A stretch of 64,000 nt of DNA from the NCBI RefSeq assembly GCF_020164495.1, contig NZ_JAIQYZ010000003.1, forward strand, positions 186,001-250,000, given 5' to 3'. Position numbers and translations under genes: made by a program. This DNA comes from Psychroflexus lacisalsi (lineage in GTDB: Bacteria > Bacteroidota > Bacteroidia > Flavobacteriales > Flavobacteriaceae). Position 1 is the stretch's first letter. Every line of letters starts with the position of its first letter. The notes below the pieces were generated by a model. The model saw only the letters and a program-made list of their open reading frames with translations, did no database searches and had not been told where the DNA came from. This document shows positions 1 to 64,000 of the stretch, in pieces.

Positions 1-1092
1 GTGTATACCGTAAGTGGAAAAGTCGATTCAAAACAAGAGAAAAAAGCTTCTCAAGACCTGAAGGTTAATGAGGATACCGTTGGTTATATCGCTCCGTGGA
101 AGAGTATGACTAATGCAAAATTTCTCGCTAAGCTTTTAGAACATGGTATCGATGTGCGAGCTACTACAAAACCTTTCAAAATTGAGGGTAAGTCATACGG
201 CCGTGGAAGTTTAATCATCACAAAAACCAACAATCAACAGCCAGAATTTGATTCCCTGATGGTGGAGACTGCCAATGAATTAAAAATAGATTTAAAATCA
301 ACTACTACTGGTTTTTCAGATTCTGGAACTGATTTTGGATCACCAGATGTTAAGAAAATTCATCCTCAGCGCATCGCCGTTTTGAGAGGAAAAGGAACTT
401 CATCGCTGAGCTACGGTTCACTGTGGTATTTCTTTGAGCAGGAATTGAATTATCCCATCATTTCTATTTCTACAGACGATTTCAAAAAAGTAGATTTCAA
501 AGATTATGATGTGCTGGTGCTTCCCAACGGAAACTATGTTTCAGTGTTAGATAAAAAAGATCTGGAAACTATATCCACCTGGATGAAAAGTGGAGGAAAA
601 GTGATAGCTATAGGCAGTGCGCTTTCCACTTTTGAAGGCAAAAAAGATTTTGGCTTAGAAAAAGTGAAAGTAGAAAAAGACACAACTGAAATGAATCTCA
701 TTCCTTACGCGAAGCGAGAAGAAGAACGCACCAAGGATAATATTACAGGAGCTATTTTTAAAACTAAAGTGGACAACACCCATCCCCTTGGCTTTGGTTA
801 TGACGAGAATTATCAATCTCTGAAAACAAGTTCTACAGCCTATCAATATCTCAAAAAAGGTTTTAATGTAGCTTACTTTGATGATTCCTCTAAGCGTTTA
901 AGTGGCTTTGTAGGAGAAAAAGCTTCAGAAAAAATATCGAAATCTCTGGTTTTTGGTGAACAACGTATGGGAAGAGGCAGTATAATCTACATGGTAGATG
1001 ATGTGATGTTCCGTTCCTTCTGGGAAAATGGAAAACTATTTTTCGTCAACGCTTTATTTATGGTTAATAATCAAAGTCAGAAGTTTAAGTAA
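1..1092 (+). CDS. M14-type zinc carboxypeptidase, C-terminal part (gene enters from left edge)
   Basis: The reading frame is open from base 1, so the gene begins outside the window and the GTG at base 1 is not a real start. The 363 visible residues lack the zinc-binding catalytic part. They resemble the C-terminal portion of large (about 800 residue) flavobacterial M14 carboxypeptidase-like proteins, including a glutamine-amidotransferase-like alpha/beta domain at about residues 120-215 (motifs RIAVLRG, DYDVLVLPNG, GGKVIAIGS). In this family the C-terminal domain is structural and the N-terminal domain cleaves peptides, probably in the periplasm or outside the cell. The family call rests on resemblance to remembered sequences. 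A strong terminator follows the stop codon by 17 bases, so the transcript ends here. Confidence 0.7.
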   Translation: MYTVSGKVDSKQEKKASQDLKVNEDTVGYIAPWKSMTNAKFLAKLLEHGIDVRATTKPFKIEGKSYGRGSLIITKTNNQQPEFDSLMVETANELKIDLKSTTTGFSDSGTDFGSPDVKKIHPQRIAVLRGKGTSSLSYGSLWYFFEQELNYPIISISTDDFKKVDFKDYDVLVLPNGNYVSVLDKKDLETISTWMKSGGKVIAIGSALSTFEGKKDFGLEKVKVEKDTTEMNLIPYAKREEERTKDNITGAIFKTKVDNTHPLGFGYDENYQSLKTSSTAYQYLKKGFNVAYFDDSSKRLSGFVGEKASEKISKSLVFGEQRMGRGSIIYMVDDVMFRSFWENGKLFFVNALFMVNNQSQKFK

Positions 1093-1109
1093 ATTTGATA
1101 AACAAAAAA

Positions 1110-1146
1110 CAACAAAGCCCACAATTGATAGTTGTGGGCTTTGTTG
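1110..1146 (+). terminator. Strong intrinsic terminator after the carboxypeptidase gene
   Basis: A perfect 15-bp inverted repeat (1110-1124 with 1132-1146) encloses a 7-base loop and has a GC-rich core (gcccac/gtgggc). It starts 17 bases after the stop codon. An A-rich run lies on the left and TTGTTGTCTT on the right, so it could work in both directions. Confidence 0.85.
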
Positions 1147-1529
1147 TCTTAAATAACTCGACTAATTCGAAATAATCGTACTATAATCCAAATTAACAGA
1201 AATCTTTGAGTGGACGTTTTAGTCGCTGAGTTGTTATAAATCACATTATCAAAGCTTTTTGCTATTTTAAAATTCAAATCTATTTATACCAATAGACTTA
1301 TACATTAAAGAAGTCCGAAGTAATACAAGCATTGATTTTCAAGCTTGAATAGATTTACCTCACAGGTTTTCAAACTTGTGAGGTCTCATAATTGAAATAT
1401 TTAACTTAAATAAAAATACTTAATGTTATGTTCAGAAGTCAATACGGATGAAATCCACTAGCGTTAAAAATTTTATCATTTATTTTAAAGTCTTGCTTGA
1501 TTGAGTCCTGTAATTTAGCTCAAAAAATA
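1147..1529. other. Intergenic region without a gene, containing one REP-like palindrome
   Basis: AT-rich sequence of 383 bases with no open frame that looks coding on either strand. Its only structured element is the imperfect palindrome at 1357-1384. No clear -7 promoter element (TAnnTTTG) was found directly ahead of the pirin gene. Confidence 0.6.
1357..1384. repeat. REP-like imperfect palindrome
   Basis: Arms ACCTCACAGGTTT (1357-1369) and AAACTTGTGAGGT (1372-1384) are complementary over 13 bp with one C-to-T difference (a G-U pair in RNA), separated by only two bases. It has no T-run and sits about 265 bases from the upstream gene, so it is a poor terminator. From memory, palindromes with a CCTCACAGGTTT core recur between genes in flavobacterial genomes; only this copy is visible here. 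Confidence 0.55.
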
Positions 1530-2243
1530 ATGAAAGCAGTTTTACATACAGCCAATAGCCGAGGCCACGCCAACCATGGCTGGTTAGATTCTCATCATAG
1601 TTTTAGTTTTGCAGGGTATTTTAACCCTGAACGTATGAATTTTGGAGTTCTGCGGGTGTTAAATGATGATATCGTTGCGCCTAGCATGGGTTTTGGGACG
1701 CATGGACATCAAAACATGGAAATCGTTTCTATTCCGTTGGAGGGAGATCTCAAACACAAAGATGATACTGGAAGGGAAACTATTATAAAAGCTGGCGACA
1801 TCCAAGTGATGAGTGCAGGGACAGGAATTCAACACAGCGAGTTTAATTACAGTGATAAACATTCCGTCAATTTTCTTCAAATCTGGATCGTTCCAAATCA
1901 ACAGAACGTCACTCCGAGATATGATCAAATCTCTATTGACACTTCAAGCATTAAAAATAAATTTCAACAGATTTTATCCCCAAATAAAGATGATGATGGC
2001 ATTTGGATTTATCAAGATGCTTGGTTTCATATAGGTGAATTTGATACACATACCGCAGAAACTTATCAATTGAAAAACAAAGAAAATGGTGTTTATCTTT
2101 TCTTATTGGAGGGCGAAGTTGAGATAGGTGAATTTAAGTTGTCAAAACGTGATGCAATAGGAATTACTGAAACTGATAAAATCAAAATAAACATCAAAGC
2201 CAATTCAAAGCTTCTTATTATTGAAGTACCTTATTATATTTAA
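1530..2243 (+). CDS. Pirin family protein (bicupin)
   Basis: The product is 237 residues, a little shorter than typical pirins (about 290). The N-terminal cupin carries the canonical metal ligands: H58 and H60 in GTHGHQNME, then H102 and E104 in GIQHSEFN. The opening residues (HTANSRGHANHGWLDSHHSF) match the usual RxxHGWxxxxHSFSF pirin start. Pirins are cytosolic iron-binding proteins; some bacterial ones are quercetinases and others regulate metabolic enzymes, so the substrate is not predictable. The ATG at 1530 is preferred over a TTG at 1497 because family homology begins there. The gene appears monocistronic. Confidence 0.88.
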   Translation: MKAVLHTANSRGHANHGWLDSHHSFSFAGYFNPERMNFGVLRVLNDDIVAPSMGFGTHGHQNMEIVSIPLEGDLKHKDDTGRETIIKAGDIQVMSAGTGIQHSEFNYSDKHSVNFLQIWIVPNQQNVTPRYDQISIDTSSIKNKFQQILSPNKDDDGIWIYQDAWFHIGEFDTHTAETYQLKNKENGVYLFLLEGEVEIGEFKLSKRDAIGITETDKIKINIKANSKLLIIEVPYYI

Positions 2244-2315
2244 ATATTTAATAGTATTTAACTTAATTAAAATATGATTTAAAGGCATTTTAAATAAAAA
2301 GAGCTCTTGAAGCTA

Positions 2316-2323
2316 TATTTTTG
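2316..2323 (+). promoter_or_regulatory. Bacteroidota -7 element for the SDR gene
   Basis: TATTTTTG fits the TAnnTTTG consensus and lies 23 bases before the ATG at 2347. No exact -33 TTTG is found at the expected spacing. Confidence 0.5.
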
Positions 2324-2346
2324 TAAAAAAAATAAATAAACATATC

Positions 2347-2988
2347 ATGCAAAATATATTAGTTATAGGCGCCAATGGTTCCACAGGTAGAATCATATCA
2401 AAAATATTGAGAGATTCCACAGACTTTAAACCGTTCGCTATGATCAGAAAAGAGGTTCAAAAACCTTTTTTTGAAAACCGGGGAATTGAGACAAGAATCG
2501 GAGATCTAGAACAAGATTTTTCTGATGCTTTTAAAGGAATGGACAAAGTTATTTTTGCTGCTGGCGCTGGTGGAGGAGCAAGCGAAGAAAAAACAACTGC
2601 TGTGGACCAAAAAGGAGCGATTAGAGCTGTAGAACTTGCTAAGGCTCACAAATTACAGAAATTTGTTATGCTTAGTTCAATGGGAACTGATGCACCAAGT
2701 AAAGTTGAAGGTTTAGAGACTTATTTAAAATCTAAGAAAGCAGCAGACGATTTCTTAAGAGAATCTAATATGGTTTACACTATTGTTCAGCCTGGCGGAC
2801 TTACAAATGAAAAAGGCACTGAAAAGGTAGAAGTTGCCAAAAAACTGAAGAAAATGGGTCAAATTTCTAGAGAAGATGTTGCTCAAGCTTTAGTGTATGC
2901 TTTAGAACTTGAACGAATAAAAAATACTTCTTTTGAAATGATTTCTGGTAAAAATGATCTCAAAACAGAAATGAAAAATTATAAATAA
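2347..2988 (+). CDS. Atypical short-chain dehydrogenase, NAD(P)H-binding (YwnB/HSCARG-like)
   Basis: A 213-residue Rossmann protein. The dinucleotide-binding loop is GANGSTGR at residues 8-15, followed by FAAGAGGG and the FVMLSSMGTDAP strand-and-loop typical of atypical SDRs. It has the short NAD(P)H-binding fold without a long substrate domain and lacks a clear classical YxxxK catalytic pair. Relatives act as NADP sensors or flavin/quinone-type reductases; the substrate here is unknown. It is single, with its own -7 element and a terminator immediately after. Confidence 0.85.
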   Translation: MQNILVIGANGSTGRIISKILRDSTDFKPFAMIRKEVQKPFFENRGIETRIGDLEQDFSDAFKGMDKVIFAAGAGGGASEEKTTAVDQKGAIRAVELAKAHKLQKFVMLSSMGTDAPSKVEGLETYLKSKKAADDFLRESNMVYTIVQPGGLTNEKGTEKVEVAKKLKKMGQISREDVAQALVYALELERIKNTSFEMISGKNDLKTEMKNYK

Positions 2989-3010
2989 AGTTTTATCCAA
3001 TTTAATATTT

Positions 3011-3037
3011 AAACCCTGATTAAGTTCAGGGTTTTTA
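3011..3037 (+). terminator. Intrinsic terminator after the SDR gene
   Basis: Perfect 9-bp stem aaaccctga (3011-3019) with tcagggttt (3026-3034) around a 6-base loop, followed by a short T-run. It begins 23 bases after the stop codon. Confidence 0.8.
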
Positions 3038-3058
3038 TTGTTTTGAAAATCAAATGTT

Positions 3059-3661
3059 ATGAAAGAGTTTTGGAATGAAAGGTTTGGAATGGAGGAATTT
3101 GTATATGGCATTGAGCCAAATTCATTTTTAAAGTTCGAACTAGCTAAAATAAATGAAAAAGGAAGTGCTCTTTTGCCTCTGGAAGGTGAAGGAAGAAATG
3201 CTTGTTATTTAGCTGAAAAAGACTGGCAAGTAGATGCTTTTGACTTTTCTGAAGCTGGAAAAGAAAAGGCATTAAAACTATGTAAATCAAAGCAGGTTTC
3301 AATTACTTATGATTTAAGTAAAATAGAAGATTATAAGTTTGAAGATGGAAAATATGATCTTATCGTATTAATTTACGCGCATCTGAATCCGGAGATGAGA
3401 ATAAAACTTCATAAAAATGCTATCAAGTCTTTGAAGTCTGGAGGAAAAATCATTTTAGAAGCTTTTCATCCTCAACAGTTGGAAGGACAATATAAGTCAG
3501 GTGGTCCCAAGAATAAAGAATTACTGTACGACTTAGCATCTATTAAAAATGATTTTAATGAGTTGACTGAAAGCCATGGAGAAGAACTAGAAATCGACTT
3601 AACTGAAGGCAATTTTCACAAAGGAAAAGCTTATGTCACAAGATTCACAGGCGTTAAATAA
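3059..3661 (+). CDS. Class I SAM-dependent methyltransferase, TehB-like
   Basis: A 200-residue protein with class I methyltransferase order: a SAM-binding segment LLPLEGEGRNACYLA (about residues 38-52), an acidic strand end VDAFDFS (motif II), DLIVLIYAHL (motif IV) and SGGKIILEAF (motif V). The LEGEGRNA form of motif I is characteristic of the TehB/UbiE-like small-molecule methyltransferase group. The acceptor cannot be read from the sequence. The gene sits just after a terminator, so it is presumably transcribed from its own promoter, although no exact TAnnTTTG was seen. Confidence 0.85.
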   Translation: MKEFWNERFGMEEFVYGIEPNSFLKFELAKINEKGSALLPLEGEGRNACYLAEKDWQVDAFDFSEAGKEKALKLCKSKQVSITYDLSKIEDYKFEDGKYDLIVLIYAHLNPEMRIKLHKNAIKSLKSGGKIILEAFHPQQLEGQYKSGGPKNKELLYDLASIKNDFNELTESHGEELEIDLTEGNFHKGKAYVTRFTGVK

Positions 3662-3733
3662 TTATCTAATAATTAATATCTGCACCACTTACAACATATA
3701 TGATTAAATTTACATTTTAAAGAATTAAAATTT

Positions 3734-4249
3734 ATGGCAAAAATCTATTTACTAGTTGTAGCAATTTTTATATCATTCAATTTATCTAGTCAAACTAAAG
3801 ATTTGCCAAAGTTCGATTTTGAAAATTATAATTTCTCAAAAGCTATTGTGGTCGAAGTAAAAGGTAAAGGTAAAGTTCAGCTTGAAGATGATTTGAGAAG
3901 TTGGATAAACAGTTATTTCAATGAGTCTACACTTCTAGATTCCAAGTTTTCTGAAGATTCATTTTTAATTTCAGGGAAATCATTAAGATTCTTGAAAATA
4001 AAAAATTTACCAACGGACTTGAAGTATGATATCAAAATTTCTCTTAGAGATCAAAAATACAGATTTGAAGTAAGAGCATTGTATTATAAATATTACACGG
4101 AATATAGGATTATAAGTGATGTAGATCTGATCAAAGATGATGTCATCAAAAAAGATTTATTAGAAAGTCGCTCGATAATTACTGCTTTTATAAATAATTT
4201 GAATTCAAACCTCTTCCGTTACATCACCAAAGAAAACAACGAGTGGTAA
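3734..4249 (+). CDS. Small secreted protein, possibly DUF4468-like
   Basis: A 171-residue protein with an N-terminal signal peptide (hydrophobic core LLVVAIFISF, cleavage probably after the SSQ near residue 21). The mature part alternates predicted strands and helices: KAIVVEV, RSWINSYF, SFLISGK, YDIKISLRDQKYRFEVRAL, then a helical LIKDDVIKKDLLESRSIITAF tract. This resembles DUF4468 proteins, which have a TBP-like fold and unknown function, but the assignment is tentative. It is likely periplasmic. It stands alone between a methyltransferase and the adhesin promoter region. Confidence 0.6.
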   Translation: MAKIYLLVVAIFISFNLSSQTKDLPKFDFENYNFSKAIVVEVKGKGKVQLEDDLRSWINSYFNESTLLDSKFSEDSFLISGKSLRFLKIKNLPTDLKYDIKISLRDQKYRFEVRALYYKYYTEYRIISDVDLIKDDVIKKDLLESRSIITAFINNLNSNLFRYITKENNEW

Positions 4250-4548
4250 TTGACTTCTGACTATAATATTCTTACAAAATCCTTTATTTTTTTATTTCAA
4301 TGTGTTATAATTGCTTTTTTTATTTTTAATTTGCTTTTTTAACATTTGATTTAATCATTTGATCTTCAATTAATTAAAGTCTATTTTAAACCAATTTAAT
4401 TATTCATACTTATTAATTTCATTAATATTGCTTTAATATATTAATTATTGTTTCTATTATTGTAGTTTAAGTTCTACACGTCATTTGCGGGTTTTAAGTA
4501 AACCTTAAAAATTCATCCCTCGTAGATAACTTGTGAAAACTGCAGCTA

Positions 4549-7500
4549 ATGAAAACAAAACTACTCACTCTATTTCTTATTGGATGTTCTTTATTGATTG
4601 GATTAGCTGTTTTCACTACATCTAATTCTATATCCGAAATCAATAATGATATCGCTTTTGCTGATTCTGGCATTAGTGAAAAAAAGTTTACACAACCTGC
4701 AAAGAATAAAAAAGCTGTCACATCTTTTTTTGAAATTTTTACAGATCAGACTTCATCTACCTTTAATACTCCAGACTTAGAAATTAAAAACACTCTAGGT
4801 TTAGGAGGATATGACCGTGTAATACAAAACGGAACTACTACTTTTTTAAGATGTAGTAATGATTTATCAAACAATGGAACATTTCAATTTGAAGATCCGG
4901 ATGAATCCTCTTATCCAGCTGGCACATCATTTCTTTTAGATTGGGGCGATGGAAGCACTAGTAATCAAGTTGAAGATCATACTTACAGCTCTGGTTTATT
5001 CACTCTCACTTATTCTGTTATTTTTCCAAATGGAACAACCAACACAAGTGATTTCAAGGTATTTGTTGGAACTGGTCCCCCGACTATTTCGGTAAGTCTT
5101 AGCAGTGAAGAAAATTGTTTTCCAGATCCTTATACTTTTACTGTAACAACTGGAAACAATGTTCCCGGCACTACTTATACAATTGAAATAAGTGATGGTT
5201 CTGCTCCGATAATACTTAACTCTGATAACTATCCTATTGGCGTACCAATTTCGGAAACGTTTACCCATACATTCGCAAAGACTTCTTGTAATGTCACTTC
5301 TGGAGTGGGTTTAAATACATTTACAGATTCATTTGCGATTACAGTTAATGCTACCAATCCTTGTAATCTAAAAGGGAATGCCACAGCTACTGGTCCAATT
5401 CGTGTGTCAGAACCTACTCAAGCTGATTTCAATGTTCCGGCTGATATAGCTTGTGTAAATTCGTTAGTAACTTTTACCGACACATCCGTCGGTGGAACAA
5501 ATACTACTCAAAATGGGTGTAGCGGTGATTATGGCAGATACTGGGAAATTACACCTGCTGCAGGTACCAATATTGCCGGAGGCCAATTGGGTAGTGATAA
5601 TGGAAATGCCACCGACTGGTTTTCCTGGACCAACGGTTCAGAAGATTTAGGTGTCATTTTCGATACTCCTGGGTATTATGATATCACATTAGTAACAAGA
5701 AATAATTGTGGTGAAAGCAGAATTACAAAAGAAATATGCATCATACCAGAAGTTATTGCGGAATTTACTTTAAATGAAACTGAAGCTTGTTTCGAAGAAA
5801 ATCTTATTGTAACTACAGACAACACTTCACAAGCCGATGGTTGTGATATAACTAAAAAATATGAGTGGACTGTTACAGCTACAAATCCGGATTGCCCTGC
5901 AGAGACTCCAAGCTGGAGTTTTGCCAATGGGACTGGACCAGGAGATGAAGAACCTGAATTTCAATTTGATGCTCCTGGAATTTACACCATCAGACTTGAG
6001 TTATTTATTGAAGATATTCTGCCTGGAGAAGAATGTAAAGAGGATGTCTATGAAGAAATAGTCACCATTAAAGATAGACCTAAAGCTGAAGTTCCTGATT
6101 TAATCGTTTGTCAGGATGAATTTTTTACAATTGACCCGACGGTTTACGATTGTTATACTACCGTTGGAACTACTTATTCATGGGATTTTTCATCGTCTTC
6201 AGCAGCATCCATTGCAGGTTCAAATGACCCTAATCCATCTATTTCGTACGATACTCCAGGAATTTATAATTACACCCTTACTGTAACAAACGATTGTGGA
6301 CCAACTACAAAAACAGGAACTATTGAGGTCCTTCCTCCAGTATATATTGAAGCTAATGGCCCCACTGAGGTCTGTGTGGATGGAGAAATTTTATTGAATG
6401 GGACCATATCTGGAGGAACAGGGATTGGGAATTGGACAGCAGGTGTGGCTGGGGGAACTTTCAGTCCAGATGCAAGTGCTTTAGATCCAACCTATACTCC
6501 GCCAACTGGCTATGTGGGTGATATTACGTTTACACTGACTCCTGATAATTCTGGAACGCTTTGTTCTGAACCTATCGATACTCATACCGTTACCATTTCA
6601 CCAGGTCCTGAAGTAGATGCTGGAAGTTATGAGCCTATTTGTGTGAATAGCAGTATTAACCTCAATGGGAGTTTTGGAGGAACAGCGTCTAACATCACAT
6701 GGACATCATCTGTAGGCGGTACATTTACAGATCCAACAAATCCAAATACGGAATTCACACCCCCAGTTGGTTTTACTGGAACAATTACACTTATCATTAC
6801 TACAGATGATCCTTTAGGCTCATGCGAAGCTAATTCGGATACTGTGGATCTGGAAGTATTACCATTAGGGGAAGTTGATCCTCTTCCAGATTTAGAGTTT
6901 TGTAATACTGAAGAAGTTTCTGAAATTATTTTTAGTTCGCCTAATACTTCTAATACGACTAATTTTGAATGGGAGATTGACACCAATATTGGATTAACCC
7001 CACTTTCAGGAACTGGTAATCTACCGAGTTTTACAGCAGAAAATTTAACTGAATTTCCAATAATTGCTACAGTCACAGTCACACCATTTGTTAATTCTGG
7101 TAGCACAAGTTGTGAAGGAGTCTCAGAGACATTCACCATCACAATTAATCCTGCTCCTATCATTATTGATACAACGATAGATTTGTGTAATGGAAATGTT
7201 TTTGATTACACGCCAACCTCGGGTGGCGGAAACTTTGTACCAGCCGGAACGACATATATTTGGAATAATCCTGTGAGCAATCCTCCTGGAGCTATAGTAG
7301 GTGGTTTTGCAGAAACAACACCTCAAACAAGTATAGCTCAACCTATAGAAAATTTAACAACCAATGCTGCATCTTTAGTTTACACCGTCACCCCAATACT
7401 TGATGGTTGTGAGGGTAAACCCTTCACATTGACTGTCAATTTTGATGATGAGCCTGTCATTCAAGACATCACTCTTGAAGTTTGCAGTGATGAAAGTTTA

Positions 7501-10500
7501 TCAATTGTTCCAGATGAAAATTTTTCTGGAAATCAAATTCCGCTAGGAACTACTTATAAATGGGACCTCCCAGTTGTGAATCCTGCAGGATCAATTACAG
7601 GAGCGACTGCAGAATCTATACCTACCACTTCTATTGATCAACAACTAACAAACATTTCCAGTGAAACGGCTACGGTCACCTACACAATAACACCAGATGT
7701 GGACGGATGCGAAGGAGAACCATTCACACTTACTTTGGTTGTAAAGCCAGAACCTTTTGTAGGAGATAACTCAATAAATATATGTAGTGGTGAGAATTTT
7801 AATATTACTCCAGAAGATATTCTACCAAACCGAGTGCCTGCAGGAACTCTATATACCTGGGACGTACCCACAGTATCCATACCAGGAACAATTTCTGGAA
7901 TAACAGATGGGACACCACCACAATCTGAAGTTTCTCAAACGCTCGTAAGCAACAGCAGCGAAGAGGTAGTTGTTACTTATGAGGTTACACCAGAACATGA
8001 CGGGTGTTTTGGAGAGCCGTTTTTAATAGAAGTTACTGTTGAACCTAAACCATTTATTGAAGATATTACTGAAAACATTTGTACTGGAGGAACCTTTTCG
8101 GTTTTACCGGATAATTCTGGTAGTAATACCGTACCTGTAAATACTACCTATACCTGGACAGAACCTGTAAGTGTTCCTGCAGGAGCAATTACTGGTGGTG
8201 CTGCAAAGACAACTCCACAAACGGAAATCAGTCAGAATGTTACAAATACATCAGAAAATATTGCAACCCTAACTTATACAGTGACTCCTCGATCTGGAAA
8301 TTGTGTTGGAGATCCTTTTACAGTGGAAGTTATTGTTGAAAGCTCTGGTCTTATTCAGGAAGAACCACAATCTTTTCAAACGATTTGTGAAGGTGGACAG
8401 ATATCACCTTTAGGCGTAAGTTTAGAAAGTGGCGAATCCACCTCAACAACTTACCAGTGGTTTAGAAATACAACACCAACAAATGCCGGGGGAACAGAAA
8501 TTCCTGGAGCTACAGATGCTACTTACCTACCACCCGCTTTTGATATTCCAGGTACTTATTTCTTTTACGTAGTCGTAAGTCCGGAAGGAGATCAATGTGG
8601 AGATGTGATTAGTCAGGTTTCTGAAGTTGAGGTTATAGAAGATCCTGTTATCGATGTTCAACCACTGGATAATCAAGAACTGTGTCTTGATGCACCTGCA
8701 AACGAATTAAACGTTGAAGTTTCTGGTGGGGTTGGACAATTCAATTATCAATGGTATGTAAATACTACAGCAGACGCGACAACTGGTACTGAAATTCCTG
8801 ATGAAACTAATTCTAGCTTCACCCCTCCAACGGATCAGGAAGGAATATTATTTTATTATGTTGTTATTTCTCAAGAGGCCGCAGGATGTGAAACTGTAAG
8901 TGTTCCAGCAAGAATAAGAGTTGAACCACAACCAGTAATCAATCAGCAACCACAGTCGGAAGAATTATGTCTGAATGCAACACCGAATTTATTATCGGTT
9001 AATTTAAACTTTAGCCTTGGAACACCGACTTATCAATGGTTTGAAAACGATGAAAGTAGTAACACTGGTGGTACAGCTATCACTGGCGCCAACCAACCTA
9101 CATTTCTACCTCCAACTGATGTAGCTGGTGAGCAATTCTATTATGCAGTGGTAAGTTTTGATAATTCAAGCTGTGGACCAGTGGTTTCTGACCCTGCAAC
9201 TTTGACGGTAGTTCCTTTTGCTGAAATAAATCCAGTTGAAGATATTGAGGTGTGTAGAGGAGATGAAATTAGTGGAATTAATTTTTCAACAACTGCTCCT
9301 ACAATGGTTACATCTTATGAATGGACAAACTCAAATCCTGAAATAGGACTTGCAGCTAATGGAGCTGGAAATATACCAGTCTTCACTGCAACGAATACAA
9401 CTGGTGTAACACAAACGGCTGTCATTACTGTAACGTCCGAAAGTAGTTTTAGTGGAGATCCTTGTGGACAAAGCACAATTGAATTTACTATAACGGTCTC
9501 TTCTGAGGTGATTGACAATGCTGTGATTTCAGATTATAACGGAAACCAAACCAGTTGTGCAGATGCCAACGATGGAAGTATTCAAATAAGTCCTGAAGGT
9601 GGAATTCCAATATCAAATACACAGTCTTACATATTTAACTGGAGTGGTCCAGACGGTTTCAGTTCCAATCAAGAAGATATTTTCAATTTAAAGCAAGGAA
9701 TTTATACCCTTGAAATCACTGATGGATTTGGATGTGTGAATGAATTCAACTATGCAATCGAAGCACCTGATGAACTTATCGTCACGGAAGATGCCGTACT
9801 AAACATCCAATGCCATGGAGAATTTACCGGTAAAATTCTTATTTCCTTATCCGGAGGTACTGGAAGCTACTCTTACTCCTGGCTAAAAGACGGGATGCTG
9901 GTTGCTACAACACAAGATTTAGAAAATATCGGCGCCGGTTACTATACAGTCATTGCAACAGATCAAAATAATTGTTCAATAACGGAAGGCTTTGAGATAA
10001 CTGAACCAGACCCCATAAGCATTGAAGTACTCGAAAAGACAGCTATAGTCTGTACAGATGAAATTAGTATTCCAAAAAACGAAACTTCCAAAGCTGTTGG
10101 AGATGAATTTAATGGATTCATCAATATTTCTGTAGAAGGAGGAACACCATTGCAAACGGGGCCAAACGAATTTACTTATCAATACGAATGGAAGAATGCT
10201 GTAAATCAAGTCATTTCAACAGAAAAGAATCTTACAGGTGTTGGTCCTGGCTCCTACAGTGTTGATGTATATGATAACCTTACTTGTATAGCTTCAAAAG
10301 ATGTAGAATTGATCATGCCAGACCCCATCAAAATTGAGGTTAGCTCGCAAGATGAGACTTGTGCCTTTGGTGAAGATGGACAAATTTCACTAAACATTGA
10401 AGGAGGGACTGCTCCTTACAATGTAGAGTGGAGCAATGGAGCAACCGGCAAAGAATTGAGTCAGTTGCCACCAGGGGCTTATACTGCAAATGTTACCGAT

Positions 10501-11589
10501 AAATACAATTGTGAAATATCAATTGATGTTGAAATAGAAGGTGTTGATGCTTTAGCAATGAACCATACGTTCGAAAACATAAGTTGTTTTGGGGCCGAGG
10601 ACGGTTTTGTGGATGTAGTAATTGAAGGTGGTCGTTTACTTCCAAATGGCTCTTACGATTATCAATGGTCGGGTCCAAATGGATTCACCAGTTCAGAGCC
10701 TAGCCTTAGCAATCTTGACGAGGGTGTTTATTCTCTTGTAGTCACAGATGCAAGTAATTGCACTGTTAATCTAGATGTAGAGATTAACGAGCCAACTCAG
10801 TTGCAAGTTAATTTTCAAACTACTCAAGCTAATTGTTTTGGAATTGATGACGGAACTATAACCTTATTTATTGAAGGCGGAATCCCTCCTTACACCTCCA
10901 ATTTCGGTTCTGTCGGTTCTGATAATTCAACTTTTCTATTTGATCAACTTGCTCCTGGCACCTATGATATTGAAGTTATGGATGATAATGGGTGCATGGA
11001 GATTTTGGAAATTGAAATAGAACAGGATTTTATCAATGAAATAGACCCTCCAACTGGAGAAGCCTACCAAGAGTTTTGTATTGAAGACCAACCCAGTTTA
11101 AGTGATCTTAATGTCTCTGGCATGGATATCAAATGGTACTTATCACCAGCAGATGAAATAGCCCTCGCGCCAGATTACCTTATTGCTGAGAGCACAATAT
11201 TGTATGCCAGAAACTTTGATGCCGACCTCAATTGTTTAAGCAGTAATGTCCTCGAAGTTGAGGTTAACATCATTGAAGGCATTATAGATGTCAACAATTT
11301 TATCACCGTCAATGGAAATGGTTTAAATGAAAAACTAAATGTTATCAACATTGAATCCTTTCCTGAAAATGAAATGAAAATCTACAACCGCTATGGCAAA
11401 TTAGTATGGGAAACAACTAGCTATAATAATACTGACAATACATTTAGAGGAGCCTCAAATGTGGGAGGGACAATAAGTCAAGCAAACTTTTTACCCACTG
11501 GAACTTATTTCTACATATTGAATTACAAGTCACCGTGTAAGAATGACACCAAGAAAGGTTTTGTACAAATAGATAATAATAACAGATGA
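4549..11589 (+). CDS. Giant T9SS-exported SprB-like adhesin with type B C-terminal sorting domain
   Basis: A 2346-residue surface protein with a hydrophobic signal segment at residues 5-22. Order: a PKD domain near residues 95-175 (WGDGS at 132-136) and further PKD/Ig-like modules; four tandem PKD-like repeats of about 100 residues (866-1268); three Ig-like repeats with paired YQW/YYV motifs (about 1265-1555); six SprB-type repeats (about 1658-2163, motif CFGxxDGxIxxxIEGGxxPY); and a gliding-motility-associated type B C-terminal domain (about 2245-2346, MKIYNRYGKLVWET, PTGTYFYIL). Proteins of this class are exported through T9SS and act as adhesins, in some species moving during gliding. The stop overlaps the ATG of the SprF gene (ATGA), which fits the known SprB-SprF pairing. 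Its ligand is unknown. Confidence 0.93.
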   Translation: MKTKLLTLFLIGCSLLIGLAVFTTSNSISEINNDIAFADSGISEKKFTQPAKNKKAVTSFFEIFTDQTSSTFNTPDLEIKNTLGLGGYDRVIQNGTTTFLRCSNDLSNNGTFQFEDPDESSYPAGTSFLLDWGDGSTSNQVEDHTYSSGLFTLTYSVIFPNGTTNTSDFKVFVGTGPPTISVSLSSEENCFPDPYTFTVTTGNNVPGTTYTIEISDGSAPIILNSDNYPIGVPISETFTHTFAKTSCNVTSGVGLNTFTDSFAITVNATNPCNLKGNATATGPIRVSEPTQADFNVPADIACVNSLVTFTDTSVGGTNTTQNGCSGDYGRYWEITPAAGTNIAGGQLGSDNGNATDWFSWTNGSEDLGVIFDTPGYYDITLVTRNNCGESRITKEICIIPEVIAEFTLNETEACFEENLIVTTDNTSQADGCDITKKYEWTVTATNPDCPAETPSWSFANGTGPGDEEPEFQFDAPGIYTIRLELFIEDILPGEECKEDVYEEIVTIKDRPKAEVPDLIVCQDEFFTIDPTVYDCYTTVGTTYSWDFSSSSAASIAGSNDPNPSISYDTPGIYNYTLTVTNDCGPTTKTGTIEVLPPVYIEANGPTEVCVDGEILLNGTISGGTGIGNWTAGVAGGTFSPDASALDPTYTPPTGYVGDITFTLTPDNSGTLCSEPIDTHTVTISPGPEVDAGSYEPICVNSSINLNGSFGGTASNITWTSSVGGTFTDPTNPNTEFTPPVGFTGTITLIITTDDPLGSCEANSDTVDLEVLPLGEVDPLPDLEFCNTEEVSEIIFSSPNTSNTTNFEWEIDTNIGLTPLSGTGNLPSFTAENLTEFPIIATVTVTPFVNSGSTSCEGVSETFTITINPAPIIIDTTIDLCNGNVFDYTPTSGGGNFVPAGTTYIWNNPVSNPPGAIVGGFAETTPQTSIAQPIENLTTNAASLVYTVTPILDGCEGKPFTLTVNFDDEPVIQDITLEVCSDESLSIVPDENFSGNQIPLGTTYKWDLPVVNPAGSITGATAESIPTTSIDQQLTNISSETATVTYTITPDVDGCEGEPFTLTLVVKPEPFVGDNSINICSGENFNITPEDILPNRVPAGTLYTWDVPTVSIPGTISGITDGTPPQSEVSQTLVSNSSEEVVVTYEVTPEHDGCFGEPFLIEVTVEPKPFIEDITENICTGGTFSVLPDNSGSNTVPVNTTYTWTEPVSVPAGAITGGAAKTTPQTEISQNVTNTSENIATLTYTVTPRSGNCVGDPFTVEVIVESSGLIQEEPQSFQTICEGGQISPLGVSLESGESTSTTYQWFRNTTPTNAGGTEIPGATDATYLPPAFDIPGTYFFYVVVSPEGDQCGDVISQVSEVEVIEDPVIDVQPLDNQELCLDAPANELNVEVSGGVGQFNYQWYVNTTADATTGTEIPDETNSSFTPPTDQEGILFYYVVISQEAAGCETVSVPARIRVEPQPVINQQPQSEELCLNATPNLLSVNLNFSLGTPTYQWFENDESSNTGGTAITGANQPTFLPPTDVAGEQFYYAVVSFDNSSCGPVVSDPATLTVVPFAEINPVEDIEVCRGDEISGINFSTTAPTMVTSYEWTNSNPEIGLAANGAGNIPVFTATNTTGVTQTAVITVTSESSFSGDPCGQSTIEFTITVSSEVIDNAVISDYNGNQTSCADANDGSIQISPEGGIPISNTQSYIFNWSGPDGFSSNQEDIFNLKQGIYTLEITDGFGCVNEFNYAIEAPDELIVTEDAVLNIQCHGEFTGKILISLSGGTGSYSYSWLKDGMLVATTQDLENIGAGYYTVIATDQNNCSITEGFEITEPDPISIEVLEKTAIVCTDEISIPKNETSKAVGDEFNGFINISVEGGTPLQTGPNEFTYQYEWKNAVNQVISTEKNLTGVGPGSYSVDVYDNLTCIASKDVELIMPDPIKIEVSSQDETCAFGEDGQISLNIEGGTAPYNVEWSNGATGKELSQLPPGAYTANVTDKYNCEISIDVEIEGVDALAMNHTFENISCFGAEDGFVDVVIEGGRLLPNGSYDYQWSGPNGFTSSEPSLSNLDEGVYSLVVTDASNCTVNLDVEINEPTQLQVNFQTTQANCFGIDDGTITLFIEGGIPPYTSNFGSVGSDNSTFLFDQLAPGTYDIEVMDDNGCMEILEIEIEQDFINEIDPPTGEAYQEFCIEDQPSLSDLNVSGMDIKWYLSPADEIALAPDYLIAESTILYARNFDADLNCLSSNVLEVEVNIIEGIIDVNNFITVNGNGLNEKLNVINIESFPENEMKIYNRYGKLVWETTSYNNTDNTFRGASNVGGTISQANFLPTGTYFYILNYKSPCKNDTKKGFVQIDNNNR
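7144..8350 (+). repeat. Four tandem ~300-bp (100-residue) PKD-like repeats in the adhesin
   Basis: Repeat units begin near 7144, 7444, 7744 and 8041, a period of 300, 300 and 297 bases. Each protein copy carries the same skeleton: an IC/VC cysteine, a VPAGTTYTW-like strand, P-G-I-G, TTPQT-like, a Q-N run, YTVTP, and a DGCEGEPFTL-like end. The DNA copies have diverged, so this is an old protein-level duplication. Confidence 0.85.
9520..11035 (+). repeat. Six SprB-type repeats in the adhesin
   Basis: Six modules start near 9520, 9781, 10015, 10324, 10549 and 10801. Each has a cysteine followed by an acidic DG pair, an IEGG or SGG turn, a YxWS/YxWK strand and a YxxxVTD-NC ending. This matches the SprB repeat seen in flavobacterial gliding adhesins. 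Spacing varies from 225 to about 310 bases. Confidence 0.8.
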
Positions 11590-12512
11590 TGAACTTTCTA
11601 AAAAACATAACACTCCTGCTTTGTGTGAGTCTTGGTTTTTTTGCCAAAGCTCAAACAGACGTAAAATTATCAAATTTTGTATTCGCACCTCTAATTTATA
11701 ATCCTGCCTATGCGGGAAGTTCTGATGGGTATAGCGCTACAGGATTTTACACCTCGCAGTGGGTTGGTTTCGATGGGGCTCCAGAAACACTAATTTTGAC
11801 AGGCCACGATAGAATAGGACTCACAAACCTTGGAGCTGGATTTGATATTATGAGTGACAAAATTGGAGCGAGTACAGAAAATAGAGTGGTTGGAAATATA
11901 GCTTATCACTTAAGACTCTCTCAAAACTGGCTATTATCTGCAGGAATAAAACTTGGAGTAAATAATTATGCCATAGATTACTCATTACTATCCATCGAAG
12001 ATCCAAGTGAGTTTGGTAATCCATTTGGCGATTTGTCGAGAACTAGTTTAATTTTTGGAACAGGAATTTTTTTACACAGAGAAAACTTTTTTGTAGGTGT
12101 ATCCATTCCGAATTTTTTAACGACCAGCTATATAGATGAATTTAGAAACACATTAGCGAACACAACACCAAATTATTACTTAACTACTGGTTACAGATTT
12201 GAACTAGAACGTGAAGTCTATCTGCAACCAACTGTCCTTGCTAGAGTTGCTAACGGTGCTCCCTACAGTGCCCTGGTTTCTTTTAACCTGGACTGGAAAG
12301 ATAAAATTTACGCGAGTGCCAACTATGAGCATAATGTAACAGCTGGAGCGTTTATTGGTTTAAGGATAACCGACCAGATCATGGCGGGATATTCTTATGA
12401 TACTTCTATCACAACTTTTGCTCGATACAATGGTGGAATCCATTCGTTTATGATCAATTTCAGGGCAAAGGAGCGTTTCAGAAGAGACCGTTGTGGTTGT
12501 TTCACTTACTAG
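11586..12512 (+). CDS. PorP/SprF family type IX secretion partner
   Basis: A 308-residue outer-membrane protein with a signal peptide (LLLCVSLGFFAKAQ) and the PorP/SprF signature near the N-terminus (FVFAPLIYNPAYAGSSDGYS). It shows repeated amphipathic beta strands through the C-terminal GGIHSFMINF. SprF-type proteins are needed for surface delivery or anchoring of their cognate type B adhesin. The ATG lies inside the last codons of the adhesin (ATGA overlap), so the two are translationally coupled. The pairing strongly suggests this protein serves the upstream adhesin. Confidence 0.95.
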   Translation: MMNFLKNITLLLCVSLGFFAKAQTDVKLSNFVFAPLIYNPAYAGSSDGYSATGFYTSQWVGFDGAPETLILTGHDRIGLTNLGAGFDIMSDKIGASTENRVVGNIAYHLRLSQNWLLSAGIKLGVNNYAIDYSLLSIEDPSEFGNPFGDLSRTSLIFGTGIFLHRENFFVGVSIPNFLTTSYIDEFRNTLANTTPNYYLTTGYRFELEREVYLQPTVLARVANGAPYSALVSFNLDWKDKIYASANYEHNVTAGAFIGLRITDQIMAGYSYDTSITTFARYNGGIHSFMINFRAKERFRRDRCGCFTY

Positions 12513-12605
12513 ACACTAGACTGAATAAAAGTTTTGTTGGTGTCATCTTTATAAGAATCTCCATATGATTTTCTATAGAGGTTTTAATGAAATCACTTAT
12601 TGGGT

Positions 12606-12613
12606 TAGCTTTG
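12606..12613 (+). promoter_or_regulatory. Bacteroidota -7 element for the hemolysin III-like gene
   Basis: TAGCTTTG matches TAnnTTTG and lies 25 bases before the ATG at 12639. A near-match TTTT lies 20 bases upstream, where a -33 TTTG would be expected. Confidence 0.5.
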
Positions 12614-12638
12614 CAAAATCAAAGACTCATAACTTAGA

Positions 12639-13268
12639 ATGGAAGTTTTACAGACCCAAAAAGAAGAATTCTGGAATACGCTTACCCATGGAATTGGATT
12701 GTTATTGGCTTGTATTGGTACTAGTATATTATTTTTTACCATCGATTTTAATGATAACTACCTTACACTAGGGATTGTTCTTTATGCTTTGTCTTTGGTT
12801 TTACTTTATGCCGCATCTACAAGTTATCATTACGTTCCAGAAGGTAGATTAAAACGAAGATTGAGAGTTCTGGATCACATTAGCATTTACTTCCTTATTG
12901 CTGGAACCTACAGTCCCGTAGTGCTTACGCTTTTGAAAAATAGCCATGGAGATTTGCTTTTTTATGCCGTATGGGGTATTGCGGTTTCAGGCACAATTCT
13001 AAAACTTTTTTTTACGGGAAAATTTGAAAAAATATCGCTCCTACTCTATCTTCTTATGGGCTGGCTTATCATTTTTGATGGTTTTTCTGTAGTTGAAAAT
13101 TTCTCATTACTTGAGCTTTCAATGCTTGTCCTTGGGGGCTTTTTTTATACCATAGGTATTTATTTTTATGTCAAAAATTCAATTTTATATAACCATGTTA
13201 TCTGGCATGTTTTTGTGATGCTGGGCAGTTTTAGCCATTTCCTAATGATATATTTTTCAGTACTTTGA
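12639..13268 (+). CDS. Hemolysin III / PAQR family membrane protein
   Basis: A 209-residue protein with seven predicted membrane helices. It has the family's histidines and acidic residues: THGIG near residue 17, STSYHYVPEGRLKRRLRVLDH in the loop after helix 2-3, and the C-terminal HVIWHVFVMLGSFSHF. PAQR/YqfA relatives form a metal-dependent hydrolase-like membrane core (the adiponectin-receptor fold); the bacterial role in membrane homeostasis is only partly understood, and 'hemolysin' is historical. The start at 12639 follows a -7 element, and an overlapping frame from 12565 has no family similarity. Confidence 0.9.
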   Translation: MEVLQTQKEEFWNTLTHGIGLLLACIGTSILFFTIDFNDNYLTLGIVLYALSLVLLYAASTSYHYVPEGRLKRRLRVLDHISIYFLIAGTYSPVVLTLLKNSHGDLLFYAVWGIAVSGTILKLFFTGKFEKISLLLYLLMGWLIIFDGFSVVENFSLLELSMLVLGGFFYTIGIYFYVKNSILYNHVIWHVFVMLGSFSHFLMIYFSVL

Positions 13269-13449
13269 TCATAAAAATTACTAATGAGTTTAGACTAAAC
13301 TGTTCCACCTCTTTCGTCTATCTATGGCAAATTCAGAAGAAAAAATCAGAGATATTAGGAAAAAATCAACCTAGGTTAAATTTGTCTTAGAGTTTCTAAT
13401 TTTATAGGCAAGAGGACCACAATCCAAAGCTAAACTATTCTTTATTTCT

Positions 13450-13457
13450 TACATTTG
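13450..13457 (+). promoter_or_regulatory. Bacteroidota -7 element for lipA
   Basis: TACATTTG matches TAnnTTTG and lies 16 bases before the lipA ATG, which implies a very short leader. Confidence 0.5.
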
Positions 13458-13473
13458 TATAAAATTGTAAACT

Positions 13474-14373
13474 ATGGAGACTGCAGTATTAGAGAAAGAT
13501 AAAACGACTACCGAAAATAAAACCACAACCAGAACTGGAAAACCAAAATGGTTGCGTGTAAAATTGCCTACGGGTAAGAAATATAGAAACTTAAGAAAGC
13601 TTGTAGATAAGTATGATCTGCATACTATATGCACCTCTGGAAGCTGTCCAAACATGGGAGAATGCTGGGGAGAAGGTACAGCGACTTTTATGATTTTGGG
13701 AAATGTGTGTACACGTTCTTGTGGATTTTGTGGAGTAAAAACCGGCAGACCAGAAGATGTTGAATGGGATGAGCCAGAAAAAGTAGCGAGATCTATAAAG
13801 ATCATGGGGGTGAAGCATGCTGTAGTGACTTCTGTAGACAGAGATGACCTTAAAGATATGGGATCTATAATTTGGGCTGAAACAGTTAATGCCATAAGGA
13901 GGATGAATCCTACTACTACTCTAGAAACTCTTATTCCTGATTTTCAAGGAAATACCAGAAACATTGATAGAATTATTGAAGTAGCCCCTGAAGTTGTTTC
14001 TCATAACATTGAAACAGTAAGACGTTTGACTAGAGAAGTAAGAATTCAAGCTAAATACGATAAAAGTCTGGAGGTTTTAAGATATCTTAAAGCTCAGGGC
14101 ATCAAAAGAACTAAATCTGGAATCATGCTTGGACTTGGTGAAAAAGAGGAAGAAGTGATTCAAACTCTAAAGGATTTGAGAAGCGTTGATGTAGATGTAG
14201 TAACTATAGGTCAATACTTACAACCAAGTAAACAACATTTGCCAGTACAAGAATTTATTACTCCAGAACAATTTAAAAAATATGAAACCATCGGAAAAGA
14301 ATTAGGTTTCAGACACGTAGAGAGTTCAGCACTTGTGAGATCTTCTTACAAAGCTCACAAACATCTTGAATAA
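13474..14373 (+). CDS. lipA: Lipoyl synthase
   Basis: Radical-SAM enzyme that inserts two sulfur atoms into octanoylated carrier domains of 2-oxoacid dehydrogenases and the glycine cleavage H protein, in the cytosol. Both [4Fe-4S] motifs are present: the auxiliary cluster cysteines C53, C58 and C64 (CTSGSCPNMGEC) and the radical-SAM CxxxCxxC at C79, C83 and C86 (CTRSCGFC). The C-terminal RSSY serine that ligates the auxiliary cluster is also present (residues 289-292). At 299 residues it has the normal length. It is two bases ahead of a GAPDH gene, so the two are probably co-transcribed. The window also carries lpd, another lipoate-linked enzyme. Confidence 0.97.
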   Translation: METAVLEKDKTTTENKTTTRTGKPKWLRVKLPTGKKYRNLRKLVDKYDLHTICTSGSCPNMGECWGEGTATFMILGNVCTRSCGFCGVKTGRPEDVEWDEPEKVARSIKIMGVKHAVVTSVDRDDLKDMGSIIWAETVNAIRRMNPTTTLETLIPDFQGNTRNIDRIIEVAPEVVSHNIETVRRLTREVRIQAKYDKSLEVLRYLKAQGIKRTKSGIMLGLGEKEEEVIQTLKDLRSVDVDVVTIGQYLQPSKQHLPVQEFITPEQFKKYETIGKELGFRHVESSALVRSSYKAHKHLE

Positions 14374-14375
14374 GA

Positions 14376-15377
14376 ATGAGTAAAAAAATAAGAGTAGGAA
14401 TTAATGGCTTTGGTCGTATCGGTCGAAGCCTTTTTCGTTTGTTATATCAGCACCCACAAATTGAAATCGTTGCTATCAACGATTTATCGGATGCAAGAAC
14501 ATTATCGCATTTATTAAAGTACGATAGCGTTCACGGTCAATTTCCTTTTGAAGTCAGTTTTAATGACGAAGGCATTCTGGTGGAAGGGAAAATATTTCCA
14601 TTAGTCAATGTTCCAAGGCTTGAGGACTTAAATTGGGGCAAATTTGATGTAGAAACACTTGTGGAATGTACAGGTCAATTTAAAACCAAGACTGAATTAC
14701 AACATCATCTTGAAGCAGGAGCCAAAAAAGTGATTTTGAGTGTTCCTCCTAGTGATGATTCTGTGAAAATGGTGGTTTTGGGAGTAAATGACTGGGTTCT
14801 AGAAAAAGATGATCTTATGGTTTCCAATGCCTCCTGTACCACCAACAATGCAGCTCCAATGCTGAAAGTAATTCATGATGCTTTCGAAGTGGAACAGGCA
14901 TATATCACTACGGTTCACTCCTACACTTCAGACCAAAGCTTGCATGATAAACCTCATCGGGATTTAAGACGCGCAAGAGCAGCTTCACAATCCATCATCC
15001 CAACAACGACAGGTGCTGCTAAAGCACTGACGAAAATTTTTCCAGACTTAAGTGAGGTTATTGGAGGTTGCGGAATTCGAGTTCCTGTTCCCAATGGCTC
15101 ATTAACGGATATGACTTTAAATGTAAAGACTTCAACTACTATCGAAGAGGTAAATGCGCTTTTTAAGAAAGCTTCAGAAACTCATTTGAAAGGAATTTTG
15201 GAATACTCTGAGTTGCCTTTGGTCAGTATTGATATAGTAGGTAATCCTTATTCCTGTGTGTTTGATGCTGAAATGACCTCTGTCATCGGTGGAAATTTGA
15301 TCAAATTGATTGGTTGGTACGACAACGAAAGAGGTTATAGCAATCGCTTGATTGATTTAATTTTGAAAATGAATTAA
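14376..15377 (+). CDS. gap: Type I glyceraldehyde-3-phosphate dehydrogenase
   Basis: A 333-residue enzyme that oxidises glyceraldehyde 3-phosphate to 1,3-bisphosphoglycerate with NAD. It has the Rossmann motif INGFGRIGR (residues 9-17), the NAD-type AINDL loop (33-37), catalytic C154 in NASCTTN and H181 in TTVHSYTSDQ, and the C-terminal GWYDNERGYSNR. The segment after the catalytic cysteine reads NNAAP rather than the common NCLAP. Erythrose-4-phosphate dehydrogenase is an alternative reading, but the motifs fit GAPDH better. It starts two bases after lipA and ends on a TTAA shared with the convergent cmk stop. Confidence 0.92.
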   Translation: MSKKIRVGINGFGRIGRSLFRLLYQHPQIEIVAINDLSDARTLSHLLKYDSVHGQFPFEVSFNDEGILVEGKIFPLVNVPRLEDLNWGKFDVETLVECTGQFKTKTELQHHLEAGAKKVILSVPPSDDSVKMVVLGVNDWVLEKDDLMVSNASCTTNNAAPMLKVIHDAFEVEQAYITTVHSYTSDQSLHDKPHRDLRRARAASQSIIPTTTGAAKALTKIFPDLSEVIGGCGIRVPVPNGSLTDMTLNVKTSTTIEEVNALFKKASETHLKGILEYSELPLVSIDIVGNPYSCVFDAEMTSVIGGNLIKLIGWYDNERGYSNRLIDLILKMN

Positions 15378-16066
15378 GCAGATTTTATTCTCTCTTTAGC
15401 CAGATTCAAAATCTTTTCAAACTGTTCTTCCTGTGATAAATTACTGTTATCAATTTTTATAGCGTCTTCCGATTGGATAAGCGGGGAGTTTTTACGATTG
15501 GAATCGATATCATCTCGGTGCTGAACGTTTTTTAAGACTTCTTCAAAATTTATATTCTCACCTTTTTCTTTCAATTCATTGTAGCGACGCTGAGCTCTAA
15601 TGTCAGCACTGGCAGTCATGAAAATTTTAAGTTCTGCCTCAGGAAATACTACACTACCAATGTCTCTGCCATCCATAACGATTCCTTTTTCTTCACCAAG
15701 TTGCTTTTGAATTTGAACTAGTTTTTCTCTCACTTCATCAATTTTGGCAACAGAACTGACATTTCCTGAAACTTCCATGGCTCTAATTTGCTTCTCAACG
15801 TTTTCATCGTTTAAGATCACATCATTAGTCCCTGATTCTGGATTATATTCGAAATTAATTTCTACAGCAGATAAGTTTTCAATTAATTTGGCTTCATCAA
15901 CACTCCCCTCTTGTATCCAGTTATTTCTCATCGCAAAGAGGGTAACTGCTCTATACATTGCACCAGTATCAACGTATTTATACTCAAGTTGTTTGGCAAG
16001 TCTTTTGGCAACGGTGCTTTTTCCTGTAGAAGAATGGCCGTCTATTGCAATAACGATAGGCTTCAT
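15374..16066 (-). CDS. cmk: Cytidylate kinase
   Basis: Phosphorylates CMP and dCMP in pyrimidine nucleotide synthesis. The P-loop GHSSTGKST lies near the N-terminus, followed by YVDTGAMYRAVT, the substrate-binding DGRDIGSVVFP segment and the lid arginine region ADIRAQRR. The ATG at 16066 gives 230 residues; it lies one base after the stop of the upstream HD gene, which indicates translational coupling. A longer TTG start at 16084 would only add six unconserved residues. The stop shares TTAA with the convergent gap gene. Confidence 0.95.
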   Translation of the reverse strand: MKPIVIAIDGHSSTGKSTVAKRLAKQLEYKYVDTGAMYRAVTLFAMRNNWIQEGSVDEAKLIENLSAVEINFEYNPESGTNDVILNDENVEKQIRAMEVSGNVSSVAKIDEVREKLVQIQKQLGEEKGIVMDGRDIGSVVFPEAELKIFMTASADIRAQRRYNELKEKGENINFEEVLKNVQHRDDIDSNRKNSPLIQSEDAIKIDNSNLSQEEQFEKILNLAKERIKSA

Positions 16067-16067
16067 A

Positions 16068-18113
16068 TTAGTCTGGATATTCAATTCTGAGGTGATAAAT
16101 ATTATTCAATTTGGCCTTCAAAATCTTTTTAATAGATTGAATTTCTTTGAAGGTAATATTGGCATTTATAAATTGATCTTCTTGAATTTGTTTATTGATA
16201 ATTTTTTCAACGAAATCATCAATTAACTGAGTATTTGGCTCTTTAAGTGACTTACTTGCAGCCTCTACAGAGTCGCACATCATCAAAATTGCCGTTTCCT
16301 TACTGAAAGGAATTGGGCCTGGATATCTGAAGTCTTTTTTATTTATATCCTCTCCCTCATCTTCTTCTTTTTGCTTCGCATAGAAATAATAAACTGTGGT
16401 AGTTCCATGATGAGTCCTTATAAAATCAATAATTCTATCTGGAAGATTTCTTCGTTTTGCAATTTCAATTCCTTCTAACCTATGATTGATGATCACTTCT
16501 GCGCTTTCTCTTGGTGATAATTCATCATGAGGAGAAACGGAAGTAGTTTGGTTTTCAGTAAAATAGATAGGGTTTTTCATTTTACCAATATCATGATATA
16601 GAGCACCAACGCGAATGAGTAACGAATTGGCCCCTATTTCATTGGCGGCAGCTTCTGCAAGGTTGGCCACATTCAAAGAATGGTGAAAAGTTCCTGGAGC
16701 TACATTAGCCAGTTCTTTTAGCAATTTGGAATTGGTATCCGAAAGTTCTAAAAGGGATAAATCTGAAATTAAACCAAAAATCTTTTCATGGGCGTAGATA
16801 AAAGGCTGAACAAAAAGAAGTCCAACTCCGCTCAATAAAAAGTAAATGAAATTATTGTAATTAATTTCAGCAATACTACCCTCTTTGATCATGTTAAAGG
16901 CGAAGTAAGCGAAAATATAAACCAACGTAATCTGAACAACAGATATAAATAAATTAGCTCTTTTATACAATTCTGAAACTGTCAAAATAGTAACTATACC
17001 AGCTATAATTTGTAAGAACATGTACTCATAGCTATCAGGTACGATAAGGCCCAGAATCAAGACAGTGATCATGTGCGTAAATAGACCGAGTCGTGCATCG
17101 AAGAAGGCCTTCAAAGTCAATGGCAGAATACACAATGGAACTACGTAAACGTAATCTGTATCCAGTCTTAGCACCAATAAAGTAAGGAAGACAAGAAACA
17201 GAATATTAAAAAATATGAAGGTAATTTTATTGTTATTGTCGTAAATATCTGGTCTGTATTGTCTTATAAACAACAGCAACATCAACAAAGAAAGTCCTAC
17301 AAGACACGTATATCCAGTGATCACTACTACAAACGCAGAAGACTCTAAACTCTGTGACTCGTACTCGTATTTTAGAGAATTCAACATTCTCAACTTTTCT
17401 CCCTCTATAATTTCTCCTTTAGCAATTATTTTACTGCCCTTGGTCACCCGTCCTCTGGTATAGGAGATTTGGTCAAATTTAGATTGAATCTGCTTTTGAT
17501 TAAGCTCCTCATCATACTGGACATTAACTTCTAAAACTTCAAAAAATATTTCTAAAAGCTCATTTTTTAAATTTGATAAATAATTCCCTTCAATATTAGA
17601 AATCAGATAAGGTTTCAAGTCTTGTTGGGTAAGCAGATCTTTATATAACAACTCTTCAACTTGTTTATTCTTGATAAGAAATATAATAGAATAGTTGTTT
17701 TCCTCTCCATCTTGAATTCGTATACCATTCTGATAAACCTCATCAACAGTTTTCGAAATGAATTCAGCAACTTTTTGATTGGTGTTTACGAGAGAATCCT
17801 GGGAACCATCAAGTTTTTCCTGCCAATTATTTTTTACATTTTCAGCAGTAGAAACGTCGTATTTGAAATATGGAATATGAGTTTTTCTTATTCTTGACTT
17901 CTCTGCAGCGATCTCTTCATCAGATTTTAGAATCGCAAAATCAAAAGGAGCATAAAGGTTTTCATATTGCCATGGCTTTCCTTTGATAATCTCATATTTG
18001 AATTGGCCACCTGTAGGGAAGAAATAAACAATGAGAAATACGCTTATAGCTAAAAGAAAAAACTTAAAGATGATAGATTGATTTCTGTAAAGTTTGTCTA
18101 GAAGGTTTTTCAT
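16068..18113 (-). CDS. 7TM-HD family phosphodiesterase, PgpH/YqfF-like
   Basis: A 681-residue membrane protein with three parts. First comes an N-terminal transmembrane helix and an extracytoplasmic 7TMR-HDED-type domain (about residues 30-255), then a multi-helix membrane region (about 255-450), then a cytosolic HD domain. The HD domain has FHHSLNVANLAEAA, the HD pair H507-D508 in LYHDIGKMKNP, and IINHRLEGIEIAKRR and IRTHHGTT histidines. PgpH-type members hydrolyse the second messenger c-di-AMP, which governs osmotic and wall homeostasis. The assignment to c-di-AMP follows from the family. It is coupled to cmk downstream. Confidence 0.92.
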   Translation of the reverse strand: MKNLLDKLYRNQSIIFKFFLLAISVFLIVYFFPTGGQFKYEIIKGKPWQYENLYAPFDFAILKSDEEIAAEKSRIRKTHIPYFKYDVSTAENVKNNWQEKLDGSQDSLVNTNQKVAEFISKTVDEVYQNGIRIQDGEENNYSIIFLIKNKQVEELLYKDLLTQQDLKPYLISNIEGNYLSNLKNELLEIFFEVLEVNVQYDEELNQKQIQSKFDQISYTRGRVTKGSKIIAKGEIIEGEKLRMLNSLKYEYESQSLESSAFVVVITGYTCLVGLSLLMLLLFIRQYRPDIYDNNNKITFIFFNILFLVFLTLLVLRLDTDYVYVVPLCILPLTLKAFFDARLGLFTHMITVLILGLIVPDSYEYMFLQIIAGIVTILTVSELYKRANLFISVVQITLVYIFAYFAFNMIKEGSIAEINYNNFIYFLLSGVGLLFVQPFIYAHEKIFGLISDLSLLELSDTNSKLLKELANVAPGTFHHSLNVANLAEAAANEIGANSLLIRVGALYHDIGKMKNPIYFTENQTTSVSPHDELSPRESAEVIINHRLEGIEIAKRRNLPDRIIDFIRTHHGTTTVYYFYAKQKEEDEGEDINKKDFRYPGPIPFSKETAILMMCDSVEAASKSLKEPNTQLIDDFVEKIINKQIQEDQFINANITFKEIQSIKKILKAKLNNIYHLRIEYPD

Positions 18114-18127
18114 ATCTAAATGTTGTT

Positions 18128-18135
18128 CAAAAATA
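18128..18135 (-). promoter_or_regulatory. Bacteroidota -7 element for the PgpH-like gene and cmk
   Basis: On the minus strand this reads TATTTTTG (TAnnTTTG), 14 bases before the ATG at 18113. Confidence 0.5.
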
Positions 18136-18300
18136 TAAAATTAAATGGTGCGAGTCTCTATCAGAATTTAATAGTTTTGGTGATAATCAATTCAAGAGGC
18201 ATCAAGAAGTGTGTCTTCACAAAAAATATTTAACGTGTAGTTTAAACTCATACGATTGAGTTAAAATTCTTAAATTCGCTCAAATAAAAATTTCAAATTT

Positions 18301-19476
18301 ATGTCTAAAGATATTGTTATAGTAAGCGCTGCAAGAACACCTATTGGGAGTTTTCTTGGGAGCTTAGCTTCAATTCCTGCAACTAAGCTAGGAGAAATCG
18401 CTATAAAAGGTGCACTTTCAAAAATCAATCTAAAACCAGAGCTTGTTGATGAAGTACTTATGGGAAATGTGGTACAAGCCAATAATGGTCAGGCACCTGC
18501 AAGACAGGCAGCTATGGGAGCTGGAATTCCAGATACTGTCCCATGTACAACTATCAACAAAGTTTGTGCTAGTGGAATGAAAGCTGTATCACAAGCTGCA
18601 CAGGCGATTGCTGCAGGTGATGCAGAAATTATTGTTGCCGGTGGTATGGAAAACATGAGTATGATTCCTCATTACCTTCATCTAAGAAACGGTCAAAAAT
18701 TCGGACCAGCTCAAATGGTGGATGGATTACAACGCGATGGCCTTGTAGATGCATATGATAATAATGCCATGGGAACTTGTGCAGACCTTTGTGCTACAGA
18801 GCACGGAATTTCCAGAGAAGAACAGGATGAATTCGCAAAGGAATCATACAGAAGAAGTGCAGATGCATGGAAACAAGGTAAATTTGATGATGAAGTAGTT
18901 CCTGTCGAAATTCCTCAACGCCGTGGTGAACCTGTCATCATGAAGGAAGATGAAGAATTTAAAAATATTAAACTTGATAAAATAAGTAAACTAAGACCTG
19001 CTTTCAGTAAAGATGGTACGGCAACTGCAGCCAATTCTTCTACAATAAATGACGGTGCTGGAGCTGTTGTGTTAATGACTAAAGAAAAAGCTGAAGAGCT
19101 TGGACTTGAAATCTTAGCGACCATAAAAAGCTATGCAGATGCAGCTCAAGAACCTGAACGTTTTACGACTGCGCCGGCAAAAGCTTTACCTATTGCTCTT
19201 AAAAAAGCTAATCTTAAAAAAGAAGATATAGAGTATTTTGAGTTTAATGAAGCTTTCTCTGTTGTTGGAATTGCAAATACAAAACTTCTAGGTCTGGATA
19301 GTAAAAAGGTTAATATACACGGAGGCGCTGTTTCCTTAGGTCATCCCTTAGGTTGTTCTGGCGTTAGAATTCTTATCACGCTCATAAATATTATGAAGCA
19401 AAATAATGCTAAACTTGGCGCTGCAGCTATTTGTAATGGAGGTGGTGGCGCTTCTGCTATGATTTTAGAACGCTAA
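18301..19476 (+). CDS. Acetyl-CoA C-acetyltransferase (thiolase)
   Basis: A 391-residue type II thiolase that condenses two acetyl-CoA to acetoacetyl-CoA or runs the reverse reaction. The catalytic set is complete: nucleophile C89 in TINKVCASGMKAV, H348 in GHPLGCSG and acid/base C378 in ICNGGGGAS. The GGMENMSM motif is also typical. The length matches AtoB/PhaA-type biosynthetic thiolases rather than the longer FadA type. No other beta-oxidation gene is adjacent. It is followed 17 bases later by an NlpC/P60 gene on the same strand, so the two may share a transcript. Confidence 0.95.
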   Translation: MSKDIVIVSAARTPIGSFLGSLASIPATKLGEIAIKGALSKINLKPELVDEVLMGNVVQANNGQAPARQAAMGAGIPDTVPCTTINKVCASGMKAVSQAAQAIAAGDAEIIVAGGMENMSMIPHYLHLRNGQKFGPAQMVDGLQRDGLVDAYDNNAMGTCADLCATEHGISREEQDEFAKESYRRSADAWKQGKFDDEVVPVEIPQRRGEPVIMKEDEEFKNIKLDKISKLRPAFSKDGTATAANSSTINDGAGAVVLMTKEKAEELGLEILATIKSYADAAQEPERFTTAPAKALPIALKKANLKKEDIEYFEFNEAFSVVGIANTKLLGLDSKKVNIHGGAVSLGHPLGCSGVRILITLINIMKQNNAKLGAAAICNGGGGASAMILER

Positions 19477-19493
19477 TTTTTTAATCTGTCCAA

Positions 19494-20237
19494 ATGCTAT
19501 ACGGAATTTGTCCCCTAAGTGTTGTTCCTGTGAGAGCAGAAGCAAGCGACTCTTCAGAAATGGTTACTCAGCTACTTTATGGAGATCATTTTGAAGTGAT
19601 CGAAACACAACCTAAATGGATTAAAATTCGTATAGCTTTTGACGATTATGAAGGCTGGTTGGATAGAAAGCAGGCTTTTGAAATTGATCAAGAAAATTTC
19701 AAAAATCTCAATGAAAGGAATGAATATTCTACAGATTTGTTGAGTTTAATGACTACCGAGAATGGACAGTTAATGCCCGTTTGTATTGGGTCTTCAATTC
19801 ACTCCTCAACACTTCTAAAACATCAGTTTGATGGAGCCATTAATAATAATTACACAAAAAACCATTTAGTTGATACTGCCATGCTTTATCTGAATTCCCC
19901 CTATTTATGGGGTGGGAAATCACCATTCGGGATAGATTGCAGTGGATTTGTACAAATGGTTTACAAAATAAGTGGTATCCAATTACACCGAGATGCTTAT
20001 GAACAAGCCAAGCAAGGTCAGGCGCTTTCGTTTATCGAAGAAAGTGAACCGGGTGACCTTGCTTTTTTTGATAATGAAGAAGGGAAAATAATTCACGTGG
20101 GAATTATGATGAAGGATAATTATATTATTCACGCCCACGGACAAGTCCGAATTGATAGAATAGATCATTCTGGTATTTTCAATGTAGAAAGCGGTCGCTA
20201 TTCACACAACTTGAGGGTGATCAAGAAAATTGTTTAA
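19494..20237 (+). CDS. SH3-like / NlpC-P60 peptidoglycan peptidase
   Basis: A 247-residue cysteine peptidase. An SH3-like wall-binding domain occupies about residues 5-65 (VPVRAEASDSSEMVTQLLYG), and the NlpC/P60 domain about 120-247. The catalytic set is visible: C149 in GIDCSGFVQ, H201 in KIIHVGIM and the third residue H213 in IIHAHGQ. Enzymes of this type cut D-glutamyl-diaminopimelate or related bonds in peptidoglycan stems. No signal peptide is seen, so the protein may recycle muropeptides in the cytosol or be exported another way. Its stop shares TTAA with the convergent metallophosphoesterase gene. Confidence 0.92.
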   Translation: MLYGICPLSVVPVRAEASDSSEMVTQLLYGDHFEVIETQPKWIKIRIAFDDYEGWLDRKQAFEIDQENFKNLNERNEYSTDLLSLMTTENGQLMPVCIGSSIHSSTLLKHQFDGAINNNYTKNHLVDTAMLYLNSPYLWGGKSPFGIDCSGFVQMVYKISGIQLHRDAYEQAKQGQALSFIEESEPGDLAFFDNEEGKIIHVGIMMKDNYIIHAHGQVRIDRIDHSGIFNVESGRYSHNLRVIKKIV

Positions 20238-23200
20238 AACTTTGCTCCAAAACCGAAAGAAAACCAAAATCCATCCTCGCTATGGAAGAAGTTGAAAGTA
20301 CCCGTAAATAAATCGGCGCCATTCACCCAAAAACCTAAACCATAATTGTTTTTCCACTGGTTTGATTCTGGAACGTTTGACCACACTCTACCAACATCAA
20401 AGCCTGTAAATACTCCAAACTGAAGCGGAATAAAATTTGTTTTGATAGAATTGAAACTATGCCGTAAATCAATATTACCCACCAGACTTTCTCTTCCTAT
20501 AAATCGATCTCTTCTAAAACCTCTCAACCCATTTCTGGCTCCTAAAATTGCCCCCTGATAAAATTCATAATCATCATTAAAGATCAATTGAGAAGTAGCT
20601 TTGGTTCTTAATACCCATTTTTGGTCATTTGAAATAGCATTATAAAACTCCAAATGCGGATTCAGAAAAACAAAATGCTGATCTACGTCTGAGGTATTCA
20701 TTGTAGCTCCAAGTTCAACTTTGAAATCCATACCACGTCTTGGATTAAGGTCGTCATCGAAACTGTGATACTGATAAGACGATTGGTAAGAAACAAAGTT
20801 TTTTGAATCAAAAAATGACGGATTATTGCTGAGCAATTCATCACCGACTAAGTCTATAAACCTACCTTCCGTTCTTTCTACATCATAATTTTGAAAAGAA
20901 ACTTTATTTTCAAAAATACTACCATATTTTGAAGCTCTGCGAAGGCCCAATTCAAATTCGAATTTTCTAATTTTTACCCGATTAAAATTTTTGACGATAT
21001 CATTATCAAAATATTCAGAATCATTTCCGAAGCCAAAAAAGTTCCTGGCAAAATTTGGACTTGTATATTCCAAAGAAGTGAAAAGATTGTGCTTGCCTAG
21101 AACGTTGGCAAACTCACCTTCGTACCCAACATCGAAGCCTCCAGTTGCAGTATAAATACCAGCTTTTATATTATGCCTGTAAGTGAAGGGGTTTAATTGA
21201 AAACCATTATATCCGAGCGAGACTTGAGCTCCAAATAATAGTCCATCATCTGGATTAAAACCCAAACGCGGTAAAAACGAACTTATCCAATTGATACTCC
21301 TGTCTTTATCGAAGGTATTGACCACATAATTATCGGTTCTAATCACTCGACCTCCTTTTTTTTCTACTATTGAATTTTCTAAAGTTTTATGATCGTAAAC
21401 CCTGACTTTTTTTCCAGCTTTAAGAGCATAAGAATCATTATCATGACCACCGATGAGTCTAACTTTAATTTTCGCTGGATAATCTCCGGAAACAGTAAAT
21501 GTATCTTCATCATCTAGACCATAAATCCAGATTTCTTTGGTGTATTCTTCATCAAAAACTTTATCGACAATTGTGTTTTTGCGGTCACCTTTTATATCCC
21601 GCATAATTCTCACCCTTGTTTGTCCATTTTGCTGACGATAGACGTCTATGAAATCATCTTTATCTGTAGCCGTTAAAACAGAAACTTCACTTAAAATATC
21701 ATAATACTGATCAGCATAATTAACCAAATGACCCAATCTAGATTTGAAAATTGAAATGAGAGTCTTTGTTTTTTCCTTGTCGATTTCTTCTGGTAATTTA
21801 GAAAAGGCCTTTTGAATCACTTCATCAGTCAAATGCTCTTGAATATATTTAGCCTCTTTTACCCAATCCTCCTTAGCAGCATTTCTGATAATCATTCTGT
21901 CTAAACTCAGACCAGAAGTATTTAACCATTTTAGATTCTCAATGTCTCCAGTGTACGGTTGAAATTTTTTGGGAGCCGAACTTATTGTCCTCAGCACATT
22001 AAAAAATCCACCATCAAAATTGGCGAAGACCTGATCCCTATCTCGAGGAATAGGTTTAAAAATTCTATCTCCGTTTTCAAGTTCAAACTCGGACCAGCGC
22101 CATTGATCTTCATGCCTGTCCCAATCGCCTAAAAGCATATCAAACAATCGAGCCCTTAGATAGTTTGATTCATCGAGCTTATATTTTTCATCTCTTCTCA
22201 AGCGCTCTATCATGTCGGCAGTGCTTACAATATCATGATTGGGATTCCCAAAAACACCAGTACCCATCCAATGCTCTTCTGGACGTTCTTCTATCATATA
22301 TAACTGGTTACCATGTACTTGGTTAAATTTCCCCAACGCCTTTTGTTTGGGAATATATACCAATCGCGGGTTAGTGTGATATACTCCAATAGCATCAGAT
22401 AAATCTGGTACTGCCATGAATCCAAAAGGATGAGCAGCTGTCAAAAAATCAAGTAACGCTTCTTGAACTACAGTATCATCAAATTCATTGTATAGGTTTT
22501 TATCTGGATAGACGAACTGCTGAAGTAGTCTCACTGGATCTTTTTTCAGTTGCCTGATGTTGTATTCCCTGCCGTTTTCATCACTCAGTCTTAGAGAGTT
22601 GGTTTGCATTCCTCCGCCCATTCGCATTGGCTCCAAACCTCCGTATGCAGTATCTATCTTTAAAACAGGAACTGTAATCTGGCGAGTGTACAGGTCTCTG
22701 TAATGCTGGCCCCAGACACTTTCATAAAAACCTGTTCTATCGGTTTTCACGTCTTCATATACTGAAGTGGCAACTGTTTCTGGGAAATTTTCGGGAATAC
22801 TTTCTAGGTCAAAACTCCTTTCACCTTCATAAATTTCTTTTTGAAAAATGAGTTCAGGTTTATTCTTATCTGCAGAATAAAATTGAACCCACGAAGAGTC
22901 ATCTTCAAAAACATCAAACACTGCAAAACCATAGCCCGGATAAGCAAACTCTCCATCAAGCCCTAATTTGGCATAAGATTTTTTTGAACCAGATCCAGAA
23001 ACGATCTGCTTGATTAGATCATGCTCTATATATTGCAAGCTATGTTCGTGTCCTGATGCAAAAACCACTCTATTCCAGCGACTGGCTATTGCTGAAATTC
23101 GTTTGACCATAGATTGGTATTGATTGTTCTGCGTATCCTGAACTGAAACTCCTCCAGAAACCCTTATTAAAGTAGCCAGAGAAGCTAAGCCAGGTAAAGG

Positions 23201-23959
23201 AATTTTTCGTTGGGAAGGAAACAAATGCTTAGAAAATTCATAAGTTCCTCCATGAACTCCATTGGTATAAAGCGGGTGATGTAAGGCAACAAGCGTAGTT
23301 TTATTCTGATTTTTTTTCAATTCCGTTTCAAATTCCTCATAAAATTGATCGAGGGTTTTGATTTCATTGCAATTCCTATTGATCAGAGGATTTTGATCCC
23401 AGTTGGCAATAATCCACTGGGAGTCCAAAATAATAAGATGAACATCATCTGAAATATCCACAGATGATAGTCCGCATCCAGGTGTTGGAAGCCATGCCTC
23501 ATCTTGGTCTTTCAAAACTTTCTTGATTTGTTTTTCTTGATTCTCTAAAGACTGTATGCCTTCAGAATACCAATCGTGATTCCCTGGGATAAAATGAATG
23601 TCACCTTCAAAAAAAGTAAGGTTAGACGTTTGTCTGTCTATAATTTCTTTAGCTTGATTTCGGTTTTTCTCTCCTTTGCTTGGAAGACCTGCTGGGTAAA
23701 TATTATCTCCGAGAATGATGACCTTATCATTTTGTGTATCTAGAGGTCCCGCAAAGGCCTTAAAAGCTAAAATACCAGGTGGTGCCTCCTCTAGTTTTTC
23801 ATAACCTGTATCACCAATTAGATAGAATCGTTGAGAAAGTTTTTTGTCTGCGGGATAAGCTGTTGATTGAAATTTTTCTAAATTTTTATATTTAACTTCG
23901 TATGTTGCACATGCACTAAACATTAACCCAAATACGATGAGTACTAATTTGTTTTTCAT
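20234..23959 (-). CDS. Metallophosphoesterase / kinase-like / outer-membrane beta-barrel fusion
   Basis: A 1241-residue protein with a hydrophobic N-terminus ending at a possible lipobox (FSAC, C17). A calcineurin-like phosphoesterase spans about residues 43-340, with metal motifs IGDTG (49), GDNIYP (84-89), GNHDW (126-130) and GHEHS (about 305). A middle region at about 440-720 looks kinase-like: a glycine-rich GGGMQTNSLRL, a lysine-containing NIRQLKKDP, a catalytic-loop-like GDWDRHEDQW (D614, H616) and a DxD-type PRDRDQVF (D640, D642). The C-terminal about 360 residues form a BamA/D15-type barrel ending in a terminal phenylalanine (FGAKF). The phosphoesterase and barrel are clear; the kinase-like reading is inference. 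It probably acts at the outer membrane. The substrate is unknown. Confidence 0.88.
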   Translation of the reverse strand: MKNKLVLIVFGLMFSACATYEVKYKNLEKFQSTAYPADKKLSQRFYLIGDTGYEKLEEAPPGILAFKAFAGPLDTQNDKVIILGDNIYPAGLPSKGEKNRNQAKEIIDRQTSNLTFFEGDIHFIPGNHDWYSEGIQSLENQEKQIKKVLKDQDEAWLPTPGCGLSSVDISDDVHLIILDSQWIIANWDQNPLINRNCNEIKTLDQFYEEFETELKKNQNKTTLVALHHPLYTNGVHGGTYEFSKHLFPSQRKIPLPGLASLATLIRVSGGVSVQDTQNNQYQSMVKRISAIASRWNRVVFASGHEHSLQYIEHDLIKQIVSGSGSKKSYAKLGLDGEFAYPGYGFAVFDVFEDDSSWVQFYSADKNKPELIFQKEIYEGERSFDLESIPENFPETVATSVYEDVKTDRTGFYESVWGQHYRDLYTRQITVPVLKIDTAYGGLEPMRMGGGMQTNSLRLSDENGREYNIRQLKKDPVRLLQQFVYPDKNLYNEFDDTVVQEALLDFLTAAHPFGFMAVPDLSDAIGVYHTNPRLVYIPKQKALGKFNQVHGNQLYMIEERPEEHWMGTGVFGNPNHDIVSTADMIERLRRDEKYKLDESNYLRARLFDMLLGDWDRHEDQWRWSEFELENGDRIFKPIPRDRDQVFANFDGGFFNVLRTISSAPKKFQPYTGDIENLKWLNTSGLSLDRMIIRNAAKEDWVKEAKYIQEHLTDEVIQKAFSKLPEEIDKEKTKTLISIFKSRLGHLVNYADQYYDILSEVSVLTATDKDDFIDVYRQQNGQTRVRIMRDIKGDRKNTIVDKVFDEEYTKEIWIYGLDDEDTFTVSGDYPAKIKVRLIGGHDNDSYALKAGKKVRVYDHKTLENSIVEKKGGRVIRTDNYVVNTFDKDRSINWISSFLPRLGFNPDDGLLFGAQVSLGYNGFQLNPFTYRHNIKAGIYTATGGFDVGYEGEFANVLGKHNLFTSLEYTSPNFARNFFGFGNDSEYFDNDIVKNFNRVKIRKFEFELGLRRASKYGSIFENKVSFQNYDVERTEGRFIDLVGDELLSNNPSFFDSKNFVSYQSSYQYHSFDDDLNPRRGMDFKVELGATMNTSDVDQHFVFLNPHLEFYNAISNDQKWVLRTKATSQLIFNDDYEFYQGAILGARNGLRGFRRDRFIGRESLVGNIDLRHSFNSIKTNFIPLQFGVFTGFDVGRVWSNVPESNQWKNNYGLGFWVNGADLFTGTFNFFHSEDGFWFSFGFGAKF

Positions 23960-23998
23960 TTAAAATAATTTAATTGGTAGTCGATAAAATTCCAGAAA

Positions 23999-25180
23999 AT
24001 GACAGATCTCATTTCAAAAACTGAATCTTTTATACTTCAATTATTCAAAGATAAGTTATCTAATATATATGTGTATCACAATTTCAATCACACTAAAAGA
24101 GTTGTTGAAAGTGCTGAATATTTAGCTGAACAAAAAAATCTAAATGAAGAGGACAAACTCATACTTCTTCTTTCGGCTTGGTTACATGATACGGGTTATA
24201 CAATTTCTGAAAATCAACATGAAGAAGAAAGTAAACGTATAGCTGTGGATTTTCTGGAAGCTAATAATGTAGCTCAGGATATTATTAAATCTGTACAAAA
24301 AACAATTGGTGCAACCAAAATTGGTGCCCAGCCATCTTCTGAAATTGAAAAAATAATTAAAGATGCGGATTGCTCCCATTTTGCTAAAGGATATTTCAAA
24401 GAAGTGAGCGAACTTTTAAGGCAAGAATTGCGTTTACGCGGACAAGACTACAATGCCGATGAGTGGACGAATTTAAATATTGAAATGCTATCCTTTAAAC
24501 ATCAATATTATACAGATTATGCGGTGAAAAACTGGAGTGCTGCCAAACAAGAAAACCTCATCAATCTTATTGAAGAAAAAGAAAAAACTAAAAGAAAGAA
24601 AGAGAAGGACAAACTAAAAGCTAAGTATAAGGCTCAATATAAAAATGACAATCCTGAGAGAAGTATTCAAACGCTTTTCAGAACAACCTTAAGGAATCAC
24701 CTTAAACTAAGTGATATTGCAGATACAAAGGCAAACATTTTACTGTCTGTGAATGCTATCATTATATCTTTAGCATTGGCGAACATTATACCGAAGTTGG
24801 ACAATCCAAGCAATCAGCATTTGATGATCCCTACTTTGATTTTGATTTGTTTTAGTGTCGCCGCCATCATACTTTCCATTTTATCAACTAGACCAAATGT
24901 CACATCGGGGGAATTCACCAAAGAACAAGTTGAAAAAAGAGATGTCAACATCTTATTTTTTGGAAACTTTCATAAAATGACTTTCGAAAATTACTTATGG
25001 GGCGTAAAAGAAATTCTTAAAGACAAAGATTATGTTTACGAAGCTTTAGTAAAAGACCTTTATCTACTTGGTAAAGTTTTAGAAAGAAAATACAGATTAC
25101 TCAGAATTACTTACACTATATTTATGGCTGGTATTATCATATCTGTAGTCAGTTTTTTTATCGCTTTTTATATGATGTAA
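23999..25180 (+). CDS. HD domain protein fused to a Pycsar-effector (PycTM, DUF5706) membrane module
   Basis: A 393-residue protein. An HD domain occupies about residues 1-185: H31 in NFNHTKRVV, H63-D64 in WLHDTGYT and D122 in KDADCSH. A lysine-rich helical linker follows (about 192-217). The C-terminal part (about 225-393) begins LRNHLKLSDIADTKANILLS and has membrane helices at about 243-260, 272-293 and 372-392, matching the Pycsar effector family. In Pycsar phage defence such membrane effectors respond to cyclic CMP or UMP made by a partner cyclase. No cyclase gene is near, so a housekeeping role is equally possible. The HD domain could hydrolyse a nucleotide; this is inference. Confidence 0.85.
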   Translation: MTDLISKTESFILQLFKDKLSNIYVYHNFNHTKRVVESAEYLAEQKNLNEEDKLILLLSAWLHDTGYTISENQHEEESKRIAVDFLEANNVAQDIIKSVQKTIGATKIGAQPSSEIEKIIKDADCSHFAKGYFKEVSELLRQELRLRGQDYNADEWTNLNIEMLSFKHQYYTDYAVKNWSAAKQENLINLIEEKEKTKRKKEKDKLKAKYKAQYKNDNPERSIQTLFRTTLRNHLKLSDIADTKANILLSVNAIIISLALANIIPKLDNPSNQHLMIPTLILICFSVAAIILSILSTRPNVTSGEFTKEQVEKRDVNILFFGNFHKMTFENYLWGVKEILKDKDYVYEALVKDLYLLGKVLERKYRLLRITYTIFMAGIIISVVSFFIAFYMM

Positions 25181-25256
25181 CATCAACCAACTTGAATGGT
25201 TTACATCTTAATATTGAATACAGATTCGATTATTAATAATATCAAAAAAATTATAG

Positions 25257-25916
25257 ATGTATAAATTTACTATTGCTTTTATTACACTTTTATTAAGTAG
25301 CTCTGGATATTCTCAAGCTACTATTTCTGTAGGTATAAAAGCAGGAGTAAACTTCGCTTCTGCCACTGGAGATGCTTCAGATTCTAATTCGCAAATAGGA
25401 TATGACGAAGGCAGAACTGGTTTTCATGTTGGAGTTATTTCAGAATTATCAATTTCAAATAAATTTTCATTGCAAACAGAGTTATTGTACTCTCAAGTTG
25501 GAGCAAATTACTCTTATGATAACAGGCCAGCCGACGGAGCGAAAGTAGATTCTGATTTAAATTTAGATTACATCACCCTACCTATCCTTGCCAAATACTA
25601 CGTTTATAAGGGCTTAAGTCTTCTAGCTGGACCACAGCTTGGCTATATTGTAAATTCAGAGATTGAAAATGAGATATTAACTTCAGGGTTTCTAGTACCA
25701 GAAACTTTAAGAAATGAAACCATAGACATAAAAGATGACATTAATAATTTTGACTTTGGATTTGCTATAGGTTCTAGTTATGAATTGAATAATGGCTTAT
25801 TTATTCAAGCCAGATATGTCTTGGGATTATCTGAAATCCCTAAAAACGAAGAACAAACGATATCCACCGACCTAAAAAATGAAGTATTTCAAGTCTCACT
25901 CGGCTATAAGTTTTAA
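25257..25916 (+). CDS. Outer-membrane beta-barrel protein, PorT-like family
   Basis: A 219-residue protein with a signal peptide (ITLLLSSSGYSQ) and the short-barrel pattern of the PorT/OmpA-like family: VGIKAGVNFASATG at the start of the mature protein, FSLQTELLYSQVGANY, YITLPILAKYYVYKGLSLLAGPQLGY, and a terminal VSLGYKF ending in phenylalanine. This family is abundant in Bacteroidota, and most members have no assigned function. It lies 76 bases downstream of the HD-PycTM gene on the same strand. It ends on a TTAA shared with the convergent GAF gene. Confidence 0.88.
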   Translation: MYKFTIAFITLLLSSSGYSQATISVGIKAGVNFASATGDASDSNSQIGYDEGRTGFHVGVISELSISNKFSLQTELLYSQVGANYSYDNRPADGAKVDSDLNLDYITLPILAKYYVYKGLSLLAGPQLGYIVNSEIENEILTSGFLVPETLRNETIDIKDDINNFDFGFAIGSSYELNNGLFIQARYVLGLSEIPKNEEQTISTDLKNEVFQVSLGYKF

Positions 25917-28282
25917 TTCAAAGATTTTATTAAGCTTTCATAAGTGACTCTTTTTTCGGAGGAATCCCCTTTATGATACAAAATCCCCACGCGTATAGCT
26001 TTCAATCCAGAAACACCTTGCAAATCTTCAACATCAAGAATCTCCACCTCTTCATTGAGGTATTGTTTTCTTTGTAAATAGTTGATATATTTCAAATATT
26101 CGTATTGAGTTTCTTTTTGAGAATAGATAATTGTTAATTTACCTTTACTCGTTACTCGTTCTTCTGAGTTTTTCACAAAAGACTTGTCAATCCTTTTTTT
26201 GATGATTTCGTATCTCGCATTGTAGGAACCATCTACATCAAAATGTTTTTCATCCATTCTATAATGAATGGTTAGCGTATTATTAAAAGCTAAAATTAGT
26301 GACCTTGAACTCAATTTGAAATTTTTGGTCTCCTGAATTTCATAAAAGCGATTTTCCATTTCACACATAACTGTAATTTGCCACAATCTTAGATTTTGCA
26401 AAACAACTTCATTGAAGTTACGATCCTTCACTATGGATTGACCTATGTACATGTTATGCTCCACTCCATCTGTTTTGTAACGATCAAAATAATGCGGAAA
26501 TAATTTCTGCGCTTCAACTTGTTTTAAATCTATAAAACCAGCCATGCAGGAATTTATTCTTGAAATTGTTTCATCAAATTCATCTCTGTTTTTATGAAAT
26601 GTCTTGTTCCCTGGCTTGATTTTATCAAGATAATTATCGACGAGATATTCACAATTCGGTACATTGGTTTGAATATGTTTTAGAACAGGGAGTACATCAT
26701 TTCTTAATAACTGTTCAACCTTTTCTTCAGTTGAAGCTGAAATCCCACTTGATAAATGAGAAAGGGAATCTGTAATTCTATAACCCAACTGTTCATAAAC
26801 TGGGAGAGGTTGTGCTTCGAAAGCAGAATTTATGATATCCAAAACTTTATTGAGCTGATGTATCAAGTCGTTCTGAATAGCAGAGTTCCTTTGGGTAGAT
26901 GAATCGGCGATATCTATTTGTCCAAAAAGAGGATAAACATCATGAAAATAAATTTCTTTCAATTCACTTTCTTCTGAAGTTTCATAAAATAATTTCTCGG
27001 CCTCTTCTTCAAATTTCCATTCTACACTTGGATGTATAGAGGTGTATTCACTTTGGATTATTGCTTTTATTCTGTTTTGCTTTTCTTGTTCGTAATTTTC
27101 AACAGTTTCTGCTATGTAAGGCACAATATCGTCAAGCTTCGTTGCATTGATATTATTTAGGTCATTTTTAGAAAAACTAACCAATTCAAGAATGGCTAAA
27201 AGTTTATTATTTTTACTTACCGGGGCTAGAATAACAGACTGAATTCCTTTAGATTTTAAATGATCGGCAAATTTATTACCCGGATTTTTTTCAGAATAAG
27301 AATTGACATCTGTTATACTGAAGTATTTATGTTGATCTACAATCGCTTTATATGCCCCGTGACAAAAAGCCTCCCGGCAACCGTTGTCCGAAATTGAGTC
27401 CAAAATAAAACTATCTATAAAATTAGAATGGCTAAGCTGAAATGTCTCTTTTTCATCATTGAAAAGGGCAAAGCCAAATTCGAGTTTTGGCAATCTAAAG
27501 ATGGATTTTAAAATACTTGCCATTTTCAAAGTGACAGCTTTAGAATCGGATAAAATATTATTGTTGAGTAGAAGCGTTTTAATTTCCGAAATACTATTAT
27601 CGGCAGTGACATCAGTGAGATTTAAAATCGCAAACCCTTTAAAAATCCAGGAGTTGGGTGGAAACTTTTCTTTCCAGAAATCAATATCATTATGTCTGTT
27701 TAGTAATTCATCAACATCTTTAGGCGTGATTTCAACTGCATTTTCTGTAGGAATTAATTCTACGAAATCCGCATTTACAAAAAGTCTGTAATTTTTCAGG
27801 TTACCATCAGCATCTGGAACATCGTAATATTCTGGTCTGAAGAAGTCAATATTGTAACTATAGTAGGTGTTTAGAATAATAATACAGGCCAGAATATAAT
27901 CTTTTTCAATATTGAAGTTTCTCGGCAAAAACTCAAATCCTTCATAAGGAACCGCATTCAGTATAGACTCAAAACGTTTTGTTTTTCTGAACATTTTATT
28001 GCGAAAAGGAACAGTTGCCACTTTAATCTCATTATGAGTCAATACATCAGGAAACAAATCATCTAGCAATATTTTGATTTGTTTCTCATAAGGCTTTAGG
28101 TTCTCATAGTCTTCAATCCCGTCAAAAAGCTCAGGGTAAGACTCCGAGTAATCCAATATGCCTTGAATATATTTTTTTGAAATTGGATTGCTTTCTGTTT
28201 CTAATCGCTTTTGAAAATTGTCGCGAATTTTCTGAAAGCTCAGCTTTATCTTAAATGGGTAAATATCTTTATAACGATCCAT
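25913..28282 (-). CDS. Large GAF-domain protein of unknown output
   Basis: A 789-residue cytosolic protein with no signal peptide or membrane helix. A GAF-like domain is visible at about residues 250-395 (LEFGFALFNDEKETFQL, IQSVILAPVSKNNKLLAILELVSF), followed by a helical stretch with YTSIHPSVEWKFEEEAEKLF. The N-terminal 240 residues and C-terminal 350 residues have no motif I recognise. No histidine kinase, GGDEF, HD or phosphatase module is present, so the effector side is unclear. GAF domains bind small molecules such as cyclic nucleotides. It is convergent with the PorT-like gene and shares its stop tetranucleotide. Confidence 0.75.
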   Translation of the reverse strand: MDRYKDIYPFKIKLSFQKIRDNFQKRLETESNPISKKYIQGILDYSESYPELFDGIEDYENLKPYEKQIKILLDDLFPDVLTHNEIKVATVPFRNKMFRKTKRFESILNAVPYEGFEFLPRNFNIEKDYILACIIILNTYYSYNIDFFRPEYYDVPDADGNLKNYRLFVNADFVELIPTENAVEITPKDVDELLNRHNDIDFWKEKFPPNSWIFKGFAILNLTDVTADNSISEIKTLLLNNNILSDSKAVTLKMASILKSIFRLPKLEFGFALFNDEKETFQLSHSNFIDSFILDSISDNGCREAFCHGAYKAIVDQHKYFSITDVNSYSEKNPGNKFADHLKSKGIQSVILAPVSKNNKLLAILELVSFSKNDLNNINATKLDDIVPYIAETVENYEQEKQNRIKAIIQSEYTSIHPSVEWKFEEEAEKLFYETSEESELKEIYFHDVYPLFGQIDIADSSTQRNSAIQNDLIHQLNKVLDIINSAFEAQPLPVYEQLGYRITDSLSHLSSGISASTEEKVEQLLRNDVLPVLKHIQTNVPNCEYLVDNYLDKIKPGNKTFHKNRDEFDETISRINSCMAGFIDLKQVEAQKLFPHYFDRYKTDGVEHNMYIGQSIVKDRNFNEVVLQNLRLWQITVMCEMENRFYEIQETKNFKLSSRSLILAFNNTLTIHYRMDEKHFDVDGSYNARYEIIKKRIDKSFVKNSEERVTSKGKLTIIYSQKETQYEYLKYINYLQRKQYLNEEVEILDVEDLQGVSGLKAIRVGILYHKGDSSEKRVTYESLIKSLN

Positions 28283-28403
28283 GTCTAAATGTAATGATTA
28301 CAATACTATCTATAAAATGAAGATTGAACTTTTTACTTAAGATAGATTTACCATCTCTAGCTAATTTCTTCTATAGTTATTACCCTACTCTGTTTGAGTA
28401 TGC

Positions 28404-28411
28404 TATTTTTG
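28404..28411 (+). promoter_or_regulatory. Bacteroidota -7 element for the thioredoxin lipoprotein gene
   Basis: TATTTTTG matches TAnnTTTG and lies 18 bases before the ATG at 28430. It falls inside the extended frame that starts at 28394, which supports the later start codon. Confidence 0.55.
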
Positions 28412-28429
28412 CAAATAAAATTATTCAAA

Positions 28430-29536
28430 ATGAAACTATTCTTCAGTCTCTCTTTACTTCTTCTTTTGGCAAGTTGTAATTCTTCTGGTCCAACACTTGA
28501 AGCTACTATTGACAATGTTCCCGATGGAACCGATGTTTATCTTACACACCTCGGGCCTCAGAATGTCCCTATTCCCGCAGATACTACTCAGGTACAAAAC
28601 AATTCATTTGAATTCGAATTTGAGAAATCCAACCAACAAATTAATCTCATAAAAATTGAAGGTGTCGACGGTAATATCATCTTCATCAAGGATAATGAGA
28701 ATATCAAAATAGAAGCAAATCGAGAAAATTTAAGAGAGTCAATAGTCACTGGTGGCAAGCATAATCAACTATTGAATGATTATCTAGATTTGATCATTAA
28801 ATTTTCTGAAAGGGGCAATGAATTAAATAAAAAGCGCCAGGAAGCACTTAAAAGAGACGACGAAATTGCGGTACTCGATTTAGAATTGGATGCAGAAGAA
28901 ATCAAAGAAGAGGCTAAACAATCCACCTTAGAATTTATTAAGAAGAACAATAATTCCATAGTTGGCATGATGGCTTTGTCTGATGTGATGAATTCTAAAA
29001 CAGTTCCGCTTAACAATATGAGATCTTTATATGACAATTTTGAGGATGAGGTAAAAGATACGCCCCTTGGAAAAATGCTTGGACAAAATATCGCTAAGAT
29101 TGGCGCTACAGATATTGGTGCTGAAGCACCAAAATTCTCCGGACCTAACCCACAAGGAAATGAACTATCACTGAAAGACGCCATGGGGAAAGTAACTCTA
29201 ATAGACTTTTGGGCGTCTTGGTGCAGACCATGTAGAGTTGAAAATCCAAATATCGTAAGCATTTATAATGATTATAAAGATAAAGGGTTTACCGTTGTTG
29301 GTGTCTCCTTGGACAAACCCAATAACAAAGATTCATGGATAAAAGCCATAGAAGATGATAACCTTGAGTGGAATCACATATCCAATCTAAAATACTGGCA
29401 AGAACCTATTGCTCAAAAATATGGAGTGAAGGCTATTCCTGCAGCATTTCTAATTGATGAGAAAGGCATAATTATAGGAAAAGACTTAAGAGGTAACGAC
29501 TTAAGAGAAAAAGTAGAAGAGGTTTTAGGAAACTAA
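28430..29536 (+). CDS. TlpA/ResA-like thioredoxin lipoprotein with N-terminal DUF4369
   Basis: A 368-residue lipoprotein. The signal peptide ends in LLLASC with C16 as the lipidation site. A DUF4369-type beta domain covers about residues 20-125 (LEATIDNVPDGTDVYLT), then a helical segment, and a thioredoxin fold at about 228-368 with the active site WCRPC (C265, C268). Proteins of this architecture are periplasmic thiol-disulfide reductases, often for cytochrome maturation or protein repair. Starting at M13 of the longest frame restores a normal lipoprotein signal and leaves a -7 element upstream. It is convergent with ndh across a long palindromic terminator. Confidence 0.93.
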   Translation: MKLFFSLSLLLLLASCNSSGPTLEATIDNVPDGTDVYLTHLGPQNVPIPADTTQVQNNSFEFEFEKSNQQINLIKIEGVDGNIIFIKDNENIKIEANRENLRESIVTGGKHNQLLNDYLDLIIKFSERGNELNKKRQEALKRDDEIAVLDLELDAEEIKEEAKQSTLEFIKKNNNSIVGMMALSDVMNSKTVPLNNMRSLYDNFEDEVKDTPLGKMLGQNIAKIGATDIGAEAPKFSGPNPQGNELSLKDAMGKVTLIDFWASWCRPCRVENPNIVSIYNDYKDKGFTVVGVSLDKPNNKDSWIKAIEDDNLEWNHISNLKYWQEPIAQKYGVKAIPAAFLIDEKGIIIGKDLRGNDLREKVEEVLGN

Positions 29537-29554
29537 ATGTTCATTGTTGATTCC

Positions 29555-29600
29555 AAACAAAAGCAGTCAATTCTTTTAAAAGAATTGACTGCTTTTGTTT
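29555..29600. terminator. 46-bp perfect palindrome, bidirectional terminator
   Basis: Positions 29555-29600 form an uninterrupted 23-bp inverted repeat centred between 29577 and 29578. It has a GC-containing core (gcagtc/gactgc) and A/T tracts at both ends, so a U-rich tail is available in either direction. It lies between the converging thioredoxin gene (stop 29536) and ndh (stop 29624). Confidence 0.85.
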
Positions 29601-29623
29601 TGTAGATTTTTCTCTAATCCTCT

Positions 29624-30922
29624 CTAGTCTGGAGACGACATTTGTTTGTTCCCTTTAAAAGGTCTTACAATAAGCCTTGCTGCTCTGTCATAATTGATGT
29701 AGCTATAAGTCCAGTTAAAAAAGGTAACTATTCTATTTCTAAATCCTACTAAAAACCACAGGTGAACAAACATCCACATAAACCAAGCTAATGCACCTCC
29801 AAATCTGAGCTTTTTCAAATCTACAACGGCCTTATTTCTTCCTACAGTGGCCATTGTTCCCTTATCAAAATATTCAAAAGGTAAGAGTTTTTGCTTATTG
29901 ATCGTTCTCAGTAAATTTTTAGCCAAATGATCTCCTTGTTGTATTGCTGGCTGAGCAACCATAGGATGTCCTTTAGGATAATCTTCACTGGTCATTAAAG
30001 CAATATCACCAATAGCAAATATATTTTCATACCCATCAATTTGATTAAAGGCATTGACATTGTAACGATTTGCCTTTTCCATCAAAGCACCTGTCTTAAG
30101 CCCTTCTATGGCTGCTCCAGTAACTCCGGCACTCCATATAAAAGTTTCTGTATTGAAGCTTAAGTCCTCATTATTTGTTTTTACAATATTATCCTCATAG
30201 GAATTCACAAAAGTATTGAGGTGAATTTCTACACCAAGTTCTTCCAGATATTTTTGAGCATTTGCAGAGGATTTATCGCTCATTGGCGGTAACACCTTAT
30301 CCAAACCTTCAATTAAATGGATGTGAATTTCATTTGTATCAATATCCTGGTAGTCCATGGGAACTACATTTTTTCTCAATTCTGCTAGAGCACCACTTAA
30401 TTCAACACCAGTTGGTCCCGCTCCCGCAATAACAAAGTTCAAGAGTGCTTTTCTCCTTTCAAGATCTGTTGTGATAGTTGCTTCTTCGAAATTTTCTAAA
30501 ATCAAACTTCTCAGGTTGAGGGCTTGAGGCACAGTTTTCATCCAAATAGCATTTTCTTCAACGCTTTTATTTCCAAAGAAGTTTGTTTTGGACCCGGTTG
30601 CAATTACTAAATAATCGTATGTAATTTCTCCAATGTTTGTTTTTACAAGTTGCTTCCCATCATCAATATTTTCCACTTCTGCCATCCTGAAATAAGCATC
30701 CTTATTTTTTTTTAATATTTTACGGATAGGATATGCTATGGAATCTGGCTCAAGTCCAGACGTTGAAACTTGATATAATAATGGTTGGAAAGTGTGGAAG
30801 TTTCTTTTGTCCAACATGACTACTTGGAAAGGTTTCTTCTCAAGCTTCCTGGCTAAACTTACTCCTCCAAAGCCTCCACCTATGATGACAACTCTTGGTA
30901 ATTTTGAAATTGGTACATTCAT
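29624..30922 (-). CDS. ndh: Type II NADH:quinone oxidoreductase (NDH-2)
   Basis: A 432-residue membrane-associated flavoenzyme that passes electrons from NADH to quinone without pumping protons. It has the FAD-binding VVIIGGGFGG (residues 11-20), the NAD-binding IAGAGPTGVELSGALAEL, the FAIGDIALM segment that closes over FAD, and the QPAIQQGDHLAKNL quinone-site region with the AIQQG motif. A C-terminal hydrophobic amphipathic stretch (LAWFMWMFVHLWFLVGF) suits membrane attachment. The ATG at 30922 is preferred over an in-frame TTG at 30952. The gene is alone, between a terminator and a divergent ECF sigma gene. Confidence 0.93.
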   Translation of the reverse strand: MNVPISKLPRVVIIGGGFGGVSLARKLEKKPFQVVMLDKRNFHTFQPLLYQVSTSGLEPDSIAYPIRKILKKNKDAYFRMAEVENIDDGKQLVKTNIGEITYDYLVIATGSKTNFFGNKSVEENAIWMKTVPQALNLRSLILENFEEATITTDLERRKALLNFVIAGAGPTGVELSGALAELRKNVVPMDYQDIDTNEIHIHLIEGLDKVLPPMSDKSSANAQKYLEELGVEIHLNTFVNSYEDNIVKTNNEDLSFNTETFIWSAGVTGAAIEGLKTGALMEKANRYNVNAFNQIDGYENIFAIGDIALMTSEDYPKGHPMVAQPAIQQGDHLAKNLLRTINKQKLLPFEYFDKGTMATVGRNKAVVDLKKLRFGGALAWFMWMFVHLWFLVGFRNRIVTFFNWTYSYINYDRAARLIVRPFKGNKQMSSPD

Positions 30923-31014
30923 AAGTACCAATTTATATCTTAATTGGTTCAATTTAATGCTAGTTCTGTAACTTTTGATAATTTTAACGACATATGATTA
31001 AGACTTTGTAAGTT

Positions 31015-31509
31015 TTGAATAAAGAACTAGAGAAAAAATTTATTGACCTTTTAGAGGAACATCAAAACATTGCACATAAAATTTGTAGGATGTACACCTA
31101 CGATGACAATGCTCACAAAGACCTTTTCCAAGAAATAACCATTCAATTATGGAAAGCTTATCCAAAATTTAGAGCAGAGTCAAAATTTAGTACTTGGATG
31201 TATCGTGTAGCTTTAAATACAGCTATAACTTTATATAGAAAGAAAAAAAGAGGAGTCCAAACCTTACCCTGGGAGAATTTTGATTTTAAAATTTCTGCTG
31301 AAGGCTATGATAGCACCTTGGATGATAATTTGAAACTGATGTACTCTGCTATAAAAGAACTTAATGATATTGATAAAGCTTTAGTCCTACTCTATCTGGA
31401 AGACAAGCCCTACACAGAGATATCCGAGACCCTTGGAATTTCTGAAGTAAATGCAAGAGTGAAAATGAATAGAGTAAAGACTAAACTTAAAAAGATTTTG
31501 AATCCTTAA
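31015..31509 (+). CDS. ECF-type RNA polymerase sigma factor
   Basis: A 164-residue extracytoplasmic-function sigma factor. Region 2 covers about residues 15-85 (DLFQEITIQLWKAYPKF, STWMYRVALNTAI) and region 4 about 105-160 (ALVLLYLEDKPYTEISETLGIS followed by a helix-turn-helix). The only usable start is TTG at 31015: an in-frame stop lies six bases upstream, and the first ATG (residue 26) would delete part of region 2. Two bases later begins a membrane protein that may be its anti-sigma partner. Target genes are unknown. Confidence 0.92.
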   Translation: MNKELEKKFIDLLEEHQNIAHKICRMYTYDDNAHKDLFQEITIQLWKAYPKFRAESKFSTWMYRVALNTAITLYRKKKRGVQTLPWENFDFKISAEGYDSTLDDNLKLMYSAIKELNDIDKALVLLYLEDKPYTEISETLGISEVNARVKMNRVKTKLKKILNP

Positions 31510-31511
31510 CT

Positions 31512-32117
31512 ATGGATGAGTTAGACCTTATTAAAAAAGATTGGCAAAAAAGAAATGAAGATTTGCCAAAATACACTCAAGATGAACTTATGCCAATGTT
31601 GCATAAAAAGTCATCTTCCAGTGTCAAATGGATATTTATCATAAGTATCCTGGAGTTTGTGTTTTGGTTGGGTATAGATGTTTTAGTCTCCTCAAAAGAA
31701 TATATGGACTCTATAGAAAATCAATCTTTTCTTTGGTTTTTGAAAATACTGACCGTTTTAAATTATGTTGTTCTATTTGGATTTATTTATTTATTCTGCA
31801 AGAACTATCTACGTATTCAAGTTACAGACTCTGCAAGGAAACTGATGAAGCAGATTATTAAAACTAGGAAATCTGTAAAGTACTATGTCCGTTATAACAT
31901 CGCTCTTTTTATAATTATGTTCGTGATAGGTGGGGCTAGAGCTATAATGATGCAAACCACATTCAATACTCTAGAATTCTGGATTATATGTGGAATCATG
32001 GTTTTCATACTTCTTATCGTTGTTGGCCTATTGATTTTATTTTATCGTGTACTTTATGGCATTCTCACTAGAAGACTCTACAAAAACTACAAGATTTTAA
32101 ATCAAATGGAGTTGTGA
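31512..32117 (+). CDS. Four-helix membrane protein, possible anti-sigma partner
   Basis: A 201-residue protein with a charged cytosolic N-terminus (about 38 residues, LIKKDWQKRNEDLPKYTQDEL) and four predicted membrane helices near residues 40-60, 75-95, 125-145 and 155-180. It begins two bases after the ECF sigma stop, so it is translationally coupled. The coupling, a soluble N-terminal tail and membrane location fit a sigma-sequestering role, but no ASD or FecR/RskA-type domain is recognisable. The function is inferred only from context. It ends one base before the convergent xerD stop. Confidence 0.8.
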   Translation: MDELDLIKKDWQKRNEDLPKYTQDELMPMLHKKSSSSVKWIFIISILEFVFWLGIDVLVSSKEYMDSIENQSFLWFLKILTVLNYVVLFGFIYLFCKNYLRIQVTDSARKLMKQIIKTRKSVKYYVRYNIALFIIMFVIGGARAIMMQTTFNTLEFWIICGIMVFILLIVVGLLILFYRVLYGILTRRLYKNYKILNQMEL

Positions 32118-32118
32118 T

Positions 32119-33015
32119 TTAAGCTCTCGGATGGAACTTTTCAAGCACAGACCTTAAATGAGTTTTATCCAAATGCATATAAATTTCTGTTGTGGTGATG
32201 CTTTCGTGACCTAACATTTGTTGGATAACCCTCAGGTTAGCTCCATTTTCCAATAAATGTGTCGCAAACGAATGCCTGAATGTGTGTGGACTAATTTTCT
32301 TCTGAATATGAGCTTCTTTAGATAATTGCTTTACGATAGTAAAAATCATAGCTCGCGTTAATTGAGCGCCTCGTCTATTTAAAAAAAGAATATCAGTGAA
32401 TTCAGGTTTTACCTCCTGATGAATTCTAACTTCATCTTTATAAATAGTTATAAATTTTTGAGTGTAGGCATTAATTGGAACCAATCGTTCCTTATTCCCT
32501 TTTCCTACTACTTTAACAAAACCTGCTTCAAAATGTAGATCAGAAATTTTAAGATTTATGAGCTCGCTAACTCTTAATCCACAACCATAAAGAGTTTCGA
32601 TGATGGCTTTATTACGCTGGCCTTGAGGATGCGACAAGTCTATAGCATCAATGAGTCGATCAATCTCTTCAGTTGAAAGCGTATCCGGGAGTTGTCGGCC
32701 CAAACGCGGAGATTCTATGAGTTCGAGCGGATTTGTTTTTCTGTAATCTTCAAAAATGAGATAATCAAAAAAACTCTTTAGCCCAGAAATTAATCTGGAC
32801 TGAGATCGTTCATTTAGAAGTTTTGAAATTATATAAATAAAGCTCTGAATATCCTCTTCAGCTATTTCAACTGGAGAAATTTTCAAATCAAAATCGGAAA
32901 GGTAATTGGTCAATTTTAAGATGTCCAGCCGATAATTTTGAATGGTATTATCGGCCAGGCCTCTTTCTATCTTTAGGTAGTATGTAAAATCTTGAATTGC
33001 TTGCTCCCAGTTCAT
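32119..33015 (-). CDS. xerD: Tyrosine recombinase XerD-like
   Basis: A 298-residue site-specific recombinase that resolves chromosome dimers at dif together with a partner. The SAM-like N-terminal DNA-binding domain covers about residues 1-90. The catalytic residues are complete: R148 (GCGLRVSEL), K172 (GKGNKERLVP), H244 and R247 (HTFRHSFATH), H270 (MLGHESI) and nucleophile Y279 (TEIYMHLD). No attachment site, cassette or phage gene is next to it, so it is a housekeeping Xer rather than an element integrase. XerC versus XerD cannot be decided firmly here. Confidence 0.92.
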   Translation of the reverse strand: MNWEQAIQDFTYYLKIERGLADNTIQNYRLDILKLTNYLSDFDLKISPVEIAEEDIQSFIYIISKLLNERSQSRLISGLKSFFDYLIFEDYRKTNPLELIESPRLGRQLPDTLSTEEIDRLIDAIDLSHPQGQRNKAIIETLYGCGLRVSELINLKISDLHFEAGFVKVVGKGNKERLVPINAYTQKFITIYKDEVRIHQEVKPEFTDILFLNRRGAQLTRAMIFTIVKQLSKEAHIQKKISPHTFRHSFATHLLENGANLRVIQQMLGHESITTTEIYMHLDKTHLRSVLEKFHPRA

Positions 33016-33131
33016 ACAACCAAATTACATTAATTCTTGAGTAATTCAACAGCTTCAACCTAAGCTTGAAAAATAATCAAAAGGATATTTATTTGATTTT
33101 TAAAGATCAAACAACTAATTCCAATTAAGGT

Positions 33132-33581
33132 TTACAAGATCTGCTCAGCGTGAGCTTTGGTTTTCACTTTAGCAATAACCTCTTCTATTTTACCCTCTTC
33201 ATCGATGATAAAAGTAGTTCTATGAATGCCATCGTATTCTTTACCCATAAACTTCTTCGGCCCCCAAACTCCAAATGCTTGTATGACTTCTTTGTCTTCA
33301 TCGGCAAGCAATGGAAAAGGAAGCTCGTATTTAGTTTTAAAATTTTGCTGACGTTTTTTAGAATCTGCACTGACGCCAAGAATTTCATAACCTTTTTCCT
33401 GAAAAGTTTCCCAGTTATCCCTCAGGTTACAAGCTTCTGCAGTACATCCTGGTGTACTTGCTTTGGGATAAAAAAAGACGACTAATTTTTTTCCTTTATA
33501 ATCTTTAAGTGTGTGGGCGTTTCCGTCTTGGTCTTTACCCTCAAAATTTGGGGCTTTATCTCCCGCTTTTAGTGTTGTCAT
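33132..33581 (-). CDS. bcp: Thioredoxin-dependent thiol peroxidase (Bcp/PrxQ)
   Basis: A 149-residue peroxiredoxin that reduces hydrogen peroxide and organic hydroperoxides using thioredoxin. The peroxidatic cysteine C46 lies in PKASTPGCTAEAC, and C51 five residues later is the resolving cysteine of the atypical 2-Cys PrxQ type. The surrounding KLVVFFYPK and GVSADS segments complete the fold, and the length is normal. It is divergent from nth, with only 30 bases between the start codons, so the two promoters overlap. Confidence 0.96.
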   Translation of the reverse strand: MTTLKAGDKAPNFEGKDQDGNAHTLKDYKGKKLVVFFYPKASTPGCTAEACNLRDNWETFQEKGYEILGVSADSKKRQQNFKTKYELPFPLLADEDKEVIQAFGVWGPKKFMGKEYDGIHRTTFIIDEEGKIEEVIAKVKTKAHAEQIL

Positions 33582-33587
33582 AATTCC

Positions 33588-33595
33588 TATTTTTG
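33588..33595 (+). promoter_or_regulatory. Bacteroidota -7 element for nth
   Basis: TATTTTTG matches TAnnTTTG and lies 16 bases before the nth ATG, inside the 30-base gap to the divergent bcp gene. Confidence 0.5.
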
Positions 33596-33611
33596 TTTAA
33601 AAGTAAAGGAA

Positions 33612-34280
33612 ATGAAAAAATCTGAAAAAGTAGATTTCGTTATAAATACGTTAAAGGAATTATATCCCACGATCCCGGTTCCTTTGGACCATAAAGACCC
33701 ATACACCTTGCTCATTGCAGTATTGCTTTCAGCACAAAGTACAGATGTGAAAGTCAACCAAATCACCCCTTTGCTTTTTGATAGAGCGGACATTCCCTGG
33801 GAAATGGTCAAAATGAGTCCAGATGAAATTCGGGAAATCATTAAACCAGTAGGTTTATCTCCGATGAAATCCAAAGGAATTCACGGACTTTCTAAAATTC
33901 TTATTGAAAAATATAACGGTAAAGTTCCTAATGATATGGAAGCCTTGGAAGAATTTCCTGCGGTTGGACACAAAACGGCTTCAGTGGTCTTGGCTCAGGC
34001 ATTCGGTGTCCCTACATTTCCTGTAGACACTCATATCCATAGGTTAATGTACCGCTGGAACTTGAGTACTGGTAAAAATGTGCAACAAACCGAAAAAGAT
34101 GCCAAGCGACTTTTTCCAGAAAAAGTCTGGAACGACTTGCATTTACAAATTATTTGGTATGGTAGAGAATATTCCCCAGCCAGGGGCTGGGATTTGAATA
34201 AGGATATTATTACCAATACGATTGGTCGTAAATCTGTCATCCATAATTACCACAAAAAAAAGGCTTCCAAATCGAAATAA
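33612..34280 (+). CDS. nth: Endonuclease III homologue lacking the iron-sulfur cluster
   Basis: A 222-residue base-excision DNA glycosylase/AP lyase for oxidised pyrimidines. The helix-hairpin-helix reads LEEFPAVGHKTASVVLAQ with the lyase lysine K121, and the catalytic aspartate is D139 in FPVDTHIHR. LLSAQSTDVKVN is the usual N-terminal motif. The C-terminal four-cysteine loop that holds the [4Fe-4S] cluster in E. coli Nth is absent: the protein contains no cysteine, and the region reads WYGREYSPARGWDLNKD instead. All other features point to an active Nth, so this is probably a cluster-free form of the lineage. Confidence 0.93.
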   Translation: MKKSEKVDFVINTLKELYPTIPVPLDHKDPYTLLIAVLLSAQSTDVKVNQITPLLFDRADIPWEMVKMSPDEIREIIKPVGLSPMKSKGIHGLSKILIEKYNGKVPNDMEALEEFPAVGHKTASVVLAQAFGVPTFPVDTHIHRLMYRWNLSTGKNVQQTEKDAKRLFPEKVWNDLHLQIIWYGREYSPARGWDLNKDIITNTIGRKSVIHNYHKKKASKSK

Positions 34281-34311
34281 GAAAACCTTTTATTTTAAGA
34301 AAAACACTCAA

Positions 34312-34461
34312 TCAATTTTGAATATTTTCAAACTGTAAATTTCTATACTGTACAACAGTCATTGCCTTAGAAAAATCCAAAATTGACTTTATGGTTTTTG
34401 CTGAGGGTCTCATTGGTTTTGAAGTTGAATTTAAAACTTCTTTAGAGTAAATTTTTGCCAT
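34312..34461 (-). CDS. Conserved-looking 49-residue basic protein downstream of an ECF sigma gene
   Basis: A short frame from ATG (34461) to TGA encodes MAKIYSKEVLN..., about 49 residues. It is rich in lysine, serine and threonine, with a central IKSILDFSKAM helix and a VVQYRNLQF tail. It has no cysteine, signal peptide or membrane helix. It begins 55 bases after the sigma factor stop, with no terminator between, so it is probably on the same transcript. I recall similar short proteins in other flavobacteria but cannot verify this. Its function is unknown. Confidence 0.6.
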   Translation of the reverse strand: MAKIYSKEVLNSTSKPMRPSAKTIKSILDFSKAMTVVQYRNLQFENIQN

Positions 34462-34516
34462 ATTTTTTAATTTTATATACAACAAAAACGCAACTAAAAA
34501 AGAATTATTGCATAAG

Positions 34517-35104
34517 CTAGTTTGTTAAAACTACCTGATGTTTTTCAATAATTTTCCTCAAATTAATAAGAGCGTATCTCATTCTGCCCAAAGCAGTATT
34601 GATGCTCACATCAGTTTTGAATGCTATTTCTTTAAAACTCATCTCTTTGAAAATTCTCATTTCTAAGACTTCAAGTTGATCTTGGGGCAGTTCTTTGATA
34701 AGAGCGTGTAAATCGACATCTATTTGATCTTTGATAATTTTACGTTCAGCGTTCATGTCACCATCTGTCATAAAATCTAGGATATCAAAGTCTCCTTTGC
34801 CCTCAAATTTTGGCATTCTATTGCTTTTTCTAAAATGATCAATAACGAGGTTGTGAGCAATTCTCATAACCCAAGGAAGAAATTTTCCCTCTTCGTTGTA
34901 CTTACCACGCTTTAGAGTCCTTATAACTTTTATGAAGGTATCCTGGAAAATATCTTCCGCAAGATCTTTATCATAGACTTTGGAAAATATAAACCCGAAG
35001 ATTTTTTGTTGATGTCTGTTGATTAAAATGGAAAGTGAGTTTTCATCACCTGAAATGTATTGCTTGACCAAATAAGCTTCTGAGGAGATCGAAGTTCTAT
35101 TCAT
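34517..35104 (-). CDS. ECF-type RNA polymerase sigma factor
   Basis: A 195-residue sigma factor. Region 2 covers about residues 25-95 (LAEDIFQDTFIKVIRTL, FLPWVMRIAHNLVIDHFR), and region 4 about 135-185 (LPQDQLEVLEMRIFKEMSFKEIAFKTDVS followed by ALGRMRYALINLRK). The HNLVIDHFRK motif resembles the widespread Bacteroidota RpoE-like group. Unlike the other ECF gene in the window it has an ATG start and no membrane partner. A 49-residue protein follows. It is divergent from uvrA, with about 210 bases between them. Confidence 0.93.
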   Translation of the reverse strand: MNRTSISSEAYLVKQYISGDENSLSILINRHQQKIFGFIFSKVYDKDLAEDIFQDTFIKVIRTLKRGKYNEEGKFLPWVMRIAHNLVIDHFRKSNRMPKFEGKGDFDILDFMTDGDMNAERKIIKDQIDVDLHALIKELPQDQLEVLEMRIFKEMSFKEIAFKTDVSINTALGRMRYALINLRKIIEKHQVVLTN

Positions 35105-35293
35105 AAATCTTTCACTTAAGTAAAACCAACTTCAAAAATCGGCTCTTGTTATTAATTTAGTTTAAGTAAAAGTGTTGTATAGGCTTCTTTTTATTTGGCT
35201 AATATATAAATATATGTTTACACACCTCATACCGTTAATAATTTTAACATATTATGAGTCAGTGTATAAGGCTTAATTGGGGGGACAAATCTT

Positions 35294-35301
35294 TATATTT
35301 G
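35294..35301 (+). promoter_or_regulatory. Bacteroidota -7 element for uvrA
   Basis: TATATTTG matches TAnnTTTG and lies 17 bases before the ATG at 35319. It falls within the longer open frame that begins at a TTG (35277), which argues that uvrA starts at 35319. Confidence 0.55.
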
Positions 35302-35318
35302 TGGTATTCCTACAATAT

Positions 35319-38111
35319 ATGAAACACACAGATTTAGATAAAATTGACCCTAAAGAATATATTATAATAAAGGGTGCAAAACTTCATAATTTAAAAAATA
35401 TTGATGTTGTCATTCCAAGAAATAAACTCGTAGTCATTACTGGACTTTCTGGTTCAGGAAAATCGAGTTTAGCCTTTGATACGCTATATGCTGAAGGTCA
35501 AAGACGTTATGTCGAAAGCCTTTCAGCCTACGCAAGGCAATTTTTGGGCCGTCTAGACAAGCCTAAGGTAGATTACATCAAAGGAATTGCTCCTGCTATA
35601 GCGATCGAACAAAAGGTGAATTCTACAAACCCAAGGTCAACAGTAGGAACATCAACAGAGATTTATGACTATCTGAAATTGCTCTATGCAAGAATTGGAA
35701 AAACTATTTCTCCAATTTCAGGAAAAGAAATAAAAAAGCATACGGTAACCGATGTTGTAGATTTCATAAAATCACAGGAAGAAAACAAAAAACTGCTTCT
35801 CCTCGCTCCTATAACCTTAGAAAACAAGCGTACTATTGAAGAAAAAATTAAAATTCTTCAGCAACAAGGATTTAGTAGAATCAAGGTTGATGATGAAGTT
35901 TTAAAAATAAGTGAAGCTCAGGAGCGAAAGATTCCTAAGAAAAGTCAACTTTCAATTGTTGTAGACAGGATAGTCGTAAAAGATGATGAAGACTTCTACA
36001 ACCGATTAGCGGATTCTATTCAGAATGCATTTTTTGAAGGGAAAGGAGAGCTCAATATTGAAGAAGTAGCCACAAATAAAATTACCAATTTCAACAATAA
36101 ATTCGAATTGGACGGTATTTTATTTACCGAGCCAAATGTGCATCTATTCAGTTTCAACAATCCGTTAGGAGCTTGCCCAAAGTGTGAAGGTTATGGAGAT
36201 ATTATCGACATTGATGAAGCTTTGGTTATTCCCAATACCGGATTGAGTGTTTATGAGGGAGCCATTGCTCCCTGGAGCGGCGACACCTTAGGTTGGTACA
36301 AGAAAGAATTTGTAAAAAATGCGCACAAGTTTGATTTCCCTGTACACAAACCTTATTTCGAACTAACCGATGACGAAAAAAATGTCATCTGGAACGGAAA
36401 TCAATATGTCACCGGAGTTAATGAATTTTTTGAAGCTGTAAAATCAAAAGCTTATAAAATTCAGAATAGAGTTTTATTATCCAGATATCGTGGGAGAACA
36501 AGATGTCCGGAATGCAAAGGTCGCAGATTGAAAAAAGAAGCCACCTATGTGAAAATCAATGACATTGATATCACTCAGCTTGTGGATTTACCGATTGATG
36601 AAGTTAGCTCATTTTTTCAAAAATTAAAGCTGAATGAACACGATGAAAAAATCGGAAAACGATTATTGAAGGAAGTCAATAGTAGACTTAAATTCTTGAT
36701 GGATGTCGGTTTAACTTACCTTACTTTAAATAGAAAATCCAATTCTCTCTCGGGCGGAGAATCACAGCGAATCAATTTGGCAACATCACTGGGCAGTAGC
36801 CTTGTGGGTTCAATGTATATTTTAGACGAACCTTCTATTGGTTTGCATTCTAAAGATAACGAAAGGCTGATTGAAGTTTTGAAAGATCTTCGTGATTTAG
36901 GAAACACAGTAATTGTAGTAGAACATGATGAAGACATCATGAAAGCTGCAGATTACATTATCGATATTGGTCCAGAAGCAGGAACTCATGGTGGAGATCT
37001 TGTAGCTGAAGGGACATATAAACAAATCCTGAAGGCAAACTCACTAACTTCAAAATACCTGAACGGTAAGATGGAAATTGAAGTTCCTAAAGAAAGAAGG
37101 ACATCCAAATCCTATATTGAACTGAAAGGTGCACGCGAGAATAATTTAAAAAATGTTTCTGTAAAAGTGCCTTTAGATAGTTTCGTAGCCATCACAGGAG
37201 TTTCAGGTAGTGGAAAAAGCACTCTTGTCAAAAAGATTCTCTACCCGGCTATGATAAAGCATAATGGAGGCTATGGAACCAAAGCTGGCCAATTTGATGG
37301 CATTGAAGGGAACTTCAAGCACATCAAGCATATTGAGTATGTGGATCAAAATCCAATTGGGAGGTCTTCGAGGTCCAATCCTGTAACCTACATCAAAGCC
37401 TACGATGATATTCGAAATCTATTTGCTAAACAAAAGCTTTCTAAAATAAGAAATTTCAAGCCCAAGCATTTTAGTTTCAATGTGGAAGGGGGACGATGCG
37501 ACACATGCGAAGGTGAGGGTGAAGTGACTATCGAAATGCAGTTTATGGCAGATGTTCACCTCGAATGTGAAGCTTGTAAAGGTAAACGTTTTAAGCAGCA
37601 AGTTTTGGATGTTGAATTTGAAGGCAAAAACATCGACAACATCTTATCCATGACAATAGATGATGCGATGGAGTTCTTTTCTTCCCACAACGAAACCAAG
37701 ATCTCTAATAAACTTGAAGCCTTACAAAGCGTTGGTCTTGGTTATGTTACTTTAGGTCAAAGCTCTTCTACCCTATCTGGTGGTGAAGCGCAACGTATCA
37801 AGTTAGCTTCTTTTTTAACCAAAGGAAAAAACGCTGATAAAACTTTGTTCATTTTTGATGAACCCACAACCGGACTTCACTTTCACGACATCAGTAAATT
37901 ATTGAAATCCTTTGAAGCTTTAATTGAGAATGGTCATAGCGTAATCGTGATTGAACACAACATCGACTTGATCAAATGTGCCGATCATGTCATCGATTTA
38001 GGTCCTGGCGGAGGAATTAATGGCGGACAGCTCATAGCTGAAGGTACTCCTGAAGAAGTAGCTAAAGTCAAAACTTCTTTTACTGGGCAGTATTTAAAAA
38101 CTAAGGTATAA
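35319..38111 (+). CDS. uvrA: Excinuclease ABC subunit A
   Basis: A 930-residue damage-recognition ATPase of nucleotide excision repair. It has two ABC modules: Walker [10 protein letters not shown] (about residue 42) and [10 protein letters not shown] (about 627), signatures LSGGESQRI (about 477) and [12 protein letters not shown] (about 820), and Walker B segments FDEPTTGLH and LDEPSIGLH. Zinc-binding cysteine pairs are visible at ACPKCEGYG and CPECKGR in the first half, and CDTCEGEG and CEACKG in the second. The ATG at 35319 is chosen because homology starts with MKHTDLD and a -7 element lies just upstream. Confidence 0.97.
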
Positions 38112-38216
38112 TAGTTTAAGGATAAAAACTTTCTACCGACTCCATGTATATAGTATCATTCGTTTTGTTTCAAAACAGTTTTGATTGGTTAGTTGTGAAC
38201 TCATCAGTTATAGATA

Positions 38217-39683
38217 CTAAAGAGTTTTGTTTTTAATAACTTTAAAGTAAAGCTTTGTCAAGTCTTTAGACAAGTCTCCTTTCAAACTAATGATAAAATA
38301 CAGACCGCTGATCAATATTGATTTCAGAGTGATATTAAGAAGTGGTAAATCAGTCGAAAACTCCCAAAAATAAAAGCCCATCGTTAAAGCAGTAATTACT
38401 GAAAATATATACAAACTTTTTACATTGAAGGGATGAATTCCGAAAGTGAGTCTTACAAACAAAAGCTTGAAGATATTGTAAGTCAGAAATGAGATAAACG
38501 TGGCGTAGGCGGCGCCATAAATTCCATAAATGGGAATTAACCAAAGGTTAAGCAGGAAGGCAACTCCTACAAGAACGACTCCGGCAATAAGTACAGTTTT
38601 GTAATATTTGGAATTGAAAATAATACTGTTGTTATTTCCCAAAATATTATCCGTCAGTTTTACCAGACTGATCAAAAATACAATACTCACTCCTACCCTG
38701 TATTCCTCTGGAATAATTTCATAAAGTTGGTTGACGTTGGTAATTATGAGCGTAAACACAAAACCACTGATCACAAATAATGTATTAGAACTCCTTACAT
38801 AAAGATCTTTCAACAAATCGTTTTCTCCAAAATTGAGATATTTAGCCGTAATAGGATTGGTGATTTGATGCATAGCTTTAGAGGGTACGGCAATGACTGT
38901 TGCAATGTAAATGGCAATGCCATAAATAGAAACATTTTCTATCGGCATAAAATACTCTATCATCACCTTGTCCAAATCAAACAAGGCCACTGCTACCGTT
39001 CCTGCAATAAAGATAAGCAGAGAATAATTCAGTAAATCCTTCAGTCTTGGCGGGAGTTGAAAACTAAATCGCGGTCTATATAATTTTATCGCATAACCCA
39101 GCATCACCACTGTTCTTAATACAAAAACACCAATTAAAAGATAAATGAATAAGTGAACACTAATAAATTCAGCATAGAGCATAAGTAATAAGAGAGTTAT
39201 AGCAAGTCTGTGAAAAACTTCCCGCATAAGAGTTCCAAAAACGCTTTTGTAGTGAACTTTTGCCCATGCAAAAAAGACTTCGAAATAGGCGGTAGTCATT
39301 GCGATGACGAAAATTCCCCAAACATAAGGTTGTACCAAGTCGTTTTCCCCTTCAAAATAACTTAAAAGAGAATCATAGAAGATATAACCAAGGATTCCGA
39401 TGAACAAACCTAGTAATAGTGGGAGAAGCAAGGCGAAATTAAGGAGCTTGTCTGTATCGAGTTTGCTAGTGAAACTGGTGTAAAATTTTACGATGGTATT
39501 ATGGACCCCCAGCGCCATAAATGGCCAGAATAAATTCCCCGCGGACAACAGAAAAGCGACTAATCCATAATATTCTGCAGTCAGGAATTTGGGATATAAA
39601 ATCAAAACATTAAGCGCGCCAATTCCAAATCCCACATAGGTGGAAATAAGATTGTTTAAAGATTGCTTGGCGACGATTCCCAT
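38217..39683 (-). CDS. Polysaccharide/lipid-linked sugar flippase (MATE-like, Wzx type)
   Basis: A 488-residue integral membrane protein with about 12-14 predicted helices and an N-terminal AKQSLNNLISTYVGFGIGALN typical of polysaccharide biosynthesis exporters. Wzx-like proteins flip undecaprenyl-linked saccharides across the inner membrane. It is the last gene of an operon with a glycosyltransferase and a YfhO-like protein (gaps of 4 and 3 bases), which points to export or decoration of a surface glycan. Substrate specificity cannot be predicted. Confidence 0.9.
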   Translation of the reverse strand: MGIVAKQSLNNLISTYVGFGIGALNVLILYPKFLTAEYYGLVAFLLSAGNLFWPFMALGVHNTIVKFYTSFTSKLDTDKLLNFALLLPLLLGLFIGILGYIFYDSLLSYFEGENDLVQPYVWGIFVIAMTTAYFEVFFAWAKVHYKSVFGTLMREVFHRLAITLLLLMLYAEFISVHLFIYLLIGVFVLRTVVMLGYAIKLYRPRFSFQLPPRLKDLLNYSLLIFIAGTVAVALFDLDKVMIEYFMPIENVSIYGIAIYIATVIAVPSKAMHQITNPITAKYLNFGENDLLKDLYVRSSNTLFVISGFVFTLIITNVNQLYEIIPEEYRVGVSIVFLISLVKLTDNILGNNNSIIFNSKYYKTVLIAGVVLVGVAFLLNLWLIPIYGIYGAAYATFISFLTYNIFKLLFVRLTFGIHPFNVKSLYIFSVITALTMGFYFWEFSTDLPLLNITLKSILISGLYFIISLKGDLSKDLTKLYFKVIKNKTL

Positions 39684-39687
39684 TGAA

Positions 39688-40959
39688 TTATTCGATAAGT
39701 TGCGCTAATTTTTTGGTCAAATTTTTACGACTAAATTGTTCTATATGTTTAGTGTTGGCTTTTAATTTTCCATTTAAATAAGCCTTGAAAGACTTTTCAA
39801 TGTAAGACTTTAAAGGAGCTTTCTCACTGTAGGTAAAACATTCTCCAGAACTGGTTTCTGAAATGATTTGTGCCACATCCCACCCTTCTGGACCAATGGC
39901 TAAAATAGGTCGCCTGGAAGCTAAATACTCAAATATTTTACCTGGAATAATGCCTCTGGTCTCGGGTTTATCAATTTCAATAAGAAGGAGCATTTGAGAA
40001 CTTTTCTGGCTTTCCACAGCGTCTTTGTGATTCAAATACCCCACGACACTTATAAAATTCTTTAAACCAAATTCATAGGCAGAATGAAGAACGCTTTCAC
40101 TGATTTTACCAATAAGTTTGAGTTCGAAAAAATCCTTAAAAACGAGGCTTTCATCTATCAATTCAGCCAAAACTTCCCAAAGTACCTTCGGATTTCTTTC
40201 ATTGAGTAACGAGCCAATATGTGAGATTGTAAAGTTCTCGCTTAATTCTGCATCTACCGACATTTCCTCAAAGCCATTGGTGATGACTTCAATAGGCGTT
40301 TTGGTTTTTTGCTCAAACTCAGCCTTAGTCTGGAAACTTGTAGTAATCAATTGATCTGCGGAATTTAGTACGTCGCTTTCTAAACCGAGATGTTTTTGCT
40401 TAGACTTTTCTGTAAGTTTTAAAGCGGAATGGTAACCAATCGTCGTCCAGGGATCCCTAAAGTCTGCAATCCATTGGAGCTCTGGATGAATCTCCTTCAA
40501 TCTCAAACCAATAATATGCAGGCTATGTGGCGGACCTGTAGTGATGATAGTTTCGATCTCCTGATTTTGAATATACTCTTTCAAAAATGAGACTGAAGGT
40601 TTTACCCAAAGCACTCTGGCGTCTGGAATAAAAAAATTACCTCTTACATAAAGCATCAATCGCTCTTTCCAGGATTGTTTTTTCTTGGATTTGATGATGC
40701 CACTGCTAATGGTTTTTGAATCTGATTTCGACAAAACTTCTGCAAGTGCATAAGGTTCAAAAATGGCTTTTTCGATCACTTTCACTTCGGGACTTGCATC
40801 CAGAGAAGAATCGATAATAGGGTAACTTGGATTTTGAGGTTTGTAAACGACAGGCTGAATACCAAACTTTGGCAGATATTTAGAAAATTTCAGCCAGCGC
40901 TGCACTCCAGGACCTCCGGCAGGTGGCCAGTAGTAAGTAATAATTAAAACCTTTTTCAT
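39688..40959 (-). CDS. GT4-like glycosyltransferase
   Basis: A 423-residue GT-B fold enzyme. The N-terminal VLIITYYWPPAGGPGVQRWLKFSKYL is a typical glycosyltransferase family 4 start, and the C-terminal domain has a donor-binding region with an ExxE-like FEYLASRRPILAIGPEG loop. It presumably transfers a sugar from a nucleotide donor to a lipid-linked or surface glycan acceptor in the cytosol. It lies three bases after the YfhO-like gene and four bases before the flippase, so the three are one transcription unit. Confidence 0.9.
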   Translation of the reverse strand: MKKVLIITYYWPPAGGPGVQRWLKFSKYLPKFGIQPVVYKPQNPSYPIIDSSLDASPEVKVIEKAIFEPYALAEVLSKSDSKTISSGIIKSKKKQSWKERLMLYVRGNFFIPDARVLWVKPSVSFLKEYIQNQEIETIITTGPPHSLHIIGLRLKEIHPELQWIADFRDPWTTIGYHSALKLTEKSKQKHLGLESDVLNSADQLITTSFQTKAEFEQKTKTPIEVITNGFEEMSVDAELSENFTISHIGSLLNERNPKVLWEVLAELIDESLVFKDFFELKLIGKISESVLHSAYEFGLKNFISVVGYLNHKDAVESQKSSQMLLLIEIDKPETRGIIPGKIFEYLASRRPILAIGPEGWDVAQIISETSSGECFTYSEKAPLKSYIEKSFKAYLNGKLKANTKHIEQFSRKNLTKKLAQLIE

Positions 40960-40962
40960 CTT

Positions 40963-43383
40963 CTAAATTTGCTTTCGCTTTATGGTATAACGCAATCCTC
41001 CTAGGATGATTAATATTAATATTATAAAACTAGCTAAAGTTATTTTGCCACCATAACTCACAACTTCTGGCTCAAATGAAAATTTTACTTGATGATTACC
41101 TGCGGGTAGTTCCATTGCTCTTAAGACATAATTAGCTCTAAAATGAGTGGCCTCTTTTCCGTCAATATTGATCTTCCAGCCTTCAGGGTAATAAAGCTCA
41201 GAAAATAAAGCAAGGCTTTCATTTTCAGAATCATAAGTGTATATTAATTCATTTTCCTTGTAAGAAGTTAATTCAATTTGGTCTGAAAAACTGACATCAT
41301 AGGTTTTGTCTGAATAGTCAAATTGATTGTTTTCAACAATCGCTGTTGTATTTGGATTAATCGTATCCAGTGCTAAAATCGCTTCATTGGCATTATCGAC
41401 AGTGATCAATTCATTCACAAACCAGACATTGCCCAGATGGTCAGGGTTTTCCTGAGGAGTGGGTTGGCCTTCATTATCAAAGATGAAGTACTTCACATTG
41501 AGCATATTCAATATGCTTTGCTTGCCTTCGTATATATAAAAGTCGAATAACTCCTGAATTCTTCCTGGCTTTGCGGCATGGTAACCTCCAATAGAATTGT
41601 GGAAATAAGAGGCTCTTGCGGAGTTAAGTGGATTGGAGGTTAAATCATAAACTCTGAAATGGGATTTATCTTTTTGAATTTCAAGATCAGCCTGAGTGGC
41701 TTGAAAAGGGCGTTCCATCACAGAAGCCGCTACAAAATCATCTTCGTTCACGTAGCGAGTATTCACTCCAATCAAATCAACCAAGATGAAAATCCCAATA
41801 AGTCCAAGAAACAAAGGCTTTTTGAGCTTTTCTTTCAAGTATAAATAAATAGCCCCTGCTATGAGCAGCACAAACACCAAGGATCGAATGGTATCTGCAT
41901 TGAACATGGCTTTTCGGTCTTCCTTAAGCGCTCGAACAAATTTAGCTCCGTAATTTTCTAAGAATACGGAATCACTCGAACCGCTAAAATCAAAAAGAAC
42001 AGATTTGAGAAGCAAAAATAAAACACTTAATCCTCCTAAAACAATAGTCGATTTTTTTAATGCTTTCAGTTTCTTCTGATTTGTAATTTTATCACTTACA
42101 AGTTTTGAAAGTCCTAGTATAGCCAGAATTGGAAGGCAAAATTCGATAATGACCTGGATGGACGACACCGCTCTAAACTTATCGTAGAAAGGAATAAAGT
42201 CAACAAAAAACTTAGTCAGAAGCGAAAAATTATCACCCCAGGAAAGTAGTAAAGCCAAAATTGAACCCGCAACCAACCACCACTTTTTCTTACCTTTTGT
42301 GAGAAATAAAGCGAAGACGAAAAGAAAAATAACGCTTGCACCAATATATGCAGGAGCACCAATAAAGGTTTGATCGCCCCAATAGGTGGGTAGGTTTTTA
42401 CTGAAATCTAAGGCTTGAGCTGGTGAGGCTCCCATTTGGATGAGTTCGCCATAGACTTCAGAATCCTTACCAAGCGATTCACTGCTGGAACCTCCCATAA
42501 ATCTTGGGATAAACAAGTTGAAGGTTTCTAAAATACCGTAAGAATACTCGGTGATGTAATCGTAATCCAAACCAGATTTTACCTTTTCTGTTCCGTTAGA
42601 TTCGATGGTAAGTCCGGTATCACCTCTGGTGCTATAGTCAGCGTATTCCTGGGTAGCGAGAAGGTTTGTAATATTAAGTAAAACCGCTAAAATAATTGCT
42701 GGTAAAAAGCTTAGAGACGCTTTCAAAAATGGCTTTAAGGTTTTTTGCTGGTAAGCATGAACTGCGTTGACAATCACAATTACAACACAGAGCAACATGA
42801 GATAGTAGGTCATCTGGAAGTGATTGGCCATCAGTTCAAAAGCAAGACCGACACAGAACAAGACATTCCCCCAAAATAGTTTCTGTCTATAAACCAGTAC
42901 CATTCCAGAAACTACAATCGGAAAATACGCAATCGCATGCGCTTTGGCGTTATGGCCAACGCCAAGAATGATAATCAGGTAAGTGGAAAATCCAAAAGCC
43001 AAAGCGCCAAGAAAGGCTAATTTGTAATCGACTTTAAAGCATAAAAACAAAATATACATCCCGATAAAATATAAGAACAAATAGTCGGCGGGCCTCGGCA
43101 GGAATCTAAGCTGACGGTCTATTTCTTTGATAAAATTATAAGGGTAATTCGCTCCGAGTTGATAGGTTGGCATTCCTCCAAAAGCAGAATTGGTCCAATA
43201 AGGCTCCTCACCCTCACTAGCTCTAAAATCATTTTGAGCTTTGGCCATTCCTGTATATTGAACAATATCGCTTTGGAATATTGTTTTCCCTTTTAATACA
43301 GGGTAGAAAAAGGCCAGTGAGGCAACGATGAATAGGAACAAGACGACAACATGCTTCCAGGACTTAATAAATATGGACTTCAT
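40963..43383 (-). CDS. YfhO family membrane protein
   Basis: An 806-residue protein with about 11-13 membrane helices and a large loop after them. It opens FIKSWKHVVVLFLFIVASLAFFYPVLKGK, then has the family's SDIVQYTGMAKAQNDFRASEGEEPYWTNSAFGG region with aspartate and arginine residues typical of GT-C/PMT-like enzymes. The C-terminal part before the last helix is a beta-rich extracytoplasmic domain (LFSELYYPEGWKINIDGKE). YfhO proteins are linked to glycosylation of lipoteichoic acid in Bacillus; in Bacteroidota the acceptor is not known. The context with a glycosyltransferase and flippase supports a glycan role. Confidence 0.9.
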   Translation of the reverse strand: MKSIFIKSWKHVVVLFLFIVASLAFFYPVLKGKTIFQSDIVQYTGMAKAQNDFRASEGEEPYWTNSAFGGMPTYQLGANYPYNFIKEIDRQLRFLPRPADYLFLYFIGMYILFLCFKVDYKLAFLGALAFGFSTYLIIILGVGHNAKAHAIAYFPIVVSGMVLVYRQKLFWGNVLFCVGLAFELMANHFQMTYYLMLLCVVIVIVNAVHAYQQKTLKPFLKASLSFLPAIILAVLLNITNLLATQEYADYSTRGDTGLTIESNGTEKVKSGLDYDYITEYSYGILETFNLFIPRFMGGSSSESLGKDSEVYGELIQMGASPAQALDFSKNLPTYWGDQTFIGAPAYIGASVIFLFVFALFLTKGKKKWWLVAGSILALLLSWGDNFSLLTKFFVDFIPFYDKFRAVSSIQVIIEFCLPILAILGLSKLVSDKITNQKKLKALKKSTIVLGGLSVLFLLLKSVLFDFSGSSDSVFLENYGAKFVRALKEDRKAMFNADTIRSLVFVLLIAGAIYLYLKEKLKKPLFLGLIGIFILVDLIGVNTRYVNEDDFVAASVMERPFQATQADLEIQKDKSHFRVYDLTSNPLNSARASYFHNSIGGYHAAKPGRIQELFDFYIYEGKQSILNMLNVKYFIFDNEGQPTPQENPDHLGNVWFVNELITVDNANEAILALDTINPNTTAIVENNQFDYSDKTYDVSFSDQIELTSYKENELIYTYDSENESLALFSELYYPEGWKINIDGKEATHFRANYVLRAMELPAGNHQVKFSFEPEVVSYGGKITLASFIILILIILGGLRYTIKRKQI

Positions 43384-43413
43384 TGGTGAATTTTAATTTG
43401 AAAAAAGTGAAAG

Positions 43414-43659
43414 TTACTCAATTTCTTCATAATCTATATACTCCCCAACTTTACCATCCTTGGATTTTCTGTTGAAGGTTTTCTTAGATTTTCTGGTATC
43501 TTTCTTTGTTTCAGGTTGGTGAGGATTGAATTGATTTTCCATATTCTTTTGGACCTTTTTAAAAATATACTTCAGCAACAAAGGACCAAGATATCTTGCC
43601 AACAATTTGACGGCGAAGTAAACTAAAAGAATAATTAATAATGTCTTGAGAAATACCAT
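43414..43659 (-). CDS. DUF4834 family small membrane protein
   Basis: An 81-residue protein with one N-terminal membrane helix (LKTLLIILLVYFAVKLLARYL), followed by a highly basic and acidic cytosolic tail (TRKSKKTFNRKSKDGKVGEYIDYEEIE). The DUF4834 family is restricted largely to Bacteroidota and has no known function. It is the first gene of the operon that continues 30 bases later with the YfhO-like gene, so its role may lie in the same surface-glycan process. The -7 element at 43677-43684 drives it. Confidence 0.85.
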   Translation of the reverse strand: MVFLKTLLIILLVYFAVKLLARYLGPLLLKYIFKKVQKNMENQFNPHQPETKKDTRKSKKTFNRKSKDGKVGEYIDYEEIE

Positions 43660-43676
43660 AAAAACAATTTAATTTT

Positions 43677-43684
43677 CAAAAATA
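43677..43684 (-). promoter_or_regulatory. Bacteroidota -7 element for the DUF4834-YfhO-GT4-flippase operon
   Basis: On the minus strand this reads TATTTTTG (TAnnTTTG), 17 bases before the ATG at 43659. A minus-strand TTTG (CAAA at 43699-43702) lies closer than the usual 19-base spacing. Confidence 0.5.
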
Positions 43685-43736
43685 CCAATACTTTATAGCA
43701 AAGCAGTATTCAGGCTAAAAAAATCGGATTTTAATT

Positions 43737-43744
43737 TATATTTG
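43737..43744 (+). promoter_or_regulatory. Bacteroidota -7 element for the outer-membrane transporter-like gene
   Basis: TATATTTG matches TAnnTTTG and lies 17 bases before the ATG at 43762. It is divergent from the operon promoter about 53 bases to the left. Confidence 0.5.
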
Positions 43745-43761
43745 AATCTCAAACCTTAGTT

Positions 43762-44748
43762 ATGAAACTCAGACTTATTGGCTTGTTTTTATTAGCAAGC
43801 TACACTATACAAGCCCAGTACACAGATATGATCAATTCCAACAGACCTGGCGAATCTTTTGGAGCTTACAGCGTAGGCACGAATGTTTTGCAGTTTGAAA
43901 CCGGACTGGCTTACGGAGAAGACAATCACGTGTTTTCACTTATTCCAGACCGCTCGCAAGTCGATTACCAGTACCAGGTGAGATACGGTTTGTTTATGGA
44001 ACAACTAGAACTGATTCTAGACGGAACCTTTGTCAACTCAGAAGAAACCTTATTGAGAGGTGGAAGTCAAACTACAAGTAATTTTAGCAATTTTCGTTCA
44101 AATACACTAGGTGCCAAGTATCTGATTTACGACCCATTTATCAAAAGAGAAAAAGATGGCCCTAACCTCTACAGCTGGAAGAAAAATAACCGTCCCCAAT
44201 GGAGTGATTTAATTCCTGCCGTTTCAGTGTATGCCGGAGTCAACTTACTATTTGGCGAGAATCCATTCAAGTTTTCTGGCGAACCCAATGTCTCTCCTAA
44301 AGCTGCCATTATCACACAAAATAATTTCGGCGGTGGCAAATGGGTGCTGGTGTCCAACTTCATTGTCGATAAACCTACAACAGACTTTCCCACTTACGCA
44401 GGAATTTTTACACTCACGCATTCCATTTATGCCAGAACTGGAATTTTTGCTGAATTCCAAACCTATATAAGCGACTACTACAGTGATGAGATTGTGAGAG
44501 GTGGTGTTGCCTTTCTTGTGAATGAAAATTTGCAGGTGGATGTTTCTGGCTTAGTTAATTTTAAAGATTCTCCAGAGCGATGGAGAGCTGGCATCGGTGT
44601 TTCGTATAGAATAGATATGCATGATACTGATCAATACCTTTTTGAAGATGACAATGAAAGAGATCTATTTCTCGAAGAGCAGGAAAGACGCAAAAAGGAA
44701 AGACAGCGCATGAGAAGACGTGAACAAATCGATGGCAGACAACAATAA
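43762..44748 (+). CDS. Outer-membrane transporter-like beta-barrel (phenol MetA-type family)
   Basis: A 328-residue protein with a signal peptide (RLIGLFLLASYTIQAQ) and a run of beta-strand segments typical of the MetA-pathway-of-phenol-degradation or general 'transporter' barrel family (SNRPGESFGAYSVGTNVLQFETGLAYG, YRIDMHDTD). The last about 35 residues are highly charged (EEQERRKKERQRMRRREQ), and no C-terminal phenylalanine is present, which is unusual for a barrel of this type. The function is unknown; such proteins often act as hydrophobic-compound porins. It has its own -7 element. Confidence 0.75.
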   Translation: MKLRLIGLFLLASYTIQAQYTDMINSNRPGESFGAYSVGTNVLQFETGLAYGEDNHVFSLIPDRSQVDYQYQVRYGLFMEQLELILDGTFVNSEETLLRGGSQTTSNFSNFRSNTLGAKYLIYDPFIKREKDGPNLYSWKKNNRPQWSDLIPAVSVYAGVNLLFGENPFKFSGEPNVSPKAAIITQNNFGGGKWVLVSNFIVDKPTTDFPTYAGIFTLTHSIYARTGIFAEFQTYISDYYSDEIVRGGVAFLVNENLQVDVSGLVNFKDSPERWRAGIGVSYRIDMHDTDQYLFEDDNERDLFLEEQERRKKERQRMRRREQIDGRQQ

Positions 44749-44952
44749 ATTTGGGTGATTTATTTTTTAGAATATTCTTGAATAAATAAAAAATATTTTT
44801 CTTCTGATTTTGTCACGAAGTGGCTTAATGAAATTAGATAATCAGCTTTCTGTTTTAAGTTAGCTTAATGTAACGTCTGGGGGTGATAAGATTTCGCTGA
44901 AGGAATAATGTCATTTAAAATATTTTAAAAATCAAAAATTTAACTTTTAAAA

Positions 44953-44984
44953 ATAACCGAAAAAGCTTAAGCCAATTCGGTTAT
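44953..44984 (-). terminator. Intrinsic terminator after the DUF6705 locus
   Basis: A 9-bp perfect stem ataaccgaa (44953-44961) with ttcggttat (44976-44984) around a 14-base loop. It is followed on the minus strand by a run of T residues (AAAA on the plus strand at the left). It lies just beyond the minus-strand stop at 45005. Confidence 0.65.
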
Positions 44985-45004
44985 CAGTAAAATTAAAACT
45001 TCAT

Positions 45005-45568
45005 TTATTGCTTAGTTAGCTCCATCCAATCTCTTGGCAATATTTGTTCTGCAGGACCCGACTCACACTCTGGGTATATCTCACCTTCAACAGATAGGAA
45101 TAATCTTGCCTTATTATTTGTATCAAAATAAGAGTTCATAAAAACCCAACCATTTAGACCACAAGCTACTTTTTTGTTTATATATAAAAATACATAACTA
45201 CCTGTTTCTGCTACATAACCATTTTTCATAACAAAAGGACTATCATTTGGTAATGAAAGTGTGCTTTCAATTAAATTACCATTACTATCAGTAATCTTAT
45301 ACCACATTAAAAGTTCGTCTTTTTTAAAACCTTAAAAACTCTTAGTAAGCATCTCCATTTTAAACTCATAAGTTTTAGAATCGTATGAACCTACCCAAGT
45401 TCCTATAAACTTAGGCAAAATATCATTGACATCTTTTAAGTATGCACCGTCAGGTATTTCAGTTTCATTTTCTTTATATTCCCTATGCTCTTCTATCGGA
45501 ATAATTTGAGCTTTACAGCTCATTATAGACATAGAAAATATTCCAAATATTATTATTAATTTCTTCAT
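45005..45568 (-). pseudogene. DUF6705-like secreted protein gene split by one in-frame stop
   Basis: Two pieces lie in the same frame. The first (ATG 45568 to TAA 45332-45334) encodes a lipoprotein-type signal (MKKLIIIFGIFSMSIMSCKAQ) and a GAYLKDVNDILPKFIGTWVGSYD domain start. The second runs from the TAA to 45005, reads GFKKDELLMWYKITDSNGN, and ends with the GPAEQILPRDWMELTKQ tail. Together they give about 187 residues resembling DUF6705 proteins of unknown function. Only the TAA separates them, consistent with one base change. The second piece also has an ATG at 45307, so an N-terminally truncated 100-residue protein could still be made. Confidence 0.75.
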
Positions 45569-45584
45569 GTTTTTAATTTTTAAA

Positions 45585-45764
45585 TTATTCGCAGTCTTCA
45601 GTTTGCACTTTCCCACTACTGTCCAATGTTTTTGACTTTACCTTATAATCACTACTGAAAAGTGGTTTTAAAATTTTGTAAAGTTCTATACCGTCAATAT
45701 TGATATGGTCTTTTAAAAAATTTAAAAAACCTCTGACCGATTTTGAAATCAGCAGAGGTTTTAA
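45585..45764 (-). pseudogene. Possible 3' remnant of an unidentified gene
   Basis: A minus-strand frame without a start codon runs for about 60 codons after a stop at 45765-45767 and ends at TAA 45585. The last 40 residues look coding (INIDGIELYKILKPLFSSDY, then TLDSSGKVQTEDCE). Its first part overlaps a terminator hairpin. It ends 17 bases before the DUF6705 start. I read it as a gene fragment, but chance is possible. Confidence 0.3.
45726..45762 (-). terminator. Intrinsic terminator after the 174-residue secreted protein gene
   Basis: A 10-bp stem aaaacctctg (45726-45735) with cagaggtttt (45753-45762) and an internal gattt/aaatc pairing. On the minus strand it ends in a T-run. It lies 66 bases past the stop at 45828. 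Confidence 0.75.
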
Positions 45765-45827
45765 TCAAATAGAAATTAAATAAACAACGTATTATAAATG
45801 TTTACGTTAAATAATTGATTTTACAAT

Positions 45828-46352
45828 TTAAGTTCTTTCAATATATCCTATTTTTAGAATTTCTTGAGAATTAATATCATATCTGATGTATAAATAATGA
45901 GTACAACTCTCACATGGTGCTATTAAAAACGTTTCTATTCTAGAAGAATAATTTCCAGCAGTATTTTTTTCTAGATTTAATGGCGATAAAACAGAGATAT
46001 TATCTCCTACAGAAAAGTTGACACCTTTTACAGAAAGCTCGAAATTGGAATTTACAATCTCAAAGCTACCTAGAATAGGCTCACTAGTTTCTGAAATATA
46101 AGATGAAAAATTAAGGCTAAAGCCATTATAATAATATCCATATGACTTTTCTGGTTTACTAGTTATTTTTTTATCCGCAGGGGTTCCAAATAAATTAATA
46201 ATATACGCTTCATTACCATTGGTAGATCTTATTTGACTTATACTATGTCCGTTGATTTGTATAGATTCAAATTCATCCTCACTCAAAACGTTTACATTTG
46301 GTTGAGCATAGATTGAAGCAGTTGTTATTAATAAAAAATATATCAGTTTCAT
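45828..46352 (-). CDS. Secreted protein of unknown function
   Basis: A 174-residue protein with a signal peptide (LIYFLLITTASIYAQ). The mature part is rich in asparagine and serine with predicted beta strands, and has one cysteine pair, C-x2-C, in APCESCTHYLYIRYD near the C-terminus. Its central segment INGHSISQIRSTNGNEAYIINLFGTPADK resembles the INGTNVFKTPVSSLLNVFGEPVSK segment of the next upstream gene, suggesting a shared small domain. No known family was recognised. It is flanked by terminators and is probably monocistronic. Confidence 0.7.
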   Translation of the reverse strand: MKLIYFLLITTASIYAQPNVNVLSEDEFESIQINGHSISQIRSTNGNEAYIINLFGTPADKKITSKPEKSYGYYYNGFSLNFSSYISETSEPILGSFEIVNSNFELSVKGVNFSVGDNISVLSPLNLEKNTAGNYSSRIETFLIAPCESCTHYLYIRYDINSQEILKIGYIERT

Positions 46353-46484
46353 ATTATTAATTTAAAATTATTATTCACAGTTATAAGATTTACGTGATTT
46401 TCGCATTTTTTCCATTATTTAAAGTTAAAAAAATTTCAATTTAACTGATAGTCTCACCTTTTTTGGGCATTATATAGTCAATAA

Positions 46485-46517
46485 AAAAAGGTCTTATCCC
46501 AATGATAAGACCTTTTT
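46485..46517 (-). terminator. Strong terminator after the M23-lipoprotein operon
   Basis: A 14-bp perfect stem (46485-46498 with 46504-46517) around the 5-base loop ccaat, with an A-run on the plus-strand left side that gives a U-tail on the minus strand. It lies 17 bases after the stop at 46534. Confidence 0.85.
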
Positions 46518-46533
46518 AAAACGTATCAATAGC

Positions 46534-47004
46534 TCAATAAGAATATAACTCTATTTTTTTAATGACATTTTCTTTAGAATAATGTATAGATATAAAGTAA
46601 TCCACATCAGAAAATTGTATTATTATTTCATAATTTTTTCTATTAGAATAACTTTTTGGATAGATATTTTCTAATGAATCAATTTTATCATTTATATTAA
46701 TGTCATCTGACGTAAAATCATATTGACCACCTTCTATTACGAAGCTTTCGACTTTATCATCTTTTACATAAAAGGAAAGTTTATCGTAATAATAAATTTT
46801 CCCCATTGTATTTTCCATCTCAAAAAAGAAGTTTTCTTTAGAAACTGGTTCTCCAAATACATTCAACAAAGAACTAACTGGAGTTTTAAATACATTAGTG
46901 CCATTGATAGTGGCTTGACTACTATCAATATTGTTATTTTGGGCTTCACAACTAACAATAAATGAGAATTCTAAAATGGTTAGTATTAAAAATAGCTTTT
47001 TCAT
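46534..47004 (-). CDS. Small lipoprotein coupled to an M23 peptidase
   Basis: A 156-residue protein with a lipoprotein-like signal (LILTILEFSFIVSC, C19). The mature part has an INGTNVFKTPVSSLLNVFGEPVSK segment followed by beta-rich sequence (GKIYYYDKLSFYVKDDKVESFVIEGG) and a C-terminal YFISIHYSKENVIKKIELYS. It begins two bases after the M23 peptidase stop, so the pair is co-transcribed and coupled. An immunity or chaperone role for the peptidase is suggested only by this arrangement. The family was not recognised; it shares a short motif with the 45828-46352 protein. Confidence 0.75.
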   Translation of the reverse strand: MKKLFLILTILEFSFIVSCEAQNNNIDSSQATINGTNVFKTPVSSLLNVFGEPVSKENFFFEMENTMGKIYYYDKLSFYVKDDKVESFVIEGGQYDFTSDDININDKIDSLENIYPKSYSNRKNYEIIIQFSDVDYFISIHYSKENVIKKIELYSY

Positions 47005-47006
47005 GA

Positions 47007-48263
47007 TTAATTACAATTTGAAATTGGATTATGATTATTATCGTATTTTGTGTTTAAAAAATCAGAAGGGTTTATACTCTGCCAAGAAGAATTAAACACC
47101 TGTAAATGTATATGAGGTGTTACACCAGCTGAAGCAGCATTACCAGTATTACCAGCGGTACCAATTATATCCCCAGCAACAACGCTTTGCCCTTGAACTA
47201 CTGAAACAGTATTTAAATGATTGTATTTCGCAAAATATGTATTACCATTTATCTGAAAAGTAATAATAACATAATTACCGTATGAATCTATTTGATACTG
47301 ACCTGGACTAAAAGAATCTCTTATATTGCTTATTTTTCCTGAATACATAGCATATACATTTGTATCTAGTTCAGCTTTTATGTCCATACCATCGTGTTCT
47401 TTATCAAAAGGCGGGGAGCAATCTGTATCCCCTTGTCTTGTACATCCAAAAGTTCCTCCTTTTTTTCCTGATGCCCCTGAAGAAACAATTTCAGGATTTT
47501 TAACAGGATCACCAGGACAAGGTTTTTCAGCTTCGGGCTCAGGGGTATTGTCGGTATAACCAGGACCACTTCCACCTAAATCCCACTCATTTGATGAAGT
47601 TTCAGCAACGCCACCACCTGTGGGATACATGTGTGAAATTGATACATAAAGAGAAGGTGGTGGTGTTCTTTCAATTATGCCTAAATCAACTGAACCTAAA
47701 TCGCAATAACTACATTCAGAATATGGACAGGTATCACAGTCAACAGTCGATTTTGTTATGGAATGATTTTTATTTGCATCTATATTGCTTGCTTTATAAG
47801 CATTTACATACTCTGCCACATAGAGATTATTTTCTATTTTAAAACCTTTTAAAAATTTGCCTTCTGTATCGGTAATTAATAGTTCTCCTGAGAAGCTGCT
47901 GGGCGTAGCATTTTCGAAAGGATTTAAGCTTACAACAACGCTACGGACTTCACCATCAATTTCTAGCAATGTAATCCTACTATACAAATGTTTATAAATG
48001 GTTTTAATAGGTATAACGGCCAATTCCTCGTCGGTATTGGTAAGATCTTCATAATTAATTTCGTCAGAAATTGAGGTAATGAAAGTATCCCCTGAAGATG
48101 AATTTTTCTTTTCCAGGCTCTGTCTTACAAAGCTTTTAGCATCAGTCAAGCCCACGGTTTTAAGATAACTTCTCTGATTAATTACTGTATCATCTTTTTC
48201 ACAGCTGAAAATTACAGTTAAAAGTGAAAAAAGCAATAGTAGTTTTATAGGTATTGTTTTCAT
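47007..48263 (-). CDS. Surface-type lipoprotein with C-terminal M23 (LytM) peptidase domain
   Basis: A 418-residue protein with a lipoprotein signal (LLLFSLLTVIFSC, C21) and the residues C-E-K-D-D after the cleavage site. This matches the CxK(D/E)2 lipoprotein export signal described in Capnocytophaga, so it is predicted on the cell surface. A cysteine cluster C-x2-C-x4-C-x2-C lies near residues 174-187 (CDTCPYSECSYC). The M23 domain (about 265-410) keeps HDGMD, YNHLN and the HIH dyad, so it looks catalytically intact. M23 enzymes cut peptidoglycan cross-links. It is coupled to a small lipoprotein gene downstream. Confidence 0.88.
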   Translation of the reverse strand: MKTIPIKLLLLFSLLTVIFSCEKDDTVINQRSYLKTVGLTDAKSFVRQSLEKKNSSSGDTFITSISDEINYEDLTNTDEELAVIPIKTIYKHLYSRITLLEIDGEVRSVVVSLNPFENATPSSFSGELLITDTEGKFLKGFKIENNLYVAEYVNAYKASNIDANKNHSITKSTVDCDTCPYSECSYCDLGSVDLGIIERTPPPSLYVSISHMYPTGGGVAETSSNEWDLGGSGPGYTDNTPEPEAEKPCPGDPVKNPEIVSSGASGKKGGTFGCTRQGDTDCSPPFDKEHDGMDIKAELDTNVYAMYSGKISNIRDSFSPGQYQIDSYGNYVIITFQINGNTYFAKYNHLNTVSVVQGQSVVAGDIIGTAGNTGNAASAGVTPHIHLQVFNSSWQSINPSDFLNTKYDNNHNPISNCN

Positions 48264-48368
48264 TCAAATATGTGTTAGTTATTATTTTTTTTAAAAATCG
48301 TTCGAAAAATAATAACTAAGGAAAGTCATATACCAGCATTAAATGCTTTAAAAGCAGGTTTCTCGGCG

Positions 48369-48388
48369 GTGTGTGTGTGTGTGTGTGT
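48369..48388. repeat. (GT)10 dinucleotide microsatellite
   Basis: Ten uninterrupted GT units. Such tracts slip during replication. It lies about 105 bases upstream of the M23 lipoprotein start (48263, minus strand), so length change could affect that gene's promoter region; no exact -7 element was found there. Confidence 0.9.
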
Positions 48389-48674
48389 AGAATCACTTTA
48401 TAAATTATTGACAAAGCAATACTAAAGCTTTAGGGTATAAAACAATTACGGTTCGACCGTACTTTTGGTGTGGGAAAACCGTAAGTTTTAAAAATCCGAA
48501 CTTCAGCCGTATTCCACTTTTTAAAAAAAGACCTCTATTAATTATTTACATTCAACAGACAGAATTTGAAACAAACCTAAAACTATTAAACTTGATGTCT
48601 TAGAACATTAAACTAGCAGTATCAAATTCAGAATAAAAAAAGTTAATTGTTAAGATGGGTAATAAACTTTTCTG

Positions 48675-48708
48675 CAAAAAAAAAGCCCTGATACACTGAT
48701 CAGGGCTT
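48675..48708 (-). terminator. Intrinsic terminator after rocD
   Basis: A 10-bp perfect stem aagccctgat (48683-48692) with atcagggctt (48699-48708) and a 6-base loop. The A-run at 48675-48684 gives a U-tail on the minus strand. It lies 24 bases past the rocD stop. Confidence 0.88.
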
Positions 48709-48731
48709 ATATTTACAAACTTTCTAAAGAT

Positions 48732-50042
48732 TTATTTTTCAAATTTCTCTAGCGTCTTAGTAATGATGTTTACACAATCCATCAACTGCTCTTCGGTAAT
48801 GACCAAAGGCGGTGCAAAACGAATGATGTTCCCATGGGTTGGTTTTGCTAAAAGACCATTTTCCTTTAAAGCAACACAAATATCCCAAGCGGTTGAACTG
48901 TCTTCGGAATCGTTAATGACGATAGCATTCAGCAATCCTCTACCTCTTACGAGTTTCACGATGTTGTGATTTTCGATGAATTTATTCAATTCACTTCTGA
49001 ATAGATCTCCAAGACGTCTGGCGTTTTGAGCAAGCTTTTCATCTTTGATAACTTCTAAAGCTTCCATCGCTACAGCGGCAGCTACTGGATTTCCTCCAAA
49101 AGTAGAACCGTGTTGCCCTGGTTGAATCACATTCATGATGTGGTCGTCTGCTAAAACTGCAGATACTGGATATGCTCCTCCAGAAAGCGCTTTACCAAGA
49201 ATCAATACATCTGGTCGAGAATACGTTTCTTGACGTTCACAATGTCCCTGGCAATCACATTTACCACAAACTGCAAGCAATGCGCCTGTTCTGGCGATAC
49301 CTGTTTGGATTTCATCTGCCATAAATAAAACATTATGCTCATTACATAATGATTTTACTTTTGGAATAAAATCATCTGAAGGTGTAAACACACCAGCTTC
49401 ACCTTGAATTGGTTCAATAAGTGCTCCTGCAATATTTTTATTTTCCTTTAGAACTTTTTCTAAAGCTTCAGCATCGTTATAAGGTACTTTGATGAATCCT
49501 GGTGTATAAGGTCCAAAATTCTTTCTCGCTCCTTCATCGTTACTAAAAGAAATAATAGTTGTAGTCCTTCCGTGGAAATTATTTTCAAAAACAATGATTT
49601 GAGCTTCTTTCTCATGAATACCTTTATTTTCGTAAGCCCATTTTCTGCAAATTTTAATTGCAGTTTCTACGGCTTCCGCACCACTATTCATTGGTAAAAG
49701 CTTGTCGAACTTAAAATATTCAGTAGCATATTTTTCATAAACTCCTAAAACGTTGTTATGGAATGCTCTGGAAGTTAGCGATATTTTTTTGGACTGTTCA
49801 TATAAAGCATCAATAATTCTAGGATGACTATGTCCTTGATTTACCGCTGAGTAGGCTGAAAGAAAATCGTAATATCTCTTTTCTTCTACATCCCATACAA
49901 ATACACCTTCTCCTCTTGTAAGAACTGCAGGTAGTGGGTGATAATTATGAGCTCCATGTTGATCTTCTAAATCTATGGCTTGTTGAGATGATTTTACATC
50001 TTCTACAGTCATATGATTTTTTACCTCTTCTACTACTTTCAT
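48732..50042 (-). CDS. rocD: Ornithine--oxo-acid aminotransferase
   Basis: A 436-residue class III PLP aminotransferase that converts ornithine and 2-oxoglutarate to glutamate semialdehyde. It has PLP-binding FMADEIQTGIARTG and DVLILGKALSGGAYPVSA with the Schiff-base lysine, the YDFLSAYSAVNQGHSHP substrate region, and GQHGSTFGGNPVAAA. Between them lies an insertion AVCGKCDCQGHCERQETYSRP with four cysteines (five counting the CQ), absent from human and Bacillus enzymes, which could bind a metal. The ATG at 50042 agrees with the -7 element; an alternative M11 start would not change the fold. Confidence 0.95.
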   Translation of the reverse strand: MKVVEEVKNHMTVEDVKSSQQAIDLEDQHGAHNYHPLPAVLTRGEGVFVWDVEEKRYYDFLSAYSAVNQGHSHPRIIDALYEQSKKISLTSRAFHNNVLGVYEKYATEYFKFDKLLPMNSGAEAVETAIKICRKWAYENKGIHEKEAQIIVFENNFHGRTTTIISFSNDEGARKNFGPYTPGFIKVPYNDAEALEKVLKENKNIAGALIEPIQGEAGVFTPSDDFIPKVKSLCNEHNVLFMADEIQTGIARTGALLAVCGKCDCQGHCERQETYSRPDVLILGKALSGGAYPVSAVLADDHIMNVIQPGQHGSTFGGNPVAAAVAMEALEVIKDEKLAQNARRLGDLFRSELNKFIENHNIVKLVRGRGLLNAIVINDSEDSSTAWDICVALKENGLLAKPTHGNIIRFAPPLVITEEQLMDCVNIITKTLEKFEK

Positions 50043-50073
50043 AATGTATTTTTTCTAATTTCTAAATAAAGAT

Positions 50074-50081
50074 CAAATTTA
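50074..50081 (-). promoter_or_regulatory. Bacteroidota -7 element for rocD
   Basis: On the minus strand this reads TAAATTTG (TAnnTTTG), 31 bases before the rocD ATG. Confidence 0.5.
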
Positions 50082-50228
50082 ACAATCTACTTTTCAATTT
50101 TTCGTAAAGAAAATCCAAAACTACAGATTAAAGCTTATTTATTTTTGATTTAAATAGTAAGCAAAAGATAACATTTATCATATTTTGAATGCTGCTAATC
50201 CTTTAAATTAGCGATTCAATTTAAGGTT

Positions 50229-51668
50229 ATGTACCAGGATTCTAGACGCTACTCAAAAAAAATCATTGGTAAGATAAATCAGAAAATATCTGAAAAATTC
50301 AGATGGCAAAGTCGTTCCCTTCAATTTGTATTAAGTTTTCTCATAGCTTTAGGATTAACTTACCTGCTCAAAGACCAAAGCTTTACTGAAGGTCAAACTT
50401 CCGTTTTATTTATTTTACTTTTCGCTATTGGCTTATGGGTCACTGAAGCTATTCCGCCTTTTGCAGTTGGGATTCTCATTATTGGCTATCTGGTGTTTTC
50501 CATGAGTAATTTGGAAACCGAAAATGTGACCCAGTATTTACAAACCTGGTCAGATTCTGTCATCTGGTTGTTCCTGGGAGGCTTTTTCATAGCTGAAGCT
50601 ATGAAAAAAACAGCGTTGGACCAAACTCTGCTTAAAATCATTGTAGGTAAACTCGGCGAAAAATCAAAATTTATACTTCTGGGCTTGATGTTAATTACCG
50701 CTTTCTTATCCATGTTAATGAGTAATACGGCGACAACGGCCATGATGATTGCCAGTATTGCGCCCATCACCAATAGCCTTGGTAAAGAGGCAACACTTAC
50801 CAAAGCGCTTCTGATTGGAATTCCTACCGCTGCCGCTATTGGTGGAATGGGAACCATTATTGGTTCTGCGCCAAACGCCATTGCCGTTGGAGCACTTGAA
50901 GGAATTGGTATTCGCATTAGTTTTTTAGAATGGATGCTCATTGGCATTCCCGTAGCAATAATCCTCATATTTATATTCTGGGGTGCACTACTCAAAAAAT
51001 ATCAGATTAAGAGAACATCTTTGGATTTGAGCTTTTTACAAAAAACCAAACAGGAAATGGATGAAAGTATTTCCAAAACTCAAATTCGTGTAACCTTGAT
51101 TATCATCCTTACAAGTTTATTATTTTGGTTGACCTCACAGTGGACTGGAATCCCTGTTTCAGCTGTATCTGGAATACCTATAGTTGGGTTTACTATGTTT
51201 GGAATTTTGGACGCGGACGATATGCGAAAACTCCCATGGGATACTTTAATGCTTGTTGCTGGCGGACTTGCTCTTGGACTTGCAGTGCAACAACAAGGTT
51301 TAACTGATTATTTTATCAGTTTCATAGATGTTCAAGACTTTAATTTTTATCTACTAGCCTTGATGTTTGCTATACTAAGTGTAATTTTTTCAAATATCAT
51401 GAGTAATACAGCGACCACAACAATTATGGTACCGCTTGCAATTTCATTTACTCTAATGCTTCCTGAAGAATCACCAAAAATAATTCCGTTGGTCATCGCA
51501 TTGAGTGCTTCATGTGCTTTACTATTACCCGTTTCAACACCTCCAAACGCAATTGCCTACAGTACTGGTAAAATAGATCAGGCAGACTTTAGGTATGGTG
51601 GAATTATCATTGGACTTCTAGGACCTATTTTGGTCAGCTTGTGGGTGAGTTTAGTGTATTTTTTCTAA
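50229..51668 (+). CDS. SLC13/DASS family sodium:dicarboxylate-type permease
   Basis: A 479-residue inner-membrane protein with about 11-12 helices. The two repeat SNT motifs that form the sodium and substrate sites are present: MSNTATTAMMIASIAP and IMSNTATTTIMVPLA. It also has FPIPxG-type IGTIIGSAPNA and LPVSTPPNAIAYSTG loops typical of DASS carriers. Members import succinate, malate, sulfate or related anions; the substrate here is undefined. It has a charged N-terminal extension of about 35 residues. It stands alone, divergent from rocD. Confidence 0.92.
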   Translation: MYQDSRRYSKKIIGKINQKISEKFRWQSRSLQFVLSFLIALGLTYLLKDQSFTEGQTSVLFILLFAIGLWVTEAIPPFAVGILIIGYLVFSMSNLETENVTQYLQTWSDSVIWLFLGGFFIAEAMKKTALDQTLLKIIVGKLGEKSKFILLGLMLITAFLSMLMSNTATTAMMIASIAPITNSLGKEATLTKALLIGIPTAAAIGGMGTIIGSAPNAIAVGALEGIGIRISFLEWMLIGIPVAIILIFIFWGALLKKYQIKRTSLDLSFLQKTKQEMDESISKTQIRVTLIIILTSLLFWLTSQWTGIPVSAVSGIPIVGFTMFGILDADDMRKLPWDTLMLVAGGLALGLAVQQQGLTDYFISFIDVQDFNFYLLALMFAILSVIFSNIMSNTATTTIMVPLAISFTLMLPEESPKIIPLVIALSASCALLLPVSTPPNAIAYSTGKIDQADFRYGGIIIGLLGPILVSLWVSLVYFF

Positions 51669-51726
51669 GATAATTTTCGGATCAAAAGAAATCTAACTCA
51701 ACAAAGCTGTATTTAAAACATTGCTT

Positions 51727-51734
51727 TATTTTTG
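51727..51734 (+). promoter_or_regulatory. Bacteroidota -7 element for rlmD
   Basis: TATTTTTG matches TAnnTTTG and ends only four bases before the ATG at 51739, implying an almost leaderless transcript. It lies within the longer open frame that starts at a TTG (51721), so the ATG is the likely start. Confidence 0.5.
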
Positions 51735-51738
51735 TCGC

Positions 51739-53154
51739 ATGGCAAGACGTAAAAACACAAGAAAAACCTTTGAAAATATAAAAGTCCTCGATGCAGGCGG
51801 AAAAGGAAAAGGAATAGGAAAAGCTACTGATGGCAGGGTTTTAATAATAGACAAGGTTGTCCCTGGAGATGTTGTAGACGTTACGACTTACAAAAAACGT
51901 AAATCTTACTACCAGGCAAAACCTCTTCGCTTTGTTGAGCTTTCTCCAAAACGAACAGAACCTGTCTGCCAACACTTTGGAGTGTGTGGTGGATGTAAGT
52001 GGCAAAATATGGCTTACGAGCATCAGCTTTTTTATAAGGAGAAAGAGGTTTTGGAGAACCTTAAACGTATTGGTAAAGTTGAAATTGCTGAAACCAAACC
52101 AATTCTCGGAAGTGAAAAAATTTATTTCTATAGAAATAAAATGGAGTTTTCCTTCAGTAATAGTAGATGGCTCACAGAATCGGAAATCGCAAGTGGTGAG
52201 GATATCCAAGATAAAAATGCACTTGGATTTCACATTCCTGGAATGTGGGATAAAATTTTAAACCTTGAAAAGTGCCATTTACAGGAGGATCCCAGCAATG
52301 ACATCAGAAATAAAGTGAGAGATTTTGCTACAGAAAATAATATAGAATTCTTCAACCCCAGAGACCAAATTGGGTTACTTAGAACGTTAATGATAAGAAC
52401 AAGCTCCACTGGTGAATACATGATTTTGATTCAATTCTATCAAGAACATAAGGCTAAACGTGAACTTCTTCTGGATTATATCACTGAAGAGTTTCCTGAT
52501 GTTACTTCATTACAATATGTGATCAACGAAAAGGGAAATGACACTATTTATGATCAGGAAGTGATAAAATATTTTGGGCAAGACTTTATTTATGAAGAAA
52601 TGGAAGGCTTAAAATTTAAGATCAACGCCAAATCCTTTTACCAGACCAATTCTCAGCAAGCCTATGAACTTTATAAGATAGCAAGAGACTTTGCCAACTT
52701 AAGTGGTGACGAGCTTGTTTACGATTTATATACAGGAACGGGTACTATTGCTCAATTTGTAGCTAAAAAGGCTAAACATGTGGTTGGTATAGAAGCCGTC
52801 CCAGAGGCCATAGAAGATGCAAAAGCAAATGCAAAATTGAACGGTATTGAAAATACGTCTTTCTTTGCTGGTGATATGAAAAAGATTTTTACTTCCGGTT
52901 TTATTTCAGAACACGGTCAACCAGATGTCATAATTACAGATCCTCCCAGAGAGGGAATGCACAAAGAAGTTGTGGAACAAATCCTAAGTGTCAAACCAAA
53001 GCGAATTGTTTATGTCAGCTGTAACTCAGCGACTCAAGCAAGAGATTTGCAACTCATGGATGCATTCTATAAAGTTGAAAAAAGCCAAGCGGTAGATATG
53101 TTTCCACAGACACATCATGTGGAGAATGTAGTTTGTTTAAGTTTAAAAGAATGA
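51739..53154 (+). CDS. rlmD: 23S rRNA (uracil-C5)-methyltransferase, RumA-like
   Basis: A 471-residue SAM-dependent RNA methyltransferase. An N-terminal TRAM domain (about residues 8-65) is followed by the [4Fe-4S] ligands C77, C83 and C86 (CQHFGVCGGC) and C179 (LEKCHLQ), and then a methyltransferase domain with VYDLYTGTGTIAQF, DPPREGMH and the catalytic cysteine in YVSCNSATQARDL. This is the RlmD/TrmA fold; RlmD (U1939) and RlmC-like targets cannot be told apart here. Its TGA stop overlaps the ATG of a DUF6452 gene (ATGA). Confidence 0.95.
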   Translation: MARRKNTRKTFENIKVLDAGGKGKGIGKATDGRVLIIDKVVPGDVVDVTTYKKRKSYYQAKPLRFVELSPKRTEPVCQHFGVCGGCKWQNMAYEHQLFYKEKEVLENLKRIGKVEIAETKPILGSEKIYFYRNKMEFSFSNSRWLTESEIASGEDIQDKNALGFHIPGMWDKILNLEKCHLQEDPSNDIRNKVRDFATENNIEFFNPRDQIGLLRTLMIRTSSTGEYMILIQFYQEHKAKRELLLDYITEEFPDVTSLQYVINEKGNDTIYDQEVIKYFGQDFIYEEMEGLKFKINAKSFYQTNSQQAYELYKIARDFANLSGDELVYDLYTGTGTIAQFVAKKAKHVVGIEAVPEAIEDAKANAKLNGIENTSFFAGDMKKIFTSGFISEHGQPDVIITDPPREGMHKEVVEQILSVKPKRIVYVSCNSATQARDLQLMDAFYKVEKSQAVDMFPQTHHVENVVCLSLKE

Positions 53155-53651
53155 AAAACATAATTCTTAACTTTTTTCTTATAACTGCGGTAACATTTCT
53201 TTTGTTATCCTGCGAAAGGGATGATATTTGTCCTGAAGCAACACCTACCACACCAAAATTGGTAATTGAGTTTTTCGACATCAATAACACAGAGAGCCCA
53301 AAAAACGTGAGAGATTTAGCCGTTAGAACGTTTGAAAAAGACACAGCTTTACTTTTTAATTCAACGTCAACTATTTCCATTCCTTTGAAAACAGATTCTA
53401 TTGAGACTAGTTATGTTTTTAATTTGAATGCATTAGCAGAGTCAGGTGGACTTAGAGATACGCTTACCTTTTCTTACGCTACAGAAGAACTTTATGTAAG
53501 TAGGGCTTGCGGATTTAAAGTGAACTTCTTTGATTTTAGAGCAAGCCTAGAAGACCAAGAAACAAGTTCAGAAGGCTGGATAAGAGATATCCAAATCATA
53601 GAAAATACAATAGAAAATGAATCTGAAACTCACCTTTTTATCTTTTACTAG
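53151..53651 (+). CDS. DUF6452 family lipoprotein
   Basis: A 166-residue protein from the ATG at 53151; a longer start at 53133 only adds six residues inside rlmD. A lipoprotein signal ends at SC followed by E-R-D-D, close to the CxK(D/E)2 surface export signal with R for K. The following DICPEATPTTPKLVIEFFD motif is typical of DUF6452. The rest is beta-rich (FSYATEELYVSRACGFKVNFFD), and the C-terminal EGWIRDIQIIENTI is conserved in my memory of the family. The function is unknown. It overlaps rlmD by four bases and DUF6048 by 35 bases. Confidence 0.85.
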   Translation: MKNIILNFFLITAVTFLLLSCERDDICPEATPTTPKLVIEFFDINNTESPKNVRDLAVRTFEKDTALLFNSTSTISIPLKTDSIETSYVFNLNALAESGGLRDTLTFSYATEELYVSRACGFKVNFFDFRASLEDQETSSEGWIRDIQIIENTIENESETHLFIFY

Positions 53652-54363
53652 TTCATTCTGCTTACTCTTTTCTTGTTATGGTATAGCGCAAGAGAACAGT
53701 GAAGTGCAGTATGAGCAAGTCAGCGATTCCATTTTTTATAAAGATAAATATGGACTTACTTTGAGCCTGGACTTAAGTAGAATTGGTCAAAGTTTCTGGG
53801 ACGATAATTATCAAGGACTCGAAATTGGCGCTGACTATAGGTTTTCTGAAAACTTATATATAGCTGGTGAATTGGGAAACGAGCAAGCCACGTTTAACAA
53901 TCAAAACATTCTTAATGAATCTGATGGGAGTTACATAAAAATTGGGGTCAATTATAATGTGTACGACAACTGGATTGGGATGCAAAACTTAATTTATGTT
54001 GGATTTCGATACGGTTTTGCAGCTTATTCTCAAGATTTAAAAAACTATAGAATCTATACTACAGACGATTACTTTCCTCCAGACATAAGGGATGATGGCA
54101 GGAGTTTTGGAAACCTTACTGCCAGTTGGATTGAATTTCAAGCTGGACTAAGGGTGAATATTTTCGATAATTTTTATCTGGGGGCTCACGTGCAACTCAA
54201 AAATATGATAACAACTACCGAAATTCCAAATTACGATAATCTTTACGTTCCAGGGTTCCGAAGAACCTTCGATAACTCAAGTATAGGCGCTGGATGGGGT
54301 TACTCCATAAGCTATTTGATCCCTATTTACTCCAAAATGAAAACACAAGCTGCAAATAATTAA
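53617..54363 (+). CDS. DUF6048 family outer-membrane beta-barrel protein
   Basis: A 248-residue protein with a signal peptide (LLFSCYGIAQ) and an outer-membrane barrel pattern: YGLTLSLDLSRIGQSFWDD, YQGLEIGADYRFSENLYIAGELG, WIEFQAGLRVNIFDNFYLGAH, and a C-terminal SISYLIPIY. DUF6048 has no known function. The 35-base overlap with the DUF6452 gene, in a different frame, implies a fixed partnership; the likely picture is a surface lipoprotein and a barrel working together. The stop codon is back to back with the convergent methyltransferase stop (TAATTA). Confidence 0.87.
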   Translation: MNLKLTFLSFTSSFCLLFSCYGIAQENSEVQYEQVSDSIFYKDKYGLTLSLDLSRIGQSFWDDNYQGLEIGADYRFSENLYIAGELGNEQATFNNQNILNESDGSYIKIGVNYNVYDNWIGMQNLIYVGFRYGFAAYSQDLKNYRIYTTDDYFPPDIRDDGRSFGNLTASWIEFQAGLRVNIFDNFYLGAHVQLKNMITTTEIPNYDNLYVPGFRRTFDNSSIGAGWGYSISYLIPIYSKMKTQAANN

Positions 54364-55518
54364 TTATTGCTTTGCTGCTTTTTTGGAACCCTCATAAATT
54401 TGGTAATTCAATAATCTGGATTCCAATTTGGCGTTGTATAATTTAATTTTTCGAGAGGGTCTTAAGCCAACATGTTTTATGGCCTCGAGATCTGCAACAA
54501 TAAACCAGGCTGAAGTCCCTGGATAGTTTTGTTTTAAAGTATCTCCAATTTTAGAATAAAATTTAGGTATATCAACATCCAATCTCACCCCATACGGAGG
54601 ATTGAAAACCATGTGCAAGTGACGGTCTGATGTTTTAGAAGTTTCGAAAAAATCTTGACGCTTTACCTCAATAAATTCTGAAAGATTAGCATTTTCTATG
54701 TTTTGAATTGATTTTTCTACTGCCGATGGAGCTTTATCATAACCCTTAATTTCAAAATCGAAAGATCTTACTTTTTTTAAAGCGGAGTCTTTGATGATTT
54801 CAAACAAGTTTTCATCAAAATCTTCCCACTTCTGAAAAGCAAAGTGCTCACGATTGATGTTTGGTGGGATATTACAAGCTATCATCGCTGCTTCAATAAG
54901 AAGTGTTCCACTACCACACATAGGATCGAGGAAATCGCATTGTCCTGACCAGCCAGACTTCAAAAGTAAACCCGCAGCTAAAACTTCATTAATTGGTGCG
55001 ATATTGGTTGCTGTTTTATAACCTCTTTTAAAAAGAGGATCTCCGGAAGAATTCAAACTGATTTCACAATTCCCCCTATCAATGTGAACACTTACCTGGA
55101 GGTCTGGTCTATCAGTATCAATATTTGGTCTGGATTCAAATTTATCACGGAATCTATCTACGATAGCATCCTTAGTTCTGAAAACCACATATCTGGAATG
55201 CGTGAAGATTTCAGAATTCACTGTAGATTCTACTGCAAAAGTTCCATTCTTATCAATTAAATTTTCCCAGGCAAAGGCATTTATCTTTTTATAAAAATCT
55301 TCTTCGTTATAAATTTTAAAACTAAAAATAGGTTTCAAAATGCTTATTGCTGTTCTTAAACTTAGGTTTGCCTTATACATAAAACCAAGGTCTCCTACAA
55401 AAGAGACATGCCTCACTCCTTTCTGGATGTCCATAGCTCCAAGTTGTCTCAGTTCTTTTGCAAGGTCATCCTCAAATTCGTAAAGACACTTGGCAATCAT
55501 TTTGAAATTATTTTCCAT
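54364..55518 (-). CDS. THUMP-domain class I RNA methyltransferase (RlmL-N-like/Trm14-like)
   Basis: A 384-residue RNA methyltransferase. The N-terminal THUMP domain (about residues 40-165) is followed by the SPOUT-independent Rossmann methyltransferase with FLDPMCGSGTLLIEAAMIA as the SAM-binding motif I and VFNPPYGVRLD as the catalytic NPPY motif. NPPY enzymes methylate exocyclic amino groups such as N2 of guanine in rRNA or tRNA. The substrate base is not determined by the sequence. Its stop is adjacent to the DUF6048 stop, and a -7 element lies upstream at 55539-55546. Confidence 0.93.
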   Translation of the reverse strand: MENNFKMIAKCLYEFEDDLAKELRQLGAMDIQKGVRHVSFVGDLGFMYKANLSLRTAISILKPIFSFKIYNEEDFYKKINAFAWENLIDKNGTFAVESTVNSEIFTHSRYVVFRTKDAIVDRFRDKFESRPNIDTDRPDLQVSVHIDRGNCEISLNSSGDPLFKRGYKTATNIAPINEVLAAGLLLKSGWSGQCDFLDPMCGSGTLLIEAAMIACNIPPNINREHFAFQKWEDFDENLFEIIKDSALKKVRSFDFEIKGYDKAPSAVEKSIQNIENANLSEFIEVKRQDFFETSKTSDRHLHMVFNPPYGVRLDVDIPKFYSKIGDTLKQNYPGTSAWFIVADLEAIKHVGLRPSRKIKLYNAKLESRLLNYQIYEGSKKAAKQ

Positions 55519-55538
55519 GAAGAAGATATTTTGGAGTG

Positions 55539-55546
55539 CAAAAATA
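55539..55546 (-). promoter_or_regulatory. Bacteroidota -7 element for the THUMP methyltransferase
   Basis: On the minus strand this reads TATTTTTG (TAnnTTTG), 20 bases before the ATG at 55518. Confidence 0.5.
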
Positions 55547-55617
55547 CACTAATTTTGCACCCTTAAATTTTTGAATCGAGATTTTTAAAATAATCAAAAG
55601 AGAATTACATCTTTAAT

Positions 55618-56283
55618 ATGAATTTACTTTTACCTATCATAGCCGTACTTATAGGATTTGGAATCTCATATTTCATTTATCAAAAATCAATTACAATCAA
55701 TCTACTTCTCGCTTTTAGTGGATCGTTTTTACTATCGGTTACAGTTTTAGAATTTCTACCAGACATTTACAATTCAGGAGTTGATTCTATTGGTGTTTAT
55801 GTTTTAGGAGGCATACTACTTCAAATTATGCTAGAATATTTATCAGGTGGTGCAGAGCACGGCCATTTGCATTTATCAAAAGAAAAAACGAGTTTCCCAT
55901 TTGTTCTTTTCATCAGTTTGTGTATCCACGCTTTTTTGGAAGGGATTCCAATACATGAAAACGATCATTTACTTTATGCTGTGATTATTCATAAAGTACC
56001 TATTGCTATCATCATCGCTTCGTTTTTATTCAATACCAACTTATCAAAGTTTAAAATTATTATCTTCCTTTTGGTTTTTGGCATCATGACTCCTCTGGGT
56101 AGTTTTGTTCAGGCAAACACAGTTTTACTTGACGATATTGGTTTGTATTTAAACGCTATCGTTATTGGTATTTTCCTTCATGTGTCTACCACCATTTTAT
56201 TTGAATCTTCCAAGGACCACAAATTCAATATCTATAAATTTGGAATTATAGTTTTGGGTATCCTATTGGCCTTGATCTTATAA
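55618..56283 (+). CDS. ZIP family divalent metal transporter
   Basis: A 221-residue inner-membrane protein with about eight helices. The ZIP metal site motifs are visible: the HAFLEG motif (HxxxEG) in CIHAFLEGIPI, and HKVPIAI in the next helix. The loop HGHLHLS supplies further histidines. ZIP proteins import zinc, iron or manganese down the gradient. It is somewhat short for the family, which is normal for bacterial members. No metal-sensing regulator is adjacent. It lies 79 bases ahead of lpd on the same strand. Confidence 0.9.
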   Translation: MNLLLPIIAVLIGFGISYFIYQKSITINLLLAFSGSFLLSVTVLEFLPDIYNSGVDSIGVYVLGGILLQIMLEYLSGGAEHGHLHLSKEKTSFPFVLFISLCIHAFLEGIPIHENDHLLYAVIIHKVPIAIIIASFLFNTNLSKFKIIIFLLVFGIMTPLGSFVQANTVLLDDIGLYLNAIVIGIFLHVSTTILFESSKDHKFNIYKFGIIVLGILLALIL

Positions 56284-56362
56284 ATAACACTGTCGTTTTC
56301 AGTGCAAATATGTGGATTATTCTTAATTTAGCATTTTTAAAAATATTAGCAAACAAAATGTT

Positions 56363-57754
56363 ATGAGTAAATACGATATTATAGTTTTAGGTAGTGGTCC
56401 AGGCGGTTATGTTGCAGCTATTCGAGCTTCACAACTAGGCTTTAAGACAGCGGTAATTGAAAAAGAAAGCTTAGGCGGTATTTGTCTTAACTGGGGATGT
56501 ATTCCTACAAAAGCTTTATTAAAAAGCGCACAGGTTTTTGAATATTTAAATCACGCTGAAGACTATGGTCTAAGCGTTGAAAACCCAGACAAAGACTTTA
56601 CAAAAGTCGTCAAACGTAGTAGAAGTATTGCTGAAGGCATGAGTAAAGGTGTTCAGTTCCTGATGAAAAAAAATAAGATTGACGTTATCATGGGACATGG
56701 AACTCTTAAAAAAGGAAAGAAAGTTTCTGTAAAGGATGATAAAGGAAAAACATCTGAATATGAAGCAGATCACGTAATTATTGCAACTGGTGCACATGCC
56801 AGAGAACTTCCAAACTTACCTTTGGATGGTAAAAAAGTGATAGAATACAGAAAAGCTATGACTCTGGAAAAACAACCAGAATCTATGATCATTGTAGGAT
56901 CCGGAGCCATTGGTTGTGAGTTTGCTAGTTTTTATAACGACATGGGGACTAAAGTTACTTTGGTAGAATTCCTACCTAATATCGTTCCTTTGGAAGATGA
57001 AGAGGTTTCAAAGCAATTTGAAAGAATATATAAGAAGAAAGGTATTAAAGTAATGACCAATTCTTCAGTAGAAAGTGTTGATACATCTGGAAAGAAAGCA
57101 AAAGCCACTGTTAAAACCAAAAAGGGAGAAGAAGTGATCGAAGCGGATATTGTTCTTTCTGCTGTGGGCATCAAAACCCATATTGAAAACATCGGACTTG
57201 AAGATGTTGGCATCAAAACAGATAAAGACAAAATCACAGTTAATGACTTTTACCAAACGAATGTTCCAGGCTACTACGCTATAGGTGATGTAACTGCTGG
57301 TCCAGCTTTAGCTCACGTAGCTTCAGCTGAAGGTATTCTTTGTGTTGAAAAAATTAAGGGTGAAAAAGTTGAACCTTTAGATTATGGCAACGTACCTGGA
57401 TGTACATATTCTAATCCTGAAATTGCAAGTGTTGGTATGACAGAAAAACAAGCTAAAGAAGCTGGATACGAGATCAAAGTTGGTAAGTTTCCATTTTCAG
57501 CATCTGGTAAAGCAAGTGCCTCTGGAGCTAAAGATGGTTTTGTAAAAGTTATTTTTGACGCTAAATATGGTGAATGGTTAGGTTGCCATATGATAGGTGC
57601 TGGTGTAACCGATATGATTGCTGAAGCCGTTTTGGGTAGAAAGCTTGAAACTACAGGTCATGAAGTCTTAAAAGCTATACACCCACACCCTACCATGAGT
57701 GAGGCTGTAATGGAAGCCACTGCAGATGCATACGACGAAGTAATTCACTTATAA
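56363..57754 (+). CDS. lpd: Dihydrolipoyl dehydrogenase
   Basis: A 463-residue FAD/NAD flavoprotein, the E3 subunit of pyruvate and 2-oxoglutarate dehydrogenase and of the glycine cleavage system. It has FAD-binding VLGSGPGGYVAA, the redox disulfide C41 and C46 (GGICLNWGCIPTK), NAD-binding IVGSGAIGCEFAS, AIGDVTAGPALAHVA, and the active-site HPHPTMSE histidine pair near the C-terminus. No E1 or E2 gene is next to it, so it probably serves several complexes. A strong terminator follows. Confidence 0.97.
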   Translation: MSKYDIIVLGSGPGGYVAAIRASQLGFKTAVIEKESLGGICLNWGCIPTKALLKSAQVFEYLNHAEDYGLSVENPDKDFTKVVKRSRSIAEGMSKGVQFLMKKNKIDVIMGHGTLKKGKKVSVKDDKGKTSEYEADHVIIATGAHARELPNLPLDGKKVIEYRKAMTLEKQPESMIIVGSGAIGCEFASFYNDMGTKVTLVEFLPNIVPLEDEEVSKQFERIYKKKGIKVMTNSSVESVDTSGKKAKATVKTKKGEEVIEADIVLSAVGIKTHIENIGLEDVGIKTDKDKITVNDFYQTNVPGYYAIGDVTAGPALAHVASAEGILCVEKIKGEKVEPLDYGNVPGCTYSNPEIASVGMTEKQAKEAGYEIKVGKFPFSASGKASASGAKDGFVKVIFDAKYGEWLGCHMIGAGVTDMIAEAVLGRKLETTGHEVLKAIHPHPTMSEAVMEATADAYDEVIHL

Positions 57755-57777
57755 TAGTTGAGATTTAATTACATTTG

Positions 57778-57813
57778 AAGCTTCTGAAATCAAGATTTCA
57801 GAAGCTTTTTTTA
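57778..57813 (+). terminator. Intrinsic terminator after lpd
   Basis: A 13-bp perfect stem aagcttctgaaat (57778-57790) with atttcagaagctt (57795-57807) and a 4-base loop, followed by a T-run through 57812. It lies 24 bases past the lpd stop and just before the next gene. Confidence 0.9.
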
Positions 57814-57820
57814 TTTCCAT

Positions 57821-58615
57821 ATGATGAGAAAACAAATCACAAGTCTTAGTAATTCACTGATCAAACATTTGCTTTTACTTCAGAAAAAGTCAAAACTTAG
57901 AAGTAGCGGAAATGAATTTGTCATTGAAGGTGTTCAGGAATTAACTTATGCCATTGAATCAAACTATAAACTAAAGCAAGTCCTGGTATGTAATGATATT
58001 TTTGAAAACACTATTGAATTAAATGACCTAGACTTTGAGGTGATTGAGATCTCTAAGGAGGTTTTTGAAAAAATTGCTTACCGTTCCTCTACAGGCGGCA
58101 TTATAGCTATCGCTACAGCCAAGAGTTTAAGTGTGGATGATTTACATTTTGAAACTAAAACCCCTCTTATTTTGGTTGCTGAAGCGCCAGAAAAACCTGG
58201 AAATATTGGGGCATTACTTAGAACGTGTGATGCTGCCAATCTAGACGCTGTAATTATTGCAAGTCCCAAAACAGACCTTTACAATCCTAATATCATTAGA
58301 TCAAGCGTTGGGACAGTTTTTACAAACAAAATTGCCACAGGGTCCACTTTAGAAATAATTGAGTATCTTAAAAAGAATAACATAAATATTTTTGCAGCAG
58401 CACTCCAAAATTCAAATTCTTATCTGCAAGAAGATTTTACAGAAGCCACTGCAGTAGTCGTAGGTACAGAACATGACGGTTTATCTGAAAACTGGAGATC
58501 TCAAGCCTATAAAGTAGTTAAAATCCCAATGGAAGGAAAGGTTGATTCTCTCAATGTGTCAGTTTCTGCCTCTATCCTAATTTTTGAAGCAAAACGTCAA
58601 CGTCTAAATAAATAA
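57821..58615 (+). CDS. SpoU/TrmH family RNA 2'-O-methyltransferase
   Basis: A 264-residue trefoil-knot methyltransferase. An N-terminal substrate-binding domain (about residues 1-95, FVIEGVQELTYA) precedes the SPOUT motifs: EKPGNIGALLRTCDAANLDAVII (motif 1), VVVGTEHDGLSENW (motif 2) and IPMEGKVDSLNVSVSASILIFEA (motif 3). Members modify the ribose of rRNA or tRNA; the RlmB-like layout suggests 23S rRNA, but this is not certain. Two ATG codons in tandem begin the gene right after the lpd terminator. Confidence 0.93.
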   Translation: MMRKQITSLSNSLIKHLLLLQKKSKLRSSGNEFVIEGVQELTYAIESNYKLKQVLVCNDIFENTIELNDLDFEVIEISKEVFEKIAYRSSTGGIIAIATAKSLSVDDLHFETKTPLILVAEAPEKPGNIGALLRTCDAANLDAVIIASPKTDLYNPNIIRSSVGTVFTNKIATGSTLEIIEYLKKNNINIFAAALQNSNSYLQEDFTEATAVVVGTEHDGLSENWRSQAYKVVKIPMEGKVDSLNVSVSASILIFEAKRQRLNK

Positions 58616-58641
58616 TTTTAAATTTAAATAAATACCTCCTA

Positions 58642-60342
58642 ATGTTTAAAAAATTTCTGATTTCAATTTTCCTATCGTGCATTAGTCTAACCTATGCTCA
58701 GGATGAAATCCCGAAAGATTATTTTGAATCTCCACTGGACATACCTCTACTGCTGTCTGGAACCTTCGGTGAGTTAAGGTCAAATCACTTTCACGCTGGT
58801 TTGGATATCAAAACAAAAGGGGTGACTGGTCTTGCTGTGGCTGCATCTGCAGAAGGCTATATAGGTAGAATCAAAATTCAGCATGGAGGTTACGGAAAAG
58901 CCCTTTACATTTATCATCCCAATGGCTATCAAAGTGTTTACGCACATTTGGAAAATTTTTCAAAAGAAATAGAAGCTCTGATCAAAAAAGCTCAGTACAG
59001 GAAAGAATCTTATGAAATAGAACTATTCCCATCAGATAAAGAATTGGTAGTTTCTCAGGGTGATATAATCGGGTATAGTGGAAATTCTGGCTCTAGCGGA
59101 GGTCCTCACTTACATTTTGAAATAAGAGATTTCAATTCGAAGCCCATGAATCCTTTTATTTTTGGGTTTGAAGAAATCAAAGACTCTCGAAAACCACAAA
59201 TATTTGCTTTGCACGCATATCCTTTAAACGCAAATTCACACATCAATGGTCATACTGAACGTGTTCAGCTAAAACTTATACAACGAAATGATGGAAGTTA
59301 CAGAACTGAACCTATAAAAGCCTTTGGTGAAATAGGCTTTGGGATTGATGCTTATGATGTTTTAGATTTAACTTACAATAAGAATGGTGTTTATTCAGTA
59401 AAAACTTTACTCAACGGTAAGCCTGTTTTTGAAAATACGTTTGACAAATTTTCGTTTTACGAAACCCGCTACATCAATCGTTTGATTGATTTCAGTTACT
59501 ATACAACAGAAAAGAGAAAAATTCACAAACTTTTTGTTGAAGAAAATAATCCGCTGAGTGTATTCAACGATGTTTTTGAAAGCGGAACTATTAGTATTCA
59601 AAAAGACAGTCTGGACCAAAATTTTGAAATTATAGTTTCAGACTTCAAAGGAAATTCTCAAAGCATTACAATTCCGCTAGAAACAGATTTCAAAGAGGAT
59701 CTTCCCACTAAAGAAATTAATGAAACTGAATATTTTGTAAAAGCAAACGCAGCAACTGTTTTTGAAGAAGGAAAAATTGATATTTTTATTCCTAAAAATG
59801 CGCTTTACGATGATACGTTTTTGGATATTAATATTGAAGGTTTAAGCGTTGATTTACATAAAGAAACCACACCTCTTCATAAGTCAGTCACTATTGGATT
59901 TGACGTAAGTCAATATTCAAAAGAAGATCAGGCAAAATTATATATTGCCAAAGTTGCACCCTGGGGCAGTAAGTACTATGTAAGCACTTACAAGAAAAAA
60001 GACCGGCTAACTACCAAAACAAACCAGTTTGGGGCTTACAAGCTATTTGAAGATAACACACCTCCGACTATCAAACCAAAAAACTTTAAAGATGGTCAAT
60101 GGTTGTCTAACTACAGATACCTAGAATTGGAAATTGATGACGCGGAAACAGGTATTGAAAGTTATAGAGCTACTGTTAATGGGGAATTTATATTGATGGA
60201 ATATGACTATAAAACCAAAACCCTTACACATGATTTCAACGATGGCGTAGTAAGGGAAACCAGAAATAATTTAAAGGTGATTGTCACAGATAAAGTTGGA
60301 AATACTGCTATATTTGAAGCAGAATTCTCCAGAAAAAACTAA
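58642..60342 (+). CDS. M23 (LytM) peptidase with C-terminal extracytoplasmic region
   Basis: A 566-residue secreted protein with a signal peptide (LISIFLSCISLTYAQ). The LytM domain lies near residues 40-175 and is complete: FHAGLD (H51, D55), the VYAHLENFS histidine, and HLHFEIRD. The remaining 390 residues are beta-rich with several Ig-like stretches and no recognised family. It probably trims peptidoglycan cross-links in the periplasm. The stop is ten bases ahead of a TonB-dependent receptor with a TTG start, so the two may be co-transcribed. Unlike the M23 lipoprotein at 47-48 kb it has no lipobox. Confidence 0.93.
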   Translation: MFKKFLISIFLSCISLTYAQDEIPKDYFESPLDIPLLLSGTFGELRSNHFHAGLDIKTKGVTGLAVAASAEGYIGRIKIQHGGYGKALYIYHPNGYQSVYAHLENFSKEIEALIKKAQYRKESYEIELFPSDKELVVSQGDIIGYSGNSGSSGGPHLHFEIRDFNSKPMNPFIFGFEEIKDSRKPQIFALHAYPLNANSHINGHTERVQLKLIQRNDGSYRTEPIKAFGEIGFGIDAYDVLDLTYNKNGVYSVKTLLNGKPVFENTFDKFSFYETRYINRLIDFSYYTTEKRKIHKLFVEENNPLSVFNDVFESGTISIQKDSLDQNFEIIVSDFKGNSQSITIPLETDFKEDLPTKEINETEYFVKANAATVFEEGKIDIFIPKNALYDDTFLDINIEGLSVDLHKETTPLHKSVTIGFDVSQYSKEDQAKLYIAKVAPWGSKYYVSTYKKKDRLTTKTNQFGAYKLFEDNTPPTIKPKNFKDGQWLSNYRYLELEIDDAETGIESYRATVNGEFILMEYDYKTKTLTHDFNDGVVRETRNNLKVIVTDKVGNTAIFEAEFSRKN

Positions 60343-60352
60343 CTCCATAAGC

Positions 60353-62809
60353 TTGAAATACTTCTGCCTTCTTTTAACCTTTTTTAGTTTGGCTGCTGCT
60401 CAATCACAAACAGCACTGGTTCAAGGAATAATATTTGATGAAGATAAAAACACAGTTGCATCTGCAAACGTAAGTACATCTTCCTCTGGTACAGTATCCA
60501 ACAGCAATGGATTTTATAAATTAGAAATTCCTTCAAATCAAACCGTTGAATTAAAAATATCCTACATTGGTTTTCAACCCATCATTCTTAAAATTAAACT
60601 GAAACCTAATCAGGTGGAGGAATTTAATTTTGTTTTAAAAACCAATATTGAACAAATAGGAGAAGTTATTTTACAGAATGAAGGACGAGCTAGAATTGAA
60701 GGAGTTACAACGCTTACTCCTGAAACCGTTAGGAAAATTCCGGGTGCAAATGCTGGTGTCGAAAACCTTCTTAAAACCCTTCCTGGTGTAAATTCAAACA
60801 ATGAATTGAGCACACAATATTCTGTAAGAGGAGGAAATTTTGATGAAAATCTGGTGTATGTCAATGATATTGAAATCTATAGACCTTTCTTAATCCGAAG
60901 CGGACAACAAGAAGGTCTTAGCTTTGTCAATACTGATTTAGTCAGAAATGTAGAGTTTTCTGCTGGTGGGTTTAAAGCTAGATACGGTGATAAAATGTCT
61001 TCAGTTTTGGATATTGAATACAGAAGACCTGTGAGTTTTGGAGGAAGTTTTGAAGCGAGTTTTCTAGGCGGAAGTGCTTCTGTAGAAGGGATTTCAAAAA
61101 ACAAAAAACTTTCCGCCATTGTTGGTATGCGTTATCGAGACAACTCTCTATTTGTTAATTCTAAAGAAACCGAAGCCAACTTTAAACCCAGGTTCGCTGA
61201 TGTTCAAACCTTTTTAACCTATCAATTCAGCCCAAAATTTGAACTGAGTTTTCTAGGAAATATTGCCATAAACACCTACAACTATGAGCCTTTTACCAGA
61301 CAGACTAATTTTGGAACTATAGATGACCCTCAGGCTCTTTTAGTGTTTTATGAAGGTGAGGAAGAAGACAAATATGAAACTTACTTTGGTGCTTTGAAAG
61401 CGACCTACAAACCCAATGAAAATTATACTGGAAAATTTATAGCTTCAGCATACCATACCAAAGAGCAGGAATATTTTGATATTCTTGCCAACTATAGGTT
61501 AGGAAGTGTCAGCACTGATTTTGGCGATGGAAATCTTGGAGAAGTTGAGTTTACAGAGGGTGCAGGCTCACAATTTACGCATGCAAGAAATAATCTTGAC
61601 GCTTTAATCTTTAATGCTCAACACCTGGCAAGTCATAAACTTGATGAACATCTTATAGAATATGGATCAAGATATACACATGAAGACATAAGAGATCGTC
61701 TACAAGAGTATGAAGTTATTGATTCTGCTGGCTTCAGCATACGACCTCCTCTACCCGATTTTGCAAACGACCAACCTTACAACCCATTCGATTCACCCAT
61801 TGAAGCTTTTCAAAGTATCAGAGCTTTAAACTCAACTAAAATTGATAGACTCACTGCTTTTCTTCAATGGAGTTATAGAACAAGTCTTGGTGGTTCCAAA
61901 CTATGGATGAATGCTGGATTAAGAACACAGGCATGGCGGATTTCTGGAGAAGAAATTGAGTCAAATACACAACAAGTCTGGAGTCCACGAGCGCAAATTT
62001 CTATAAAACCCAACTGGGAAAAAGACATGTTGTTTAGACTCTCAGGAGGGTTTTATCATCAACCACCTTTCTACAGAGAACTTAGAGATTCCACTGGTAC
62101 AGTTATTCCAACCGTTAAGGCTCAGGAATCCATACACTTTGTAGCTGCTAACGATTACAGTTTCAAATTATGGAATAGGCCATTCAAACTTGTAACTGAA
62201 GGTTATTATAAAAAAATGAATGATGTTAATCCCTACACCATAGAAAATGTGAGGATACGGTACAGAGCAAGGAATGATGCAGAGGCTTATGCTTACGGAC
62301 TCGATATGAGACTAAATGGCGAGTTTGTGCCTGGAACTGAAAGCTGGTTTAGTTTCGGTTATTTAAAGACTGAAGAACGCCAGGGCGGTCGCGAATTTAT
62401 ATCAAGGCCTACAGACCAAAGATTAAAGTTTGCCGCCCTATTTCAGGATTATGTACCTAACATTCCTAAACTGAAATTATACCTGAATCTTGTATACAAT
62501 ACAGGTTTGCCTGGAGGCTCTCCTCAATTTGAGGATCCCTACGATTTCCAAAGTAGACTGCCAGATTATCAACGACTTGACGTTGGTTTTTTCTATGCTT
62601 TAAAAGAACCAAATGATAATATAAAGAAAGAACACTGGTTGAATATCTTCGAAAATGTGGATATAGGGTTTGAAGTCTTCAATATGTTTGACCGATTGAA
62701 TTCAATTACAAATACTTTTGTGAGAGATGCATCCTCAAGAAATCAATTTGCAATCCCAAACTTTCTAAGCCCTAGAGTTTTCAATCTAAAGTTTTCGGCT
62801 GGCTTTTGA
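60353..62809 (+). CDS. TonB-dependent outer-membrane receptor with carboxypeptidase-regulatory-like N-domain
   Basis: An 818-residue receptor. The likely start is TTG at 60353, giving a signal peptide KYFCLLLTFFSLAAAQ; the longer frame from 60281 overlaps the M23 gene and lacks a proper signal. Order: a CarboxypepD_reg-like domain (ALVQGIIFDEDKNTVASANV, about 23-105), a plug domain (about 115-215, LLKTLPGVNSNNELSTQYSV, GGNFDENLVYVNDIEIY), then a 22-strand-type barrel ending in a C-terminal aromatic FSAGF. The substrate is unknown; there is no SusD partner, so it is probably not a polysaccharide utilisation receptor. The stop overlaps the convergent cysteine desulfurase gene by 24 bases. Confidence 0.93.
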   Translation: MKYFCLLLTFFSLAAAQSQTALVQGIIFDEDKNTVASANVSTSSSGTVSNSNGFYKLEIPSNQTVELKISYIGFQPIILKIKLKPNQVEEFNFVLKTNIEQIGEVILQNEGRARIEGVTTLTPETVRKIPGANAGVENLLKTLPGVNSNNELSTQYSVRGGNFDENLVYVNDIEIYRPFLIRSGQQEGLSFVNTDLVRNVEFSAGGFKARYGDKMSSVLDIEYRRPVSFGGSFEASFLGGSASVEGISKNKKLSAIVGMRYRDNSLFVNSKETEANFKPRFADVQTFLTYQFSPKFELSFLGNIAINTYNYEPFTRQTNFGTIDDPQALLVFYEGEEEDKYETYFGALKATYKPNENYTGKFIASAYHTKEQEYFDILANYRLGSVSTDFGDGNLGEVEFTEGAGSQFTHARNNLDALIFNAQHLASHKLDEHLIEYGSRYTHEDIRDRLQEYEVIDSAGFSIRPPLPDFANDQPYNPFDSPIEAFQSIRALNSTKIDRLTAFLQWSYRTSLGGSKLWMNAGLRTQAWRISGEEIESNTQQVWSPRAQISIKPNWEKDMLFRLSGGFYHQPPFYRELRDSTGTVIPTVKAQESIHFVAANDYSFKLWNRPFKLVTEGYYKKMNDVNPYTIENVRIRYRARNDAEAYAYGLDMRLNGEFVPGTESWFSFGYLKTEERQGGREFISRPTDQRLKFAALFQDYVPNIPKLKLYLNLVYNTGLPGGSPQFEDPYDFQSRLPDYQRLDVGFFYALKEPNDNIKKEHWLNIFENVDIGFEVFNMFDRLNSITNTFVRDASSRNQFAIPNFLSPRVFNLKFSAGF

Positions 62810-63949
62810 TACAGCTAAACTCTTCAAGGTAGATATAACATAGTCCAATTCTTCTTTGGTAGTAAATTTTGAAAACGAAAATCGGATTCCTGGATAGTCT
62901 AGCTTTTCACCGTAAACCTCATTTAAGACGAAAGATCCTAGCTGAGCTCCACTTTGACAAGCGCTTCCTTTGGAACATGCAATACCTTTAAGGTCCAATT
63001 GAAATAGCATCATATCAGATTCTGAAGACGATAAAGGAATGCTAACATTGACTATTGTATATGTGCTTTTATCTAAATCTCCAGAATGCCCATTGAATCT
63101 TAAGCCAGGTATTTCTTTTTTGAGGGAATCAATAAAATAAATTTTTAAGTCTTTAATGTAATCTGAATCTTCTTTCAAATTATGATAAGCCAATTCCATC
63201 GCCTTTTGTAAGCCAATAATATTATGCACACTTTCAGTTCCCGCTCGCAATTCACGTTCTTGAGACCCTCCATGGATTAAAGGCTTTAGAAAATTTCTGC
63301 TTTTTGCATATAAGAATCCAACACCCTTGGGACCATGAAACTTATGTGCGCTGACAGCAATAAAATCTACGGGTAAATCTGCAAGGTTCATTTCATAATG
63401 ACCAACCGACTGTACAGTATCACTATGAAATAAAGCGCCATGCTTATGACATAATTCTCCAACCGTCTTTAGGTCAAGCATATTTCCAATTTCATTATTG
63501 ATATGCATCAAAGAAACAAGGGTTTTGGGGGAATCTTCAGCCAAAAGGATTTCTAAATGACTCAAATCTACAGAACCATCTTCATCCAGATTTACAAACT
63601 GCAAATCAATTTTATTTTCAGAATCTAAAAATTCAACACAATTTAAAACTGCATGATGTTCAATCCTCGAAGAAATAATTCGTTTGACCCCAAGATCCCT
63701 CACAGCACAGGATATAGCCATATTATCTGCTTCGGTACCACCTGAGGTAAATACGATGTTTGCAGACTGAACATTTAATAGAGAAGCTATCGATTTTCTG
63801 GCAGTTTCTACAACAGCTTTAGCTTTACGCCCAAACGCATGGGTTGAAGAAGGATTCCCAAAATTGGAAATCATACTCTCGTGCATAGATGAAATTACTT
63901 CCTTATCTATTTGGGTTGTGGCTGCATTATCTAAATAAACTGTTTGCAT
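62786..63949 (-). CDS. Cysteine desulfurase (NifS/IscS-like)
   Basis: A 387-residue PLP enzyme that releases sulfur from cysteine for Fe-S clusters, thio-tRNA and similar products. It has the N-terminal YLDNAATTQ, FTSGGTEADNMAI, the PLP lysine in SAHKFHGPKGVGFLY, and the catalytic persulfide cysteine in KGSACQSGA. The fold belongs to the IscS/NifS group (class I), as shown by the cysteine loop and length. No iscU or suf gene is next to it. A -7 element (TATTTTTG on the minus strand) lies just upstream. Confidence 0.94.
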   Translation of the reverse strand: MQTVYLDNAATTQIDKEVISSMHESMISNFGNPSSTHAFGRKAKAVVETARKSIASLLNVQSANIVFTSGGTEADNMAISCAVRDLGVKRIISSRIEHHAVLNCVEFLDSENKIDLQFVNLDEDGSVDLSHLEILLAEDSPKTLVSLMHINNEIGNMLDLKTVGELCHKHGALFHSDTVQSVGHYEMNLADLPVDFIAVSAHKFHGPKGVGFLYAKSRNFLKPLIHGGSQERELRAGTESVHNIIGLQKAMELAYHNLKEDSDYIKDLKIYFIDSLKKEIPGLRFNGHSGDLDKSTYTIVNVSIPLSSSESDMMLFQLDLKGIACSKGSACQSGAQLGSFVLNEVYGEKLDYPGIRFSFSKFTTKEELDYVISTLKSLAVSKASRKL

Positions 63950-63964
63950 AAAAAAATTCTTTCA

Positions 63965-63972
63965 CAAAAATA
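63965..63972 (-). promoter_or_regulatory. Bacteroidota -7 element for the cysteine desulfurase gene
   Basis: On the minus strand this reads TATTTTTG (TAnnTTTG), 15 bases before the ATG at 63949. A second match (TAAATTTG) lies just upstream at 63976-63983. Confidence 0.5.
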
Positions 63973-64000
63973 AATCAAATTTAATTGGAATCCCTTAACT

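What the first reader, a model, noticed from the sequence alone, without database searches (positions are those of the whole stretch)
20234..23959. Phosphatase, kinase-like and outer-membrane barrel modules on one polypeptide
Residues 43-340 have all calcineurin metal motifs, and the last 360 residues look like a BamA/D15 barrel. Between them, residues 440-720 show an ordered set that resembles an atypical kinase of the CotH/FAM20/HipA kind: a glycine-rich loop, a lysine-containing strand, GDWDRHEDQW and PRDRDQVF. If real, one protein would carry a phosphate-adding and a phosphate-removing activity at the outer membrane. The two end domains are direct observations; the kinase-like reading is inference from motif order.
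Basis: partly seen in the sequence, partly recalled or inferred. Interest (0 to 1): 0.75.

Follow-up and report, generated by a model that had tools for sequence, protein, structure and literature searches.

The report
Outer-membrane phosphatase fused to kinase fold
One bacterial outer-membrane protein carries a phosphatase, a so far unrecognised kinase-fold domain and a BamA-type barrel on a single chain, which suggests that bacteria may add and remove phosphate groups outside the cytoplasm; the enzyme activities themselves are untested.

Summary

The N-terminal part is a purple-acid-phosphatase-like metallophosphoesterase; the C-terminal part a 16-strand Omp85/BamA-like barrel without POTRA. 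The kinase module also occurs with the barrel only, and alone, and in 144 of 395 Bacteroidota genomes. A clade of 13 has lost several phosphatase metal ligands but keeps all eleven kinase positions checked.

Kinase fold: about 0.95. Active transferase: about 0.6, untested. Donor and substrate are unknown; the periplasm is thought to hold little ATP (recalled), which is the main puzzle.

The parts
20234..23959 (-). whole ORF, 1241 aa: export signal, phosphatase, kinase fold, beta region, Omp85 barrel
   Evidence: single match in its own genome; full-length model of residues 42-1241 pLDDT 89.3, pTM 0.86
23912..23959 (-). residues 1-16, lipoprotein-type export signal ending ...FSAC (inferred)
   Evidence: read from the sequence; similar N-termini in close homologues and a lipobox-like pattern in 45 of 111 class A rows
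22910..23833 (-). residues 43-350, metallophosphoesterase, purple-acid-phosphatase-like; ligand positions D50 D85 N86 N127 H128 H227 H228 H304 H306
   Evidence: PF00149; profile matches human TRAP 2bq8 E 1.8e-8; GAP50 3tgh at rank 7 of the full-length fold search; ligand set complete in 92 of 112 class A rows
21689..22723 (-). residues 413-757, kinase-fold domain, no Pfam family
   Evidence: model mb52b6ccd9eeb, fold searches (matched model range 28-357 or so = residues 427-756); occurs alone in class C proteins
22601..22642 (-). residues 440-453, GGLEPMRMGGGMQT, glycine-rich loop
   Evidence: G448 and G449 114 of 114 in class A and 10 of 10 in class C; lies between strands 443-448 and 453-459
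22541..22543 (-). K473, candidate nucleotide-binding lysine at the end of the third strand
   Evidence: 145 of 148 rows; strand 465-473
22286..22306 (-). residues 552-558 (QLYMIEE), candidate hinge strand with E557
   Evidence: E557 133 of 148 rows, V in 13; strand 552-558; the role is inference
22100..22129 (-). residues 611-620, GDWDRHEDQW, candidate catalytic loop (D614, H616)
   Evidence: in register with HipA and CotH profiles and with CtkA
22025..22048 (-). residues 638-645, PRDRDQVF, candidate metal-binding D640/D642
   Evidence: in register with the CotH PwDyD motif, not with the HipA one; D640 142 and D642 141 of 148
21305..21685 (-). residues 759-885, nearly all-beta region between kinase and barrel, without POTRA-like helices
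   Evidence: secondary structure in both models
20243..21292 (-). residues 890-1239, 16-strand Omp85-type barrel
   Evidence: PF01103; BamA/TamA structures top the full-length fold search; 16 long strands
20516..20527 (-). residues 1145-1148 LRGF, the Omp85 loop-6 [V/L]RG[F/Y] motif (name recalled)
   Evidence: L 75, R 75, G 74, Y 49/F 26 of 75 rows

Best explanation
This is an exported, outer-membrane-anchored phosphotransfer protein. A purple-acid-phosphatase-like domain and an atypical kinase-fold domain (a new family nearest in fold to CotH, type II PI4-kinases, CtkA/HipA and Fam20C) stand in tandem before a 16-strand Omp85-type barrel that has no POTRA domain. Shown here by computation: the architecture, a confident kinase fold, near-invariant catalytic-type residues, reuse of the kinase module with the barrel or alone. 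Inferred: both soluble domains sit on the periplasmic face, because Omp85 barrels with an even strand number have both ends there (established knowledge). Inferred: the kinase domain transfers a phosphoryl (or nucleotidyl) group to an envelope substrate such as an outer-membrane protein, glycan or lipid, and the phosphatase domain reverses or processes it, the barrel serving as anchor and possibly as export route. Step confidences: kinase fold 0.95; catalytically active 0.6; periplasmic side 0.75; phosphatase and kinase share a substrate 0.3.
Against: No nucleotide binding or activity was or could be measured. Sequence similarity to any named kinase family is weak (hhalign probability 18% for CotH, 5% for HipA), and the HipA alignment brings only the catalytic loop into register, not D640/D642. 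Foldseek TM-scores are low (0.16-0.33 on the model length) and VIA rmsd is mostly 4-5 A, so kinship is at fold level only. The periplasm is thought to lack ATP (recalled; the search found no paper holding all its terms), so the donor is unclear. E557 is V in 13 of 148 rows. Eight class B rows lack the glycine loop and/or D640/D642 (L121, L122, L123, L124, L125, L130, L132, L133); D614 is replaced in 2 of 10 class C, 4 of 22 class B and 2 of 114 class A rows. No neighbouring gene points to a substrate.
Confidence: 0.58

Rival explanations
1. The kinase-fold domain is a pseudokinase: it binds a ligand (nucleotide, inositol phosphate or glycan) and serves as a sensor or scaffold next to the phosphatase and barrel, with no transfer chemistry.
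For: No ATP is expected in the periplasm (recalled). Eight of 22 kinase-barrel rows have lost motifs yet keep the domain, so the fold has a use without the catalytic set. L134/L135 carry D614G.
Against: K473, D612, H616, D640 and D642 unchanged in 114 of 114 class A rows, down to about 30% identity; the kinase set survives in the clade whose phosphatase lost its ligands. Such tight conservation of a complete catalytic set is hard to explain without catalysis.
Confidence: 0.2
2. The domain is an active transferase but not an ATP-dependent kinase: it adds AMP, glutamate or another group, or uses a donor available outside the cytoplasm (polyphosphate, PEP-like or lipid-linked phosphate).
For: Kinase-fold families with AMPylation or glutamylation activity exist (start of the KINtaro abstract, PMC10870513). 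The compartment favours a donor other than ATP. Closest folds include lipid kinases (PI4K-II).
Against: No residue signature of those chemistries was looked for in detail; the residues follow the plain phosphotransferase order.
Confidence: 0.17
3. The barrel is a translocon that exports a substrate modified by the soluble domains on its way out (modify-then-export; a patatin is joined to an Omp85 barrel in PlpD, recalled).
For: 16-strand Omp85 barrel with conserved LRG[F/Y]; 35 of 41 barrel rows also match the secretion-pore family ShlB/FhaC PF03865 at E <= 0.01, best 1.2e-9; kinase-barrel fusion without phosphatase is common (class B).
Against: No POTRA domain for substrate capture; class C kinases exist without any barrel.
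Confidence: 0.1
4. The kinase reading is a chance pattern of motifs in an unrelated domain.
For: No significant Pfam, NCBIfam or PDB sequence match to a kinase.
Against: Confident model whose 50 listed solved matches are kinase-fold proteins; profile matches with the catalytic loop in register, above 47 of 47 background families.
Confidence: 0.02

Closest known systems
CotH spore-coat kinase family (Pfam PF08757; 5jd9/5jda)
   Different: Not recognised by the Pfam model in the window protein; 2 of 53 diverse members match weakly, best E 0.012. Has GDWDRHxDQW; fused to phosphatase and barrel; exported.
Type II PI4-kinases and PI3K-related kinases
   Same: Highest or equal structural Z (PI4KIIbeta 15.3).
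   Different: 8-10% identity for the PI4K-II rows; no phosphoinositide partner known here; PF00454 has no match in 148 Bacteroidota genomes searched.
HipA / CtkA kinases
   Same: Best Foldseek matches; CtkA is the best PDB profile hit, at the catalytic loop; HipA profile aligns at the catalytic loop.
   Different: Cytoplasmic or secreted-effector kinases (recalled); no Pfam HipA match in the window protein; the metal-binding Asp motif does not align with HipA.
Fam20C secretory-pathway kinase
   Different: Only 1 of 53 members gives a weak Pfam Fam20C match (E 0.14); eukaryotic, in a compartment that imports ATP (recalled).
Purple acid phosphatase / TRAP and GAP50
   Same: Metal motifs and profile match (2bq8 E 1.8e-8; 3tgh rank 7).
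   Different: Fused to kinase and barrel; one clade has lost several metal ligands.
Omp85 barrels (BamA, TamA)
   Same: 16 strands, LRG[F/Y], PF01103 above cut-off, top fold matches.
   Different: No POTRA; kinase and phosphatase in its place. The barrel profile has no PDB sequence match at E <= 1.

Membership tests
Protein kinase-like (PKL) superfamily | two-lobe kinase fold | tested here: met
   predicted model and fold searches
Protein kinase-like (PKL) superfamily | glycine loop, strand-3 lysine, catalytic-loop Asp, metal-binding Asp in the right structural places | tested here: met
   conservation; placement by predicted secondary structure; no atom-level superposition was available
Protein kinase-like (PKL) superfamily | nucleotide binding and group transfer | not testable with these tools
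   needs purified protein
CotH (PF08757) | match over the curated Pfam cut-off | tested here: not met
   no match in the window protein; 2 of 53 members match at E <= 1, best 0.012
CotH (PF08757) | CotH kinase fold | tested here: met
HipA_C (PF07804) | Pfam match | tested here: not met
   none for the window protein at E <= 10 nor for its domain at E <= 1; for the other members only the 25 commonest families were listed
HipA_C (PF07804) | HipA fold | tested here: met
Fam20C (PF06702) | Pfam match | tested here: not met
   none for the window protein; 1 of 53 members, E 0.14
PI3/PI4 kinases (PF00454) | Pfam match | tested here: not met
   none for the window protein; 0 of 148 genomes hit by the family
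Calcineurin-like phosphoesterase (PF00149), purple-acid-phosphatase type | Pfam match and full metal ligand set | tested here: met
   41.9 bits against 21.5; ligands complete in the window protein and in 92 of 112 rows
Omp85 (PF01103) | barrel domain match, 16 strands, loop-6 RG[F/Y] | tested here: met
   10 of 41 rows match PF01103 and 35 of 41 the related ShlB family PF03865 at E <= 0.01
Omp85 of BamA/TamA type | POTRA domain before the barrel | tested here: not met
   no helix of 4 or more residues between 759 and 877 in the full-length model (one 3-residue turn), none up to 880 in the shorter model; that region was not fold-searched alone
Outer-membrane localisation, soluble domains on the periplasmic side | experimental localisation | not testable with these tools
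   inferred from barrel and export signal

The most novel reading that the evidence does not exclude
A widespread, unannotated family of exported kinases phosphorylates envelope proteins, glycans or lipids of Bacteroidota at the outer membrane, reversibly, with the opposing phosphatase on the same chain, and uses a phosphate donor that is available outside the cytoplasm.
Probability: 0.25. Interest if true: 0.92.

Novelty: new variant of a known kind. Interest (0 to 1): 0.73.

Why it matters
If active, this would be a phosphorylation system of the bacterial outer membrane with both enzymes built into one Omp85-type protein. The kinase module is present in about a third of the sampled Bacteroidota genomes (144 of 395) and was not named as a kinase by the family libraries searched. 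It makes a concrete question testable: can bacteria run reversible phosphorylation beyond the inner membrane, and with what donor? The standalone class C proteins (423-570 aa) give small, tractable versions for biochemistry.

Tried and rejected
Sequence searches that led nowhere: the single-sequence PDB search gave only weak hits (best E 0.47), among them purple acid phosphatase; the 77-row profile of residues 400-880 gave only chance PDB hits (best eS7, E 0.094); Pfam on alignments A1 and A2 gave scattered weak hits of unrelated families (EnY2, RNA_binding and others), with CotH in 2 and Fam20C in 1 of 53 rows of A2. The barrel profile had no PDB sequence match at E <= 1. PI3/PI4-kinase proteins could not be fetched for a profile because 0 of 148 genomes had one. 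Promoter and terminator scans of 19900-24200 found no more than shuffled sequence (15 against a mean of 15.0; 2 against 2.8).

I first thought that the E557V change went with the phosphatase-dead clade; the joint table showed it does not (E557V is in 10 rows with an intact phosphatase set and in L060 and L109), and I dropped the idea.

Gene neighbourhood: no neighbour that would name a substrate. The HD-PycTM gene recurs near the target (in 40 loci within three genes; 36 class A and 4 class B cases), but this can be simple synteny of Flavobacteriaceae.

Papers: the searches listed no paper that, by title and start of abstract, describes this architecture (one search listed 20 of 58 papers; two searches found none). 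I saw passages only of PMC12611786, PMC4104836, PMC10281475, PMC9758233, PMC10870513, PMC10450907 and PMC7821199. The first two do not contain words beginning with phosphatase or kinase. A Riemerella metallophosphoesterase paper (PMC8208144) and the 2020 review of bacterial kinase-like families (PubMed 32677675) are not held, and the KINtaro family table is in a supplement that could not be read, so prior naming of this family as kinase-like is not excluded.

Full report
WHAT IS THERE. The ORF lies on the minus strand, 20234-23959, 1241 aa, with a single match in its own 3.04-Mb genome. The nearest relatives are Psychroflexus (Flavobacteriaceae; the window row sits with P. tropicus in the tree). 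It begins with a lipoprotein-type signal (..FSAC). For the whole protein Pfam names only the phosphatase, although the barrel alone passes the Omp85 cut-off.

INDEPENDENT SEQUENCE EVIDENCE. I built profiles of CotH (30 proteins, loci) and HipA (30 proteins, loci). The kinase-region profile scores 33.6 with CotH and 28.3 with HipA; the best of 47 unrelated families from the same loci scores 24.0, and CotH against HipA scores 48.6. In both alignments the catalytic loops fall on each other. PIPRDRDQ falls on CotH's PwDyD, but not on the corresponding Asp of HipA. A PDB-wide profile search has CtkA as its best hit (E 0.14), again at the catalytic loop. These scores are weak taken alone; their register agrees with the fold.

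CONSERVATION AND MODULARITY. Among 148 aligned rows, K473, R604, D607, D612, W620, G650, P723 and R741 are 98-100% identical. Three architectures occur: A, phosphatase-kinase-barrel (114 rows, about 1240 aa); B, kinase-barrel (22 rows, about 870 aa); C, kinase alone (10 rows, 423-570 aa); 2 rows are fragments. By a simple hydropathy cut, 10 of 10 class C, 21 of 23 class B (one of the 23 is a fragment) and 108 of 111 class A rows have an N-terminal hydrophobic segment, against 230 of 615 background ORFs, and 6 of 10 class C have a lipobox-like site; so the module is predicted to be exported in each setting. Three class C proteins tested have no kinase match in Pfam or NCBIfam. Eight class B rows are degenerate at key positions, so pseudokinase descendants exist.

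THE TWO ENDS. The phosphatase profile matches tartrate-resistant purple acid phosphatase (E 1.8e-8), and its nine ligand positions are complete in 92 of 112 rows; 13 have both D50N and D85N and 7 differ otherwise. The 13 form one side of a branch in the kinase tree (one change, support 100/99, 0 of 500 shuffles as low; some other rows of the tree are flagged as long branches), and all 13 keep the eleven kinase positions. Within that clade the phosphatase is less conserved (57%) than kinase (70%), beta region (73%) and barrel (66%), while among the 58 intact rows phosphatase and kinase are equal (56% and 57%; beta 54%, barrel 49%). I infer that the kinase matters without a working phosphatase in those lineages. 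The barrel has 16 long strands (residues 890-1239) in a full-length model of pLDDT 89.3 and pTM 0.86, BamA and TamA are its best fold matches, and LRG[F/Y] is kept in 74-75 of 75 rows. Of 41 barrel rows 35 match ShlB/FhaC and 10 match Omp85 in Pfam at E <= 0.01. The usual POTRA domain is missing; residues 759-877 have no helix of four or more residues.

DISTRIBUTION. The A2 profile finds the domain in 144 of 395 Bacteroidota genomes, 73 of 170 genera. A protein search of the plasmid collection finds it in 5 records, where it is annotated as hypothetical or not at all. Other phyla were not tested.

HOW IT PROBABLY WORKS. Both ends of an even-stranded Omp85 barrel are periplasmic (established knowledge), so the kinase and phosphatase most likely face the periplasm. 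The most likely reading is an anchored pair of opposing phosphate enzymes acting on an envelope substrate. Fold, residues and export are predicted or seen directly; activity, donor, substrate and opposition are inference. The lack of ATP in the periplasm (recalled) is the strongest objection, and it leaves room for another donor or for a binding-only role.

NOVELTY. The fold class is known. The family, and its union with a phosphatase and an Omp85 barrel, were not found in Pfam, NCBIfam or the paper searches listed under Tried and rejected. Hence new variant of a known kind.

Noticed in passing
window 23999-25177 (+): Divergent neighbour with an HD domain and a Pycsar-effector transmembrane domain (PF18967, 127 bits, and PF01966). 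A relative lies within three genes of the target gene in 40 loci.
   Followed up: partly
window 25916-28282 (-): 789-aa protein without a Pfam family (best Amidase E 0.047); a relative lies near the target gene in 30 loci.
   Followed up: no
window 20234-20237: The 3' end of the target gene overlaps the 3' end of the convergent NlpC/P60-SH3 gene (19494-20237) by four bases.
   Followed up: no
L111 2126-7151, L112 2433-5778: Standalone kinase-fold genes in clusters of three and two side by side, in genomes with five and four copies of the domain.
   Followed up: partly
L136 1246-2130, L045 8508-9455: Possible beta-propeller neighbours of class A and B genes: L136 protein matches SdiA-regulated (41.5 bits, cut-off 21), L045 protein only weakly Phytase-like (19.1 bits, under its cut-off); their clusters occur in 6 and 25 loci.
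   Followed up: partly
L121, L122, L123, L124, L125, L130, L132, L133: Kinase-barrel proteins whose glycine loop and/or D640/D642 are lost: likely pseudokinases.
   Followed up: partly
L126 2308-4389, L127 2753-4834: 693-aa proteins with a weak match to only part of the kinase domain before the barrel (E about 1e-6): possibly remnants.
   Followed up: no
L151-L180: CotH-family proteins are frequent in Bacteroidota (24 of 61 genomes, up to seven matches per genome), though none was found in the window's genome.
   Followed up: no
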